Positions 1 through 45,457 of a stretch of DNA of 45,457 bases are shown piece after piece. The notes under the pieces were generated by a model that was given only the letters and a program-made list of their open reading frames with translations, did no database searches and was not told where the DNA came from. Each line of letters begins with the position of its first letter. Within the stretch, counting starts at the first letter, position 1. Both the position numbers and the translations under genes were made by a program. Source of the stretch: a virus; IMG/VR virus record IMGVR_UViG_3300036832_001852, positions 1-45,457 of that record; one strand, written 5' to 3'.

Positions 1-178
1 GTGTACGACTCGCACGGCGAGTACGGCACAATTCCGTCTGAGCAAATGGCACAGGCGCTGACCGAGGGTTACAAACCCGTTGACGCCTATGTGGAAGCAG
101 TGGACCCGAAAACCAAAAAGAGCGGAATTCTTCCGAAAGAACAATGGGCTGCCGCGAAGGCGCAGGGATTTACCATGA
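1..178. repeat. Terminal direct repeat, left copy
   Basis: These 178 bases are repeated at 45280-45457 in the same orientation. The only difference seen is position 51 (A here, G at 45330), which is a synonymous change in an alanine codon (GCA or GCG). The repeat lies inside a protein-coding gene that continues in frame across the junction. It therefore shows that the molecule is circular in assembly or terminally redundant in the virion. The single mismatch argues against a pure k-mer artefact and suggests population variation or two real copies. Confidence 0.95.
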
Positions 179-1608
179 CGCCATGGCAAGCGCAGCGGTC
201 TGCAGTAAGTGAATCATCGCAACAAATGGGGATGAACGTACCGCTGAACCCCGCCATGCAATTGCACCAGCAGATGCAGCAAACGCCAATGCAAGCGCAG
301 CCGACCACCAGCCAGCAAGTGTTCCGTCCGCAGGCTGGACCAAGCGCGGCAGCACAAGGCGGATATTTCTTGCCGCGCTACGATTCGCCCGAGGAAGCGC
401 AAGAGGGTGCTAAGCAAGCGGGAATCGGAATGGCCACTATGGGTGCGGGAGCTGGAGCGCGGGCGCTGCTCCCAGCGGTTGAAGGGGGCGGTGCGGGCAT
501 GAATGCGTTGCGGCTATTAGGTCGTTCGCTCATCACCGGTGGTGGCGCGGCTACGGGTGATATTGCGACCAGTGCGGCAGTTGGCCAGACACCAAGTGCC
601 AAGGAAGCTGCAATCGTTGGCGGCACGGGGGCCGCTGCAGAGCTGGCCGGTGGCACCATTGGAGCAGGCTGGAAAGCGGTCAAGAATCTGTTTAAAGCGG
701 ACCCAGCGGAAATTGCTCTGGCAGGCAAAATCCCAACGACGGAAGAACCGCTGTTGCAACGGGTGCAACAAGCAGAAGCGCAAAGTCGCGCTGCGAACAC
801 AGCGGCTTATGACAATCTAAAGATTGATGCCGCACCGGTGAATGTGACCGATGCTCGCATGGCTGCACAAGGCGCTGCGGAAGAATTAAGCCAGGTAGCC
901 AGCGTACCAAAAGCGATGAGCCGGGTTGGAGCCATCCCTGGCCCTTCCATTCCCCAGGAAATTTCTGGTGACCCACAACTCAATCAAATCTTTCGGGAGA
1001 TGACGGCCAACGACAACATCCCGTTTCGCCAAGCGCAGCAATACCGCAGCGCAATTGAACAATACATCTCTTCCTCGGGTGGTCTGCCGCGCAACGTCTA
1101 TAACTCATTGAAAGCGGTCTCTAATTCGCTCACCACTGCATTGCGCAGCACTGCAGATAAAGAAGGCAAGCTGGCCGGATTTGAAACTGCCGAAAGCATG
1201 TTCCAGCAACACGCTAAAGATTTCTGGGCTAAAAACGCGCCGCTGCGCAACTTTGTTCAACAGCGGGCCACGCCTGCAAAAATCCAGCCGGGTCAGACTG
1301 GCGCAGTGACCAACTACATGAAAGGAATCAATCAAGCCCGCGCGCTCGAAGTGCTGGACCGGCGCGGCATTCCAACCCAAGACATTCGCGACCTGTTGAA
1401 TAAAGACGTATCCAGTTCGGATATTCGGAATGCGAGGACCTTGCTGCGGAGTGGTCGGGGGCCATTGGATGCTCAGGCCAAAGCCGACAGATTAGCGCAA
1501 ATCAAAAAAGAGGCAGTTAGCGGAGGAATCAAAGGCGCTGCTGGCGCTACTGGTGCCGGTATCGTTGGCGGCAGCTTGCTCGCGCTCTACCGCGCTTTGA
1601 AGAAGTAG
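1..1608 (+). CDS. Internal virion / ejection-type protein (5' end cut by window edge)
   Basis: The frame is open from base 1 but has no true start here. The GTG at base 1 corresponds to Val9 of a protein whose ATG is at 45256, so the full product is about 543 residues. The N-terminal part reads as a small domain rich in polar residues, followed by a Q/P/A-rich linker. Two Gly/Ala-rich hydrophobic stretches lie near residues 140-160 and 485-530, and the last of these ends in a membrane-helix-like segment before a basic tail. The position directly after another Q-rich virion gene, at the end of the tail module, fits the ejection proteins of podoviruses. These leave the capsid and form a channel in the envelope. 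No enzymatic domain was recognised. The functional call is inference from position and composition. Confidence 0.6.
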   Translation: MYDSHGEYGTIPSEQMAQALTEGYKPVDAYVEAVDPKTKKSGILPKEQWAAAKAQGFTMTPWQAQRSAVSESSQQMGMNVPLNPAMQLHQQMQQTPMQAQPTTSQQVFRPQAGPSAAAQGGYFLPRYDSPEEAQEGAKQAGIGMATMGAGAGARALLPAVEGGGAGMNALRLLGRSLITGGGAATGDIATSAAVGQTPSAKEAAIVGGTGAAAELAGGTIGAGWKAVKNLFKADPAEIALAGKIPTTEEPLLQRVQQAEAQSRAANTAAYDNLKIDAAPVNVTDARMAAQGAAEELSQVASVPKAMSRVGAIPGPSIPQEISGDPQLNQIFREMTANDNIPFRQAQQYRSAIEQYISSSGGLPRNVYNSLKAVSNSLTTALRSTADKEGKLAGFETAESMFQQHAKDFWAKNAPLRNFVQQRATPAKIQPGQTGAVTNYMKGINQARALEVLDRRGIPTQDIRDLLNKDVSSSDIRNARTLLRSGRGPLDAQAKADRLAQIKKEAVSGGIKGAAGATGAGIVGGSLLALYRALKK

Positions 1609-1715
1609 GTCCTCCAATAGCGACAAGGAACCCGATGATGACCGGCAGAACAAATAAAAAGAGAAATGCAGGGTCCATATATCCATCCTAGCAATAAACG
1701 TAAACGGGGGCAACC

Positions 1716-1880
1716 ATGAGCATCTATCTTGACCTGTTAGTGGCACTGGTGGGAGTACTGGCCTACGCACTCTCGGCAAATCCCAAGGTGCAGGAAATAG
1801 GCAGGCTCGCATATTTCGCGGGCCTGCTGGTTTTCCTGTTTGCCGTTGGCAACGCCACCTTTACACTGCTGAAGCATTAG
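1716..1880 (+). CDS. Small two-helix membrane protein, possible holin
   Basis: A 54-residue ORF starts at ATG 1716, preceded by a G-rich stretch (GGGGGCAACC) that can act as a ribosome binding site. The product has two hydrophobic segments, residues 6-20 (LLVALVGVLAYALS) and 32-50 (AYFAGLLVFLFAVGNATF), joined by a short loop with NPKVQEIGR. Small phage membrane proteins with this NPK..EIGR loop are common, as far as I recall, but have no agreed function. Two helices and a location after the virion genes fit a holin. No endolysin lies nearby, so the role remains open. Its TAG stop overlaps the integrase stop on the other strand. Confidence 0.65.
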   Translation: MSIYLDLLVALVGVLAYALSANPKVQEIGRLAYFAGLLVFLFAVGNATFTLLKH

Positions 1881-3034
1881 TCGCCCACGCCTTCGAAGCG
1901 GGAGAACGCGCCAACTGCTTTCTGGTGCATCTCGCGGTTGCGCACGTTGACCTTCGCGGCGTAACGCAAAATCGTTGTCGGGTTGACGTGGCCGACCCAC
2001 TTCATCACGTCGGGGACAGTGTTGCCTTCGCGCAGCCAGCGCGTGATGGCGGTGGAACGAAATTTGTGGTCGTCCACACGGCCCGTAATTTTCGCACGCT
2101 TGGCGACCGCTTGGGTGATGCGCAACATGTGCAGGTTGGCTTTCCCTTGGGCGTTGAAGAATACCAGGTCAGTTTTGCCGCGCTTCCCGGCTTCCATGCG
2201 GTCGGCCAGTTTGTTGGTTAGCCATTCTGGCACTGGAACGTCGCGCTGTGATTCTCGCGTCTTGGTAGCCCAATCATCCTTGGGCTGCACCGTCCACACG
2301 GAATGTTTGAAATCGATGTCGCCATAGGTCAGGTGCGCCAGCTCGCCAGAGCGCATCCCAGAACACAGAAAGCAATTCATCAACAGCCGTTCTTCGGTAT
2401 TCGCCGCGTTGAGCATGGAGCCAATTTCGTCGTCCGTGTACTCTTCCGGTTCGCGTTCGGGCTTGGCTGGCCAGTCGTCGGCTTTCATACCAACGGTCGT
2501 ACCAACCCACTTTAGGAACACCATCACGTTCAGGAAATTGTTGTAGATGCTGCGCTGGCTAAACTTTTGGTCGCGTAGGTAGGTCTTGAAGGCCAGCATA
2601 TCCTCGCGGGTCAAGTCGTGCAGATGAGTTTTCTTGCAAGAGCTGGTGAACAAGGTCAAAGAATTCTTGTACGCTTGCCAGGTCTTGCGGGCTTTGTTCG
2701 CGCTAATTTCCTCGCAGTAGATTTCTATTTTCTTGGGGAGGGTGACAGGCGCAACGGTGGGCGTGACAGCAACCAATTGCATCTCAGGGACAGGCAAACC
2801 TTGAGCTGTAAATTCAAAAGCAATTTGCAGATTCTTGAATTCAAGCAGGGCGTCAGCAAACCGTGTGGACTCTTCCGACTCTTTGGCCAGGTGCTGGGAA
2901 ACGCGCTTGCCGTCTTTCATGTAACGCGCATAGAAAGTTTTGGCTCCTTCGGGAACGATGGGCATGCCTTTCTTAAAAGGAATGGTGATGAACTTTCCTG
3001 CGATGCGGGCTTGCAAAGCAACTTTGGCTTTCAT
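1877..3034 (-). CDS. int: Tyrosine-type site-specific integrase
   Basis: Phage integrase of the tyrosine recombinase family, 385 residues from the chosen start. It catalyses recombination between attP and a host attB. The C-terminal catalytic half shows the family signature: an Arg in the CSGMRSGELAHL segment, then HKFRSTA (H323, R326), WVGH (H349) and the nucleophile Tyr358 in ILRYAAK. The N-terminal part (about residues 70-170) has the SAM-like core-binding pattern. The open frame extends to a TTG at 3064. ATG 3034 is chosen because GAGGAG lies 7 bases upstream of it. The gene faces away from a consensus promoter (3077-3105) and from attP (3121-3140). Its stop codon overlaps that of the convergent small membrane gene. 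Confidence 0.95.
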   Translation of the reverse strand: MKAKVALQARIAGKFITIPFKKGMPIVPEGAKTFYARYMKDGKRVSQHLAKESEESTRFADALLEFKNLQIAFEFTAQGLPVPEMQLVAVTPTVAPVTLPKKIEIYCEEISANKARKTWQAYKNSLTLFTSSCKKTHLHDLTREDMLAFKTYLRDQKFSQRSIYNNFLNVMVFLKWVGTTVGMKADDWPAKPEREPEEYTDDEIGSMLNAANTEERLLMNCFLCSGMRSGELAHLTYGDIDFKHSVWTVQPKDDWATKTRESQRDVPVPEWLTNKLADRMEAGKRGKTDLVFFNAQGKANLHMLRITQAVAKRAKITGRVDDHKFRSTAITRWLREGNTVPDVMKWVGHVNPTTILRYAAKVNVRNREMHQKAVGAFSRFEGVGD

Positions 3035-3076
3035 TGATTTTCTCCTCGCCGGGGTCACCGGCAACTTCTATAGGAG

Positions 3077-3105
3077 ACATTACCAAAGACTTTGTTTGTT
3101 GTCAA
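3077..3105 (-). promoter_or_regulatory. Promoter of the integrase gene
   Basis: Read on the minus strand, TTGACA (complement of 3100-3105) is followed after 17 bases by TAATGT (complement of 3077-3082). This is a perfect -35 and a near-consensus -10 at ideal spacing. Transcription would begin near 3070, leaving a leader of about 35 bases before the integrase ATG at 3034. It lies between int and attP, a typical position. Confidence 0.75.
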
Positions 3106-3120
3106 GCACTTACAAGTATA

Positions 3121-3140
3121 TGGCGGAGAGGGTGGGATTC
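3121..3140 (-). other. attP: Candidate attP core: tRNA-Ser 3' end
   Basis: The minus strand reads GAATCCCACCCTCTCCGCCA, which matches the 3' end (T-arm half, acceptor stem and CCA) of common bacterial tRNA-Ser genes. The upstream bases (GGAGTT) depart from a tRNA by a missing base in the T-loop, and no D-arm or anticodon arm can be folded, so this is not a tRNA gene. It sits 57 bases upstream of the integrase frame. Integrases of this family often use tRNA 3' ends, and the phage copy restores the host tRNA on insertion. The exact crossover borders cannot be fixed from this sequence. Confidence 0.75.
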
Positions 3141-3279
3141 AACTCCGTACTAAGCAAATAGGGCCGGAAACTACGGAAATATGCGTTTTTATTGGCTTTT
3201 CTTCTAATCGCTTTGGGCCATAGTGGCCACTACTGGCCCTGAAAAACAGCAACATCGGAGACCATTGGAGACTCTCTTT

Positions 3280-3858
3280 CTAAGCCGCGATGGCTGTGGC
3301 GTTCGCGGTTTTTAGAAACTCTTCCTCGTTTGCTTCGAGCAACAACTTGAAGCCCAGCAACTCATCCTGACGCGGCACCCCGTGCGTGTGAATGCAGTAG
3401 CTGTGCGTGGCTTTGCCGTCTTTATTCAGCTTGCGGGTGTTGCTGGCTTTGTGGAGCTGGTAACGGTTTTTCTTGGTCTCCACGATGAACAGGCCATGTG
3501 TGAGATACGATTCCCGCTGCACTGGACTGAGGTGTTCGAGCAGCAGTTCTTCCGCTTTTTTCGCAGCCTCGGCTGCGTCCACCACAGCTTTCTGTGCGGC
3601 CATAACCTGTGCGGCTGTGGCCTCGGCCTGCGGCTGTCTGTGCGGCTGGTAACCCTCATTCCAGGCATACCAGACACTCGTTGCGTAGTTGATGGTCGCG
3701 GTGCCTTGATACTGAGTGTTCCACTGCTCCTGGTAATAAACGTTGTTGGTGGCCTGGGTATAGACTGTTTGCTGCGTGAAGCCGCCGTAGCCCTGAACGC
3801 CACCTATCAAGCCACCCAGGGATTGCATTGCGCCCATCGGCGAGTAGCCCGCCATCAT
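3280..3858 (-). CDS. Conserved phage protein of unknown function
   Basis: 192 residues. The N-terminal third is Gly/Tyr/Gln-rich (MMAGYSPMGAMQSLGG...) and looks disordered. An Ala/Lys-rich helix follows (about 85-108). The C-terminal domain opens with EELLLEHLSPVQRESYLTHG and continues with a YQLH beta strand, a SYCIHTHGVP segment and LLGFKLLLEANEEEFL. I recall this C-terminal domain (LTPEQR...Y.I...C.H....P..D) from many phages and prophages, with no known function. It is the last gene of a leftward operon and its ATG overlaps the stop of the upstream gene by 4 bases. No catalytic motif was recognised. Confidence 0.8.
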   Translation of the reverse strand: MMAGYSPMGAMQSLGGLIGGVQGYGGFTQQTVYTQATNNVYYQEQWNTQYQGTATINYATSVWYAWNEGYQPHRQPQAEATAAQVMAAQKAVVDAAEAAKKAEELLLEHLSPVQRESYLTHGLFIVETKKNRYQLHKASNTRKLNKDGKATHSYCIHTHGVPRQDELLGFKLLLEANEEEFLKTANATAIAA

Positions 3859-4082
3859 CCACCTACGCTTCGCGGCACCATAATAATGCGTTCGAGATTT
3901 GCATCGAACTCGGTGATTTGCGTGCCGCGAGTACCTTCCCGGCCCTCGGCCTTGAAAGCAAGATAGTGCTTCTCGCGCAACGATTGGAAGTGCAAGCGCG
4001 CCGCCCGAACTTCGTCCTGATTGTCAGCGTTCCACATAATTTTGGTGTCGCCACCGCTGTCTAATACATGCATGGTGCTCAT
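3855..4082 (-). CDS. Conserved small phage protein
   Basis: 75 residues. The pattern DTKIMWNADNQDEVRAAR, a middle helix, then ITEFDANLERIIMVP and a Gly-Gly end, resembles a small protein that I believe recurs in phages (DTK..W....EV..A...F..L..KGY.A). The fold is predicted alpha/beta with an aspartate-rich loop. It lies between two other small conserved genes in the leftward operon with tight spacing, and overlaps the next gene by 4 bases. A TTTTCTCCTCG stretch upstream on the plus strand gives a CGAGGAGAAAA ribosome site on the minus strand. Function unknown. Confidence 0.8.
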   Translation of the reverse strand: MSTMHVLDSGGDTKIMWNADNQDEVRAARLHFQSLREKHYLAFKAEGREGTRGTQITEFDANLERIIMVPRSVGG

Positions 4083-4097
4083 ATCTTTTCTCCTCGT

Positions 4098-4322
4098 TTA
4101 ATTTGGGCGAGCGTTCTGCCCGCCTAAGACGTTTTGCAAAAAACATTCGCGGTGCCAGGGTCTGTTTTTGAAATGGTTATCCTGCAACTGTGGAATCATG
4201 AAACCGCAATCGGTCGCGGCAATCGGCTGGTCACACTGCACGCACAACTGGCCGACCGGGGTCGCCACATGGCCCATATAACCGCAACAGGGTGCATCCC
4301 AGGATTTGCCAAACCACTTCAT
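4098..4322 (-). CDS. Small Cys/His-rich putative zinc-binding phage protein
   Basis: 74 residues with paired metal-ligand candidates: CC near residues 12-13, CVQC with a following PIAATDCGF, and WHREC near the end. The layout (PVG..C..C..PI...D.GF..P......HxECF) suggests a small zinc ribbon. I recall similar proteins in phage early operons but know no function for them. The ATG at 4322 shares one base with the stop of the upstream gene, so translation is probably coupled. Confidence 0.75.
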   Translation of the reverse strand: MKWFGKSWDAPCCGYMGHVATPVGQLCVQCDQPIAATDCGFMIPQLQDNHFKNRPWHRECFLQNVLGGQNARPN

Positions 4323-4531
4323 TATTCAGACTCAATTTCTTCTGCAATTTTGCGCAGGATTTTAGGCAGCCTGGCCATGTGATATTCCGACCCAGCCACG
4401 CTAAAATCCTCTTGTACATTCACTGCCGATGCCGACCCGCTCACGATGATAACCACAGCGGCCTCACCTTTGCTTCGCTCCAAGACGTAGCGACACAAAT
4501 CCGCGTATTTATCAGACCCATTTCTTGCCAC
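4322..4531 (-). CDS. Conserved small phage protein
   Basis: 69 residues. A first helix (YADLCRYVLERSKG) is followed by a strongly hydrophobic strand AAVVIIVSGS, a short loop, then a C-terminal helix LPKILRKIAEEIESE. The pattern helix-strand-helix suggests a small soluble alpha/beta protein rather than a membrane protein. It lies between a zinc-ribbon gene and a second putative zinc-binding gene in the leftward operon. I have no functional assignment. Confidence 0.7.
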   Translation of the reverse strand: MARNGSDKYADLCRYVLERSKGEAAVVIIVSGSASAVNVQEDFSVAGSEYHMARLPKILRKIAEEIESE

Positions 4532-4554
4532 GGGACAGTCCTCTTTCCGAGATT

Positions 4555-4887
4555 TTAGGCAGCTTTTTTGCTACGTCGTTCTTGGCGCGCTTTGATGCGG
4601 GCTTCCTCGGCGACCATGCGCCGGTAGGTTAATGCGTCCTTGCGGCAATGCACGCTGAACAGGTGCTCACAAAGCGCGCGATACTTCCGGTAGCTGTACC
4701 ACACCAAATCCTCACCACTCTGCTGCGTCGGGGGCACCCAGGGGCACAGCGCGCACTTGATGACCGTTCCCAGCCGCTTACCGAAGCGGCGGATGTCCCA
4801 AAAGTTCTGAAAGTCGCGGTCTAAGTATGTCTGCAGAGATGCTAAGTCTCTCGCTGAGAAGTCCGATGAACCTCTCAATCTCCGCAT
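4555..4887 (-). CDS. Putative zinc-finger protein, start uncertain
   Basis: About 110 residues from ATG 4887, though the frame stays open up to 5019. The C-terminal half is convincing: CALCPWV, then CEHLFSVHC about 30 residues later, giving a CxxC...HxxxxH arrangement like a C2H2 finger. A long basic Lys/Arg/Ala helix closes the protein. The upstream part overlaps the C-terminus of the HTH gene by 110 bases in another frame. No clear ribosome site precedes 4887 or the TTG at 4878. The start is therefore the weak point. The alternatives are an unusual start inside the overlap, or a +1 frameshift from the HTH gene. Confidence 0.55.
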   Translation of the reverse strand: MRRLRGSSDFSARDLASLQTYLDRDFQNFWDIRRFGKRLGTVIKCALCPWVPPTQQSGEDLVWYSYRKYRALCEHLFSVHCRKDALTYRRMVAEEARIKARQERRSKKAA

Positions 4888-5503
4888 AGGCGATGCCGAT
4901 GAAGATGTTTTTGTTGATGGTGCTGTTTCCATTGGTTGTTGCACTGCTGTCCCCATTCTTAGCCTCCAGCACTGTCTGATTTTTTGGTGAATCTTTACGA
5001 CTGTTGATGTAGTACCCAACCGTTGAACTTGTCACGCCGACTTTGCGCCCGATTTCCACCAAGGTAAGTCCTTGTTCTTTGAGTTTGAGAATCTTTGCAC
5101 GCCGTTTGTCTGACTTGTGGACACTAGGCTGGCCGTTCGTTTTTTTGTAGTTTCTGTCTTTGTAATACCAGTAAGCCACGTTGCCGGTGGTGGTGCCAAA
5201 TTTCTTGGCAACTTCAGCAGCCGACAAGCCCTTAGCTTTGAGTTTGATAATTTCTTGGCCGCGTCCCGCCATCGGTTTGGGCTTGAGACTCTTGGGTTCG
5301 CTGGGTGCCTTGTCTTCACGCGAGCGAGCTGGCTCAACGAATTTCTTGTCAAAGGTGCCGTCGTTGATTGACTTGGCGATACGGCTGATAGCGCTGTGAG
5401 CACGCTTGAAGTGTTCCGCCACCCGTCCAGGCACTTCGCTTTGTAGCCGTACCCGTATGTTTTCAAGTTCTGAGACCGTAAAAAGTTTGTGACTTGTTGC
5501 CAT
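4778..5503 (-). CDS. DNA-binding protein with two helix-turn-helix repeats
   Basis: 241 residues. Two similar HTH units are visible. The first is IIKLKAKGLSAAEVAKKFGT followed by TGNVAYWY. The second is ILKLKEQGLTLVEIGRKVGV followed by SSTVGYYI. These resemble the resolvase-like or sigma-region-4-like HTH seen in transposases and phage regulators, where a tandem pair recognises a longer site. The N-terminal 60 residues (ENIRVRLQSEVPGRVAEHF) are helical, and the C-terminal IERFIGLLSERLSISADILR could be a zipper-like helix. No catalytic domain is present, so a regulator or an origin or replication accessory protein is more likely than a recombinase. It is part of the leftward operon. Confidence 0.75.
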   Translation of the reverse strand: MATSHKLFTVSELENIRVRLQSEVPGRVAEHFKRAHSAISRIAKSINDGTFDKKFVEPARSREDKAPSEPKSLKPKPMAGRGQEIIKLKAKGLSAAEVAKKFGTTTGNVAYWYYKDRNYKKTNGQPSVHKSDKRRAKILKLKEQGLTLVEIGRKVGVTSSTVGYYINSRKDSPKNQTVLEAKNGDSSATTNGNSTINKNIFIGIAYAEIERFIGLLSERLSISADILRPRLSELLGHPPLR

Positions 5504-5511
5504 GTTTCTCC

Positions 5512-5838
5512 TTATCGTATGAACATTTTTGTGACCGTTCGTTTGCCACTCTTGGTAAGCCGCATGGAATATTCCAGCCAGGCTCGAATCGGACCCAGTT
5601 CCACCTCGCTTCCTTCCAACATTAGTTTACGCAATCCTCGCCACTCTTCTTTTAATTCTCTGCGTTCAAACGCGATACGGCTCTGCAACTCCTCGACGCG
5701 CGCCAAGCGTTTCTGGGTAACCACATAGGCTTTCGCCTGGCCATTGCCTTTCGCATGTTGCATACGGCCAGAGATAACCACCAGCTTACGCTTTTTCATT
5801 GACGGCTTTTCTGCGGGGACTGTGAGCGCTTCGCCCAT
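5512..5838 (-). CDS. Small basic coiled-coil protein, unknown
   Basis: 108 residues, or 95 if the internal Met of MKKRKLVVISGRM is used. The centre (KRLARVEELQSRIAFERRELKEEWRGLRKL) is a charged amphipathic helix typical of a coiled coil. The C-terminal end is basic (SGKRTVTKMFIR). It overlaps the RHH regulator gene by 53 bases and precedes the tandem HTH gene by 8. I do not recognise the family. A DNA- or protein-binding accessory role in the lysogeny operon is inference from charge and context only. Confidence 0.55.
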   Translation of the reverse strand: MGEALTVPAEKPSMKKRKLVVISGRMQHAKGNGQAKAYVVTQKRLARVEELQSRIAFERRELKEEWRGLRKLMLEGSEVELGPIRAWLEYSMRLTKSGKRTVTKMFIR

Positions 5839-6106
5839 AAGCGTTCTGCGCCTCCTTTCTCACTTGCAGTCGTTGCTCGGCATTTTCATGCACCTCACTA
5901 TCTACCACACTCTGGGCTGGCGTGATAATTTTTGTTGACTTTAGTGCTGTTAACGACCCCACCCGCTCATAATGTTCCAAACCCCAGCGAGTAAACCACC
6001 GCACCAAGTAGCTTTTATCGCGGTCTTCGCGCACGCAAATATGCTCCAAAGCCGCAATTTCACTGGTTGTTAAGCGAATGTTGATTTGGTGCTCGCGGCG
6101 TGTCAT
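5786..6106 (-). CDS. Ribbon-helix-helix regulator, leftward arm
   Basis: 106 residues from ATG 6106. Upstream ATG 6124 is in frame, but AGGA lies 8 bases before 6106 and nothing suitable lies before 6124. The start EHQINIRLTTSEIAALEHICVREDRDKSYLVRWFTRWGL (shown in parts here) has the RHH layout. A beta strand (INIRL) is followed by helix A (TSEIAALEHIC), a turn, and helix B (KSYLVRWFTRWGL). Such proteins dimerise and insert the strand in the DNA major groove. The C-terminal tail (60-106) is polar and probably disordered. The gene is first in the leftward operon and faces a second RHH gene across a palindrome-rich control region, a layout that fits a lysis-lysogeny repressor. Confidence 0.7.
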   Translation of the reverse strand: MTRREHQINIRLTTSEIAALEHICVREDRDKSYLVRWFTRWGLEHYERVGSLTALKSTKIITPAQSVVDSEVHENAEQRLQVRKEAQNAYGRSAHSPRRKAVNEKA

Positions 6107-6185
6107 AGCGTTGGTCCTGCGCATGAGTCCAGTTTTGTATCACAGCTTTCCACAGATTTCCATAGCTATATTTGTATACCACGGA

Positions 6186-6214
6186 TTGACACTCGCGGGA
6201 CCTGGCTATACAAA
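6186..6214 (+). promoter_or_regulatory. Rightward early promoter
   Basis: TTGACA (6186-6191) is followed after 17 bases by TACAAA (6209-6214). With 15-base spacing the overlapping TATACA (6207-6212) would be the -10. Either reading puts the start near 6220, inside the palindrome 6216-6230 and about 35 bases before the GTG of the first rightward gene. This arrangement suits a repressible early promoter. Confidence 0.65.
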
Positions 6215-6215
6215 A

Positions 6216-6230
6216 CTATACGCGGTATAG
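6216..6230. promoter_or_regulatory. Palindromic operator CTATAC-GCG-GTATAG
   Basis: A perfect inverted repeat with a 3-base centre overlaps the expected start of the rightward transcript. Related half-sites lie nearby: GTATAC at 6174-6179, TTTTGTAT near 6133-6140 and CTATAC at 6206-6211. The spacing and the two flanking RHH genes suggest binding of RHH dimers, which commonly use short half-sites in tandem. Which of the two proteins binds cannot be told from sequence. Confidence 0.6.
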
Positions 6231-6253
6231 CACCCCCAGTACGCGAGGAGAAC

Positions 6254-6430
6254 GTGGGACGCAAAAACAAATCCATTACCCAGCGGCAACTCGAAGTGTT
6301 GAGTGCCCGAGTGAATTTTGACCTCTACAAAAAAGTTGAACTCTTAGCCCAGCGCGATGATTTGACCATCACGCAGATTTTGCGCCTTGCGGTGCGCGAG
6401 TATTTAGACAAGCACAAAAAGGCAGCCTAA
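6254..6430 (+). CDS. Ribbon-helix-helix regulator, rightward arm
   Basis: 58 residues from GTG 6254, chosen because GAGGAG lies 5 bases upstream (GCGAGGAGAAC-GTG). The product is a single RHH domain: strand LSARVNFDLY, helix A KKVELLAQRD, turn DLT, helix B ITQILRLAVREYL, basic tail. It is the first gene of the rightward early operon and lies opposite the leftward RHH gene. By analogy with Cro/CI-like switches it may oppose the other regulator. Its stop overlaps the next start (TAATG). Confidence 0.75.
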   Translation: MGRKNKSITQRQLEVLSARVNFDLYKKVELLAQRDDLTITQILRLAVREYLDKHKKAA

Positions 6431-6624
6431 TGCTGGAAAAACACTACTCGCTGCGAACAGCGGCAAAGCTCATAGGCGTGAACCGCAAAACGCTACACAA
6501 ATGGTTGCGCCAGGACTTGGGGATTTTACTGCCGCGCGTGAGGCGTGGTGGAAAGGTGATGATTCGTGAACGCGACATTGAACGGGTGGTTGCGAAACGA
6601 CGTGACGCCAGGACCGCAGCCTAA
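6430..6624 (+). CDS. Excisionase-like / MerR-type HTH protein
   Basis: 64 residues. The core YSLRTAAKLIGVNRKTLHKW is the HTH of the excisionase/MerR-type DNA-binding family. A wing follows with LLPRVRRGGKVMIRERDIERV. Proteins of this kind bind DNA as Xis factors or small regulators. Position directly after the rightward RHH gene and in a phage with a tyrosine integrase makes an excisionase or early regulator plausible. A second protein of this family is encoded at 16592, so one may be Xis and the other a regulator. Confidence 0.7.
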   Translation: MLEKHYSLRTAAKLIGVNRKTLHKWLRQDLGILLPRVRRGGKVMIRERDIERVVAKRRDARTAA

Positions 6625-6709
6625 CCCCTTGACGGCTTTGCGGGTGGCCGTGGCGGTTGTGTTGTTTTCGGCGATTATGGCTTACATGTTTTCCTGTGTG
6701 GCACCATGA
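6566..6709 (+). CDS. Tiny single-helix membrane protein
   Basis: A 47-residue ORF from GTG 6566 overlaps the end of the HTH gene and ends TGA at 6707-6709, sharing ATGA with the start of the exonuclease gene. This 4-base overlap is the usual sign of translational coupling in this operon. The N-terminal half is polar (NATLNGWLRNDVTPGPQPNP). The C-terminal half is one hydrophobic helix (VAVAVVLFSAIMAYMFSCV). No family was recognised. The overlap of 59 bases with the preceding gene in another frame is the main reason for doubt. Confidence 0.5.
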   Translation: MNATLNGWLRNDVTPGPQPNPLTALRVAVAVVLFSAIMAYMFSCVAP

Positions 6710-7770
6710 ACAAAGATTGGAAATTAGCGCGCAAGAAAGGCATTGGTGGTTCTGATGCCGCAGCGATTCTAGGTTTTTCGCCCTGGAAGTCGCCGATGGA
6801 TGTGTACCTGGACAAAACCGGGATGGCCGAGGACGTACCCGAAGACAAGAATCGGCAATTTTTGCTGGAGCTAGGGACGCAGTTAGAACCGGTGATTGCA
6901 CGACTGTACGAACGGGAGACGGGCAAACATCTCCAGCAGCCGTCTCCCGCCATGTGGACCCACAGCAAACACGAAATCCTGTTGGGACATCCTGACCGGG
7001 TGGTGGCCAGTGACCGTGGTGTGGAGCTAAAAAGCGAAAACCAATTTCAAAATGAATTTGGCGACCCTGGCACCGACCAGGTTCCTTATCACTACCTGAT
7101 TCAGTGTGCGCATTACATGGCCATTGGAAATTATCCGACCTGGGACGTTGCACTGCTGAGAGGTGGCGCAACTTTCGCCATCTACACGTTGCATCGCGAC
7201 CTGGAGCTGGAACAGTTCATGCTGGATGAGTTGCTGGCTTGGTGGGACCACCACATCGTGCAAGGCGTGCCCCCGGACGTGGACAGTTCCGACGCCTGGA
7301 AAGTCTATCTGCGCAAAAAGTTTCCGGCAGACATTTTGCCCATCAAGCCCACCGACCAAGTTGCTCTGGAACTGCTGCAAAGGTTAGCCGACGCTCGCCG
7401 AGGTTGTGAGTCCTGGGAAACAGTGAAAGTGGAAATGGAAAATCGGCTGAAGCTGATTATCGGTGAGCACGAAGGGTTGCAAGGCGACTTCGGCAAAGTG
7501 ACCTGGCGCAAAACGAAAGATGGCAGCACGACCGACATGGCTGCAGCGTTTCAATGGTTGGCCAACAAAACAGGAACACCACAGGAACTGCGCGAGCAAA
7601 TCTTGCAGCAGTTCACGCACGCGAAACCTGGCGTTCGCAGATTTTTATTTAGTCCCAGAAAAGGATGGAACTATGGACAGTTCGCAAACTCTGCAGAAGC
7701 CGGAAAACTTTCCGAGTCTGCTGCAGCATTACAAGAGAGAAATCGAGAGAGCGCTGCCGAAACACCTTAA
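6706..7770 (+). CDS. YqaJ-family exonuclease
   Basis: 354 residues, a PD-(D/E)XK exonuclease of the YqaJ viral recombinase family. It resects double-stranded ends so that the annealing protein can load on the single strand. Visible signatures are KGIGGSDAAAILG (residues 11-23), the catalytic Asp97 in LGHPDRVV, the E-x-K pair E107/K109 in VELKSEN, and Gln in HYLIQCAHY. The gene lies directly upstream of recT and overlaps it by 98 bases, so exonuclease and annealing protein are probably made together. The C-terminal part (about 230-354) is less conserved and probably helical. Confidence 0.92.
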   Translation: MNKDWKLARKKGIGGSDAAAILGFSPWKSPMDVYLDKTGMAEDVPEDKNRQFLLELGTQLEPVIARLYERETGKHLQQPSPAMWTHSKHEILLGHPDRVVASDRGVELKSENQFQNEFGDPGTDQVPYHYLIQCAHYMAIGNYPTWDVALLRGGATFAIYTLHRDLELEQFMLDELLAWWDHHIVQGVPPDVDSSDAWKVYLRKKFPADILPIKPTDQVALELLQRLADARRGCESWETVKVEMENRLKLIIGEHEGLQGDFGKVTWRKTKDGSTTDMAAAFQWLANKTGTPQELREQILQQFTHAKPGVRRFLFSPRKGWNYGQFANSAEAGKLSESAAALQERNRESAAETP

Positions 7771-8566
7771 CGCTGACCGCATTGCGCGCATCGCTCTGAC
7801 TTCTTTCCGCAAAAATCCCAAGCTGGGGCAGTGCGACCCTAAAAGTGTTTTTGCTGCGGTGCTGATGGCTGCGCAATTGGGCTGGGAAATTGGTTTGGCT
7901 GGGCAAGCCTATCTGGTGCCGTACAACCGGGAATGCCAATTGGTGCCGGGCTGGATGGGTTTGGTGGATTTAGTCTTTCGGGCAGGCCGTGCTGCTGTCT
8001 GGACGGGGGCGGTGTATGACGGCGACGAATTCGATTACTCTCTTGGCGATTCGCCGTTTGTCAACCACCGCCCTGCGGACCCGTCCAGCGACCGACTCAG
8101 CGCAGTATATGCCATTGGCCGCATCAAGGATGCCGAATATCCGGTGGTGGAAGTGTGGCCGGTCGCCAAAGTCATTGCGCATCGCAACCGCTACAACAAA
8201 GTGGGCAACGCTCACTATTCGCACCAGCATTTTGAAATGTATGCACGCAAAGTGGCTTTGCTGCAGGTGCTGAAGTATTTGCCAAAATCCAGCGAACTGC
8301 AATTGGCCATGCAACTGGATGAATCTGCCACCAACGGTGGGCAACACCTGACGTTGGGTGAAGTAGTGGATTCCACCTGGATGCCTGATGTCCCGGCAGA
8401 AGAGACGGCAGTCCCGCCAGGGCCGTCTCCATCGGCCACGGAAGCGGTGAAAGACAAACTAAGAGGCATGCGAGTCTCTGACGTGCGCAAACAGGAAGCC
8501 CACGAAACACTTATGGGCGAAAAAGTTGACGAAGCCTGGCCAAAAGACCCCAAGGACGCTGCGTGA
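7673..8566 (+). CDS. recT: RecT single-strand annealing protein
   Basis: 297 residues of the RecT family, which anneals complementary single strands in phage recombination and replication. Start ATG 7673 is chosen for AAGGATGG just upstream. The frame continues further up but without RecT sequence. Family features are ALTSFRKNPKLGQCDPKSV, the A..LGWEIGLAGQAYLVPY block, VPGWMGLVDLVFRAG (the GYxG/GWxG-type motif) and YNKVGNAHYSHQHFEMYARK with VALLQVLKYLPKSS. The last 60 residues are acidic and variable, perhaps a partner-binding tail. It overlaps the exonuclease gene by 98 bases. The downstream pentamer array has the same period as the footprint that I recall for RecT, as discussed in the findings. 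Confidence 0.93.
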   Translation: MDSSQTLQKPENFPSLLQHYKREIERALPKHLNADRIARIALTSFRKNPKLGQCDPKSVFAAVLMAAQLGWEIGLAGQAYLVPYNRECQLVPGWMGLVDLVFRAGRAAVWTGAVYDGDEFDYSLGDSPFVNHRPADPSSDRLSAVYAIGRIKDAEYPVVEVWPVAKVIAHRNRYNKVGNAHYSHQHFEMYARKVALLQVLKYLPKSSELQLAMQLDESATNGGQHLTLGEVVDSTWMPDVPAEETAVPPGPSPSATEAVKDKLRGMRVSDVRKQEAHETLMGEKVDEAWPKDPKDAA

Positions 8567-8570
8567 GCCA

Positions 8571-8840
8571 ATGGACCGCATTGAATTTTTTCTCGAAACG
8601 ATTTTGCCCATCTGCTGGAAAGGTCAGTGGCTAACCATAGACGAAATGATGGAGCTGACCAAGCTGCATCCTTCCGTTGTTCGCTGGTGTTTGCGGCAAT
8701 GCAAAACCGGCGAAGAGGGCGATTTCATTATTCGCAAACGGCGACGGCCACAGCCTGGCTGCGAACTGGAAATTTACATCAAGAGAAAACCAGCTCAGTT
8801 GCGGCTGCCATTTTATGAAAACGCAGGAACCTCAGCATGA
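8571..8840 (+). CDS. Small winged-helix-like protein next to RecT
   Basis: 89 residues from ATG 8571, four bases after the recT stop. The pattern ETILPICWKGQWLTIDEM, ELTKLHPSVVRWCLRQC and a basic hairpin IIRKRRRPQPGCELEIYIK fits a small winged helix: helix, helix, recognition helix, wing. It could modulate recombination or bind DNA at the fork, but this is inference from context. The ATGA at its end overlaps the next tiny ORF. Confidence 0.65.
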   Translation: MDRIEFFLETILPICWKGQWLTIDEMMELTKLHPSVVRWCLRQCKTGEEGDFIIRKRRRPQPGCELEIYIKRKPAQLRLPFYENAGTSA

Positions 8841-8923
8841 AGAAACGGGAATTGCGGGGCGCCCCTCCTGTTCCTTTAGCCGGAAACGCTGCAGACAACA
8901 AGCCTTTTCCGACCGCGACGTAG
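8837..8923 (+). CDS. Possible 28-residue ORF
   Basis: ATG 8837 overlaps the stop of the winged-helix gene (ATGA) and the frame ends at TAG 8921-8923. The product begins MKKRELRGAPPVPLAG and is Pro/Ala-rich with no domain. The coupled start is the only support. It may instead be untranslated spacer before the next small gene. Confidence 0.3.
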   Translation: MKKRELRGAPPVPLAGNAADNKPFPTAT

Positions 8924-8925
8924 CT

Positions 8926-9036
8926 ATGCGCTTTATTGGCGTGCTGCGCTTGCTGGGATTTGATGGGTATTTGCAAGCCAAATGTGCGCGTTGTGGGATG
9001 GTTCATGTCCGAGAAAGCAGAAGTATCCGACCTTGA
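8926..9036 (+). CDS. Possible 36-residue zinc-knuckle ORF
   Basis: ATG 8926 begins two bases after a stop. The product contains a CARCG pair after a hydrophobic N-terminal helix (FIGVLRLLGF) and ends in a basic tail. Its last 32 bases overlap the next gene in another frame. One CxxC pair alone does not define a domain. Support is spacing and the Cys pair. Confidence 0.35.
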   Translation: MRFIGVLRLLGFDGYLQAKCARCGMVHVRESRSIRP

Positions 9037-9205
9037 AACGCAATTGCAGCAGTCGCTTGATGCTACGCGTTGCCCGCACTGCAATGTATTGAACCCGGTC
9101 ATTCGCTGCATGCGCACCTATCGCAGCCCGTGCGGGTGGGTAATTTTATTTTCCTGCATGAACTGCAAACGCGTGATTAGCTGTGGATTGGAACCAGACA
9201 AATGA
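9005..9205 (+). CDS. Small zinc-ribbon protein
   Basis: 66 residues from ATG 9005. After a short acidic helix (SEKAEVSDLETQLQQSL) come two CxxC knuckles, RCPHCNVLNP and SCMNCKRVISCG, about 30 residues apart, separated by hydrophobic strands. This is a classical zinc-ribbon layout seen in small phage proteins that bind DNA or RNA polymerase. The stop overlaps the next ATG by 4 bases. The specific role is unknown. Confidence 0.65.
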   Translation: MSEKAEVSDLETQLQQSLDATRCPHCNVLNPVIRCMRTYRSPCGWVILFSCMNCKRVISCGLEPDK

Positions 9206-9846
9206 AATTAGCCGATGCGGAAACCCTGCTACGCGTGCAGAAAGAGCAGGGACCAATCACCGAACCGTGGAGCGTGCTGACCGATGAAGGCGTGCTGCTA
9301 GAAGCCTGGCCGCTGGGCTTTGCGCGTGGCTCGATTGAGTTGAGTGACATGTACACCATGTTTTCGCGTTGGCATGGTGGTGGCGTGTTCTTCCAGGGTG
9401 GCGATGCGGCACCACACCGCTATCCGCGCTGGAGTCCCAAAAAGCTGTGGGAACAGGAACAATATGTGTACGTGCGGGAGATGCGCATGGCTGCGCAAAT
9501 TGCTCTTGAACGATTGCATGCTGGGCCATTCTATCCACGGCCAGGAGAGAAGTCTTACAACACCACACCCGTGCCCAGTGATTTCCATTTATTTGTGCCA
9601 GACCCTGGCGTGAGTTGGATTCTGGTGAATCGGCGGCATTTCCCCGAGGAAGAACTGGAGAAAGTGAAAGAAGATTTTTGCGAGCTGTTGGAAGTGTTCA
9701 TCAAAGAGGAGAAATGGAATGGCCAAAGGAAAGTTGTTCGAGTACGCAGTGCTGCATCATCCGAAGAGGACCAAGGAACACCACGAGCTGGGGACCTGGC
9801 CGAAGTCGGAAGTGTTGATTCCACCGACGACGACGATTGGAACTGA
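9202..9846 (+). CDS. Unknown early-operon protein
   Basis: 214 residues. No family was recognised. The N-terminal two-thirds are well folded in appearance, with many aromatic residues (MYTMFSRWHGGGVFF, YPRWSPKKLWEQEQYVYV) and a helix of ELEKVKEDFCELLEVFIKEEK near 155-180. The last 45 residues are low-complexity and acidic (ending DSTDDDDWN) and lie entirely in the overlap with the next gene, so they may simply be read-through sequence. Start ATG 9202 overlaps the previous stop by 4 bases. Confidence 0.65.
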   Translation: MKLADAETLLRVQKEQGPITEPWSVLTDEGVLLEAWPLGFARGSIELSDMYTMFSRWHGGGVFFQGGDAAPHRYPRWSPKKLWEQEQYVYVREMRMAAQIALERLHAGPFYPRPGEKSYNTTPVPSDFHLFVPDPGVSWILVNRRHFPEEELEKVKEDFCELLEVFIKEEKWNGQRKVVRVRSAASSEEDQGTPRAGDLAEVGSVDSTDDDDWN

Positions 9847-9937
9847 GGAAACCATGCCCATGATTGCCGCCAGGGCCATCCCAGAGTCCCACAAGGATAA
9901 ATTGGACGATATTGAGATTGTGGTGCGCCCTTTTTAG
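9719..9937 (+). CDS. Conserved small phage protein
   Basis: 72 residues from ATG 9719, with GAGGAG ending 8 bases upstream. The sequence AKGKLFEYAVLHHPK, EVLIPPTTTIGTEE, MIAARAIPESHKDKL, DDIEIVVRPF fits a small alpha/beta protein. I recall very similar proteins in other phages, where the ending E(I/V)VVRPF is typical, but no function is established. It overlaps the upstream gene by 128 bases in another frame, much more than elsewhere in the operon. Its good ribosome site and familiar sequence make it the better-supported of the two in that stretch. Confidence 0.8.
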   Translation: MAKGKLFEYAVLHHPKRTKEHHELGTWPKSEVLIPPTTTIGTEETMPMIAARAIPESHKDKLDDIEIVVRPF

Positions 9938-9981
9938 CCGAGCCACTGCGGCAAGAAAAACAGTGGCAACCAGGATTGCGA

Positions 9982-10149
9982 ATGCACCAGCAGGAACTCG
10001 CTTCGCTGGGCGGCGGCCTGGCCAGTGTGTTTGACCCTGCAGCCATCGGCGGTATTACTGGAGCGTTCAATGCTGGCACTGCTTACACCGTCAGCAACAA
10101 AATGCCTGCCACAACTTATACCGCCAGCCAGGTGCTGAGCAATAAATGA
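9982..10149 (+). CDS. Small hypothetical protein
   Basis: 55 residues from ATG 9982 with AGGA 7 bases upstream, ending TGA 10147-10149. The sequence is Gly/Ala/Ser/Thr-rich (ASLGGGLASVFDPAAIGGIT, then NKMPATTYTASQVLSNK), without charged helices or membrane segments. The next gene starts 8 bases on, with its ribosome site (GAGGAG) overlapping this stop. Codon use is normal for the operon. No family was recognised. Confidence 0.5.
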   Translation: MHQQELASLGGGLASVFDPAAIGGITGAFNAGTAYTVSNKMPATTYTASQVLSNK

Positions 10150-10156
10150 GGAGACT

Positions 10157-10843
10157 ATGAAATCAATTTGGAATGTATATTCCGTGCATTTTACGTTTCT
10201 TGGTGACCTGTGCGCTTCCACACCAGCCGACCCTGAGCTGATGAAGAAATGGCTAGAAGCCCGTAAGCCTGCTGCTTTCCCGCCCGGTGGCCGCAGCATC
10301 GCCGAAATTCAAGAAGAGGTGTTTTCTACCATTGCGGTGGAAGAGTTGGAAGATGCCCAGACACAAAAAGAAAATCTGCTGGTCTTCCAACGCGTCGATG
10401 GCAATTTGGTGGAACGCACTGCGACCTTCCGTGCCCATATAAAAGATTGTGCCCGCGTACTCAGTGCGCAATACATTGGCAAAATGAAAGGGCAACGCTC
10501 ATTTGCCACTCGCATCGTCAATGGCGTGTACCACGACGAAAGGCAATATTGGACTACCATTCGCAAAGCGGACGGCGAACCTTTCACCGCTGTCGATGGA
10601 CAAAAAGAAAAAGCCATCCGTTTCCGTTTGCCGACCGGGCAGCAGATGAGTGCCATCAAAGTATTTGAATTCGTTCGCCAGGCCAACGTGGAATTCAATC
10701 TGAAAGTTCTGGGCAACTCTGTAAGCCGTGAAGACCTGGAAACGGTTTTCACTTACGGTGGTGTGCATGGTTATGCCGGGGAACGCGGTGACGGCGAAGG
10801 TCGCTACACATTTTCAATCGAGGAGAAAGAACATGCCGAGTAA
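10157..10843 (+). CDS. Conserved phage protein of unknown function
   Basis: 228 residues, start ATG 10157 with TGAGGAGACT upstream. The N-terminus begins with alternating strand residues (WNVYSVHFTFLGDL), followed by PADPELMKKWLEAR. The core contains FRAHIKDCARVLSAQY, FATRIVNGVYHD and a C-terminal segment with TYGGVHGYAGERGDGEGRY that looks like a Gly-rich loop. I have seen similar layouts (a PxDPEL..WL segment near the N-terminus) in phage early operons, without an assigned function. It overlaps the next gene by 11 bases. A nucleic-acid-binding role is possible but not shown. Confidence 0.65.
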   Translation: MKSIWNVYSVHFTFLGDLCASTPADPELMKKWLEARKPAAFPPGGRSIAEIQEEVFSTIAVEELEDAQTQKENLLVFQRVDGNLVERTATFRAHIKDCARVLSAQYIGKMKGQRSFATRIVNGVYHDERQYWTTIRKADGEPFTAVDGQKEKAIRFRLPTGQQMSAIKVFEFVRQANVEFNLKVLGNSVSREDLETVFTYGGVHGYAGERGDGEGRYTFSIEEKEHAE

Positions 10844-11072
10844 TGCCCTAGTGGCACTGAAAAGCGTCAATGACATCAGCGAGGCTTATGAATGGATGTT
10901 TAACGCGCAACGCGACGGGCAAATTGATGCCAAGACCGCTGACGCGTTGAACACCACGCTAAAAGGCGCAACCTATTTGCGCGTGAAATTGCGTATGGAT
11001 GCCGCGAAATTACTCATCCAGGCACAGATTAAGAAAGTTCAAATTCCAGAAAAGCTTTTGCCGGAACTGTAG
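10833..11072 (+). CDS. Small helical protein preceding the pentamer array
   Basis: 79 residues from ATG 10833, with GAGGAG 8 bases upstream. It is almost entirely helical: DISEAYEWMFNAQRDGQI, DAKTADALNTTLKGATYL, LRMDAAKLLIQAQIKKV. It ends with IPEKLLPEL. A compact three-helix bundle is likely. Small phage proteins of this kind are known to me only as hypothetical. Its TAG stop (11070-11072) is also the first edge of the pentamer array, so it is an obvious candidate to test for interaction with that array. Confidence 0.65.
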   Translation: MPSNALVALKSVNDISEAYEWMFNAQRDGQIDAKTADALNTTLKGATYLRVKLRMDAAKLLIQAQIKKVQIPEKLLPEL

Positions 11073-11791
11073 GCGAGGTCTTGCCTGAGGTGGATTGTTA
11101 TGCCGTGCCGCCGAGAGTTGGCGTGCGGTGTAGCGCGGTGTCGTGCCCTGTTATGTCGCCGAGCATTGGGCTGGAGTGCAGGGGGTTGGCGTGTCGTGAA
11201 ATGACGCCGAGGCCTGGACTGATGTGCCGTGTGGTGCCGCCGAGTACTGCAGTGGATTGGAGTGCAATGCAGCCGAGTTTTGACCCGGTGTGTGCTGTTG
11301 TGCTCTGACGCCGAGTATTGAGGTGGCCTGAGCTGGCTTGCGGTGAAATGATTTGCCGCCGAGAAATGACATGTGTTGGTTTGGTCTGTCGTGCCGCCGA
11401 GGATTGTCGTGCCATGATTTGAGCTGCAGCCGAGTTTTGTTGTGCGCCGGGTTGGACTGCGCTGGCTTGTCGTGCCGTGCCGCCGAGACGTGCGCTGCAA
11501 TGTTTCGGCTTGCATTGACGCCGAGGTTTGGCGTGTCGTGCGCTGAGGTGCCGCCGAGTAGCGTAATGCCGTGAAGACGAGACGTGGTCTGGCGTGTTCT
11601 GAAGCCGAGTGCTGTCCTGCGATGAACTGAGCTGTAGCCGAGAATTGTCGTGCCATGGGGTGACCCGCTGTGTCTTGCCATGTCGCCGAGGGATGATTCG
11701 GTGTGTTTTGCTTTGTCGTGATGTGAACTGTCGCCAAGAAATGATATGTCGTGCCATGCCCTGCATTGGGTTGTCGCCGAGGAGTGAAATG
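11072..11791 (+). repeat. Pentamer-periodic array (CCGAG-(NNNTG)n-NNG blocks)
   Basis: From the stop codon of the preceding gene to the start codon of rusA the sequence can be cut without remainder into 18 complete blocks. Each is CCGAG, then n pentamers NNNTG, then NNG. Block lengths are 38, 48, 48, 33, 33, 38, 48, 38, 33, 53, 38, 33, 23, 28, 33, 48, 48 and 43, which is always 8 + 5n with n from 3 to 9. By my count 103 of 112 pentamers end in TG and 7 more end in CG. The separator is CCGAG except GCGAG (first), ACGAG (11577-11581) and CCAAG (11734-11738). The base before it is always G. A 19th separator and two pentamers (GAGTG, AAATG) follow, and the ATG of the last pentamer is the rusA start. 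All three minus-strand frames are largely open, but a 5-base period cannot be a coding signal. I know no family like it. Confidence 0.93.
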
Positions 11792-12172
11792 AACCACATT
11801 ATTACTATCCCGTTAGTTCCACCCAGCCCTAACGAGCTGCGGCGTAAATACCGTCATCCACTCGCTTACCGCAAACTGCGCAAGCTCTGGGAGCAGGAAT
11901 TGTTCTACGGAATGGCTTGCTCCCGCCATCGGCAAGAGTTGCTTGCTGCCGCTGCCGCCAGTGAACGCATGCGGGTGGAAATTGTGGTGCACCACACAAA
12001 AGAATTTGACCCTGACAATTTGCCGGGTGCTTGCAAACCAATCTTGGATGCCATGAAGAATTGCGGTTACATCGTTGATGACAATGAGAAAAAGTTACAA
12101 CTCATCCCGCCTGCCCAGGTGCTCAGCCAAGAGAAAAAAACAGTCATCAAGATTGGCCCCAGTGTTCCGTGA
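11789..12172 (+). CDS. rusA: RusA-family Holliday junction resolvase
   Basis: 127 residues from ATG 11789. The RusA family cuts Holliday junctions symmetrically as a dimer. Visible features are the N-terminal strand HIITIPLVPPSPNELRRKY, the acidic motif EFDPDNLPGACKPILDAM (the DxDN/DNxxKxxLD-type signature with catalytic aspartates and a Lys) and NCGYIVDDNEKKLQLIPPAQ (the DD pair). It completes the exonuclease, RecT, resolvase set of this operon. The reading frame extends upstream to 11609 only through the array, so the upstream extension is not real. Its ribosome site GAGGAG is supplied by the last array block. Confidence 0.92.
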   Translation: MNHIITIPLVPPSPNELRRKYRHPLAYRKLRKLWEQELFYGMACSRHRQELLAAAAASERMRVEIVVHHTKEFDPDNLPGACKPILDAMKNCGYIVDDNEKKLQLIPPAQVLSQEKKTVIKIGPSVP

Positions 12173-12405
12173 GCGGCTATTTCATCGTGGAAGATGCCAA
12201 CAACCCTGCCATCATGAATGCTTTTGCCTGGAACTCCCTGCACCCCTACGAAATCACGCGCAACACCGTGCCACAGTTTTTCTACACGCGTTATGAAGCC
12301 AAAGCCTTCGCTAAAATTTGTAAGGAACGTTACCCAGATAGCAACCCGGTGGTGGTCTCCAAGATGTTCCCGCCCTGGATGGACCAGGTCAAACCGGGTC
12401 AATAA
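12169..12405 (+). CDS. Small hypothetical protein after RusA
   Basis: 78 residues from GTG 12169, which overlaps the rusA stop (GTGA). The sequence SGYFIVEDANNPAIMNAFAW, FFYTRYEAKAFAKICKERYPDSN and VVVSKMFPPW suggests a small alpha/beta protein with a helical YEAKAFAKICKERYP segment. I do not recognise a family. It is the last gene of the early operon, immediately before the DnaA-box region. Confidence 0.6.
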   Translation: MSGYFIVEDANNPAIMNAFAWNSLHPYEITRNTVPQFFYTRYEAKAFAKICKERYPDSNPVVVSKMFPPWMDQVKPGQ

Positions 12406-12668
12406 GGGTTTTCCACAGATTTCCACAGATTTATCCACAGGGGCTATTTTGTATGACAATAATCGTCCCTTTCGTAGACGCCCCACATTAGTACCGTATA
12501 CACGTATACTTTGGCAGTAATTGTATACACAGTGAGTTATCCACATATCCACAAAAAGATACCCCCTTCCCTTCCTCTCTTCTCCCCCCTTAAGATTCCC
12601 CCCTCTTCTCTTCTTCCTATCCCCTAGAAAAATTTATCATCATCAGTAAAAAATTGGGGAAGCTGAAA
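12406..12668. other. Candidate replication origin with DnaA boxes
   Basis: No gene fits in this 263-base stretch. Two consensus DnaA boxes TTATCCACA lie at 12431-12439 and 12537-12545. Near matches lie at 12409-12417 (TTTTCCACA), 12419-12427 (ATTTCCACA) and 12545-12553 (ATATCCACA). Between the two groups are three GTATAC palindromes (12496-12501, 12504-12509, 12523-12528). A polypyrimidine stretch follows (runs 12562-12591, 12596-12618, 12620-12625), then an A/T-rich segment to the next gene. Clustered DnaA boxes beside an easily melted tract are the layout of a DnaA-dependent origin. This fits a phage without its own replication proteins. Confidence 0.65.
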
Positions 12669-13022
12669 ATGAGCGAATACATAGCAACCGACCTACAGCT
12701 AGAAATTGAAGCCATCGGACAAATGCTGGCACCGCGACTCTTTGGCAAGCCCTACCGCGAATTGGGATTCTGTCAACAGTACGGCAAACTCAAGACCTCG
12801 GAACTGTTCCACTGCGCCAGGGCAGCCCAGGAGATTCGTTTGGAAGCCATAGCGAGCGCCAAAATGCGCGGAATGAGCCTTCCATTGCCCATGGCTGAAA
12901 TGCTGGAACTGGCATTTGAAGTTATGAATCGGCCCGACATGGAGCTGCAAAAGGCGGAACTGCGCAAACGAGGTTTCCTGCCACTAAACCAACTACCTGA
13001 ACAGGTGGGTAAGCCACTGTAA
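12669..13022 (+). CDS. Hypothetical protein beside the candidate origin
   Basis: 117 residues from ATG 12669, which is preferred over the TTG at 12654. The protein is mostly helical: LQLEIEAIGQMLAPRLFG, YGKLKTSELFHCARAAQEI, LEAIASAKM and PMAEMLELAFEVMNRPDM. It has no recognised motif. Its promoter probably lies in the origin region upstream, which holds TATAC elements. It stands alone between the origin and a convergent operon, so a replication-control role is possible but not shown. Confidence 0.65.
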   Translation: MSEYIATDLQLEIEAIGQMLAPRLFGKPYRELGFCQQYGKLKTSELFHCARAAQEIRLEAIASAKMRGMSLPLPMAEMLELAFEVMNRPDMELQKAELRKRGFLPLNQLPEQVGKPL

Positions 13023-13110
13023 AAAGACCTGCACCGCGAAGCTAAGCCAGAGCTGTTGCTTCCACCGCACCCACCACCGGCCTTCCGCGATACGGCCATA
13101 CAATAGCAAA

Positions 13111-13287
13111 ATGAACCAACCAGTGATTGGAGCCACCACCACCCGAAACCAGAACAAGCTATCGCGCATAATTGGAATTTACCCACCCGGTCGGCCAAAC
13201 GCGCCGGAACCACCAAAAATCAGATGGCGCCCAGAAATGAAACTAAAAATTGGGATGGCCCTATCGCGTCCATCCCGTGAGAGTTGA
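13111..13287 (+). CDS. Possible small basic ORF
   Basis: A 58-residue frame from ATG 13111 to TGA 13285-13287. The product is basic and Pro/Arg-rich (TTTRNQNKLSRIIGIYPPG, then APEPPKIRWRPEMKLKIG). There is no ribosome site upstream (ACAATAGCAAA-ATG). It is the only reading frame that makes sense in the stretch 13023-13535, which otherwise holds only the hairpins described below. It may be chance. Confidence 0.25.
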   Translation: MNQPVIGATTTRNQNKLSRIIGIYPPGRPNAPEPPKIRWRPEMKLKIGMALSRPSRES

Positions 13288-13416
13288 CTAGACTCCAGCG
13301 CTTACACAGGTAGGGAAAAACGCGCGTGCATTCACACTTAGCGTCAATTCGCGCCAGCGTGCGAACACGGACACACGTCAAACGGACCCATGCGAAGACC
13401 GTTACAGAAAATTGTT

Positions 13417-13529
13417 CACGTGTAGATACACGTGTAGGCTAACGCGGAATGGTCCGCCTTAGCAATTCGCCCATATTTTACCCTCATCAGGCACGGAATG
13501 ACCGTGCTACGTGGCCGTACTGGCCACGT
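13417..13529. terminator. Cluster of four perfect hairpins between convergent genes
   Basis: Four inverted repeats without mismatches lie in 113 bases. CACGTGTA/TACACGTG is at 13417-13434 (8 bp, 2-base gap), GCGGA/TCCGC at 13444-13457 and GCACGG/CCGTGC at 13491-13507. ACGTGGCC/GGCCACGT is at 13509-13529 (8 bp, 5-base loop). The last lies 7 bases beyond the stop of the leftward gene at 13536 and could end both transcripts, although no run of T follows on either side. The concentration is high for terminators alone. Confidence 0.55.
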
Positions 13530-13535
13530 TTCGGA

Positions 13536-13859
13536 TTAATCGCGTACTTGGCGCATCATCTCGCGGAGATAATCGTACTCGCGGGCAATGTGAACCGTGT
13601 ACGTCGTATCTGGCGCAAGAATGACTGGCGCGTGTTCCTCATGCACGATAGACACGCCTAGAGGCCCCACGCGCACGCTAGCAGAGCCCCAAGACGGGCG
13701 AAAAACTTCCGCCGCCTCTAGGTCTGCCAATTTGTGATGATGCCCTGTAGCCTCACCCTCTTGGATAATTCCATCCTCGCGTTTTGAGTCTGGCAACGTA
13801 TTGCATGCCTTTGCGTCAACTGGAATGAATAGAACATCGCCTTGCCGTATCGTCTTCAT
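13536..13859 (-). CDS. Conserved GEATGHxH-type protein
   Basis: 107 residues, GGGGAAACAA before its ATG. The family pattern is clear: RQGDVLFIPV at the start, IIQEGEATGHHHKL, then VSIVHEEHAPVIL and a C-terminal YTVHIAREYDYL. I recall it as a small beta-barrel (cupin-like) protein found in many bacteria and phages, often beside a DUF6745-type gene, as here. The His-rich HHHK and HEEH clusters could bind a metal. No reaction is known. It is the last gene of the leftward accessory operon. Confidence 0.7.
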   Translation of the reverse strand: MKTIRQGDVLFIPVDAKACNTLPDSKREDGIIQEGEATGHHHKLADLEAAEVFRPSWGSASVRVGPLGVSIVHEEHAPVILAPDTTYTVHIAREYDYLREMMRQVRD

Positions 13860-13937
13860 TTTGTTTCCCCTTTTTAGTCAATTAGTTTGCGCTAGGCAAA
13901 CCACGCGACGGACTCCGAATTCCGCCGCTTGGCGCGT

Positions 13938-14768
13938 CTAGGATTGTTGGCCGATAGTTCCCAAGTAGTCTTTAGTGTGGAACATGAAGTCTAGGCCATC
14001 GGCCACCGTGTCAACGTGTGGAGGAACTGGATTGATATAAACCGCGCCAGTAGTGGAACACGCCATTTTTAGTGCACGCATTTTGCGCCAATCGTCCAAT
14101 GGCAGTTCGAGCAACTGGTAACCCGCGCGTTCCTCCAAAACTTTAGCGTTGGCATCTAGGAAAAACCGTTCCAGACCGTAGCACGTCATTTTGGCCACGC
14201 GTACTGTAGAATTCTCTTCCGCCAAAATATCTGCCACCGTGCCCTTGAACGGTTTGCCCTCGCGGACCTTGTTTGCCCAATAGCGCGCACGATTGCGCGG
14301 GCGATTCGCTGCATTGCGTTCCTCGCGACGTTCCTTGCGGTATTCCACAATATTGCCACCGTGCAAGGTGCCGTCCGCGTTTATCGTTGCGCAATTGTTG
14401 ACAGTGACTGCTGCGATGTCTTCATAACGTGCATGGCAGAGGTCTGCATTCGAGGACACGCGTGTCCAATGGCACAGCACGGTCATTCCATTCACACGCC
14501 GCTCGGACTGTACCGGTTCACCGTTCACGCAATAACCCGCTGGCAAGTAGCGGTTAATTCTGTCATGGGTGGTACACGTGGGGAATCCGCCATTCGCGAC
14601 GATAATGTGACCGTCGGAATGGAACGTCAAAACGTCAGTATCGTGCAAGCGCACGGCAATGGAATCCGCCGAGCGGCGTATCAGATACGTGTTATTGGCT
14701 AGTTTCCGCCGTTCTTTGCAACGTCCGGTTAACTGCAGACTTGCTCTGAGATAATCGTTAAATCGCAT
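13938..14768 (-). CDS. Two-domain conserved protein, DUF6745-like C-terminus
   Basis: 276 residues from ATG 14768, chosen because GGAG lies 9 bases upstream. ATG 14804 is in frame without such a site. The N-terminal domain (about 15-75) has KLANNTYLIRR, IAVRLHDTDVLTFHSDG and FPTCTTHDRINRYLP, a pattern I recall from separate phage proteins. A basic linker with ERREERNAANRPRNRARYW follows. The C-terminal part (about 180-276) has VADILAEENSTVRVAKM, CYGLERFFLDANAKVLEE, ALKMACSTTGAVYINPVPPHV and FHTKDYLGTIGQQ. I think this corresponds to the end of DUF6745 proteins. The combination looks like a fusion. Function unknown. Confidence 0.6.
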   Translation of the reverse strand: MRFNDYLRASLQLTGRCKERRKLANNTYLIRRSADSIAVRLHDTDVLTFHSDGHIIVANGGFPTCTTHDRINRYLPAGYCVNGEPVQSERRVNGMTVLCHWTRVSSNADLCHARYEDIAAVTVNNCATINADGTLHGGNIVEYRKERREERNAANRPRNRARYWANKVREGKPFKGTVADILAEENSTVRVAKMTCYGLERFFLDANAKVLEERAGYQLLELPLDDWRKMRALKMACSTTGAVYINPVPPHVDTVADGLDFMFHTKDYLGTIGQQS

Positions 14769-14857
14769 TTGGTTTTTCTCCAGTTTAGTTTCTGACAGTC
14801 TCATCAGTAGCAGGATGTCAACCTGCTATTCGCGCGGGTACTCCACGCGATTCGACA

Positions 14858-15457
14858 CTACACGTAGACCACTACCGTCTTATCGCCACGTCGGAGCGCT
14901 TCATAGTCAAAGTAATCCATGTCGCAAGAATGCGTGAATGTTGTTACCTCATCTTTGAACGCTGGTTCATAGGCCTCGATTGCCCGCTCTGGAATGATGT
15001 CAGCAAAGGCAAACGTGGACACGCCAGACCACGCAATCTCATCAAGATAATCGCGCACGCGTTTTTTGTCTTCTGGTTCGCTGGAATTGTAGGCATCAAT
15101 TGCCGCATCTCGCATGGCACGGTATAGCGCTTTCTCAACTGCCCGCGCGGAATTACCCACCAGGGTTACAAACGGGTCATTGTCTCGCCACCACGCGGAC
15201 CCTACGAATAGGGTCTGGTCTGCGATGTCGTTCCGGTCTGCAATTTCCTTGGAGATGCGCTCTGCATCCGCAACGGTCTGGCAGTGCGGATTGTTCGCGC
15301 CATGGTCTCGCATGAAGATAGCGCCGCGTTTCGTGCGGAATGGTCCGATGACACAATTGTAGATTGAACCGTGCGTCTCTAATTCTGGAGTGTTGGCAGA
15401 CCGGAAGATGGTCCGTTTGCAATTTTCGCCACCAATGCCGACATAGTAGCGATTCAC
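14858..15457 (-). CDS. Conserved phage protein of unknown function
   Basis: 199 residues from GTG 15457, which shares GTGA with the stop of the upstream gene. The upstream open frame to 15571 is not needed. The N-terminal part has NRYYVGIGGENCKRTIF, HGSIYNCVIGPFRTKRGAIF and NPHCQTVADAERI, which I recall from phage proteins. The C-terminal part has an Asp/Glu-rich helix and FTHSCDMDYFDYEALRRGD. There is no recognised catalytic motif. It belongs to the leftward accessory operon. Confidence 0.65.
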   Translation of the reverse strand: MNRYYVGIGGENCKRTIFRSANTPELETHGSIYNCVIGPFRTKRGAIFMRDHGANNPHCQTVADAERISKEIADRNDIADQTLFVGSAWWRDNDPFVTLVGNSARAVEKALYRAMRDAAIDAYNSSEPEDKKRVRDYLDEIAWSGVSTFAFADIIPERAIEAYEPAFKDEVTTFTHSCDMDYFDYEALRRGDKTVVVYV

Positions 15458-15675
15458 GATTGCACCACCACTGCGACGATACCGCGCGATTGCAGCAAGT
15501 CTAGGTAGGTTTTTTCCTGTCTCGCAGTGTCCAAAGTCTGGCCATAGCGCTGCAGTTCCACCACGGACCACGTTTTGCCGTCTAACGATGATTCGATGAA
15601 CATGCCAATTTGTGAATGGTCAAAACGGATGTAGACTTTGCCAGTCTCGCGAATCCATTGGTTTGCAGTCTTCAC
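15454..15675 (-). CDS. Small hypothetical protein
   Basis: 73 residues from GTG 15675, overlapping the stop of the tiny membrane ORF upstream by 4 bases (GTGA), and itself overlapping the next gene by GTGA. The pattern is beta-rich (KVYIRFDHSQIGMFIESSL, TWSVVELQRY) followed by a helix ARQEKTYLDLLQSRG. No family was recognised. Confidence 0.6.
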   Translation of the reverse strand: MKTANQWIRETGKVYIRFDHSQIGMFIESSLDGKTWSVVELQRYGQTLDTARQEKTYLDLLQSRGIVAVVVQS

Positions 15676-15761
15676 AGTGCACCACCAATGTAGGCCAGCA
15701 AACTAAATACCAGCGCTACCCCGATTAACATGGAATACAAACGGAATTGATACGTGTACAT
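15672..15761 (-). CDS. Tiny membrane protein at head of leftward operon
   Basis: A 29-residue ORF from ATG 15761 with AAGGGA about 8 bases upstream. The stop shares GTGA with the next gene. After a short polar start (MYTYQFR) the whole product is one hydrophobic helix (MLIGVALVFSLLAYIGGA). It is the first gene downstream of a good promoter at 15805-15832. Coupled translation and the promoter make it more than a chance frame. The role is unknown. Confidence 0.5.
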   Translation of the reverse strand: MYTYQFRLYSMLIGVALVFSLLAYIGGAL

Positions 15762-15804
15762 GGTGTGTTTCCCTTAGTGTGGCCAGTCATGGCCAGCGGT
15801 TACA

Positions 15805-15832
15805 AGTATACATTAATAGCAGATTATTGCAA
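15805..15832 (-). promoter_or_regulatory. Promoter of the leftward accessory operon
   Basis: On the minus strand TTGCAA (15827-15832) is followed after 16 bases by TATACT (complement of 15805-15810). The -10 contains one of the GTATAC palindromes (15806-15811), so it may be under the same control as the early switch. Transcription would start about 15797, roughly 35 bases before the tiny membrane gene. Confidence 0.65.
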
Positions 15833-15867
15833 GCGGTTTTTAGTACAGGTACGTTAGGACAGGTATA

Positions 15868-16353
15868 TTATTCGTGATATTGTGTGTCTATGTCGATAGC
15901 ATCGCTAGGTGCGGATTCGCCGATGGATAGGAACACGCCAAAATGCTGGTCATTTCCGCGTACAAACCAGTCGCACTCTTTTAGGCGACCAGCAATCTCA
16001 ATTGCGCGCATGCCGTTCACTCCGTCAATAATCTCGCGGTATAAGCGATTGACGGCCAGTGGTTTTAATCTATCTAGTGTGACCAGTTGTTTTTCAGACT
16101 CGCGATTGACGGCCTCAGCAACTGGTGCCGATTCACTGCAAAGCGCTTTCAATCCACGGCATGCTACGCTGTGCGAGTATCCAGACTGTAACGCGCTTTG
16201 TTTGAACGGTTTGCCATCTCGAATGCATAAACGCGCTAGCAGTTCCGGGTTTTTGACGGAACGTTGCACGGCCTCATTAGATGTGACCAGCGCTTTGCCG
16301 TTCACTGTTTCCGCTGTGCCCATGCGCGCTATTGTGCCATACCGACGCGTCAA
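15868..16353 (-). CDS. HTH protein, possible terminase small subunit
   Basis: 161 residues from TTG 16353, supported by AGGA 8 bases upstream. ATG 16323 is an alternative without such a site. The centre PFKQSALQSGYSHSVACRGL is a helix-turn-helix resembling the DNA-binding domain of terminase small subunits (A...AGYS...A). A helical segment LKPLAVNRLYREIIDGVNGM and IEIAGRLKECDWFVRGN follow. Small subunits recognise the packaging site. Against this, the gene lies on the opposite strand, 11 kb from the large subunit. A regulator of the leftward operon is the alternative. Confidence 0.4.
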   Translation of the reverse strand: MTRRYGTIARMGTAETVNGKALVTSNEAVQRSVKNPELLARLCIRDGKPFKQSALQSGYSHSVACRGLKALCSESAPVAEAVNRESEKQLVTLDRLKPLAVNRLYREIIDGVNGMRAIEIAGRLKECDWFVRGNDQHFGVFLSIGESAPSDAIDIDTQYHE

Positions 16354-16475
16354 TTGGTCAATCCTACCATGGCATAGAATCTAGCACTCTCCTATTGCTA
16401 TGATAACAATAGACTTAGCGAGATGAGTTGCCAGTGTTATGTTTCCAGTTGTAAGTAATTCTTTAGTTAGACTTT

Positions 16476-16497
16476 GCCGGGGCCGAAGCTCCCCGGC
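16476..16497. terminator. GC-rich hairpin in the divergent region
   Basis: GCCGGGG (16476-16482) pairs with CCCCGGC (16491-16497) across an 8-base loop. There is no T run, so an intrinsic terminator is not certain. It lies between the divergent genes at 16353 and 16592. An inverted repeat CTATTG/CAATAG (16392-16397, 16407-16412) lies nearby and may be an operator. Nothing else was recognised in 16354-16591. Confidence 0.4.
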
Positions 16498-16591
16498 GGC
16501 ACGCGAAAATAGCTATAGGGCCAGCCATCTCACCCATAAAATTTTAAAAATTTCTGTATACTCCAGCAACTTTCTGCAATAATCTGCAACC

Positions 16592-16795
16592 ATGGACACT
16601 CCAGAGCAGCCTGCAGCAAGCGTTTTAGCAGTGAGCGTTGAAGAAGCGGCGCGGTTGCTGGGTGTTTCTCCGCGCACGATACAAAATTTAATTTTCAACC
16701 GGCAATTGCTTTCGCGCAAAATAGGCAAGCGCACGGTGATTCCGATGACAGCGCTGCAGAACTTTTTACGCAAGGACCATCCGACCAGGAAATAG
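16592..16795 (+). CDS. Excisionase-like HTH protein, second copy
   Basis: 67 residues. The core LAVSVEEAARLLGVSPRTIQNLIFNRQ (seen in parts: VEEAARLLGVSPRTI, then the wing LLSRKIGKRTVIPMTALQNFL) is the excisionase/MerR-like HTH, related to the protein at 6430. Such factors bind near att sites or promoters. The gene opens a run of very small rightward genes. Upstream lies TATACT at 16557-16562, a probable -10. Confidence 0.75.
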   Translation: MDTPEQPAASVLAVSVEEAARLLGVSPRTIQNLIFNRQLLSRKIGKRTVIPMTALQNFLRKDHPTRK

Positions 16796-16797
16796 AA

Positions 16798-17004
16798 ATG
16801 ATTCCCGACGACCTAGAGAGTTGTTCGATACACGAAGCGGAGTACGTTGAGTATCCGCCGCGCCACATTGAAAAAATTTTAGAAAAATGGGGCATTGGCG
16901 AGCACGGTGAACTTGCTCCTCCATCCAAGGGTGGTTTTGGTTGCATCACGGAATTGGGGAAGGTAACCATGTGGCAAGCGAAGAGTTATTGGAGAAAGGC
17001 ATGA
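16798..17004 (+). CDS. Small hypothetical protein
   Basis: 68 residues, starting two bases after the HTH stop. The N-terminus is acidic (IPDDLESCSIHEAEYVEYPP), the middle is a helix HIEKILEKWGI, and the rest is loop-like with an aromatic end (TMWQAKSYWRKA). The last bases overlap the next start (ATGA). No family was recognised. Confidence 0.55.
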   Translation: MIPDDLESCSIHEAEYVEYPPRHIEKILEKWGIGEHGELAPPSKGGFGCITELGKVTMWQAKSYWRKA

Positions 17005-17195
17005 ACTACCGTATTGCCCGTGGTCTTTTCGACCGGTGGGTAATTTATCATCCGAAGAACGAAGAACTGGCGTGGTCGGGTTTAAAATGGGTGCCAGCGC
17101 ATTATGGAGTGCCGAGTGGCGATTTTCAGATTTGCAATTTTGCCACGCGGGAGGAAGCGGAGGAGTACGCGAAGGAGCGGTTCCCCCAGGAATAA
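17001..17195 (+). CDS. Small hypothetical protein
   Basis: 64 residues from ATG 17001, overlapping the previous stop by 4 bases, with GGAGAAAGGC upstream. It is rich in aromatic residues in its beta-like first half (RGLFDRWVIYHPKNEELAW, LKWVPAHYGV) and ends in a helix TREEAEEYAKERF. This strand-rich fold with a terminal helix looks like a small nucleic-acid-binding module, but no family was recognised. Confidence 0.55.
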   Translation: MNYRIARGLFDRWVIYHPKNEELAWSGLKWVPAHYGVPSGDFQICNFATREEAEEYAKERFPQE

Positions 17196-17269
17196 TTTTC
17201 CACAATCTTTCCTGTTTACATTTGCAACTCTCTGCAGTAATTTATCGCTCCTGCTATACGGGAGTAGCG

Positions 17270-17452
17270 ATGAGCACGGTTCCCAATCCAGGCAGTATGG
17301 AAGCAATCAAGCATGGTTGCATTTGTGCGGTATTGGACAATGAGCATGGGCGTGGTTGCGGTTTGGGGAAGGATGGCGAACCGTTATTTTGGATAACGGC
17401 GGAATGTCCGTTGCATGGTGGTGGCAACTGGAAAGAGGAGAGAGAGCAATAA
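17270..17452 (+). CDS. Conserved small Cys/His protein
   Basis: 60 residues from ATG 17270 with GGGAG 5 bases upstream. The pattern PNPGSMEAIKHGCICAVLDN followed by HGRGCGLGKDG, WITAECPLHGG is one that I recall from small proteins encoded by many phages. Four Cys (GCIC, GC, EC) and two His could form a zinc site. CTATAC lies 16-21 bases upstream and might be part of a promoter. Function unknown. Confidence 0.7.
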   Translation: MSTVPNPGSMEAIKHGCICAVLDNEHGRGCGLGKDGEPLFWITAECPLHGGGNWKEEREQ

Positions 17453-17455
17453 GGT

Positions 17456-17668
17456 ATGACACTGGAGTGGCCCAGCGCCAAACTTCGCCGTAAATTGACA
17501 CCTGAGCAAGTGGTGTTGCACGACTGGGTTTATGAGTTTACGCGCAAGCCCAGCCAGGCAGTGCTGTTGATTGGTTTCATGGAAGCGCGGGTTGTGGAGG
17601 ATGCAGATTTAACTTTCTGGGACCTTTTGGCACAGGCTAAGCAAGACTTGCGAACGATTATTTTATGA
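17456..17668 (+). CDS. Small helical hypothetical protein
   Basis: 70 residues, three bases after the previous stop. The sequence is helical: RKLTPEQVVLHDWVYEF, PSQAVLLIGFMEARVVED, TFWDLLAQAKQDLRTIIL. No charged cluster, metal site or membrane segment is visible. It may form a dimeric helical bundle. No family was recognised. Confidence 0.55.
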   Translation: MTLEWPSAKLRRKLTPEQVVLHDWVYEFTRKPSQAVLLIGFMEARVVEDADLTFWDLLAQAKQDLRTIIL

Positions 17669-17725
17669 TTTTAGGAGAACGAAATGTTTACTGGAGGAAG
17701 CCATGACTCACTAGGGAGGTGAGCT

Positions 17726-17887
17726 ATGGCTGGTAACGCGCATCGCAACCGGCACGGGAACGTGGCGGGGTGCATGTATTGTGAATTTCGTCCCAAGGTC
17801 GCGAAGTTGTTGCATAAATATCGTAACAAGAATGGTCATCGGCATAACAGCCGCAGCAAGAAGCGGCAGAAGAGGCCGCTGCGGTAG
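17726..17887 (+). CDS. Small Arg/His/Lys-rich protein
   Basis: 53 residues from ATG 17726 with a near-perfect ribosome site (GGGAGGTGAGCT-ATG). The protein is extremely basic (HRNRHGNVAG, KYRNKNGHRHNSRSKKRQK) with a CMYC pair in the middle, so binding of nucleic acid is likely. Just before it lies a 12-codon frame (17683-17721, starting at ATG 17683) whose TGA ends in the ribosome site and may act as a leader. The protein is too short for a family call. Confidence 0.6.
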   Translation: MAGNAHRNRHGNVAGCMYCEFRPKVAKLLHKYRNKNGHRHNSRSKKRQKRPLR

Positions 17888-17896
17888 CGGGGAGAT

Positions 17897-17953
17897 GGGA
17901 CAGGAAGTGCTGGGCACGAATACGAAAAGGTGGTTCGATTCCACGCCTGTTCC
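17897..17953 (+). ncRNA. tRNA-like element (acceptor stem plus T-arm)
   Basis: GGGACAGG (17897-17904) pairs over its full 8 bases with CCTGTTCC (17946-17953), including one G-U pair. Before the 3' strand stands a T-arm with loop TTCGATT flanked by GTGG and CCAC (GTGGTTCGATTCCAC). This includes the invariant G-TTCRA-N-Y-C positions. In between there are only 24 bases with one small hairpin GTGC-TGG-GCAC, so D-arm plus anticodon arm cannot both form. Seven T follow directly (17954-17960). It may be a tRNA mimic or relic, a tmRNA-like end, or a terminator that resembles a tRNA by chance. Confidence 0.45.
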
Positions 17954-17981
17954 TTTTTTTGAATTTTACTGGAGGAAGAAA

Positions 17982-18173
17982 ATGATTAAAAACAAGCAAC
18001 GTAAATTGGCATTCACGCATTTGGCCGCAGTGCAGGCAACCGATGTAGCGACCGGGCAGTTGACGGTAATGTTATATGGATTGGACCTGGAAGGGCAGTG
18101 TTGGACCAACATTGCGGGCCGGGGTTGGCACATGCACATGGAGCTGCAAATTGACGAGCCGCAAAAAGATTGA
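17982..18173 (+). CDS. Small hypothetical protein
   Basis: 63 residues from ATG 17982, with GGAGGAAGAAA immediately upstream. The same ACTGGAGGAA word stands before a start at 17694. The sequence is beta-rich with aromatic residues (KLAFTHLAAVQATDVATGQL, TVMLYGLDLEGQCWTNI, RGWHMHMELQIDE), suggesting a small beta-barrel. No family was recognised. Confidence 0.55.
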   Translation: MIKNKQRKLAFTHLAAVQATDVATGQLTVMLYGLDLEGQCWTNIAGRGWHMHMELQIDEPQKD

Positions 18174-18223
18174 GCAGTTGCTAAATCGCCTTCTGGTAGA
18201 GAAGGAAAAGCTGGACTGTGAGC

Positions 18224-18433
18224 ATGTCAGGCGAAACGCCAAACTCGGCTGTCACTGCAGGCGCTGCAAAGCGGCCCGGTCGGCGCAATCTAGACGGTCT
18301 GCCACGCAAAGAAAGCCCAGTCCGTTTCGCCGGGCAGCATAACCATCAAGGCGGGGTGAGCGCAGACTGTGCTGCCGGGCGGCACAACCGTTGTTACAAA
18401 CTGAACTGTTCTTGTGTGTGTGGGCATCAATGA
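18224..18433 (+). CDS. Small putative zinc-binding protein
   Basis: 69 residues from ATG 18224 (GTG 18218 is also possible). The first part is basic and disordered (AAKRPGRRNLDGLPRKE). The C-terminus SADCAAGRHNRCYKLNCSCVCG has five Cys and a His in the spacing C-x5-H-x2-C-x4-C-x-C-x-C, an end I recall from phage proteins. Its stop overlaps the next ATG. A different frame over 18181-18342 is also open and Cys-rich, so the choice is not beyond doubt. Confidence 0.5.
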   Translation: MSGETPNSAVTAGAAKRPGRRNLDGLPRKESPVRFAGQHNHQGGVSADCAAGRHNRCYKLNCSCVCGHQ

Positions 18434-18615
18434 GCGACCTAAGTTACGAAGAACATAAAGCTCGCCATATTTTCTTGCATGAAAATCTGGATGAACTGTT
18501 TGCCGATTTCATTCAGCACCATCCACAGCAGCATGGTTTTCTGGAGCGGCCCATTCGTGAACTGTTGGAGTGGAGTTGTGAGCAGAAAAACAATCCCACT
18601 GAGCCGCCCAGATGA
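18430..18615 (+). CDS. Conserved small phage protein
   Basis: 61 residues from ATG 18430, coupled to the previous stop by ATGA. The pattern YEEHKARHIFLHENLDELFA, DFIQHHP, FLERPIRELLEWSCEQ is one that I recall from small proteins in many phages, mainly helical with an aspartate-phenylalanine core (LDELFADFI). No function is established. It in turn overlaps the next gene by ATGA. Confidence 0.7.
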   Translation: MSDLSYEEHKARHIFLHENLDELFADFIQHHPQQHGFLERPIRELLEWSCEQKNNPTEPPR

Positions 18616-19028
18616 TAATTGGCTTCACTGGCACGCAAGCAGGGATGAGCAGCCACCAGAAGAGTCGGCTGCAATATGTGCTGACCTGGCTGCTAAACGA
18701 TTTGGATGATGTGCGCACTCCCGCTCCACAGTTTCATCATGGGGACTGCATTGGTTCGGATTATGAAGCAGCAGTGATTGCCAAGAGGATGGGCTTTTGG
18801 ATTGTGGCCTGGCCACCGATAAATCCAGCTAAGCGCGGCTGGTTTGAATCGAACGATGAGCATGAACCGGGTCCGTATCTGGAGCGCAATCGCAAGATGG
18901 TGGATTCGGTGCAGCGGCTGATTGCTGCGCCCAAAGAGATGGAAGAGACATTGCGTTCGGGCACCTGGAGCACCGTGCGTTACGCGCGCAAAGTTCGCAA
19001 GCCGGTAGAAATCCTCTGGCCCAAATGA
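18612..19028 (+). CDS. SLOG-like (DUF2493-type) nucleotide-binding protein
   Basis: 138 residues. MIIGFTGTQAGMSSHQKSRL gives the opening strand and GFTGTxxGM loop of the SLOG/DprA-like Rossmann fold. QFHHGDCIGSDYEAAVIAK has the GDCxGxD element that binds a nucleotide-derived ligand. Later PGPYLERNRKMVDSVQRLIAAP gives the RN..MV motif. In phages such proteins are frequent but their ligand is rarely known. Roles in nucleotide sensing or defence evasion have been proposed for the wider superfamily. It overlaps the upstream gene by 4 bases. Confidence 0.75.
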   Translation: MIIGFTGTQAGMSSHQKSRLQYVLTWLLNDLDDVRTPAPQFHHGDCIGSDYEAAVIAKRMGFWIVAWPPINPAKRGWFESNDEHEPGPYLERNRKMVDSVQRLIAAPKEMEETLRSGTWSTVRYARKVRKPVEILWPK

Positions 19029-19031
19029 GTC

Positions 19032-19430
19032 ATGAGAAAATTAGAGTACGGCCCTTACAGCGATAAACGCCCAGCACTCCCACACAGCATTACACGGAAG
19101 AAACAAATTTTTGTTCCACGCGCCAAACGCAGCATTGCCGTGCCTTGGTCGGAGCGCGGTGCAGAATATGCAGCATGGGTCGGCATGAAGCAGCGCTGCT
19201 ACAATCCCCACCCCTCGCATAAATATTGGCATGGGCGTGGCATTCGGGTCTGCCAGCGTTGGCTAAAAAGTTTTCGCAGTTTCCTCAATGACATGGGCCG
19301 CATGCCCACGCCAGGTCTGACCTTGGACCGGATTAAAAGCAGCCAAGACTATCGGCCTGGCAATTGCCGGTGGGCCACCAAGGCTGAGCAGGTTAGAAGC
19401 CAGGAGCGCTTCCTGAATAAACGTAAATAA
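19032..19430 (+). CDS. HNH-like homing endonuclease-type protein A
   Basis: 132 residues. After a basic N-terminus, the segment YAAWVGMKQRCYNP, KYWHGRGIRVCQRWLKSF, FLNDMGRMPT, LTLDRIKSSQDYRPGNCRWAT is a conserved module of phage endonucleases, often annotated HNH or AP2-domain. It shares M.QRC, GRGI.VC.RW, FL.DMG, LDR and Y.PGNCRWAT with the gene at 33944-34423 in this genome. Such genes usually spread by cutting DNA that lacks them. Insertion at the end of the small-gene run leaves neighbouring genes intact. Confidence 0.75.
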   Translation: MRKLEYGPYSDKRPALPHSITRKKQIFVPRAKRSIAVPWSERGAEYAAWVGMKQRCYNPHPSHKYWHGRGIRVCQRWLKSFRSFLNDMGRMPTPGLTLDRIKSSQDYRPGNCRWATKAEQVRSQERFLNKRK

Positions 19431-19501
19431 CTCGCAATAAATGTAATCGTTCTTCCAATTAGCTTTCTGGTATAGGACACTCCCTCGCGAGAGGTGTGCT
19501 C

Positions 19502-19771
19502 ATGCCAGGACGCCAATTTGCCAACGACAGTATGACCCCCGAACCGATTTCGGTTTCCCGCGATAAGTATCAAGACGAAATTCCTTCCGACCGCACCAAC
19601 CATTCCAACACCACGCCTGAGATGAGTGGCGGGCTGTACCAGGGCCGTCACTATTCCGATGACTGGATGGGTGGCTTTGAAAAGTACGGTGTCAGCGTAG
19701 GGTCCACCGCTCCCAGCAAAGAGCAAGTTTCCGTAAATCCCAATTCTGCCGACCGAGGGAAGGAATCCTAA
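19502..19771 (+). CDS. Small hypothetical, probably virion-associated
   Basis: 89 residues from ATG 19502, 71 bases after the endonuclease stop. The GTG at 19496 is in frame, but the ribosome site GAGAGG suits 19502 better. A hairpin CCTC-GCGA-GAGG (19484-19495) precedes it. The protein is polar and Ser/Asp/Asn-rich without a hydrophobic core (RDKYQDEIPSDRTNHSN, SDDWMGGFEKYGVSVGS). It opens a series of short genes that lead to the tail-spike region. No family was recognised. Confidence 0.5.
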   Translation: MPGRQFANDSMTPEPISVSRDKYQDEIPSDRTNHSNTTPEMSGGLYQGRHYSDDWMGGFEKYGVSVGSTAPSKEQVSVNPNSADRGKES

Positions 19772-19909
19772 ATGTCAAACGACCCCAGCAAAAAGCCATT
19801 GCCACCGGAAGAACCGGCACCAGAAGAGACTGACCCTAGTCCTGAACCGCCCGCTCCCGAACTTCCTGAAGAGGAGCCGAAGAAACCGGAAGGCGAAGTT
19901 CATGGCTAA
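19772..19909 (+). CDS. Pro/Glu-rich small protein
   Basis: 45 residues from ATG 19772, directly after the previous stop. Almost the whole product is made of Pro, Glu, Asp and Lys (PPEEPAPEETDPSPEPPAPE), so it must be an extended acidic chain. This could be a virion linker or a DNA mimic. The ATG of the next gene lies inside its last codons (8-base overlap). Too simple in composition for homology reasoning. Confidence 0.45.
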   Translation: MSNDPSKKPLPPEEPAPEETDPSPEPPAPELPEEEPKKPEGEVHG

Positions 19910-20093
19910 CACCATTCCCATGCTGGGCGGGGGCAACCGCAAGCCAGCGCCCATGTCACAAACTGCTTCGGACGGCCTCTCCGCGTTGGCGGCACGTTTG
20001 AGTGGAGCAAAAAAGAATAAGCCCATGCGTGCGCCGAAAGTCCGCGCCATGACCCAGCAGAATTTTTCTAAGGGTACGGGGATAAAGAAATGA
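19902..20093 (+). CDS. Small basic hypothetical protein
   Basis: 63 residues from ATG 19902. Gly/Pro-rich start (MLGGGNRKPAPMSQ), a short helix DGLSALAARLSG, and a basic tail (AKKNKPMRAPKVRAM). Basic and probably disordered. It overlaps the next gene by 4 bases (ATGA). Together with the next gene it forms a pair of small Lys-rich products, perhaps related by duplication (both contain SALAARL or FAALKSRL followed by a Lys-rich stretch). Confidence 0.5.
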   Translation: MANTIPMLGGGNRKPAPMSQTASDGLSALAARLSGAKKNKPMRAPKVRAMTQQNFSKGTGIKK

Positions 20094-20248
20094 GTTTCGC
20101 TAAACCTACCGGTGCGGACACCTTTGCGGCACTCAAATCACGGTTGGCGCAGGGCAAAGGGAAGATTGCTCCAGTGGCTGCCAAATCGCGGGAACACAAA
20201 ACTCCCTGGAACAAAACCGGCAAGAAAACTTTTGCGGTGAAAAAGTAA
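20090..20248 (+). CDS. Small basic hypothetical protein
   Basis: 52 residues from ATG 20090, coupled to the preceding stop. SFAKPTGADTFAALKSRLAQ is followed by a Lys-rich tail (TPWNKTGKKTFAVKK). The element FAALKSRLAQGKGK is similar in type to SALAARLSGAKKNK of the gene before. No known family. The next gene starts directly at its stop. Confidence 0.5.
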   Translation: MSFAKPTGADTFAALKSRLAQGKGKIAPVAAKSREHKTPWNKTGKKTFAVKK

Positions 20249-20572
20249 ATGGGCGCGCATTCGCAAGGTCTAAAAAGTTTAGCCATCAGTTTCACCACCA
20301 CCGGCGACAACGTGGTGATTCCAGCTATCGCGGGCGCAACCATCATGGTGTATGGGATTCTTTTTACGGTTGCTGGTGCCACCAACATCACCTTTAAAGA
20401 CGGGTCCACGGCGCTTTCTGGGGCCATGGTGTTTGCGGTGGCTGGGCAGGGTTTGACCTTGTATATCAATGAAGAACCGTACTTTGTTTGTCAGCCTGGT
20501 GACACCTTTGTGATGAATCAGTCGGGTGCGGTGCAGACCAGCGGCACGGTGTACTACCAGCAAGGCGGCTAA
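20249..20572 (+). CDS. Small beta-rich virion protein
   Basis: 107 residues from ATG 20249. The pattern of strands (LAISFTTTGDNVVIPAIAG, IMVYGILFTVAGATNITFKD, LTLYINEEPYFVCQPGD, FVMNQSGAVQTSGTVYYQ) fits a small beta-sandwich such as phage decoration or fibre proteins. The end SGTVYYQQGG is typical of this type of structural protein. It is the first of three consecutive genes of probable virion nature before the large spike proteins. Confidence 0.6.
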   Translation: MGAHSQGLKSLAISFTTTGDNVVIPAIAGATIMVYGILFTVAGATNITFKDGSTALSGAMVFAVAGQGLTLYINEEPYFVCQPGDTFVMNQSGAVQTSGTVYYQQGG

Positions 20573-20716
20573 ATGCCGGGCATGAAAAACACCATGGAGG
20601 AATTCAAGAGAGGACTCCTCCGGTCGGGTTCCAAAAAGGGGCCGGTGGTCACCAATCGCAAGCAAGCCATCGCCATTGGTTTGAGCGAGCAACGCAAGAC
20701 AGGCGGGAAAAAGTGA
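20573..20716 (+). CDS. DUF6496-like small protein
   Basis: 47 residues from ATG 20573, directly after the previous stop. The sequence MKNTMEEFKRGLLRSGS, VTNRKQAIAIGLSEQRK with a Lys-rich end is the hallmark of a family that I recall as DUF6496 (TMEEFK.G.L.SG....V.NR.QAIAIALSE). It is found in bacteria and phages with no known role. It is short, basic and probably binds nucleic acid. Two bases separate it from the next gene. Confidence 0.75.
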   Translation: MPGMKNTMEEFKRGLLRSGSKKGPVVTNRKQAIAIGLSEQRKTGGKK

Positions 20717-20717
20717 T

Positions 20718-21266
20718 ATGCCATCGACACAGACTCTTTATCGTGCCGCCATGTTGCCCGGCAATGACCTGGGCAATCGCACCGCAGAAACGCAATTACC
20801 TGATGGGCGCAATGTTCCGCTAGTTCTGCCGCTGCCTTCTAACGGCACCCTGGTCAACAAAAGTTTCCGTTTGCGCATGTATGGCCGGGTCGCTGCCAGC
20901 ATCAACAACTCTTACACCATCCAGGTGTATTTCGGGTTTGACCCCATCATCACCAACAACCTGCTGATTTTTTCTACGGGCGCGCAAATCGTTCCTGCCG
21001 TCAAAAGCAACTATGAATTGTGGCTGGACCTAACTTGGGATAACGACTCCAAGGCCATCAATGGCCGGGTCACTGGGCAGTTGGCTAACAATCTGATTGG
21101 GCCAGCCTCGCTTTTGAATGTGCCCACAGCGGTAGACCCCAATCGCGATTCCAATACTTTTCTGCAGTCTGGACCCACCTACGCATTTACGGCAACCGGG
21201 AAATTCGCGATTGGCCACCTCAACAATCATGCTTTTGTGGATTTGATGAATCTGGAGGAAGTGTGA
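20718..21266 (+). CDS. Beta-rich structural protein, relative of 35595-36182
   Basis: 182 residues. Strands and turns dominate. LPLPSNGTLVNKSFRLRMYGRV, YTIQVYFGFDP, YELWLDLTWDNDSKAINGRVTG and FAIGHLNNHAFVDL follow the same order as in the protein at 35595. That one has PLP, FRVRASF, IIINLY, FLEYTGIWDSVSKVLNGQ and a hydrophobic end. I infer remote duplication of a virion decoration or fibre-base protein. The gene overlaps the start of the giant spike gene by 4 bases (GTGA). Confidence 0.6.
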   Translation: MPSTQTLYRAAMLPGNDLGNRTAETQLPDGRNVPLVLPLPSNGTLVNKSFRLRMYGRVAASINNSYTIQVYFGFDPIITNNLLIFSTGAQIVPAVKSNYELWLDLTWDNDSKAINGRVTGQLANNLIGPASLLNVPTAVDPNRDSNTFLQSGPTYAFTATGKFAIGHLNNHAFVDLMNLEEV

Positions 21267-24200
21267 AGCGCTTCCTCTTGCTGCTTCTATTTCTATATAC
21301 GTTGGGTGCAGCCAGGGCGCAAGGGCAAACCGAAGTGGTCCGTGGTTTGGTGGACCCTGCCACCTGCGACCCTAACCGGGGCCTGATTTTTTATAACGTA
21401 ACCACGCAGCAAATGAAGAGTTGTACCGCGCTAAATACCTGGACGCAGTTTAGTCCTAGTTCGGGTGGCACTCCCGCACCTCCGGTAAATTTCCTGCAGT
21501 TGAATAATGCCGGTGCCTTTGGTCCTAGCGGTGAAAGTGACGATGGCAGCACCATGACGGTAAGCCGCGACCAAGCCAATTGCGGACCCAATCCAGTCTT
21601 CGACATTCGTTGTTTTGGTGCGTACTTTTCTATCTCGCCACCAACCACCACTGGCAGCATCAATTCTGGTTCGCCCACTCTAACCATCAATGCAGCAGGC
21701 GACTATGCCAATGGGCAAGGGATTGTGGTGCATCAGGCGGGAGCGCTGCCAACCATCACCACCCCAGGGACTCCAATTGTTACCTCCAACCTTCTCAATG
21801 GTGCGACCACTTGGAACTATGAGGTGGTGGCTGAGGATTATAAAGGTGGTTTGACCGCCGCTTCGGTTGCGGGAACCACCACCACCGGTCCTGCAGCTCT
21901 TGGCCAAGTCACTGTCGGCATCTCCAGCGTAACGATTACGAACGGTGTGGCGACTTACACCACGGTCGCCAACCACAATCTGGCTCCTGGTTTGACGGTA
22001 GTGGTCTGCGGCTTTGGCGGCGTTTGCGGGACGTTAGCATCTAAAACTGACGGCATCAGCGGAGCCAAGACCGTTTCATCCACGCCCAGCGGAACCACTT
22101 TTACCACCAATGAAGGGACCGCATACAACAATCCAACCAACTCGCGTACCGTCACGCCACCAGGCGGGCAGGCCTTTGTTGAAGTACTTTCAAGTAACAC
22201 TCTACGTTATGCATCTGCGGCATACAGTGGCGTTGGCACGCTGCGTTACTGGATTTACCGCTCGCAAGGTGCGGGCGCGTTTGCTTTGGCTGGCATTGCT
22301 ATCGGCCTGGACCCGTATTTTGTGGATGCTGGTGGAACCGCTCCCACTCCACCTGCTTACGTTCCGACTGGAACACCCAACGCCAGCGCGCAAGCGGGGT
22401 ATCTGGCAACCACGATTCTGGGTGGTGGCGGAACGACCACGCTCACTTTAAATGCGAATGCGGGGACAACAGTCAGTGGGCAAACGGTTTTGCACGACAA
22501 CACTCCAGCCGTGCTCGCTGCTGGTGTAGCTGCTGCTGGGCAGACCGGGGGAACTGTCTATATTCCTTCCACGCCCAACAACGGAGCGAATTCGACCGCT
22601 TGGCTGTTCAACTCTTTGCTTAACTTCGGCGGTGTTCCGCAAGGCTCCAATGGCGCAAATTTCACGGTCTTTATTGCCGGAACCGTAGGCTTAGGCCAGC
22701 CCTGGATTCCCCGCAACAATATGAAGTTCGAGGGCATGCCCAAGAGGAATCAAGCGTTTCAATATTTCGGCGGTTCTGTTATCGGCGGTGGCTCCATTCC
22801 GCTTTTGTACGGTCAGCCGACCACTTCAGTTCTGTTCAAAAACCTTTATATCAATCCATTCAACGCGCAAGGCACAGCGGTCTATTTTGACAACGACAAT
22901 GCGGGTAATGGTTCGGCAGGACTCACATTTGAAAAAACCTCGGTAGCAGTTTCCGGCAATTTTGGCCGTCCGCTTATCATCAAGGGTGGATTTGGATTTT
23001 ATTTCAGAGACTTTGCTTGCATCTCGGGAAACATCACCAACGACCTGCCACCCCCTTGCATCGAGTTTCCCGATAGTTCTATCGCCACCGGTGCATCCAC
23101 TTCTCAAATTTCTGGCAACGTCTCTTTCGTAGACTCGTTCTTCATCAATACCGGCGCGCAGTGGAACGCTTTTGCAAACAACTCGTCTGACGCGCCGGGT
23201 GGTTTTTATTTTGTGCGCACGCTTATGGAGAGTGGTCGGACGCCGCTGGTAAGAGTCGCCAGCATCACCCAACTTACCAACGACATCACGTTTACCGGGT
23301 CATCCATTGCGGATTCTGTAGTTGGACTCGATACGCCGTTTGTTGATGCCAGCAACAGCAATGTCACCGGAGTGCAGTTTACCGGGGGTCAGGGCGACGG
23401 CGGTTCTCCACCTTTGCTGATTGTAGGAAATAACAGCTCGCCAGCTTCTTTAACCGTCAATTACCCAACTTCCGGCAACTACGGTAACGCGCCCTGGTTT
23501 GTGCAAGGACCACAAAACCTTGATATTAACAATCAACCATTAAGTCTTCGCGGTGCCAACGGGCGCGTAGGTTATGCCATGGCTGTGCCCGGCGTGCCGT
23601 CAGGTTGTGTGGTCAGCGCGGGTGGCAGTGAAACCGTAGGAACGCTCGCCTACAGCGTAGTGGCTGTGGACTTTGACGGCGTGGAGTCAGTGATTGGGCC
23701 GTTCGTTCAAGCCACCACCAGCCCTGGCAATCAGACGGTGACTTGCAACTTGCCAGCCTTGCCTGCGGGAGCCAAGGGTTTCAACATTTATAAAAATCTG
23801 AATGCCACTCCGCAAAATGGCGGAAGTAAAATTTTTGTGTCAAGCTGCCCGGTTCCGCAGTTTACTGGAACGACTTTTGTAGACAATAACAGTTCAAACT
23901 GCGGCGCGAATCCATCCAACACCAGCGCCGACAGCGTAATCCTTTCTTCTAATGGCATCACCACCCCAGCCTTCCACTTGATGGGCACAGGTGTATTTGC
24001 TGTCACCAACCCTAGTCCTACGCTGACTGCCAATCGCACGCAAACTGACCCTGACGCTACCGGGACCTATTTGCTGGACACCACCGGTCTCAACATCCTT
24101 GGCGCTGCGCCGATATTTGACAATTTCAATCGCGTGAACGGTGCGATTGGCGGGAACTATACCTCACCACAAGGTTCCTGGCAGGTTACCGGGAACACTG

Positions 24201-25087
24201 CAACGGTATCCACAAATTCCAACAACATAACCCTTTATACCGCTTCGCCCGTTGCCAGCAACGATATGTGGGCGGAAGTTCAAATTACGGCGTTCCCCAA
24301 TTTGGCTGAAGGCCCTATAGCGAGAATGTCGGGGACCGTCGATGCCTTGCTGCAGGGATATGCTTGCGCAGAATTTGCGGGTGGCCCGAATATCTCTGTT
24401 TATAGATACAACAATAGTAATAACCCCACCAGTCTTGGTTCTCAGGCCGTCACTACAACCGTGGGAGATGTCGTCAGAATTGAAGTCATCGGGACCACCA
24501 TCAACTGCTACCAAAACGGGATTCTGGTTCTTAACGTTACGGATAGCGGTGTGACCGGAACCGGTTCGTCCTTTGCTGGCATGTTGGAGAACGTAACGGG
24601 TGGGGTTCCAGGTGGCCTCGACAATTTATTCTTTGGACCTATACCTACTCCATTAGTGAGTCCTCGGCTGGAAAACAGTTTTCGCGTACCGGTCCACGCA
24701 CAAACGATTACCGTTGGCCCCACTGCTCCCATTGCTGGCCCGTTGGCTGGTGGCACGCTTTACGCGAACAACGTACTCATCAACGCGCTGCCCGCGACGG
24801 TAACCGTAGCCAGCGGCACGGCAGCGATGCCCACCTCGGCCATTGCTTCGGGCGTGTGTTCGACTGTGGTCACTGTCGTCGCCACCGGTGTTGCCACCAC
24901 CGACACCATTCAATCCACGTTCAATGGCGACCCCACGGCCACCACCGGTTACGCGCCGACCACGGGTGGAACGCTTTACATCTACGCGTATCCGACAGCG
25001 GGCAACGTCAACTACAAACTCTGCAACAACACCAGCGCTTCCATCACTCCTGGTGCTGCGACTCTGAATTTTAGGGTGGTGCGCTGA
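21263..25087 (+). CDS. Giant tail-spike/fibre protein with Sec signal peptide
   Basis: 1274 residues from GTG 21263. The N-terminus is a classical signal peptide: KR, then FLLLLLFLYTLG and AARA before Gln. Domains, in order: N-terminal region (20-120); a Ser/Thr/Gly-rich beta region; a pectate-lyase-like parallel beta-helix (about 400-800, entered at AGQTGGTVYIPSTPNNG); an Ig-like insertion near 780-870; a LamG/concanavalin-like domain (about 950-1130, NFNRVNGAIGGNYTSPQG); and a C-terminal domain with TTTDTIQ-like and NYKLCNNTSASITPGAAT, ending LNFRVVR. I recall this end from tail fibres of soil phages. Beta-helix spikes bind or cleave host polysaccharide. A Sec signal on a virion spike is unexpected. 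Confidence 0.75.
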   Translation: MKRFLLLLLFLYTLGAARAQGQTEVVRGLVDPATCDPNRGLIFYNVTTQQMKSCTALNTWTQFSPSSGGTPAPPVNFLQLNNAGAFGPSGESDDGSTMTVSRDQANCGPNPVFDIRCFGAYFSISPPTTTGSINSGSPTLTINAAGDYANGQGIVVHQAGALPTITTPGTPIVTSNLLNGATTWNYEVVAEDYKGGLTAASVAGTTTTGPAALGQVTVGISSVTITNGVATYTTVANHNLAPGLTVVVCGFGGVCGTLASKTDGISGAKTVSSTPSGTTFTTNEGTAYNNPTNSRTVTPPGGQAFVEVLSSNTLRYASAAYSGVGTLRYWIYRSQGAGAFALAGIAIGLDPYFVDAGGTAPTPPAYVPTGTPNASAQAGYLATTILGGGGTTTLTLNANAGTTVSGQTVLHDNTPAVLAAGVAAAGQTGGTVYIPSTPNNGANSTAWLFNSLLNFGGVPQGSNGANFTVFIAGTVGLGQPWIPRNNMKFEGMPKRNQAFQYFGGSVIGGGSIPLLYGQPTTSVLFKNLYINPFNAQGTAVYFDNDNAGNGSAGLTFEKTSVAVSGNFGRPLIIKGGFGFYFRDFACISGNITNDLPPPCIEFPDSSIATGASTSQISGNVSFVDSFFINTGAQWNAFANNSSDAPGGFYFVRTLMESGRTPLVRVASITQLTNDITFTGSSIADSVVGLDTPFVDASNSNVTGVQFTGGQGDGGSPPLLIVGNNSSPASLTVNYPTSGNYGNAPWFVQGPQNLDINNQPLSLRGANGRVGYAMAVPGVPSGCVVSAGGSETVGTLAYSVVAVDFDGVESVIGPFVQATTSPGNQTVTCNLPALPAGAKGFNIYKNLNATPQNGGSKIFVSSCPVPQFTGTTFVDNNSSNCGANPSNTSADSVILSSNGITTPAFHLMGTGVFAVTNPSPTLTANRTQTDPDATGTYLLDTTGLNILGAAPIFDNFNRVNGAIGGNYTSPQGSWQVTGNTATVSTNSNNITLYTASPVASNDMWAEVQITAFPNLAEGPIARMSGTVDALLQGYACAEFAGGPNISVYRYNNSNNPTSLGSQAVTTTVGDVVRIEVIGTTINCYQNGILVLNVTDSGVTGTGSSFAGMLENVTGGVPGGLDNLFFGPIPTPLVSPRLENSFRVPVHAQTITVGPTAPIAGPLAGGTLYANNVLINALPATVTVASGTAAMPTSAIASGVCSTVVTVVATGVATTDTIQSTFNGDPTATTGYAPTTGGTLYIYAYPTAGNVNYKLCNNTSASITPGAATLNFRVVR

Positions 25088-27054
25088 TGAGGAAACTGCT
25101 CTCACTCATTGTTTCTTTTCTAATGCTTGTTAGTCCCGTGACCGCGCAGCACACCTACTACGTTTCGACCAGTGGTTCGGACGCCAACACCAGCGTGCAA
25201 GCGCAATCCACTTCGACGCCTTGGGCGCGGGTACCGGGAATGGCCGATGCTGCAGGAAATTCCGCTGCGTACACCGTCGTAGCTGGTGACATTTTTGTTT
25301 TGAAGCGTGGCGATACCTGGCCGTACACCATCTGGCCTTGGAACGCTCGCAGCGGGACCAGCTCCACCACCACCAAAGGTTGTACCGGAACGGGTTGCGT
25401 CACTTACACCAGCAATTCGTCATTCGGAGATGCAACCAATTGCAGCAATGCTGGCTACACCAGCGTAGCGAACTGCCGCGCGGTTGTGAGTGGTGGCGGC
25501 TGGCTGGTGGTCAACACTTCCTGCAACTACGACCAGAACAACGCCGCATTGACTCAGATGTTTAGGGGAGCAGCGAAGCAGTACTGGATTCTGGACAACA
25601 TCGAATTTACCGGCATGTGTTCTTCGACCGGGAAGGCTCCAACTTTTGGCAATGGAACATATATCTATGTTGGAAACACCAGTGACCTGCATTTCACTCT
25701 TTCCAATCTCTACTTCCATGGCGTGGTATTCCTCAATACTTGCGCTTCGAATCCCGGTGCAGGTACCGCACCTTGCGGAGATTTCTGGGCGGCAGTGACT
25801 GGCGTAACCACCTGCACGGTGGCGGACACCGGAGTATTTGGTCCGAACAATTGGGTGGAAGGAACTGACGCCACCAACGCTAACAATGGCCAGGGATGGT
25901 ATTCCGGCAAAGGGGTCTACGGCTCTCCCAACACCATTTTGCAAAGTGAATTCAAGAACATCTCTCAGGCGCTCGACCCGTCCTGCTGGGACACCATTGC
26001 TTACAACGGTTTTGATAACGCGTCAGCGCAGTCTATCAGCTACCTCACCAGCGGTGGTGGCACTCATCCGCACATCATTAACGCCAGCGGTGGACCTTTT
26101 AATACACAGTATTATGAATATAACAATCGCCACGTAACTGTATTCAGCGGGCAATGGGCGCAGGCTGCACCTGGAAACTCTGCAGCCAACCGTTTCGTGT
26201 TCAACGAAGTAGCTACCGACATGACCGTCAGCACCACCTGGAACGGTGATGCCAATTTCTTCAACAACACCATTGAAGCTGGAGCCGATTCCGGCACGCC
26301 CGCCAACAACGCTTACATTTGCAGCGGCGGCAGCGCTTGCATCATCCGTAACGCACATAGCGTCACTGCCGCGTCACCTATCTATGGGGGAACGCCATCC
26401 AGCACGTCTAATCTGGTCAGCCAGACCAAACTGGTTGCCAGTGGTCAGGGCTACACATTTGCGCAATCGCCTTATCAGTTCTATCCGACTGCCGGAGGGT
26501 CCACCATCGGTACAGGTACGAATCTGGCGACACTCTGCGGCACCATCACCGACGCCACCGCTTCCGCAGCTTGCTTGCAAGATACTGCCTATGGCACGGC
26601 AGTAGACACCTCGAACCACCGAGTCACCGGGCTTGCGCACACGCCAGTCAATCGAGGAACAACTTGGGACGTTGGAGCCTATCAGTTTTCTGGCACACCA
26701 CCGCCAAGCAATCCTCCATTCGTCATTTCTGCTTATCCGTTGCCAGCTCCGGTGGTGCAGCCGACCATCACCAAGGTCAGCCCAACCAATACTTATGTGA
26801 CCACCAACGGCTGTTCGCAAGACGGCCAGAAGTTTGTCAACCCTTGCCCCTTCCGCGTGTTTTGCAGCAACTGTTCGCAGCAAACCCATTTATTCCTCGA
26901 CGGTGTAGCAGTGTCACAGACCTACACCACTGGAGAGATGGACGCCAACGTGCCATTGAGTTTGTTGGCTCCTCCCACGGTCATCACTCAACACTCATTT
27001 ACCGCAACCAATCCATCGCCATCGATACCGATATTGACGGGCACATACGAATGA
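25087..27054 (+). CDS. Secreted right-handed beta-helix protein (second spike)
   Basis: 655 residues; ATG 25087 overlaps the previous stop (TGATG). Signal peptide: MRKLLSLIVSFLMLVSPVTA then QH. The mature start YYVSTSGSDANTS is the typical opening of parallel beta-helix pectate-lyase-like proteins (DUF1565-like). Repeated short strands with Asn/Gly turns follow up to about 540. Many Cys lie in the helix part. The last 100 residues (ITKVSPTNTYVTTNG to ILTGTYE) look like an Ig/IPT-type domain. It could degrade or bind cell-surface glycans. As both large genes lie between small virion genes and terminase, they probably serve host recognition. Confidence 0.7.
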   Translation: MRKLLSLIVSFLMLVSPVTAQHTYYVSTSGSDANTSVQAQSTSTPWARVPGMADAAGNSAAYTVVAGDIFVLKRGDTWPYTIWPWNARSGTSSTTTKGCTGTGCVTYTSNSSFGDATNCSNAGYTSVANCRAVVSGGGWLVVNTSCNYDQNNAALTQMFRGAAKQYWILDNIEFTGMCSSTGKAPTFGNGTYIYVGNTSDLHFTLSNLYFHGVVFLNTCASNPGAGTAPCGDFWAAVTGVTTCTVADTGVFGPNNWVEGTDATNANNGQGWYSGKGVYGSPNTILQSEFKNISQALDPSCWDTIAYNGFDNASAQSISYLTSGGGTHPHIINASGGPFNTQYYEYNNRHVTVFSGQWAQAAPGNSAANRFVFNEVATDMTVSTTWNGDANFFNNTIEAGADSGTPANNAYICSGGSACIIRNAHSVTAASPIYGGTPSSTSNLVSQTKLVASGQGYTFAQSPYQFYPTAGGSTIGTGTNLATLCGTITDATASAACLQDTAYGTAVDTSNHRVTGLAHTPVNRGTTWDVGAYQFSGTPPPSNPPFVISAYPLPAPVVQPTITKVSPTNTYVTTNGCSQDGQKFVNPCPFRVFCSNCSQQTHLFLDGVAVSQTYTTGEMDANVPLSLLAPPTVITQHSFTATNPSPSIPILTGTYE

Positions 27055-27434
27055 GCCAACTACTCGACAAAACGGAGGTGTTGTATTTCGAACCGCAATC
27101 CATTGGGTCGCCAGATGGAGCACGCTGCGGAATTTGCTGGAAGTTCGACCCGTTTGCTCGGGCTTGCGTGGAAGTGGACGGCACGATTAGCGGAACGCGC
27201 GGCATTTGCGGCTTGTACATCAACGGCGACCCAGCAGGCAACAAAATTCCTGTCAGCTCGCTGCCTGCACGCAAGATTTCCAAGGAAGAAGCAGGTTACT
27301 CCGAGGAAGGGCCAACCCACTGCGGCAACTGCGACGAAATGTTCAATCGCACCGTGTATGGCAACAGCATCTGCAAAAAAGTGAAAGGCATGGTTGAAGG
27401 CCGAGGCTGTTGCAACGTCTGGGAAAAAGCATGA
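27051..27434 (+). CDS. Cys-rich protein with two HiPIP-like modules
   Basis: 127 residues from ATG 27051 (ATGA overlap upstream). Two copies of one Cys pattern can be aligned. The first is RCGICWKFDPFARACVEVDG followed by GTISGTRGICGLY. The second is HCGNCDEMFNR, NSICKKVKGMVEG, GCCNVW. The layout CGxC-x2-F...C-x2-VxG-x4-G-x-C is like that of high-potential iron-sulfur-like small phage proteins, which I recall as single-module. Cluster binding is not shown. The alternative is structural zinc. It is coupled to the terminase gene (ATGA). Confidence 0.55.
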   Translation: MSQLLDKTEVLYFEPQSIGSPDGARCGICWKFDPFARACVEVDGTISGTRGICGLYINGDPAGNKIPVSSLPARKISKEEAGYSEEGPTHCGNCDEMFNRTVYGNSICKKVKGMVEGRGCCNVWEKA

Positions 27435-29107
27435 GCACTTCCGAACCAATTCGCCAGCAATTGCAGATGGAAGAACTGCTGCGCCGCTGGGAACGCGTCA
27501 AAGTCTGGCGCAACCGCGCGCGGCGTTCTCTTGATTTCCTGTGCCGGGAAATTCTTGGGTATCGCGACGTGAATTGGGCGGTGCATGAGGAAATTATTCA
27601 GAACCTGCAAAAGTTCAAGGGTGGCACCGACGTGGTGGATGCGCGCGGCATGGTGACTTACACGCCGGAAGTGCCGCTGTGGGAGATGCAAGGGCCGCGC
27701 AACAGTTTGACCTTGTTTCCACGCGGGCATCTAAAAACTTCCATCGTCACCATTGCCCATACCATCCAGTGGATTTTGAACTATCCCAACGTGCGGATTC
27801 TGATTTCCACGGCTACTGGCGACCAGTGCAAAAAGATGTTGAACGAAATCAAAAGCCATTTTCAGTTCAACAAACAGTTTCGTTACTACTTTTCCGATTT
27901 CTGCCCAATGGCAAAAAAGGCAGCCGATTTTGGCAGCCAGGAAGAATTCACCGTTCCCAATCGCACCGTCCACCGCAAAGAGCCGACCGTTTCCACTTGT
28001 TCGGTGGGGAAAGTGATTGCCGGTGCCCACTATGAAGTCATCAAAAATTCGGACTTGGTTGATAAAGAGAATGTCAAGACTCCTGGGCAGATTGCTGATG
28101 TCATTGGACACTTCGGTTATCTTAATCCTCTACTTGAGCGGTCAGAAATCGCACCGTTTCATGGATGGACGGATGTGGAAGGGACGCGCTATGACTTTGG
28201 AGATTTATACGGACGGTTGCTCGCAGGCGGGACTTATCGCACAGTGGTTCGACCCCGAACTGACGAAGACACAGTATGGCCCGCCCGATTCCCAGTTTCC
28301 GAACTGAAGCGCATCGAAAAAGAAGTTGGGCCGTACATTTATTCTTGCCAGTATCGCAACCGGCCCATTCCGCCTGAAGGTGGATTGTGCGACCCACGCG
28401 ACATCGTATTCGTTCCACGCCAGGTCATCAGCTCACTGCTGCCTACACTACGTTTGCACTGCACCATCGACTTGCACGGTCTTGAACCCAGCAAGAATGA
28501 CAACGATTTTACTGCGCTTACGGTGCATGGATTCGACCGTGACGGGCGCATGTACATCGTGGATGTGCGGCACGGACGATTCACGCCAACCGACGTGATT
28601 TGGCACATTTTCAACATCCATGGCCGCTATCCGCATCTGGTGGATTTCAAAATTGAAAAGGAAGCCCATGCGCGAGTGTTGCTGCCGTTTTTGCAACGCG
28701 AAGCATCGAAGCGGCAACGCTTTCCTTGCATGGTGCCCATCAAACGCGACACTCACGTATCCAAGCAACAGCGCATTCGCGGTCTGCAGCCATGGTTCAA
28801 GGCAGGCATCATCCGTTTTGCTGATGACCTGGCCTGCAAGACTGAACTGATTTTGGAAATTATGCAGTTTCCTTCGCAGAGTGCCGGTGTCCATGACGAC
28901 ATTTTGGACACTTTAGCCGATGCCATGCAGAACCAAGAGGGTGGCGTTACCGACGATGTGGTGGCCTCGCCGTACCTCGACCCGCAGGAAATGTTCGGAA
29001 TGGAAAAACCCAAGGACCGTTTCCTGGGATTTGGCCAAGACGGCCAGGAGCAGTGGCTGTACGGAAACATGCAGAAAGAAGTTTTGGCACCGTTAGGAGT
29101 GCTCTGA
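27431..29107 (+). CDS. terL: Terminase large subunit
   Basis: 558 residues from ATG 27431. The packaging motor cuts and translocates DNA into the prohead. ATPase: Walker A variant PRGHLKTS (residues 97-104), coupling region ILISTATGDQ, Walker B region about VIKNSDLVDKENV. Nuclease (RNase H fold): first acidic site TIDLHGLEPSKND, later FKIEKEAHARVL and the final acidic GVHDDILDTLADAM. The PRGHLKT form of Walker A is typical of T7-like and related podovirus terminases. Followed two bases later by the portal gene. No small subunit adjoins it. The candidate lies at 15868 on the other strand. Confidence 0.92.
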   Translation: MSTSEPIRQQLQMEELLRRWERVKVWRNRARRSLDFLCREILGYRDVNWAVHEEIIQNLQKFKGGTDVVDARGMVTYTPEVPLWEMQGPRNSLTLFPRGHLKTSIVTIAHTIQWILNYPNVRILISTATGDQCKKMLNEIKSHFQFNKQFRYYFSDFCPMAKKAADFGSQEEFTVPNRTVHRKEPTVSTCSVGKVIAGAHYEVIKNSDLVDKENVKTPGQIADVIGHFGYLNPLLERSEIAPFHGWTDVEGTRYDFGDLYGRLLAGGTYRTVVRPRTDEDTVWPARFPVSELKRIEKEVGPYIYSCQYRNRPIPPEGGLCDPRDIVFVPRQVISSLLPTLRLHCTIDLHGLEPSKNDNDFTALTVHGFDRDGRMYIVDVRHGRFTPTDVIWHIFNIHGRYPHLVDFKIEKEAHARVLLPFLQREASKRQRFPCMVPIKRDTHVSKQQRIRGLQPWFKAGIIRFADDLACKTELILEIMQFPSQSAGVHDDILDTLADAMQNQEGGVTDDVVASPYLDPQEMFGMEKPKDRFLGFGQDGQEQWLYGNMQKEVLAPLGVL

Positions 29108-29108
29108 A

Positions 29109-31196
29109 GTGTCTTACGGTGATATGGGCGTTGCGCCGGTTCCTGAGCTGTTACCACAGAACCAGCAAACGAAAATCGGGCTGAACTGGACCGATGCCAC
29201 CGCTTTGCGCGTGGTGCGCTCGGATTTCGCCTATGCCGAAGCGTACCGGACGCATGCCCATGACTGGCGCTACCGCAACGCCATGGAACTGTATTTGGCC
29301 TGGGCGGGGCAACGCTATTGGGATGGCACCAGGGTTCCGCGCAGCTCGCTGGGAATTTATGTGTGCTTCGAGCAAGTGGAATCCATGTTGCCGAAGATTG
29401 TTCGCGCGATTTGTGACCCTGACACTTACGAATTTTACGCCGATGACGATGACGCGGCAAAGCTGTGGAAAGAACTCATCATCGACCAGTTGAAAGAAAT
29501 CAACTATCGCGAACAAATCCGGTTGTGCGCAAAGTCTTCGCTTATCTACGGGAACGGAATTCTGGAATGGGGTGTGGAGGATTACGAAGACGAAAACATC
29601 GAAATCCGGGAAACCCAGGGTGTGAAACGCATGATGCAGATTTATCACCCGGTGGTTGGTCCGATGTCCATGCCTGCGGAAATGGACTACGACTACAAAC
29701 GGGTAGTGAAGAAAGAAACCAAGCGGCGTCCGTACATGTACTACCGGTCGATTATCGATTCCTACGTGGACCCCAATTGTGAATCTTCGCAAGTTGAGAA
29801 GGCGGGCTATTTCATTTTGCGCCGCTACATGCGTGCGGAAGAGTTGAAAGCGTTGCGTGGCAAAAAGAATTTCAACATTCCCAGCGATGGCGACCTGGCG
29901 CAGATGTCCAAGGCCAAAACCACTTCCAACCAGGATGTAACCAAACTGTCGGCGGAACTCTTTCGTTACAACATGTGGAATCCGTCACAGGATTATTCTT
30001 CCGACCCTGCGCAAAAGCGTATCGAAGTGATTGAGTACACTCGCACCGACCGCAAAGTGTGGATGCTCAACCGCGAGCACATCGCCTACAACCAGGAAAA
30101 CAAATACCGCAAAATTAACTACTACTCCATGCACTATTCCGATGTGCTGGACCGCTGGCATGCGCTGGCCATGACCGATGTGGCCGAAGGTGAACAGCGT
30201 TTGCAGCAAGGCATCATCAATGGACGCGTGGATGAGCTGGCATTGGCCATCCACCGGCCCATGATTAAACGGCGTGGAGTTACCATTCCGCCGTATCAGT
30301 TGAAAGTACGACCGGGGGTGGTCATTGAAGTCGAAAACCCAGAAGGCGACATCAAGCAACTCGAAGTCGAAAACATCACGCAAAACGCGTACGTCGAAGT
30401 CGAAGCGAGTGAACGGCGTACGCAGCGTATTACGGGAATGTCTGACCTTGCTGCGCTCGGGTCACCTACCAGCGGGGGTAATTCGGCCAATCGAACGGCG
30501 GCTGGCATCAACACTCAAGTCGGCGCAACGCAAGATAGGACTTCCTACTACATCCAAAACGCGGAAGACTTAGTCATTGAGCCGATTCTCAACACTTTTA
30601 TTCTACTCAACAAACGCTTTGGTGATTTGAAACAGGCCGCAGCCTGGATTCGCCTGCATCCCGATTATCAGAACAAAAAGCCGGTAGACATCATGAATGC
30701 CCGTGTCTACGCGGAGTGTTGGGGCGCGGTGCGCATGCAAGCGCGTGGCAATTTCCTGAATCTTTTCCCCACCATTGCACAAACCATTTTCAATCCTGAA
30801 ATGCTGCAGATGTTTGCGCAGCAACAGAAGAAAACCATTTCTGCTGAAGTCTTTATGTCCATGATTTTCGATGCTCTGGGCTATCGGCCACGCAATCCGC
30901 TGCTGATTGATATGACCGATGAACAGAAACAGGCCATGGGCCAGCCGCCACCCGAAGTGAAGGCGCAAATGATGATGCAGCAAGCGCAGATGGGTGCGGA
31001 CCAGCAGAAGCATCAGCAACAGAACGTCACCAAGCTGGTGAACACCTTGCTGCAGGTTATTTTTGGCCATGCTGGGAAATTGGCGGAACTGGACGACAAG
31101 AACCTGCACCATTTCACGCAATTGGCGTCCGACCATGCTTTGGCTGACCAGCAAGCGCAGCAGCAGGAACAGGAACCCAATGATGCAGCGGCTTAA
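29109..31196 (+). CDS. Portal protein
   Basis: 695 residues from GTG 29109, directly after the terminase. Portal rings form the DNA channel of the head. Typical features are ELYLAWAGQRYWDGTRVP and an acidic stretch YEFYADDDDAAKLWKELI. SSLIYGNGILEWGVEDYEDE, AYNQENKYRKINYYS and a conserved helix-loop region NRTAAGINTQVGATQDRTSYY follow. The C-terminal part from 600 on is Gln-rich (QAQMGADQQKHQQQN), as in podovirus portals with a barrel-like extension. The length of about 700 suits podovirus portals. It overlaps the next gene by 17 bases. Confidence 0.88.
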   Translation: MSYGDMGVAPVPELLPQNQQTKIGLNWTDATALRVVRSDFAYAEAYRTHAHDWRYRNAMELYLAWAGQRYWDGTRVPRSSLGIYVCFEQVESMLPKIVRAICDPDTYEFYADDDDAAKLWKELIIDQLKEINYREQIRLCAKSSLIYGNGILEWGVEDYEDENIEIRETQGVKRMMQIYHPVVGPMSMPAEMDYDYKRVVKKETKRRPYMYYRSIIDSYVDPNCESSQVEKAGYFILRRYMRAEELKALRGKKNFNIPSDGDLAQMSKAKTTSNQDVTKLSAELFRYNMWNPSQDYSSDPAQKRIEVIEYTRTDRKVWMLNREHIAYNQENKYRKINYYSMHYSDVLDRWHALAMTDVAEGEQRLQQGIINGRVDELALAIHRPMIKRRGVTIPPYQLKVRPGVVIEVENPEGDIKQLEVENITQNAYVEVEASERRTQRITGMSDLAALGSPTSGGNSANRTAAGINTQVGATQDRTSYYIQNAEDLVIEPILNTFILLNKRFGDLKQAAAWIRLHPDYQNKKPVDIMNARVYAECWGAVRMQARGNFLNLFPTIAQTIFNPEMLQMFAQQQKKTISAEVFMSMIFDALGYRPRNPLLIDMTDEQKQAMGQPPPEVKAQMMMQQAQMGADQQKHQQQNVTKLVNTLLQVIFGHAGKLAELDDKNLHHFTQLASDHALADQQAQQQEQEPNDAAA

Positions 31197-31557
31197 AGAA
31201 GCGTATCGCTCGATTTTTCCAGCAGTGAAAGCGCCAGCAGTGGAAGAAAAGCCCACGCTGGAGCAGATGAAGGAAGTCATCGACCTGGCCGATGAATTCG
31301 ACAAACTTCAACACTTGCCAGTGTGGGAAAAGATTTTGAAACACCTGGGCGCGGAAGTGAATTCAGAACTGATTGAAGCCACCAAGTTCAGGTACGAACC
31401 AGTGCGCCAGACCGCGCATACCGTGCGCTGGGACGCCAAAAGAGAGTTGCTTGACGGGATGCTGGGCTGGATTGAGTCCACCCAGAATGAACGTGAACGC
31501 ATTATCGAAGAATTTAGGGAGATGAGAAATGGGCAACACACCAACACCACAATTTGA
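31180..31557 (+). CDS. Small helical protein between portal and scaffold
   Basis: 125 residues from ATG 31180 (a second ATG follows directly). MMQRLKEAYRSIFPA, then LEQMKEVIDLADEFDKL, PVWEKILKHLGAEVNSELIE and a C-terminal helix ESTQNERERIIEEFREM, so mainly helical with acid-base pairs suited to a coiled coil. It overlaps both neighbours (17 and 29 bases). Position suggests an assembly chaperone or head-completion protein, but no family was recognised. Confidence 0.6.
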   Translation: MMQRLKEAYRSIFPAVKAPAVEEKPTLEQMKEVIDLADEFDKLQHLPVWEKILKHLGAEVNSELIEATKFRYEPVRQTAHTVRWDAKRELLDGMLGWIESTQNERERIIEEFREMRNGQHTNTTI

Positions 31558-32242
31558 GTATAAATTTGCGGATGGCAACGTAGTGAAAGCGGAAAACGTG
31601 GAAGAGGCTTTTAAAACGGTTGCCAAGATGAAAGAAGATACCAGCGCAGCATTGAAAGCCGAACGCGAGCAGCGTGAACAGTTGCAAGCGCAAATGACCG
31701 TATTGCAGCAGGACATGGCCCGGCGCAACGCTACAGTCGTGCAGGAAGGCGCATTCGATAAAGACCGCTACTACCGGCTGGTGGGCGAAGACCCGCTGCA
31801 AGCGCAGAATTATATCGATGCGCACCGTTTTGGTATTGGCGACCCCAATATGGTGCCGCAATATTTCCAGAACATACAGAGCACGGTGTCGAATCTGGAG
31901 CAGCAAACCTTGGCCGCGTCCTTCATCAATGTGCATCCAGACTTTCCGGCCAACAATGACAATGCACAAATTCTCACCAAAGAAGTGGTACGACTACGCG
32001 AGGCCGGGCACCCGGTCAACATGGACACCCTTGACCTGGCCTGGCGCAATTGTCAGAACAACGACCAAATCAAGCCGATTGAAGTGGCCGACGAACCAGA
32101 AGAACCGAATCCGTCCTTGGGTGGTGGCGGGTCGGCAGCGGTGGAAGCCGAGACCTCGCGAGTCGAAGCGGAAGTAATGAGCGGCAAAATGAGCATGGAC
32201 GATTTCGCGAAGTATTTGCGCTCGAAAGGAATGCAAGTGTGA
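31529..32242 (+). CDS. Putative scaffolding protein
   Basis: 237 residues. Composition and layout are those of phage scaffolds: no Cys-rich core, an acidic N-terminal region, a long charged coiled coil (AEREQREQLQAQMTVLQQDM, residues about 40-66), a flexible Gly/Ala/Glu part (LGGGGSAAVEAETSRVEAEV) and a C-terminal amphipathic helix MSMDDFAKYLRSKG that could dock on capsid subunits. It lies between portal and major capsid genes, the usual location. It directs prohead assembly and leaves before DNA packaging. Confidence 0.75.
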   Translation: MGNTPTPQFEYKFADGNVVKAENVEEAFKTVAKMKEDTSAALKAEREQREQLQAQMTVLQQDMARRNATVVQEGAFDKDRYYRLVGEDPLQAQNYIDAHRFGIGDPNMVPQYFQNIQSTVSNLEQQTLAASFINVHPDFPANNDNAQILTKEVVRLREAGHPVNMDTLDLAWRNCQNNDQIKPIEVADEPEEPNPSLGGGGSAAVEAETSRVEAEVMSGKMSMDDFAKYLRSKGMQV

Positions 32243-32706
32243 TTGAAGTATTTGTGGCGTACCAAAAAGCCTCTGACATTGATGAATTGGAAGAAACCCT
32301 GGACGCCTGGGACTTGCCAGGGATGGAGCCGGTAGCGGTGGAAGTTACTATCCGCAAGTTTGAACTGGCCAGACGGGTTACCGCAGAAAACGTTTCCAGG
32401 GGCAATTACATCCTGGCCGACCTGGGAACTGGACCGCTGGAAGAAAACTTTGGCGAGCTGGCAGAAAAGGAATTGGCCGAACGCAAAGATACGGGACTGA
32501 TTGGCGTGTGGCGCACCGGGCAAACCGCCAGCGAGGTGCCCAACAGCGTGGTGATTTGCCGTAAAGGGATAGTGGGAAAGTGGCCGACGCCACAGAGTGA
32601 AACCTACATCCAGGAGCATATCTGGGCGTACCGCTTTGCAGGCTATAGAACATTTCTATGCTCAACACTTCACTACCACCGTCTAACCGCGTCCTTGCCC
32701 TGCTAG
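32239..32706 (+). CDS. Hypothetical protein in the head module
   Basis: 155 residues from GTG 32239 (GTGA overlap with the scaffold stop). The sequence begins beta-alpha-beta (IEVFVAYQKASDIDELEETL, then EPVAVEVTIRKFELARRVT). A helix GELAEKELAERKDTGLIGVW follows, and the protein ends in aromatic strands. The last 16 residues lie in the 49-base overlap with the next gene and may not be conserved. No family was recognised. An accessory role with the following two enzymes is possible. Confidence 0.55.
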   Translation: MIEVFVAYQKASDIDELEETLDAWDLPGMEPVAVEVTIRKFELARRVTAENVSRGNYILADLGTGPLEENFGELAEKELAERKDTGLIGVWRTGQTASEVPNSVVICRKGIVGKWPTPQSETYIQEHIWAYRFAGYRTFLCSTLHYHRLTASLPC

Positions 32707-33296
32707 TGCGGCATGGGCGCACCGCACTCAACAAGACGGGGAGACTGCGCGCCTGGGAAGATGTTCCGCTAAACGATGAAGGCAAGGCCGACGCGTACAA
32801 CGCGGCCATCAAACTGAAGTTTTATAAACCGAAGATGGTGTATTCCTCGGACCTGGGACGCGATACCGAAACCGCATTCATCATTGCGGAGATGTGCGGC
32901 AACTTGCCGTATGAAACTGATTTTGCTTTGCGCACAGCGGATGTGGGAACACTTTCTGGAATGAAAGAAGACCAGACCAGGGACCGCATTTTGCAGTGGT
33001 ATCAAAATCCAAGTGAGCCTGCACCGTCTGGAGAATCGTTCAACCAGTTTGTGCGGCGCTTCTGGCGTTATTACGAACAGAAATTGGAACTGGCGCAGGT
33101 GGCCGCGTTTCGGCCCAGCGTCTTTGTCTGCCATGGAAGAAACATTGCTTATCTCGATTCTTCTTATCGTGGCGTGCCGCCCGAAGACGGAATAATGCCA
33201 TTCCCTGGTGGGGTAGCGGTGGTGCGCTCCAACCAGGATGGCTTGGACAGTTTGGAATTCATCACTGAAACGGAGCCGGTACTGCAAGATGTCTGA
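32658..33296 (+). CDS. Histidine phosphatase (phosphoglycerate mutase-like)
   Basis: 212 residues. The family signature is LLVRHGRTALN (catalytic His in RHG, residues about 16-26). VYSSDLGRDTETAF (second Arg) follows, then PAPSGESFNQFVRRFW with an acidic residue in place, and VFVCHGRNIAYLD with the second catalytic His. The superfamily removes phosphate from sugars, nucleotides or proteins through a phosphohistidine. A substrate cannot be told. It sits inside the head module with a glycosyltransferase gene, so acting on sugar or cell-surface precursors is plausible. It overlaps upstream and downstream genes by 49 and 8 bases. Confidence 0.85.
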   Translation: MLNTSLPPSNRVLALLVRHGRTALNKTGRLRAWEDVPLNDEGKADAYNAAIKLKFYKPKMVYSSDLGRDTETAFIIAEMCGNLPYETDFALRTADVGTLSGMKEDQTRDRILQWYQNPSEPAPSGESFNQFVRRFWRYYEQKLELAQVAAFRPSVFVCHGRNIAYLDSSYRGVPPEDGIMPFPGGVAVVRSNQDGLDSLEFITETEPVLQDV

Positions 33297-33987
33297 CCGA
33301 GTGAAAGTCGTTTTTGGGGTGCTGTCCACCTATGAACGTGGTGGCTGGCACCATCCCACCATCACCCAATATTTCGCTGACTTGCCGTTTCAGGCTGGTG
33401 CCGCGTATCGCATGGTTCCCATAAATAATTTCCAGCCTGCAGCCAGCGGCAGAAATGTCTTCTGCAAAAACTTCAAAGATGCTGACGCGGACTGGCTGTG
33501 CATGATTGACAACGACATGGCCATTCCGGCGAATCTTCTGGACACGGTAAAGAACGCGCCCGCCGATGCGGGGATTGTGGTGCCGGTTTTTTATCTCTGG
33601 GACCAGACCAAACACAAGCTGGTGCTGTGCTGGGGTGTGGATGACCCGCTGCAGCCCAAGGAAGGGCCAACGCGTTCGTTCGGTCCAGGCTTCCACGAAC
33701 TATCGAAGTGCGGCACCGGGGTCATCTTCATTCGTCCCAGCGTGCTGCGCCAGGTGCCGTATCCATACTTTCGGTATCTCTACAACGCTGACCAGGGCAT
33801 GGATGGCACTGAAGACATTCAATTCTGTCTCGAAGCGCGCAAGCTGGGTGTGAAAATCTACGGCAACAGTGATGTGCAGGTTGGCCACTACCATTCGGTT
33901 GAACTGTCTTCGATGTGGAAGTGGGCTGAGTCGCTTTACGAAGCTAAGGCTTCTTGCGTCGATTCGCAGCCTGCTGTTGTGGGGTAG
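33289..33987 (+). CDS. GT-A-type glycosyltransferase
   Basis: 232 residues from ATG 33289. The start RVKVVFGVLSTYERGG is a GT-A first strand. NVFCKNFKDADADWLCMIDNDMA (parts) contains the DxD motif as DND, binding metal and nucleotide sugar. GTGVIFIRPSVLRQVPYP and EDIQFCLEARKLGVKIYGN give the GxG and ED elements of family-2-like transferases. The end KIYGNSDVQVGHYHS closes with a His as often found. It may decorate virion proteins or host polysaccharide. The last 44 bases are overlapped by an oppositely oriented endonuclease gene. Confidence 0.8.
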   Translation: MSDRVKVVFGVLSTYERGGWHHPTITQYFADLPFQAGAAYRMVPINNFQPAASGRNVFCKNFKDADADWLCMIDNDMAIPANLLDTVKNAPADAGIVVPVFYLWDQTKHKLVLCWGVDDPLQPKEGPTRSFGPGFHELSKCGTGVIFIRPSVLRQVPYPYFRYLYNADQGMDGTEDIQFCLEARKLGVKIYGNSDVQVGHYHSVELSSMWKWAESLYEAKASCVDSQPAVVG

Positions 33988-34423
33988 CCCACCGGCAATT
34001 GCCAGGCTCATAGTTGCCTTTATTGTTTGGGTAGCGGTCCAAATTCATGCCATCCGGTCGCGGCCCCATATCTTCCAGAAAGTTGTCGAAAGAATATTTC
34101 CAACGGTCGCAGACGGTGATTCCGCGCCCACCATAATATTTGTAGCCATGAACACGCGTATCTTCGCAGCGCTGGCGCATCGATAACCAGGTTTTATAAG
34201 TTCGCGAAGTTCCTGTTGAACGCGCGTGACCATGGCGACCAAATTTGTTGTGGCCATGACCGGTGCCATTGCAATGGGTACTCAGGCCAGCCATCAGAGC
34301 ATAAGGGCTAACTGGCCGAATCCTGCCGCAATCGCACTCGCAAAGAATTTGTACGCGTGACCCTTGCTGGTAAATGCCGATGGGTGTCCACTGCCCATAC
34401 TTCTTAAACGGTGGTAATTTCAC
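33944..34423 (-). CDS. HNH-like homing endonuclease-type protein B, inverted
   Basis: 159 residues from GTG 34423. N-terminal part with CECDCGRIRPVS and SPYALMAGLSTHCN looks like a small zinc-binding or DNA-binding region. The nuclease-like part TWLSMRQRC, KYYGGRGITVCDRW, FLEDMGPRPDGMNLDRY, YEPGNCRWATPQQQAANRR matches the gene at 19032 motif by motif. It is the only leftward gene in the late region and separates the glycosyltransferase from the major capsid gene. This fits insertion of a mobile endonuclease gene. The 3' end overlaps the neighbour by 44 bases. Confidence 0.78.
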   Translation of the reverse strand: MKLPPFKKYGQWTPIGIYQQGSRVQILCECDCGRIRPVSPYALMAGLSTHCNGTGHGHNKFGRHGHARSTGTSRTYKTWLSMRQRCEDTRVHGYKYYGGRGITVCDRWKYSFDNFLEDMGPRPDGMNLDRYPNNKGNYEPGNCRWATPQQQAANRRKKP

Positions 34424-34570
34424 CCTATTTGTATACCGCTATTGCCTTTGTTTTTCCAGTCGGGCATTGTGCAAAACTAAGGACGCGGAAAGTTCTTCCG
34501 TCCCGCAAATCGCCATGGCGTGTTCCGCCAAGCGACTTAGCCCCTCAGAGTAGAGTGTTCCTCGAAAACT

Positions 34571-34603
34571 GAGACGGTCCTAGACCAATTCTAGGAGTGT
34601 CTC
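34571..34603 (+). promoter_or_regulatory. Stem-loop enclosing the capsid gene ribosome site
   Basis: GAGAC (34571-34575) pairs with GTCTC (34599-34603), and inside it TCCTAGA (34578-34584) pairs with TCTAGGA (34590-34596) around the loop CCAAT. Only a 2 x 2 internal loop interrupts the 12 pairs. The ribosome site AGGAG (34593-34597) lies in the 3' strand, and the hairpin ends directly before the GTG start. In the folded state the site would be masked, which could time capsid synthesis or mark an RNA processing site. Confidence 0.65.
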
Positions 34604-35584
34604 GTGGCCTATTCTCCCAGTGGAAATACAACGCAGTCTGCTGGGTTAGCGCATCTTGCAACCGTCTGGTACAACCGCCGCGCGCTGGACCAACTCAAAA
34701 AGCGTTTTCGTTTCTACAACGCTTGCGAACCGGACATGGTTCCTCGCCGCTCGGGCAAAACCGTTCAGTGGTTTCGCTATCAGCTTTTGGGCGCTAACAC
34801 CACCCCCGCACCGGAAGGCACGGTAGGCAACAGCAACACGCTTTCCTCCGTAACCCTCTCGGGCACCGTTTCTGAATATTCCGACTTCATTACTGTCTCG
34901 ACTTTGCTGGATGAGACCGCCATTGACCCCATCGTTCAGAACGCAGCGGAGCAACTTGGCTATGCCGCTGGTTTGAGCGTGGACACCATCATCAAGGCGG
35001 CTTTTGACGGCCAGGCCAGCGCTTCTCTTTCTCCCGCCACTCTCGGTACTTACGCGACCATCGATGACCTGCGGCGCTGCAAAGCGCTGCTCGAAGGCGC
35101 GGATGTGCGGCCCAAGGATGACAAGTATTACTACGCCATCATGCATCCGTACATCATTTACGACATCAAGAGCGACAACACGGCGGGCGGATTTATCGAC
35201 TTGATGAAGTGGGCGGACCCCAAAGTTTTCCTGGAGCCACCGAACCCGTTTGATGACCCTGTTGGTGTGGTGGAAAACATCAAGATTTGGGCCACCACCA
35301 ACGTCACCACCTCGGGCAGCTCACCGAACGTTTTGTACTCAGCCTATGTGGTCGGGCGCGGCGCAGCGGGCGCAGTTGACCTGCAAGGCTCGGGACCCTC
35401 GCGCGTAGAAGACCCCAGCAAGCAGCAATTCCGCATCAACGTCATTCGCGGTGGGCCGCAAATCGCTGACCCGGCTGGAATGATTGGCGCTGCCGTTTCC
35501 TATCGCTACGTCTTCCTCACGCAGATTCTGGACACCATCAACCTTCGTTACCGGATTTTCAAACCGGACGCGAGTTTGGTGTAG
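34604..35584 (+). CDS. Major capsid protein, N4-gp56 family
   Basis: 326 residues from GTG 34604. The N-terminal part is diagnostic: VWYNRRALDQLKKRFRFYNA, CEPDMVPRRSGKTVQWFRY, then EGTVGNSN, VSEYSDFITVSTLLDETAID and AAEQLGYAAGLSVDTIIKAAFDG (parts). These blocks define the N4-gp56 major capsid family with the HK97 fold. The rest holds PYIIYDIKSDN and VENIKIWATTNVT, typical of the A-domain. It builds the icosahedral head. Preceded by 180 bases with a GTATAC palindrome and a stem-loop over the ribosome site. Confidence 0.9.
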   Translation: MAYSPSGNTTQSAGLAHLATVWYNRRALDQLKKRFRFYNACEPDMVPRRSGKTVQWFRYQLLGANTTPAPEGTVGNSNTLSSVTLSGTVSEYSDFITVSTLLDETAIDPIVQNAAEQLGYAAGLSVDTIIKAAFDGQASASLSPATLGTYATIDDLRRCKALLEGADVRPKDDKYYYAIMHPYIIYDIKSDNTAGGFIDLMKWADPKVFLEPPNPFDDPVGVVENIKIWATTNVTTSGSSPNVLYSAYVVGRGAAGAVDLQGSGPSRVEDPSKQQFRINVIRGGPQIADPAGMIGAAVSYRYVFLTQILDTINLRYRIFKPDASLV

Positions 35585-35594
35585 GAGACCAACG

Positions 35595-36182
35595 ATGCCG
35601 AATGTCAATAACATCAATCGCTTTGTAGGCTCGGGTTCTCCAGCGCAGGGTTCAAACGTCATCCCTGCCATCACCCTGGTCACCACCACCGAACAATTGT
35701 TTGCTGGGCAAATTGGGGGCACCGCCATCTTGTTTCCGTTACCGGCAGGGCAAATTACTGGCGCGACGACTGCGCCCAGCTATGGTTCGGGCTTTGACGG
35801 GTTCCCATTTCGCGTGCGTGCGTCTTTCAAATGCACCACTGCTGGCACCTCAACCATCATCATCAATCTGTATTGCAACCAGGTGGGCACCACCATCACT
35901 GCAGGCAACTTGGTTGCGACCATCACCAGCCAGTCTTTGGTGACGGCTTCCGCTTCTGGGTTCCTGGAATACACCGGAATCTGGGATAGCGTCAGCAAAG
36001 TATTGAATGGCCAGCAGATGGGTGTGTTTGGCACTTCCGTGAAAGCTGCCGTGGTCGGAGCGAACACCAACGTATCGATTCCGGCTTTGACCAACCTCAA
36101 TTTTGCGCTTTCCGCCACCAACGGTTCGAGCGTGGTCGGCAATATCGTTGCCGTCACCGAATTTTGTGTGGATGCGGTGTAA
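35595..36182 (+). CDS. Capsid-associated beta-rich protein
   Basis: 195 residues from ATG 35595 with TAGGAG 8 bases upstream. MPNVNNINRFVGSGSPAQGS leads into strands with many Thr/Ser/Gly: PFRVRASFKCTTAGTSTIII, FLEYTGIWDSVSKVLNGQ, and the end VGNIVAVTEFCVDAV. A jelly-roll or Ig-like decoration protein is likely. Similar in order of elements to the gene at 20718. The next gene shares the MPN start. Position right after the capsid gene supports head decoration. Confidence 0.65.
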   Translation: MPNVNNINRFVGSGSPAQGSNVIPAITLVTTTEQLFAGQIGGTAILFPLPAGQITGATTAPSYGSGFDGFPFRVRASFKCTTAGTSTIIINLYCNQVGTTITAGNLVATITSQSLVTASASGFLEYTGIWDSVSKVLNGQQMGVFGTSVKAAVVGANTNVSIPALTNLNFALSATNGSSVVGNIVAVTEFCVDAV

Positions 36183-36194
36183 GGGGAATCAACG

Positions 36195-36656
36195 ATGCCA
36201 AATTTTGGAATGTTTCCGCAAACAACCACATTGCTGGCGCAGACTACGCTTACCACCACCGGCACCAGCGCGGCGCTCACGATGCCGCTTGCTTCCAGTT
36301 ATCGCCTGATGTTTGAAGTGCAAACCGTTTCAGGCACCACGCCGACACTGGTTGTGATTGTGGCCACTTCTTTTAATGGTGGCGCAACCTATGACGAAAT
36401 CTTGAGCACCACCACTATGAACACCAGCGGTGGCGGACAGCAATTGCTGGTCCGTCCCTATCTGGGAATTGGCGATGCGGCCACCGCTCAGTCCATGACT
36501 CTGCTTGGCACCGGTGCCGACCTGGCTGCTGGTGTAACCAACAACGGTCCCATCAATCCGCAATTCATCAAGCTGCGTTGGGTTTTGAGCGGGACCACGC
36601 CAAGCCTTGCGCTCACAGTGGGTTTGATTGCGGTGCCGCAAGATGTGAGCGACTAA
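36195..36656 (+). CDS. Beta-rich head or neck protein
   Basis: 153 residues from ATG 36195. The start MPNFGMFPQTTTLLAQTT is followed by strands (ALTMPLASSYRLMFEVQTVS, TLVVIVATSFNGGATYDEIL) and a C-terminal LRWVLSGTTPSLALTVGLIA. The layout resembles a small beta-sandwich decoration protein and the start resembles the preceding product. Probably virion-associated by position. It ends two bases before the GTG of the next gene. Confidence 0.6.
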   Translation: MPNFGMFPQTTTLLAQTTLTTTGTSAALTMPLASSYRLMFEVQTVSGTTPTLVVIVATSFNGGATYDEILSTTTMNTSGGGQQLLVRPYLGIGDAATAQSMTLLGTGADLAAGVTNNGPINPQFIKLRWVLSGTTPSLALTVGLIAVPQDVSD

Positions 36657-36657
36657 C

Positions 36658-37281
36658 GTGCTCATTCTCGATTGCCCAGCTCAAGAGCGCTGGGCGCGTG
36701 ATGGTGCGATGGAGCGCACTGCAGCGGCCAGGATGGAGGCTCTGGAGCAGGAAATTCTTTCCAACACGGTTTCGGTCTGCGATGACGCAGGGTATGACCG
36801 AAGCTGTCTCCTCGCACAGATGGGCCGCTATTTGACTTCCGCCGAGGTACAACGGCGGCTCCATCTGTGTAATCCACGATTGGTTTTTGAGCGCGCTATC
36901 AACTTCCCGGAATTGACTGGCGTGTATATCGAAATCGATGAACGCACCGCAGCAGGCGGCTGGACCAAACGCAAGATTCATATTTGCGGCATGCAGAGCG
37001 AGATGATGCCGGAATTTAGCGTGCTCCATTACACCACCAAGCGCGTACCTAATCCTGAAGTGATTGCTGGCGGCGGCAAAGAGGTTGCGCGAGACGCGGT
37101 GAAGTGGATTGAAGTCAAAACCTTTTATGCCGAGACGCGTGGCTGGCGCACGGTGCTCATTCGCCTGCTGCATTTGAAACTCATCACGCGCGGTGATGTT
37201 GATAAATATTTTGAGCCGCCCAGCCGCGATTCGGAAAAGTGGGCCACAGAAACGAGGCAAACATGCCAAGTAACAACGTAA
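36658..37281 (+). CDS. Conserved structural-module protein, unknown
   Basis: 207 residues from GTG 36658. The middle reads LLAQMGRYLTSAEVQRRLHL, NPRLVFERAINFPELTGVYI, WTKRKIHICGMQSEMMPEFS and IEVKTFYAETRGWRTVLIRL. Alternating helices and strands, no catalytic signature. I recall similar proteins in podovirus head-neck modules without an assigned role. The last 19 bases overlap the next gene. It could be an adaptor or an internal core protein. Confidence 0.55.
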   Translation: MLILDCPAQERWARDGAMERTAAARMEALEQEILSNTVSVCDDAGYDRSCLLAQMGRYLTSAEVQRRLHLCNPRLVFERAINFPELTGVYIEIDERTAAGGWTKRKIHICGMQSEMMPEFSVLHYTTKRVPNPEVIAGGGKEVARDAVKWIEVKTFYAETRGWRTVLIRLLHLKLITRGDVDKYFEPPSRDSEKWATETRQTCQVTT

Positions 37282-37811
37282 TTTCAATGTCCCCAGAAGA
37301 TTTGCAGAACCTTTTGAAAACTGCCATTGCCGAAGCGGTGGGCCAGGCCACCAAACTCAATCCTCTGGAACAGCGCAAGTACGACGAAGAAATTATGAAG
37401 GACCGTCGCCGCACGGAAATGATTCGGCAACTGGGCAGGATTGAGGAAGAGACGGCGCGAGCGAAAAAGAATGCTTGCTCGCACATGCGTTATCCGGCAG
37501 GTGCAGGGAAGCTGGCGGGTCACGGTGCACCACGCGGAGCAATGGGGGCCGAATGGTGCACCGGTGGCCAAGCCTATCAGGACGGCACCGCCATGGTGAT
37601 TTGCCTGCGTTGCAGTTCGACCTGGTTGTTCAAGCCTGACCCCAACTACTACAACGCGATTGTGCAAAACGGGATGCTGGGCGAAGCGCCACCGCCCGAT
37701 GAACTCACGCTCTGCCCTGGCTGCTTTGAATTAAAGCCTGCCTGCCGCTGCAAAGAACTGTATCTGCTGATGAAAGCAGAGGAACAGATTCCGCAACCTG
37801 TAGCCGCGTAA
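37263..37811 (+). CDS. Zinc-binding-like protein in neck module
   Basis: 182 residues from ATG 37263. An acidic helical first part (MSPEDLQNLLKTAIAEAVGQ, then RRRTEMIRQLGRIEEETARA) is followed by Cys/His pairs: ACSHM, WCTGG, MVICLRCSSTWLF, TLCPGCFELKPACRCKE. The CLRC and CPGC pairs could form a zinc ribbon. In similar positions of other phages I recall genes of this type without known role. It may contact DNA or the portal. Confidence 0.6.
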   Translation: MPSNNVISMSPEDLQNLLKTAIAEAVGQATKLNPLEQRKYDEEIMKDRRRTEMIRQLGRIEEETARAKKNACSHMRYPAGAGKLAGHGAPRGAMGAEWCTGGQAYQDGTAMVICLRCSSTWLFKPDPNYYNAIVQNGMLGEAPPPDELTLCPGCFELKPACRCKELYLLMKAEEQIPQPVAA

Positions 37812-37820
37812 GGAACTCTC

Positions 37821-38918
37821 ATGGCGTCTACCTACACGCCAAACGATGCTATCGCCCTGGTCACCAGCTACGCGCACGGTGCGCCGTTGTCCATCCCTGC
37901 GCCCAACATCGTGGACATGATTGACAGCATCATGTGGCGGTATTACCCATGGGGTTGGTCGATTCTTTCGCTGCTGCCCACCAATCTTTCGCAGCTTACG
38001 ACCGGGCCAGGCGCGCCGCCCACGGGTGGTGCAAACTTCACTGGCAACCAGCAAGATTATAAAATCACAGGCTGCTGGTTTACTTTCCCCATCAATCTGT
38101 CTTTCTCGAACATCACCAACAACAATTTTGGTGGCAGCTTTGTCATTCAGCAGGCTCCCAACGGACTTTCGGAAAGTGGCAGCACGGTCACCATCAATAC
38201 GCAGTATCCACACAATTTGCCGATTGGCACAACGTTAGCAGGATTTACCGGAACCATCAGCGGTGCCACCGTTGCCGGTTACAACAATCAGGTGGTTATC
38301 ACCAGCGTTCCATCCAATACGCAAATTGTGGGCACCATCGTTCCTGGCGGCTTAGGAAACTCGGGTGGTTCTGGCGACCCAGGAATTCTGCGGCCACTGA
38401 AGATGCGCATCGGACGCTTGGACACCAATCCGCCCGAATGGCGCGAACTAGCTGCACTGAGCAATCTTTCCATCGAACTGACGCGCACGGCAGGCATCGA
38501 CACCATGAGTGCCATTGGCTGGTTCGCTTCGCAGAATTTCTTTCGCTTGATGAATGCGCCGCAAGTGAGCCAAGGACAAATCATTCAGATTGGCGGCGAG
38601 TATCAGACCCGGCCAGTCAAGATTATCAATGCCAATTTGGGCACACCTTTTCCGTTTCCTGACGACTATTTCAACGTGGTGGACGCTGGAATTTTGTGGA
38701 AGGTGTACCAGCTCACCGACGACCCACGCGCAGGCAGCGCGCAGATGTCACGCAACGGCAGCATGGTGGAACAGTTCACCGGGCAGCTTGGTGTGTTTAT
38801 GGGCGTGATGAAAGAGATGGCGCGCACCGAAGATTTGGGCAATGGCGACGAATTTATGTATCCAGAGCAACCGCTGGGCGTGGGCCGTTCCTACTGGCCT
38901 GGATTGTACGGAGTCTAA
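37821..38918 (+). CDS. Tail or neck protein upstream of tail nozzle
   Basis: 365 residues. The N-terminal part with MIDSIMWRYYPWGWSILSL is a probable helical domain, followed by a Gly/Thr/Asn-rich beta part (150-220). The C-terminal half has PPEWRELAALSNLSIELTR, NFFRLMNAPQVSQGQII, IGGEYQTRPVKII and DDYFNVVDAGILWKVYQL. The location between head genes and the nozzle-like protein fits a head-tail adaptor, comparable to gp11 in T7-like phages by position but without visible identity. I am sure that it is virion-related, less sure of the exact place. Confidence 0.6.
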   Translation: MASTYTPNDAIALVTSYAHGAPLSIPAPNIVDMIDSIMWRYYPWGWSILSLLPTNLSQLTTGPGAPPTGGANFTGNQQDYKITGCWFTFPINLSFSNITNNNFGGSFVIQQAPNGLSESGSTVTINTQYPHNLPIGTTLAGFTGTISGATVAGYNNQVVITSVPSNTQIVGTIVPGGLGNSGGSGDPGILRPLKMRIGRLDTNPPEWRELAALSNLSIELTRTAGIDTMSAIGWFASQNFFRLMNAPQVSQGQIIQIGGEYQTRPVKIINANLGTPFPFPDDYFNVVDAGILWKVYQLTDDPRAGSAQMSRNGSMVEQFTGQLGVFMGVMKEMARTEDLGNGDEFMYPEQPLGVGRSYWPGLYGV

Positions 38919-38921
38919 TGA

Positions 38922-41276
38922 ATGCCGCAAGAGTCGCAACTTGCCCATCGGGTACTCACCAACCTGGCGATGCCGTATATCACCAACAGCTCGCCCAGCA
39001 GCACTGATGCGCACTTCGTTTTCGGTTCCGCAGATATTCTGACCAGCATTGCAGGCTTTGCCGAACGTCGCCCAGGTTTTGCCGACGCAGTGGAACCAAC
39101 GCCCACCGTCTTCAACGACCTGCAACGTATTTTCCCTTGGGAACGCTTTGACGGCACGTTCTACATCATGGCTTCCAATTTCAACTTCAGTGGGTTCGCC
39201 GAAGTCTATCAGATGAAGGTTGGTGACCCGAGTTTCACTCTTTTGTACACCGACAACCGGTCTGAGCCTTTTGATTTTGTGGTGAGCAACAACACCGTTT
39301 ATTTTTCAAATGGCAACTCTGCAAAAAAGTGGGACCCCATCAACGGGCTTTCCAATTGGGGCATCGCCATCGGCAGTGTGAACAATGCCACTGGACCGAA
39401 TCGAACGGGCAGCGGTGTTGACCAGGGTGGTTTCTTTCCTTGGACCAATCCGAACAATGTCACTTCGATTGTGAGTTACGCAGTCAACACCAATTTGCCG
39501 CCAGGGGCGAGCAACACGCTGCAAGCCACGCAATTCGGTTTTGCAATTCCTGGCACAACGGTCATCAATGGAATCCAAATTACAGCAGAGATAATCGTCT
39601 CCAGCACCACCTTTGCGAATTTTCGTTTTCAACTCCTGAAAAACGGCAATCCAGTTGGAACTGGTCAGTACATTAACCCGCCGTCAACTGCTCCACAAAC
39701 CATCACATTCGGTGGGACCTCGAACCTGTGGGGTACCACTTGGGTACCCAACGACTTCAACCAAGCGCTTTGGGGCGTAAACATCGAAGCGACCAACGGG
39801 TCATTGGTCAACGAGACTTTTAGCATCAGAAATGTTCAAGCGACCGTATATGGAACTGGTGGGCCATCCATTTCTGTTTTGGCCGGAGCGGGGAGTCTAA
39901 CTGCTACCGCTGGCTACCAATATGTTTTTTGTTACGGCAATTCCAAGACTGGGCACATTAGCTCACCCACTCCAGCGAGTAGCAACACTGGCACCTTCAC
40001 CAACCGAGCCGGTGTTTCCATAACGCTTACCGCTTCCACCGACCCACAGGTCAATCAAATTCGCTTATTTCGCACCACGGATGGTGGCGGCGGAATTTAT
40101 TTCGAGTTGCCCACCAGTCCGTATCCCAATACCTCTGGCGCGGTCACCGACTCTGCCGCTGATATTTCGCTCAACATTAGTTCCATCGCTCCCACGGCAA
40201 CCTTCAACGACCCGCCAACACCGTTCTTTGCTCCCGTATATTTCAGCGGGCGCATCTGGGGATTTATCGGAAACAAAGTGTGGTTCTCGGGCTTAGAAGA
40301 AATCAACCAGGGCGTGCCGGAAGAATCTTTCCCTTCGGGGCTGTCTGGAAATTTCTGGGCTTTTGACCAGCCAGTACAAGGCTTGGGCGTTGCAGGCACC
40401 GGCAACAACAGCGTTCTGGTGGTCTTTTGCGCTGGGCGCACTTATGGAATTTCCGGCAACACTCTCGATACCTTCCGGCGTTTCCTGATTTCCAATCGGC
40501 GTGGCGCACGCAATCGCACTTGCGTAAGTACTCTGGGTGGCATGGTGGCTTGGTTGGACAGTGCCAATCAGGTTTGGGCTACCGATGGCACCAACCTGGA
40601 AGAACTTTCTACTTTGATTCGCAATGACCTAGTTGCTATTTTTCAGTCGCGCTGTTGCTTGACTTTCCACACCGCAGGGCGTTTCCACTGGTTGGTCCTT
40701 TCTACCGGCACAAAACTTTACGTCTACGACGTGGACCAGGACCAATGGATGCCGCCTTGGACTTATGCGGCAACCTACATCAACAGCGCGGAGACTTCGC
40801 CTGGCAACTATGTGTTGCTGGCCTCCAACAGCAGCAAAGCGCTGCAAATGAATCCTTTGAAGTTCAATGACAATGGCGCGACCTACCAGCCGGTGTTGCA
40901 GACTGGACTGCTTTCCGTGGTGCCGGATTATGGAACACGCTTTAGCTACATCGGCATGGGCAGCTACAACGAACCCAGCCGCACCGGCTACCCAACAACT
41001 TTTCAGGTTACCAACAATGGCCAAACGCTGGCGCAGTTTGCGATTTGTTCTGATGAGAATCCGCTGCTGGCCACTTACACCGACATCACCGCCAACCTGG
41101 TGGACACGGCAACGGCTTTCAATCGCACCAATGGCAGCAGCATGACGCAACTGGTATTCACCACCAATGCGCCCGCTGCACGCTGGATTGGCGTGAAAGT
41201 GACGCTGGCGAATGCCGACCAGTTCGATTTTGTTTATGAACTGTTTATGGCTTACAAGCCACTCGGCGGGCGGTAG
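38922..41276 (+). CDS. Tail tube/nozzle-like beta-propeller protein
   Basis: 784 residues. The start has RVLTNLAMPYITNSSPSSTD, then a long chain of short strands with WD/FD turns: YTDNRSEPFDFVVSNNTVYF, NSAKKWDPINGLSNW, VYFSGRIWGFIGNKVWFSG, VFCAGRTYGISG, VAWLDSANQVWATDG and GTKLYVYDVDQDQWMPPW. This is the layout of a beta-propeller nozzle (gp12-like) of podovirus tails, with two Ig-like insertions (about 190-310 and 310-420). It binds the adaptor and carries the spikes. Start ATG 38922 has GGAG 8 bases upstream. Confidence 0.7.
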   Translation: MPQESQLAHRVLTNLAMPYITNSSPSSTDAHFVFGSADILTSIAGFAERRPGFADAVEPTPTVFNDLQRIFPWERFDGTFYIMASNFNFSGFAEVYQMKVGDPSFTLLYTDNRSEPFDFVVSNNTVYFSNGNSAKKWDPINGLSNWGIAIGSVNNATGPNRTGSGVDQGGFFPWTNPNNVTSIVSYAVNTNLPPGASNTLQATQFGFAIPGTTVINGIQITAEIIVSSTTFANFRFQLLKNGNPVGTGQYINPPSTAPQTITFGGTSNLWGTTWVPNDFNQALWGVNIEATNGSLVNETFSIRNVQATVYGTGGPSISVLAGAGSLTATAGYQYVFCYGNSKTGHISSPTPASSNTGTFTNRAGVSITLTASTDPQVNQIRLFRTTDGGGGIYFELPTSPYPNTSGAVTDSAADISLNISSIAPTATFNDPPTPFFAPVYFSGRIWGFIGNKVWFSGLEEINQGVPEESFPSGLSGNFWAFDQPVQGLGVAGTGNNSVLVVFCAGRTYGISGNTLDTFRRFLISNRRGARNRTCVSTLGGMVAWLDSANQVWATDGTNLEELSTLIRNDLVAIFQSRCCLTFHTAGRFHWLVLSTGTKLYVYDVDQDQWMPPWTYAATYINSAETSPGNYVLLASNSSKALQMNPLKFNDNGATYQPVLQTGLLSVVPDYGTRFSYIGMGSYNEPSRTGYPTTFQVTNNGQTLAQFAICSDENPLLATYTDITANLVDTATAFNRTNGSSMTQLVFTTNAPAARWIGVKVTLANADQFDFVYELFMAYKPLGGR

Positions 41277-41280
41277 CCAA

Positions 41281-41691
41281 ATGACCGAAGAACAAAGACT
41301 CAAACGAAACGCTTACCAAAGGTCTTGGTCTAGCAGGAATCGCGAGAGAACGCGTCAATATGCTCAGAACCGGGTGCGACCGCCATACTCCCAGGATTTG
41401 TACGCCAAAACAAAAATCAGCCGTCTAAAATCGGCTCGCAAATGGCGAATTAAATCCAAGTACGGCATGACTCTCGAAGAGTATTACAGAATTTTGCTTG
41501 AGCAAGGAAACAGGTGCGCTATTTGCAAGCGGGAATTTAGCGAAGGTCAAATTCCACAACTTGACCATCATCATGGAACCGCGAAAATTCGCGGCTTCCT
41601 TTGCATTTTGTGCAACACATCACTCAGGGCATTGGATGCTGACCGTGATTGGGGCGTGAAAGCATTGGCGTATCTGGAGGAAGAACTCTAA
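41281..41691 (+). CDS. Endonuclease VII-family protein
   Basis: 136 residues from ATG 41281. A basic N-terminal half (RLKRNAYQRSWSSRNRERTR) precedes the recombination endonuclease VII core: YGMTLEEYYRILLEQGNRCA, ICKREF, QLDHHHGTAKIRGFLCILCNTSLR (parts). The Cys pairs CAIC and CILC bind zinc, and DHHH/RGFLC with N form the HNH-like active site. In phages such genes are either junction resolvases or mobile endonucleases. A resolvase (rusA) exists already, and the position between two tail genes suggests a mobile gene. The stop overlaps the next ATG (TAATG). Confidence 0.82.
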   Translation: MTEEQRLKRNAYQRSWSSRNRERTRQYAQNRVRPPYSQDLYAKTKISRLKSARKWRIKSKYGMTLEEYYRILLEQGNRCAICKREFSEGQIPQLDHHHGTAKIRGFLCILCNTSLRALDADRDWGVKALAYLEEEL

Positions 41692-42416
41692 TGGAATCTC
41701 CTAATATTCCGACTCCCGATGCGCCGGTGAAACAGCCGGTCGCTTCGCGTCTGGCGTATGGCAGCGCCGCACAGCCTGACAACATGTTTTCCTATCGCAT
41801 GGAACGCGGGTTCCCGTTTCAGCGTGCTGGCAGTCCAGTCACCGTGTCCTCGACGTTCAATACGCTAAAGCTGAACACGGGTAGCGCAGTGGGTTTGCAT
41901 GGACCGGTAAATCAAAGTGCTTTGACCAATGGATTGGTGGACCCAGCACAACCAGGCTTTTCGCAAAAAGGTTCCAATGTTCCCACCTTCGTTACCGTGC
42001 CGTTTACCTTCCACGCCACAGGCCCCACGGCGTTGACCATTTCCTGGCCTGCCTACGCGTTGCGCCGCGCCAATCGCACCCTGACCACTTCCAACGACAC
42101 TGCCATTCCTGCAGGAACAATTTCAATCACCGGGCTTACGGCCAATACAACTTACTGGTATTACCCCTATTGGAGTGAGACCGCGCAAACGCTTGGCTGG
42201 GCTGGCGCAGGGAACGCCACCAGTGCGGGCAGCCCAGCCATTGCCCAGACGTTGCAGTCCGATACAGTTCTGCAATTCGCAAGTTTCCAGGGTTTTGTGC
42301 CACTCAACACTTTGCAATTTACCCAGCCCGCAGCAGGGAGCACCACGCAAACTGGCGGCTATGCCAGTGGCAATCCCAACATTACAGGCGGCGGGCGCAG
42401 CTACAGGATTCTATGA
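41691..42416 (+). CDS. Tail-associated protein with FN3/Ig-like part
   Basis: 241 residues from ATG 41691 (stop-start overlap TAATG). N-terminal extended part (IPTPDAPVKQPVASRLAYGS), then a beta-rich domain with FVTVPFTFHATGPTALTISW, ALRRANRTLTTSND and AGTISITGLTANTTYWYYPY. The latter is typical of fibronectin type III-like folds (L.ANTTYWY). The C-terminal end is Gly/Ser/Thr-rich. It could be a fibre-base or tail-tip protein. Coupled to the next gene by ATGA. Confidence 0.6.
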   Translation: MESPNIPTPDAPVKQPVASRLAYGSAAQPDNMFSYRMERGFPFQRAGSPVTVSSTFNTLKLNTGSAVGLHGPVNQSALTNGLVDPAQPGFSQKGSNVPTFVTVPFTFHATGPTALTISWPAYALRRANRTLTTSNDTAIPAGTISITGLTANTTYWYYPYWSETAQTLGWAGAGNATSAGSPAIAQTLQSDTVLQFASFQGFVPLNTLQFTQPAAGSTTQTGGYASGNPNITGGGRSYRIL

Positions 42417-42802
42417 AACAGCTCAAGGTTCGCATCGCGCGGCCAGAAGACACCAGAGAAATTGCTGAATGGCTTTTGAGTACGCAGGATAATTTGTTTG
42501 ACCCGAAGATTCTGGAGTATCAGACCTTCCGCGCCATCAGCGCTTATAACGAGGACGGTAACGTAGCACACCTTCCATCGCAGCAAGGGCTGATGCTGGA
42601 ATCCCTGGCAGTCAATCCAGCGTCTGCGCTGCTCGAACGTGGCCAGGCCTTCCGGGATTTGGTGAAAGGTTCTGAACTGCTGGCATCCAGTTTTGGCATC
42701 CGGGAAATCTACTTCATCTGCAAAGACCCTGACGTGGTGCGAGTGGCCGAGGGCCATGGCTTTGCCCGCATTGAATTCCCGGTGGTCCGTCTGAAGCTGT
42801 AA
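42413..42802 (+). CDS. GNAT-like acetyltransferase-fold protein
   Basis: 129 residues. KVRIARPEDTREIAEWLLST is the opening of the GNAT fold. GLMLESLAVNPASALLERGQ holds the strand 4-5 region, and AFRDLVKGSELLASSFGI with REIYFICKDPDVVRVAEGHGF shows the acceptor helix and GF end. The usual Q/RxxGxG/A loop for CoA is weak (LLERGQAFRDL), so enzymatic activity is uncertain. In podoviruses such short GNAT-like proteins are often encoded in the tail module. Coupled to the previous gene by ATGA. Confidence 0.65.
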   Translation: MKQLKVRIARPEDTREIAEWLLSTQDNLFDPKILEYQTFRAISAYNEDGNVAHLPSQQGLMLESLAVNPASALLERGQAFRDLVKGSELLASSFGIREIYFICKDPDVVRVAEGHGFARIEFPVVRLKL

Positions 42803-42854
42803 ATAAATGTATACGTTACGCGTCAATACATCTTATTGATGTAGCATTTTCGCT

Positions 42855-43700
42855 ATGCGTGACTCTTTTCTGGGCAGCACGGTCCATTGCCATCACAAGG
42901 GCGGCAACTCCGCTCAAGAAATGTCGAAGGCCAATGCGCTCTCCACGCAGCAATTGCAAATCATGCAATCCCAGCTCGCGCAACAAAAAGCGCAGTTGGC
43001 CATGGTCAATCCTTCCATTCAGTCCATTATCCAGAACGGTGGCATGCTCCCGGCGCAGCAAGCGGCCATGACTTCGGCAGCGATGGCGCAGACCGGCCAG
43101 CAAGAGAATCAAGCGATTGGCTCAATCAATCAGAACTTAGTGGCGCGTGGGTTGACGGGTGGCGACATGGCTGGCGGTGGTGGCGTAGCGCAGAACTTTG
43201 GTGCGTTGCAGCAAGGATTGCTGGGGCAGCAAGCGCAGAACCTGCAGAACATTCAAATGGCGAAAGGCCAGGGATTGCAGAACGCCATCGGGTTGGGTCT
43301 GGGTGAAGGGCAGATGTTTGGCCAGCAAGCGCTGGGATTTGGTAGTCAAGGCGTCAGCTCGCTTGGTATCGGCCAGCAAGCGGCTGGGCAAGCCGATGCA
43401 AACCAGACCGGATTCTGGGGGTCGCTGGTTGGTGGCCTGGCTGGGATGGGTGGCTCGTACCTTGGGCGTCCACAGGGTGGATGCTGGGTGGCTGCAGAGC
43501 TTTATGGTGGTTGGTATTCCGATGAAGCTATGACCATTCGTGCCTGGCTGGCGCAGACCTGGTGGATGCGCCCGTTTGTAATTGTCTACTCACACACTGC
43601 CTGGCGGTGGCGCGGATTGATTCGTCGCAACCTCAAACTGCGCAAAGCCAGCAAACGGCTTTTCGATTTGTTTTTGAGGTTGGCTCATGCCGGACGATAG
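42855..43700 (+). CDS. Internal virion protein with CWVA...YG C-terminal motif
   Basis: 281 residues from ATG 42855. M23 (ATG 42921) is an alternative, and neither has a clear ribosome site. The first 190 residues are Gln/Gly/Ala-rich with helical blocks (QIMQSQLAQQKAQLAMVN, GLLGQQAQNLQNIQMAKGQG), typical of ejection or core proteins. The C-terminal domain opens with GCWVAAELYGGWYSDEAMTI, followed by AWLAQTWWMRPFVIVYSH. I recall a CxVAxxxYG box from the C-terminus of many bacterial and phage proteins. The tail is basic (RRNLKLRKASKRLFDLFLRL). The next gene starts inside its last codons. The upstream region has GTATAC and a hairpin (42827-42843). Confidence 0.6.
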   Translation: MRDSFLGSTVHCHHKGGNSAQEMSKANALSTQQLQIMQSQLAQQKAQLAMVNPSIQSIIQNGGMLPAQQAAMTSAAMAQTGQQENQAIGSINQNLVARGLTGGDMAGGGGVAQNFGALQQGLLGQQAQNLQNIQMAKGQGLQNAIGLGLGEGQMFGQQALGFGSQGVSSLGIGQQAAGQADANQTGFWGSLVGGLAGMGGSYLGRPQGGCWVAAELYGGWYSDEAMTIRAWLAQTWWMRPFVIVYSHTAWRWRGLIRRNLKLRKASKRLFDLFLRLAHAGR

Positions 43701-45255
43701 CACCCAAACTCCAAACCAGGCACTGCTCACCGACAATCCTGAGCTGATGAACTTTGCGTTGATGGACCGCGCCAATGCGTCAGTGCCGAATCCCCCGCCA
43801 CCGACAACGCCACCGCCAGTTGGTCCAGCACCAGATTTAGGCACCGGTACTCCCCCGCCAAATCAATTAGACCTGAATCAATTTGCCGGTCCCAGCCAGC
43901 AACCACAGCAGCCAGCCGTACCAAAGCAGAGCAATGTTCCCGCGTTGTACGGTTTCATGAAACAGATGTTTGGTGGCCAGGACCAGCGAGGCTATCAAAA
44001 CGCCCCGCCAGGCCAACCAGGTCGCCCCAATTCCCGGTTGGATGCGTTTGAAAACTTCCTGGGGAATTTTCTTAACAGTTTTTCTAGCGGCATGTCCAAC
44101 GCTGGCCAAGGTCCCGCTGCCAATGCGCGTGGTTTCGGCGCTGCGGTGCAGGCTCCCTATCAGCGCCAGGTCCAGCAATATCAGATGGGGCAGCAGGCGC
44201 AGGTACAGCAAGCGCAGATTCAACAAGCGCAGGCCGAAGCGCAATTGAAGACTGCCGAGTCGCAGATGGTCACGGTGAAAGGCCCAGACGGCACTGAGCG
44301 CACGATGCCTGCATCTCTCGCCAAAGGGATTATACAGGCGGATGTTACCGGCCAGTGGAAAGTCAAAACAGCAGAGACGGCTGGCGAATTGAGAGTAAAA
44401 GCAGCGGGCACTCAAAAGCCTTATATGTCCACGCCGTTTGGTGTGCTGGACACGCGCACCGGAAAGTATCTGGATGCTAAAGGTGGCGGTCTTGACATCA
44501 CAACAGAAATGGCCCAGCAACTTGGTTTGCCACCCCAGGCTGTTGGTCAGAAATTAGCAATGGGACAGTTCGCAGCGCTGGAAAAAGCGAAAGCTGCGAC
44601 ACAAACGGTGGCCCAAGGAGCGGCAGGGCCATCGCTGGTCGATAAATTAAACGGCAGAACTACGCCACTCAATCTTGGTTCGCCTCAAGCAAATAGTATG
44701 GCCCAGGCAAGGCAAGACCTGGCGGAACGGAAATACACCCAATACAACCAGGCGTTAGGCCCAGCGGCGCAGAAAACATTGATGGAAACCGTTCCGGTGC
44801 ATTCGCAGATTCAGGGGCTGATGTCGCAATTTGAAAGCATGAAAGACGACAACACGTCTGGCAAATTTGCTGAAGAACGTTTGCTGTATGCGATTGGTCA
44901 GCAAAGTCCGATTGGTGACATGGCCGGGAAGACCAACGACACCATTGCCAACCTGGAACTAAACCGGGTGGTTGGAGCAGCGCGCGTGCTGAAAGGTGGC
45001 AGCCGTTCAATCGAGGCATTGAACATGGCCATGAAGCACTTGCCGAATGTGTGGGTGGACAGCCCGAAATTGATTTACAGCAAGCTGAGCAATTTGAATG
45101 ACGCGCTGCAACAGATTGAAGACGATGCCTACACCTATGGGAAGAAGAGTGGTGTAGTGCCGCCACAAAATGCAACGCCGCCCGCTCCAGCAGCCGGTGG
45201 TGGCCCAGGCGCTGCTAAAGGGAAGATTCACTTTACGCCGCATGAACGGCAATAA
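43687..45255 (+). CDS. Q-rich ejection-type virion protein
   Basis: 522 residues. The N-terminal 130 residues are Pro/Gln/Asn-rich linker (PNPPPPTTPPPVGPAP, PSQQPQQPAVPKQ). A helical region with heptad-like QQAQVQQAQIQQAQAEAQLK lies near 165-195. The C-terminal half is helical with acidic pairs (VPVHSQIQGLMSQFESMKDD, EERLLYAIGQQSPIGD, LELNRVVGAARVLKGG). The product contains no membrane segment. Between two other virion genes of the same type, it suits the set of proteins ejected with the DNA. Its stop is immediately followed by the ATG of the terminal gene at 45256. Confidence 0.6.
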   Translation: MPDDSTQTPNQALLTDNPELMNFALMDRANASVPNPPPPTTPPPVGPAPDLGTGTPPPNQLDLNQFAGPSQQPQQPAVPKQSNVPALYGFMKQMFGGQDQRGYQNAPPGQPGRPNSRLDAFENFLGNFLNSFSSGMSNAGQGPAANARGFGAAVQAPYQRQVQQYQMGQQAQVQQAQIQQAQAEAQLKTAESQMVTVKGPDGTERTMPASLAKGIIQADVTGQWKVKTAETAGELRVKAAGTQKPYMSTPFGVLDTRTGKYLDAKGGGLDITTEMAQQLGLPPQAVGQKLAMGQFAALEKAKAATQTVAQGAAGPSLVDKLNGRTTPLNLGSPQANSMAQARQDLAERKYTQYNQALGPAAQKTLMETVPVHSQIQGLMSQFESMKDDNTSGKFAEERLLYAIGQQSPIGDMAGKTNDTIANLELNRVVGAARVLKGGSRSIEALNMAMKHLPNVWVDSPKLIYSKLSNLNDALQQIEDDAYTYGKKSGVVPPQNATPPAPAAGGGPGAAKGKIHFTPHERQ

Positions 45256-45457
45256 ATGGCAGACGGACAACAAGCCGAAGTGTACGACTCGCACGGCGAG
45301 TACGGCACAATTCCGTCTGAGCAAATGGCGCAGGCGCTGACCGAGGGTTACAAACCCGTTGACGCCTATGTGGAAGCAGTGGACCCGAAAACCAAAAAGA
45401 GCGGAATTCTTCCGAAAGAACAATGGGCTGCCGCGAAGGCGCAGGGATTTACCATGA
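45256..45457 (+). CDS. Internal virion / ejection-type protein, 5' part
   Basis: ATG 45256 follows the previous stop without spacing. The product starts MADGQQAEVYDSHGEYG and continues in frame beyond the window edge. From codon 9 it equals the frame that begins at base 1. Joined across the junction this gives one protein of about 543 residues, described at 1-1608. This proves the correct start, which a linear reading would misplace. Confidence 0.85.
   Translation, partial: MADGQQAEVYDSHGEYGTIPSEQMAQALTEGYKPVDAYVEAVDPKTKKSGILPKEQWAAAKAQGFTM
45280..45457. repeat. Terminal direct repeat, right copy
   Basis: Second copy of bases 1-178 with one difference (G at 45330 for A at 51). It ends with the window. 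Both copies lie in the same gene and frame. Confidence 0.95.

Follow-up and report, generated by a model that had tools for sequence, protein, structure and literature searches.

The closest described systems are those of VIPR, in which a phage RAMP protein works with guide RNAs built from 9-16 YNNGG repeats (PMC13142463; bioRxiv 2026.04.26.720920). The two N bases of each repeat pair with the target and one target base is skipped per repeat, at the codon wobble position, and the guides are directed against rival phages and satellites as well as against other VIPR loci (PMC13142463). Vipr also has a thumb domain that contacts RNA, and the guide RNA is expressed and bound by the protein (PMC13142463). 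Seven types have been distinguished, type II being that of phage SUSP1, and the constant part of the repeat is given as GGY or, as the authors allow, "a related consensus" (PMC13142463). In the SUSP1 locus, the intergenic region next to vipr (ALH47069) holds an NNGGY array. We located relatives in Medea1, LittleE, Trine, phiHSIC, UmaThurman and Florinda, and in every one of them except Medea1 a 5-nt array was detected beside the gene, most of these five arrays being of the NNGGY form. The array of phiHSIC reads NNRGC (L249, 3148-3391), and those of UmaThurman (L250, 3084-3394) and Florinda (L251, 1715-1898) are NNGGY/NNGGC arrays broken into blocks; all three sit beside genes annotated "hypothetical protein". 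A Felixounavirus-type vipr was also seen at 98.5% identity in the record of Staphylococcus phage SA1 (GU169904.1, 91679-92263), an identity that suggests this record is chimeric or mislabelled.

The locus described here lies in IMG/VR record IMGVR_UViG_3300036832_001852, and the window is the whole 45,457-nt stretch of viral DNA that was analysed. The window phage is temperate and podovirus-like, and carries integrase, terminase and SU10-type portal genes. We consider it very probable that the locus is a phage RNA-guided system of the VIPR kind, in which a RAMP protein is combined with a small accessory protein and a series of guide RNAs, a reading for which the sequences themselves supply the grammar of the array, its linkage and fixed strand, the predicted fold of its partner and, in related phages, the geometry of the code.

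The candidate guide array occupies positions 11070-11791 on the plus strand and is composed of 19 separators of the form nnnYCGAG and blocks of (NNNTG)n, with n mostly 5-9. The strict 5-base period that a first-pass annotation reported over 720 bp is real and sharply bounded, and the autocorrelation it called for has a clear peak at lag 5 (0.44, with 0.41 and 0.40 at lags 10 and 15, vs. ~0.25 for the whole window). Pairs of TG at lag 5 number 79 in the array vs. 18.7 ± 3.8 in dinucleotide shuffles (z 15.7; maximum 32 in 1000 shuffles), and no 720-nt stretch elsewhere in the window has more than 13. A dynamic-programming parse yields 115 pentamers including two end units, of which 106 end in TG, 7 in CG, 1 in TT and 1 in GG, close to the 103 of 112 TG pentamers counted by hand in the annotation. 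The parse also recovers the CCGAG separators with three one-base variants (16 CCGAG, 1 GCGAG, 1 ACGAG and 1 CCAAG); CCGAG is indeed present in the window, but the separator is better written as the 8-nt nnnYCGAG, and the description of the blocks as always closed by G fails across the family, where ACT and ATT also occur.

The boundaries proposed for the array are borne out by the parse. Its first separator (TAGGCGAG, 11070-11077) overlaps the end of a 79-aa ORF, whose stop codon TAG (11070-11072) forms the nnn, and its final pentamer ends in the ATG of rusA at 11789. The longest block (n=9, 11435-11479) carries the triplets TTT TTG CGC GGT GAC CGC GCT TCG CCG, and two blocks with n=8 carry GGA ATT GTG TTT CTT TCG ATG AAC (11691-11730) and AGT GCG CGG TAG CGG TCG CCC TTA (11116-11155). 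That the array is non-coding is supported as well: protein coding was rejected in every frame, the 8-nt separators shifting the frame, and the long ORFs (233-252 aa) that cross the array on the minus strand arise because CANNN rarely yields stops. No RNA structure beyond that of shuffles was detected for the whole array (z -0.13), TRF reported no tandem repeat over it, and the module has no significant match in searches for tRNAs or against Rfam, Pfam, PHROG and PDB sequences. Elsewhere in the window, a 15-bp tandem repeat, CAGCAAGCGCAGGTA, is present in 2.9 copies at 44191-44233, where a large ORF lies.

The partner of the array is a vipr-like gene of 228 aa at 10157-10843 on the plus strand, with a C-terminal G-loop, HGYAGERGDGEGRY. 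The protein has no significant family match in Pfam, PHROGs or PDB sequences. Its AlphaFold (AF2) model, made with 26 natural homologues, reaches pLDDT 88.3 and pTM 0.82, and its top Foldseek matches in the PDB are type VII CRISPR Cas7 (E 2.8e-7) and type III-A Csm3; VIA-align to Cas7/Csm3 gives Z 13.3 over 173 residues with an rmsd of 5.5. One match among viral models bears the annotation "Cas system-associated RAMP superfamily protein". The C-terminal HGYxGERxxGxGRY, nearly invariant among homologues, reads as the glycine-rich loop of RAMPs, and the protein as modelled has a RAMP/Cas7 fold. Profile-profile comparison with the Vipr clade of SUSP1 indicates moderate similarity (E 1.2e-4, probability 55, 134 columns including the G-loop), and the window system is probably homologous to VIPR.

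Homologues of this gene are present in 32 other loci to which the array pattern alone had led, and a search by protein recovered homologues in 55 loci. In all 79 loci with both parts, equivalent to 45 distinct vipr genes, the array is on the vipr strand, usually 0-400 nt downstream; about 45 distinct phage loci carry such arrays. The first-pass annotation had interpreted the array as a binding ladder of fixed step, which is probably right in kind: the gene immediately upstream, in the same orientation, encodes a protein with a predicted RAMP/Cas7 fold, and proteins of this fold typically polymerise along guide RNA. The triplets are not merely free, however, since N1N2 behave like a guide that reads codons.

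A candidate accessory gene (vap-like) of 79 aa spans 10833-11072 on the plus strand. A two-helix hairpin is predicted for its product (AF2 pLDDT 86.4, helices 12-27 and 33-63). Clustering identified a homologous ORF in 23 of the 45 loci, and iterative search extended the family to 29 distinct sequences, located on either side of the array and none with a Pfam match. The rusA-like resolvase gene that follows (11789-12172, plus strand; PHROG 34, E 2.8e-7) is a neighbour outside the module: RecT, YqaJ and RusA, all near the window array, are not conserved beside other arrays, and no RusA relatives were found in viral contigs. No cas genes were seen among the window proteins scanned, nor was there any other conserved neighbour.

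The pattern search in other genomes that the annotation had suggested was productive. One exact pattern built from the grammar matched 57 IMG/VR stretches, many more than once, and the parsed matches are long arrays in dozens of phages; the 5-base register, on which the annotation had staked its reading, is kept in these relatives. A pattern lacking CCGAG returned mostly low-complexity runs. In 406 blocks of the family, n mostly ranges from 4 to 9; base usage at N1 and N2 is nearly even, G is favoured at N3 (44%), and the T and G of the constant part are conserved at 87% and 97%. The three bases before YCGAG are near constant within many arrays and vary from phage to phage (AAG, ACG, TAG, ATG, ACT). 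Arrays terminate in YCGAG, with no common sequence noticed downstream, and between the near-identical sister phages L024 and L029 one whole block has been lost through a clean deletion of 38 nt.

Two of the 45 loci are bacterial MAG contigs, in which the same module was seen in Dehalococcoidia and Elusimicrobia (L188, 6655-7349; L189, 7098-7764); these contigs are probably prophages, and they were the only two finds in a pattern-based search of 84,980 species genomes. Arrays with no detected partner sit at the edges of the DNA examined, except in L023, and in L012 and L032 the vipr partner lies elsewhere on the contig. The L023 array (~1390-1709, minus strand) has clear blocks with ACGNCGAG separators and no vipr homologue anywhere in its 43-kb record, and may be used by the protein of another element. 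Three arrays, all on the same strand, were observed in L207 (8594-8905, 10778-11191 and 17249-17487; also L208-L210), one of them 6.6 kb away from vipr. At the start of one viral contig, a near-pure (TGTGC/CGCTG)n tract without CGAG separators (L121, 35-429) looks like a simple repeat rather than a guide array.

When compared with VIPR, the window system has in common a single phage RAMP, a small accessory gene (vap) and intergenic tandem 5-nt repeats, and its relatives appear to share the reading of two bases, the wobble skip and the use of guides against competitors, VIPR loci included. SUSP1 and its relatives are built in the same way, with NNGGY or NNRGC repeats. The RAMP fold with RRM core and G-loop of Vipr is predicted for the window protein, the minimal and mostly viral locus with an accessory gene recurs (45 loci, the small ORF in 23 of them), and the window array consists of tandem pentanucleotides with constant and hypervariable parts. 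The repeat itself differs, its constant part being UG (NNNUG) where VIPR has GGY, which is absent here. Blocks of ~4-9 repeats separated by nnnYCGAG replace the 9-16 repeats of the SUSP1 type, and arrays hold up to some 20-40 blocks whereas VIPR has a few ~100-nt RNAs. The structured 3′ tail of type II was not seen in the arrays, the window protein (~228 aa) has only remote similarity to Vipr, and the accessory ORF has no family match. Because GGY is not found, and NNNUG may or may not fall within the "related consensus", we refer to the system as a divergent variant and do not assign it to one of the seven VIPR types. The annotation had known of no described element of this form, which in general no longer holds because VIPR vrRNAs are tandem pentanucleotide guides (PMC13142463), although the UG/CGAG form is absent from the main text of that report.

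With Cas7 and Csm3 of types VII and III-A, the window protein shares the whole-chain fold and the glycine-rich loop, and a guide-RNA filament would be expected here too. Class 1 CRISPR systems, however, have a cas operon and identical repeats with spacers, neither of which was seen at this locus, where separators are 8 nt and variable; their 6-nt periodicity and palindromic repeats also differ from the 5-nt, non-palindromic arrays described here. TIGR arrays are composed of TIGR repeats with paired short spacers. TIGR-Tas (PMC12045711) is likewise a phage-associated non-CRISPR guide array, whereas here the protein has a predicted RAMP fold and the repeat is a 5-nt ladder.

In the mechanism we propose, the array would be transcribed together with vipr, each block between CGAG separators would constitute one guide of ~28-53 nt, and CGAG would act as a processing site or handle. 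As the fold and VIPR suggest, one RAMP subunit would hold each NNNUG via its UG. The first two bases of the triplet would pair with DNA and, with three target bases per repeat, one would be skipped. This skipped base would fall on the codon wobble of conserved motifs of competing phages, namely the vipr G-loop, VTDPPYG and a prohead protease motif, with integrase, terminase and capsid motifs probably serving as further targets. By analogy with VIPR, binding of the guide to DNA would silence the target genes.

We evaluated this code by searching all 469 unique blocks against the phage DNA of the analysis, with arrays masked and under several rules, using guides with permuted triplet order as controls. 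The rule "N1N2, three target bases per repeat" was the only one with a clear excess (50 distinct-sequence matches vs. 7-15 for permuted guides), the counts being dominated by one guide and the excess coming mainly from a few, each convincing by itself. Other target steps (2, 4, 5 and 6) and other pairs of triplet positions were near the permuted controls, and the top matches at step 5 came from an unmasked degenerate array in L212. In a later count, the matches of block 4047 of L017 and of two scanned window blocks were inflated because DNA had been fetched with those very patterns; the 50 vs. 7-15 comparison is less biased.

The strongest case is block 3994 of L042 (CAT GGG TAC GCG GGT GAG CGG AGA GAC GGA), which matches the G-loop codons HGYAGERSDG of vipr in several other phages at 20/20 N1N2 positions. 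L042's own vipr uses switched Arg/Ser codons (AGA and TCC) for this peptide and thus has three mismatches to the guide. Block 4047 of L017 is antisense to VTDPPYG, a DNA methyltransferase motif, with 16/16 in three loci; its pattern matched at least 120 IMG/VR contigs, and among the listed matches 103 of 121 are wobble-phased in methyltransferase genes (Pfam N6_N4_Mtase), most of the remainder having a longer opposite-strand ORF over similar sequence. The same pattern had no match in 295 genomes of one phylum, where by rough estimate few would be expected at IMG/VR density. Block 3684 of L060 is antisense to TLNDRVDEAW (RV[DE]EAW motif) and matches the prohead protease-capsid genes of L025 and L190 at 17/20, wobble-phased, and a second L060 block is antisense to TKDRVDEAW. 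Weaker candidates in the right phase include the integrase motif HDLRHTF (15/16), terminase (14/14) and the capsid motif GSTTDATWA (17/20). Taken as sequence evidence, these matches support a code in related phages in which two bases are read per repeat and the skip falls on the codon wobble. Separately, one guide, CAC TTG TCG GCG AAG TTT TCG (antisense to ENFADK), is common to arrays L061, L064, L195, L199 and L212; its U position varies while its N bases are nearly fixed.

Whether the third triplet base is skipped bears on the alternative that survives best, to which we give a small but real chance: a contiguous code in which all three N are read, with no skip and with UG bulged out. It could explain the AT-rich arrays, in which N3 varies almost as much as N1 and N2 do, and the guide shared by five arrays, in which every N3 is identical and the U is variable. 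The vipr genes matched at 20/20 by the L042 guide argue against it, since N3 agrees there at only 2-6 of 10 positions and the guide triplet AGA is incompatible with Ser/Gly at that target codon. Between sister arrays, 4 of the 5 substitutions counted are at N3, too few to decide how N3 evolves, and N3 has a G bias despite the presence of targets on both strands. A third base skipped as in VIPR is favoured by these sequences, without certainty.

Less probable still, and in our view unlikely, is an RNA-targeting variant in which the RAMP-guide complex binds the mRNA of rivals, like type III, type VII and Cas7-11, and not their DNA. The nearest solved folds, type VII Cas7 and Csm3, do come from RNA-targeting complexes, and the guides of L017, L060, L041 and L044 are antisense to their target genes. 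The strongest guide, however, that of L042 against vipr, is sense sequence and unable to pair with mRNA, and the terminase match of the L214 guide is sense too; the presence of both orientations therefore speaks against mRNA as the sole target. In VIPR as published, double-stranded DNA is bound, on either strand (PMC13142463).

We regard it as very improbable that the array is a double-stranded DNA ladder bound by a protein as a partition, packaging or origin site. A fixed 5-bp step, an intergenic position and a strong G/TG strand bias would suit such a site, but the array keeps to the strand of vipr in all 79 loci, the predicted RAMP fold of the partner implies RNA binding, and a plain binding site would not be expected to agree with codons of rival genes as these triplets do, far more often than permuted guides. 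An RNA leader like that of TRAP, with motifs ~5 nt apart binding a ring protein that controls downstream genes, has a similar pentamer spacing but is scarcely credible: TRAP sites are (G/U)AG with 2-3-nt spacers and the constant repeated here is TG (UG) at positions 4-5, the downstream gene is not conserved (rusA occurs in the window only), the conserved partner is a RAMP rather than TRAP, and sister phages differ by loss of a whole block.

For the window's own guides, the IMG/VR scans and the 295 genomes of one phylum yielded no targets, with no match at all in the latter. In IMG/VR, the n=9 block had one match, at chance level and not codon-phased in the likely gene; the n=8 block at 11691-11730 had 49 matches, one redundant phage clade accounting for about half; and the n=8 block at 11116-11155 had 6 matches, again at chance level and one of them in an RNA-phage replicase. 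Both n=8 blocks equal in length the L017 block, whose pattern matched at least 120 contigs. Self-targeting by window guides was not above that of permuted guides.

Returning to the RNA-guided, DNA-binding reading, we judge the chances to be evenly balanced that the module represents a separate, undescribed VIPR-like type in uncultivated phages, with NNNUG multi-guide arrays and CGAG handles, guides against near-universal protein motifs, a wobble skip by which one guide covers a whole gene family, and self-escape by switching Arg/Ser codon families. VIPR, described only in 2026, has been put forward as the ancestor of the RAMPs of CRISPR. If true, a second repeat chemistry with the same geometry (UG vs. 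GGY) would reveal what is universal in the code, and the CRISPR-array-like organisation of these long arrays, with deletion of whole blocks, bears on the origins of guide arrays. By using codon positions 1 and 2 to reach catalytic motifs, such guides would attack protein families at the DNA level. UG-type effectors may broaden the tools for programmable repression, and the natural library of hundreds of guides would make phage-phage warfare directly readable.
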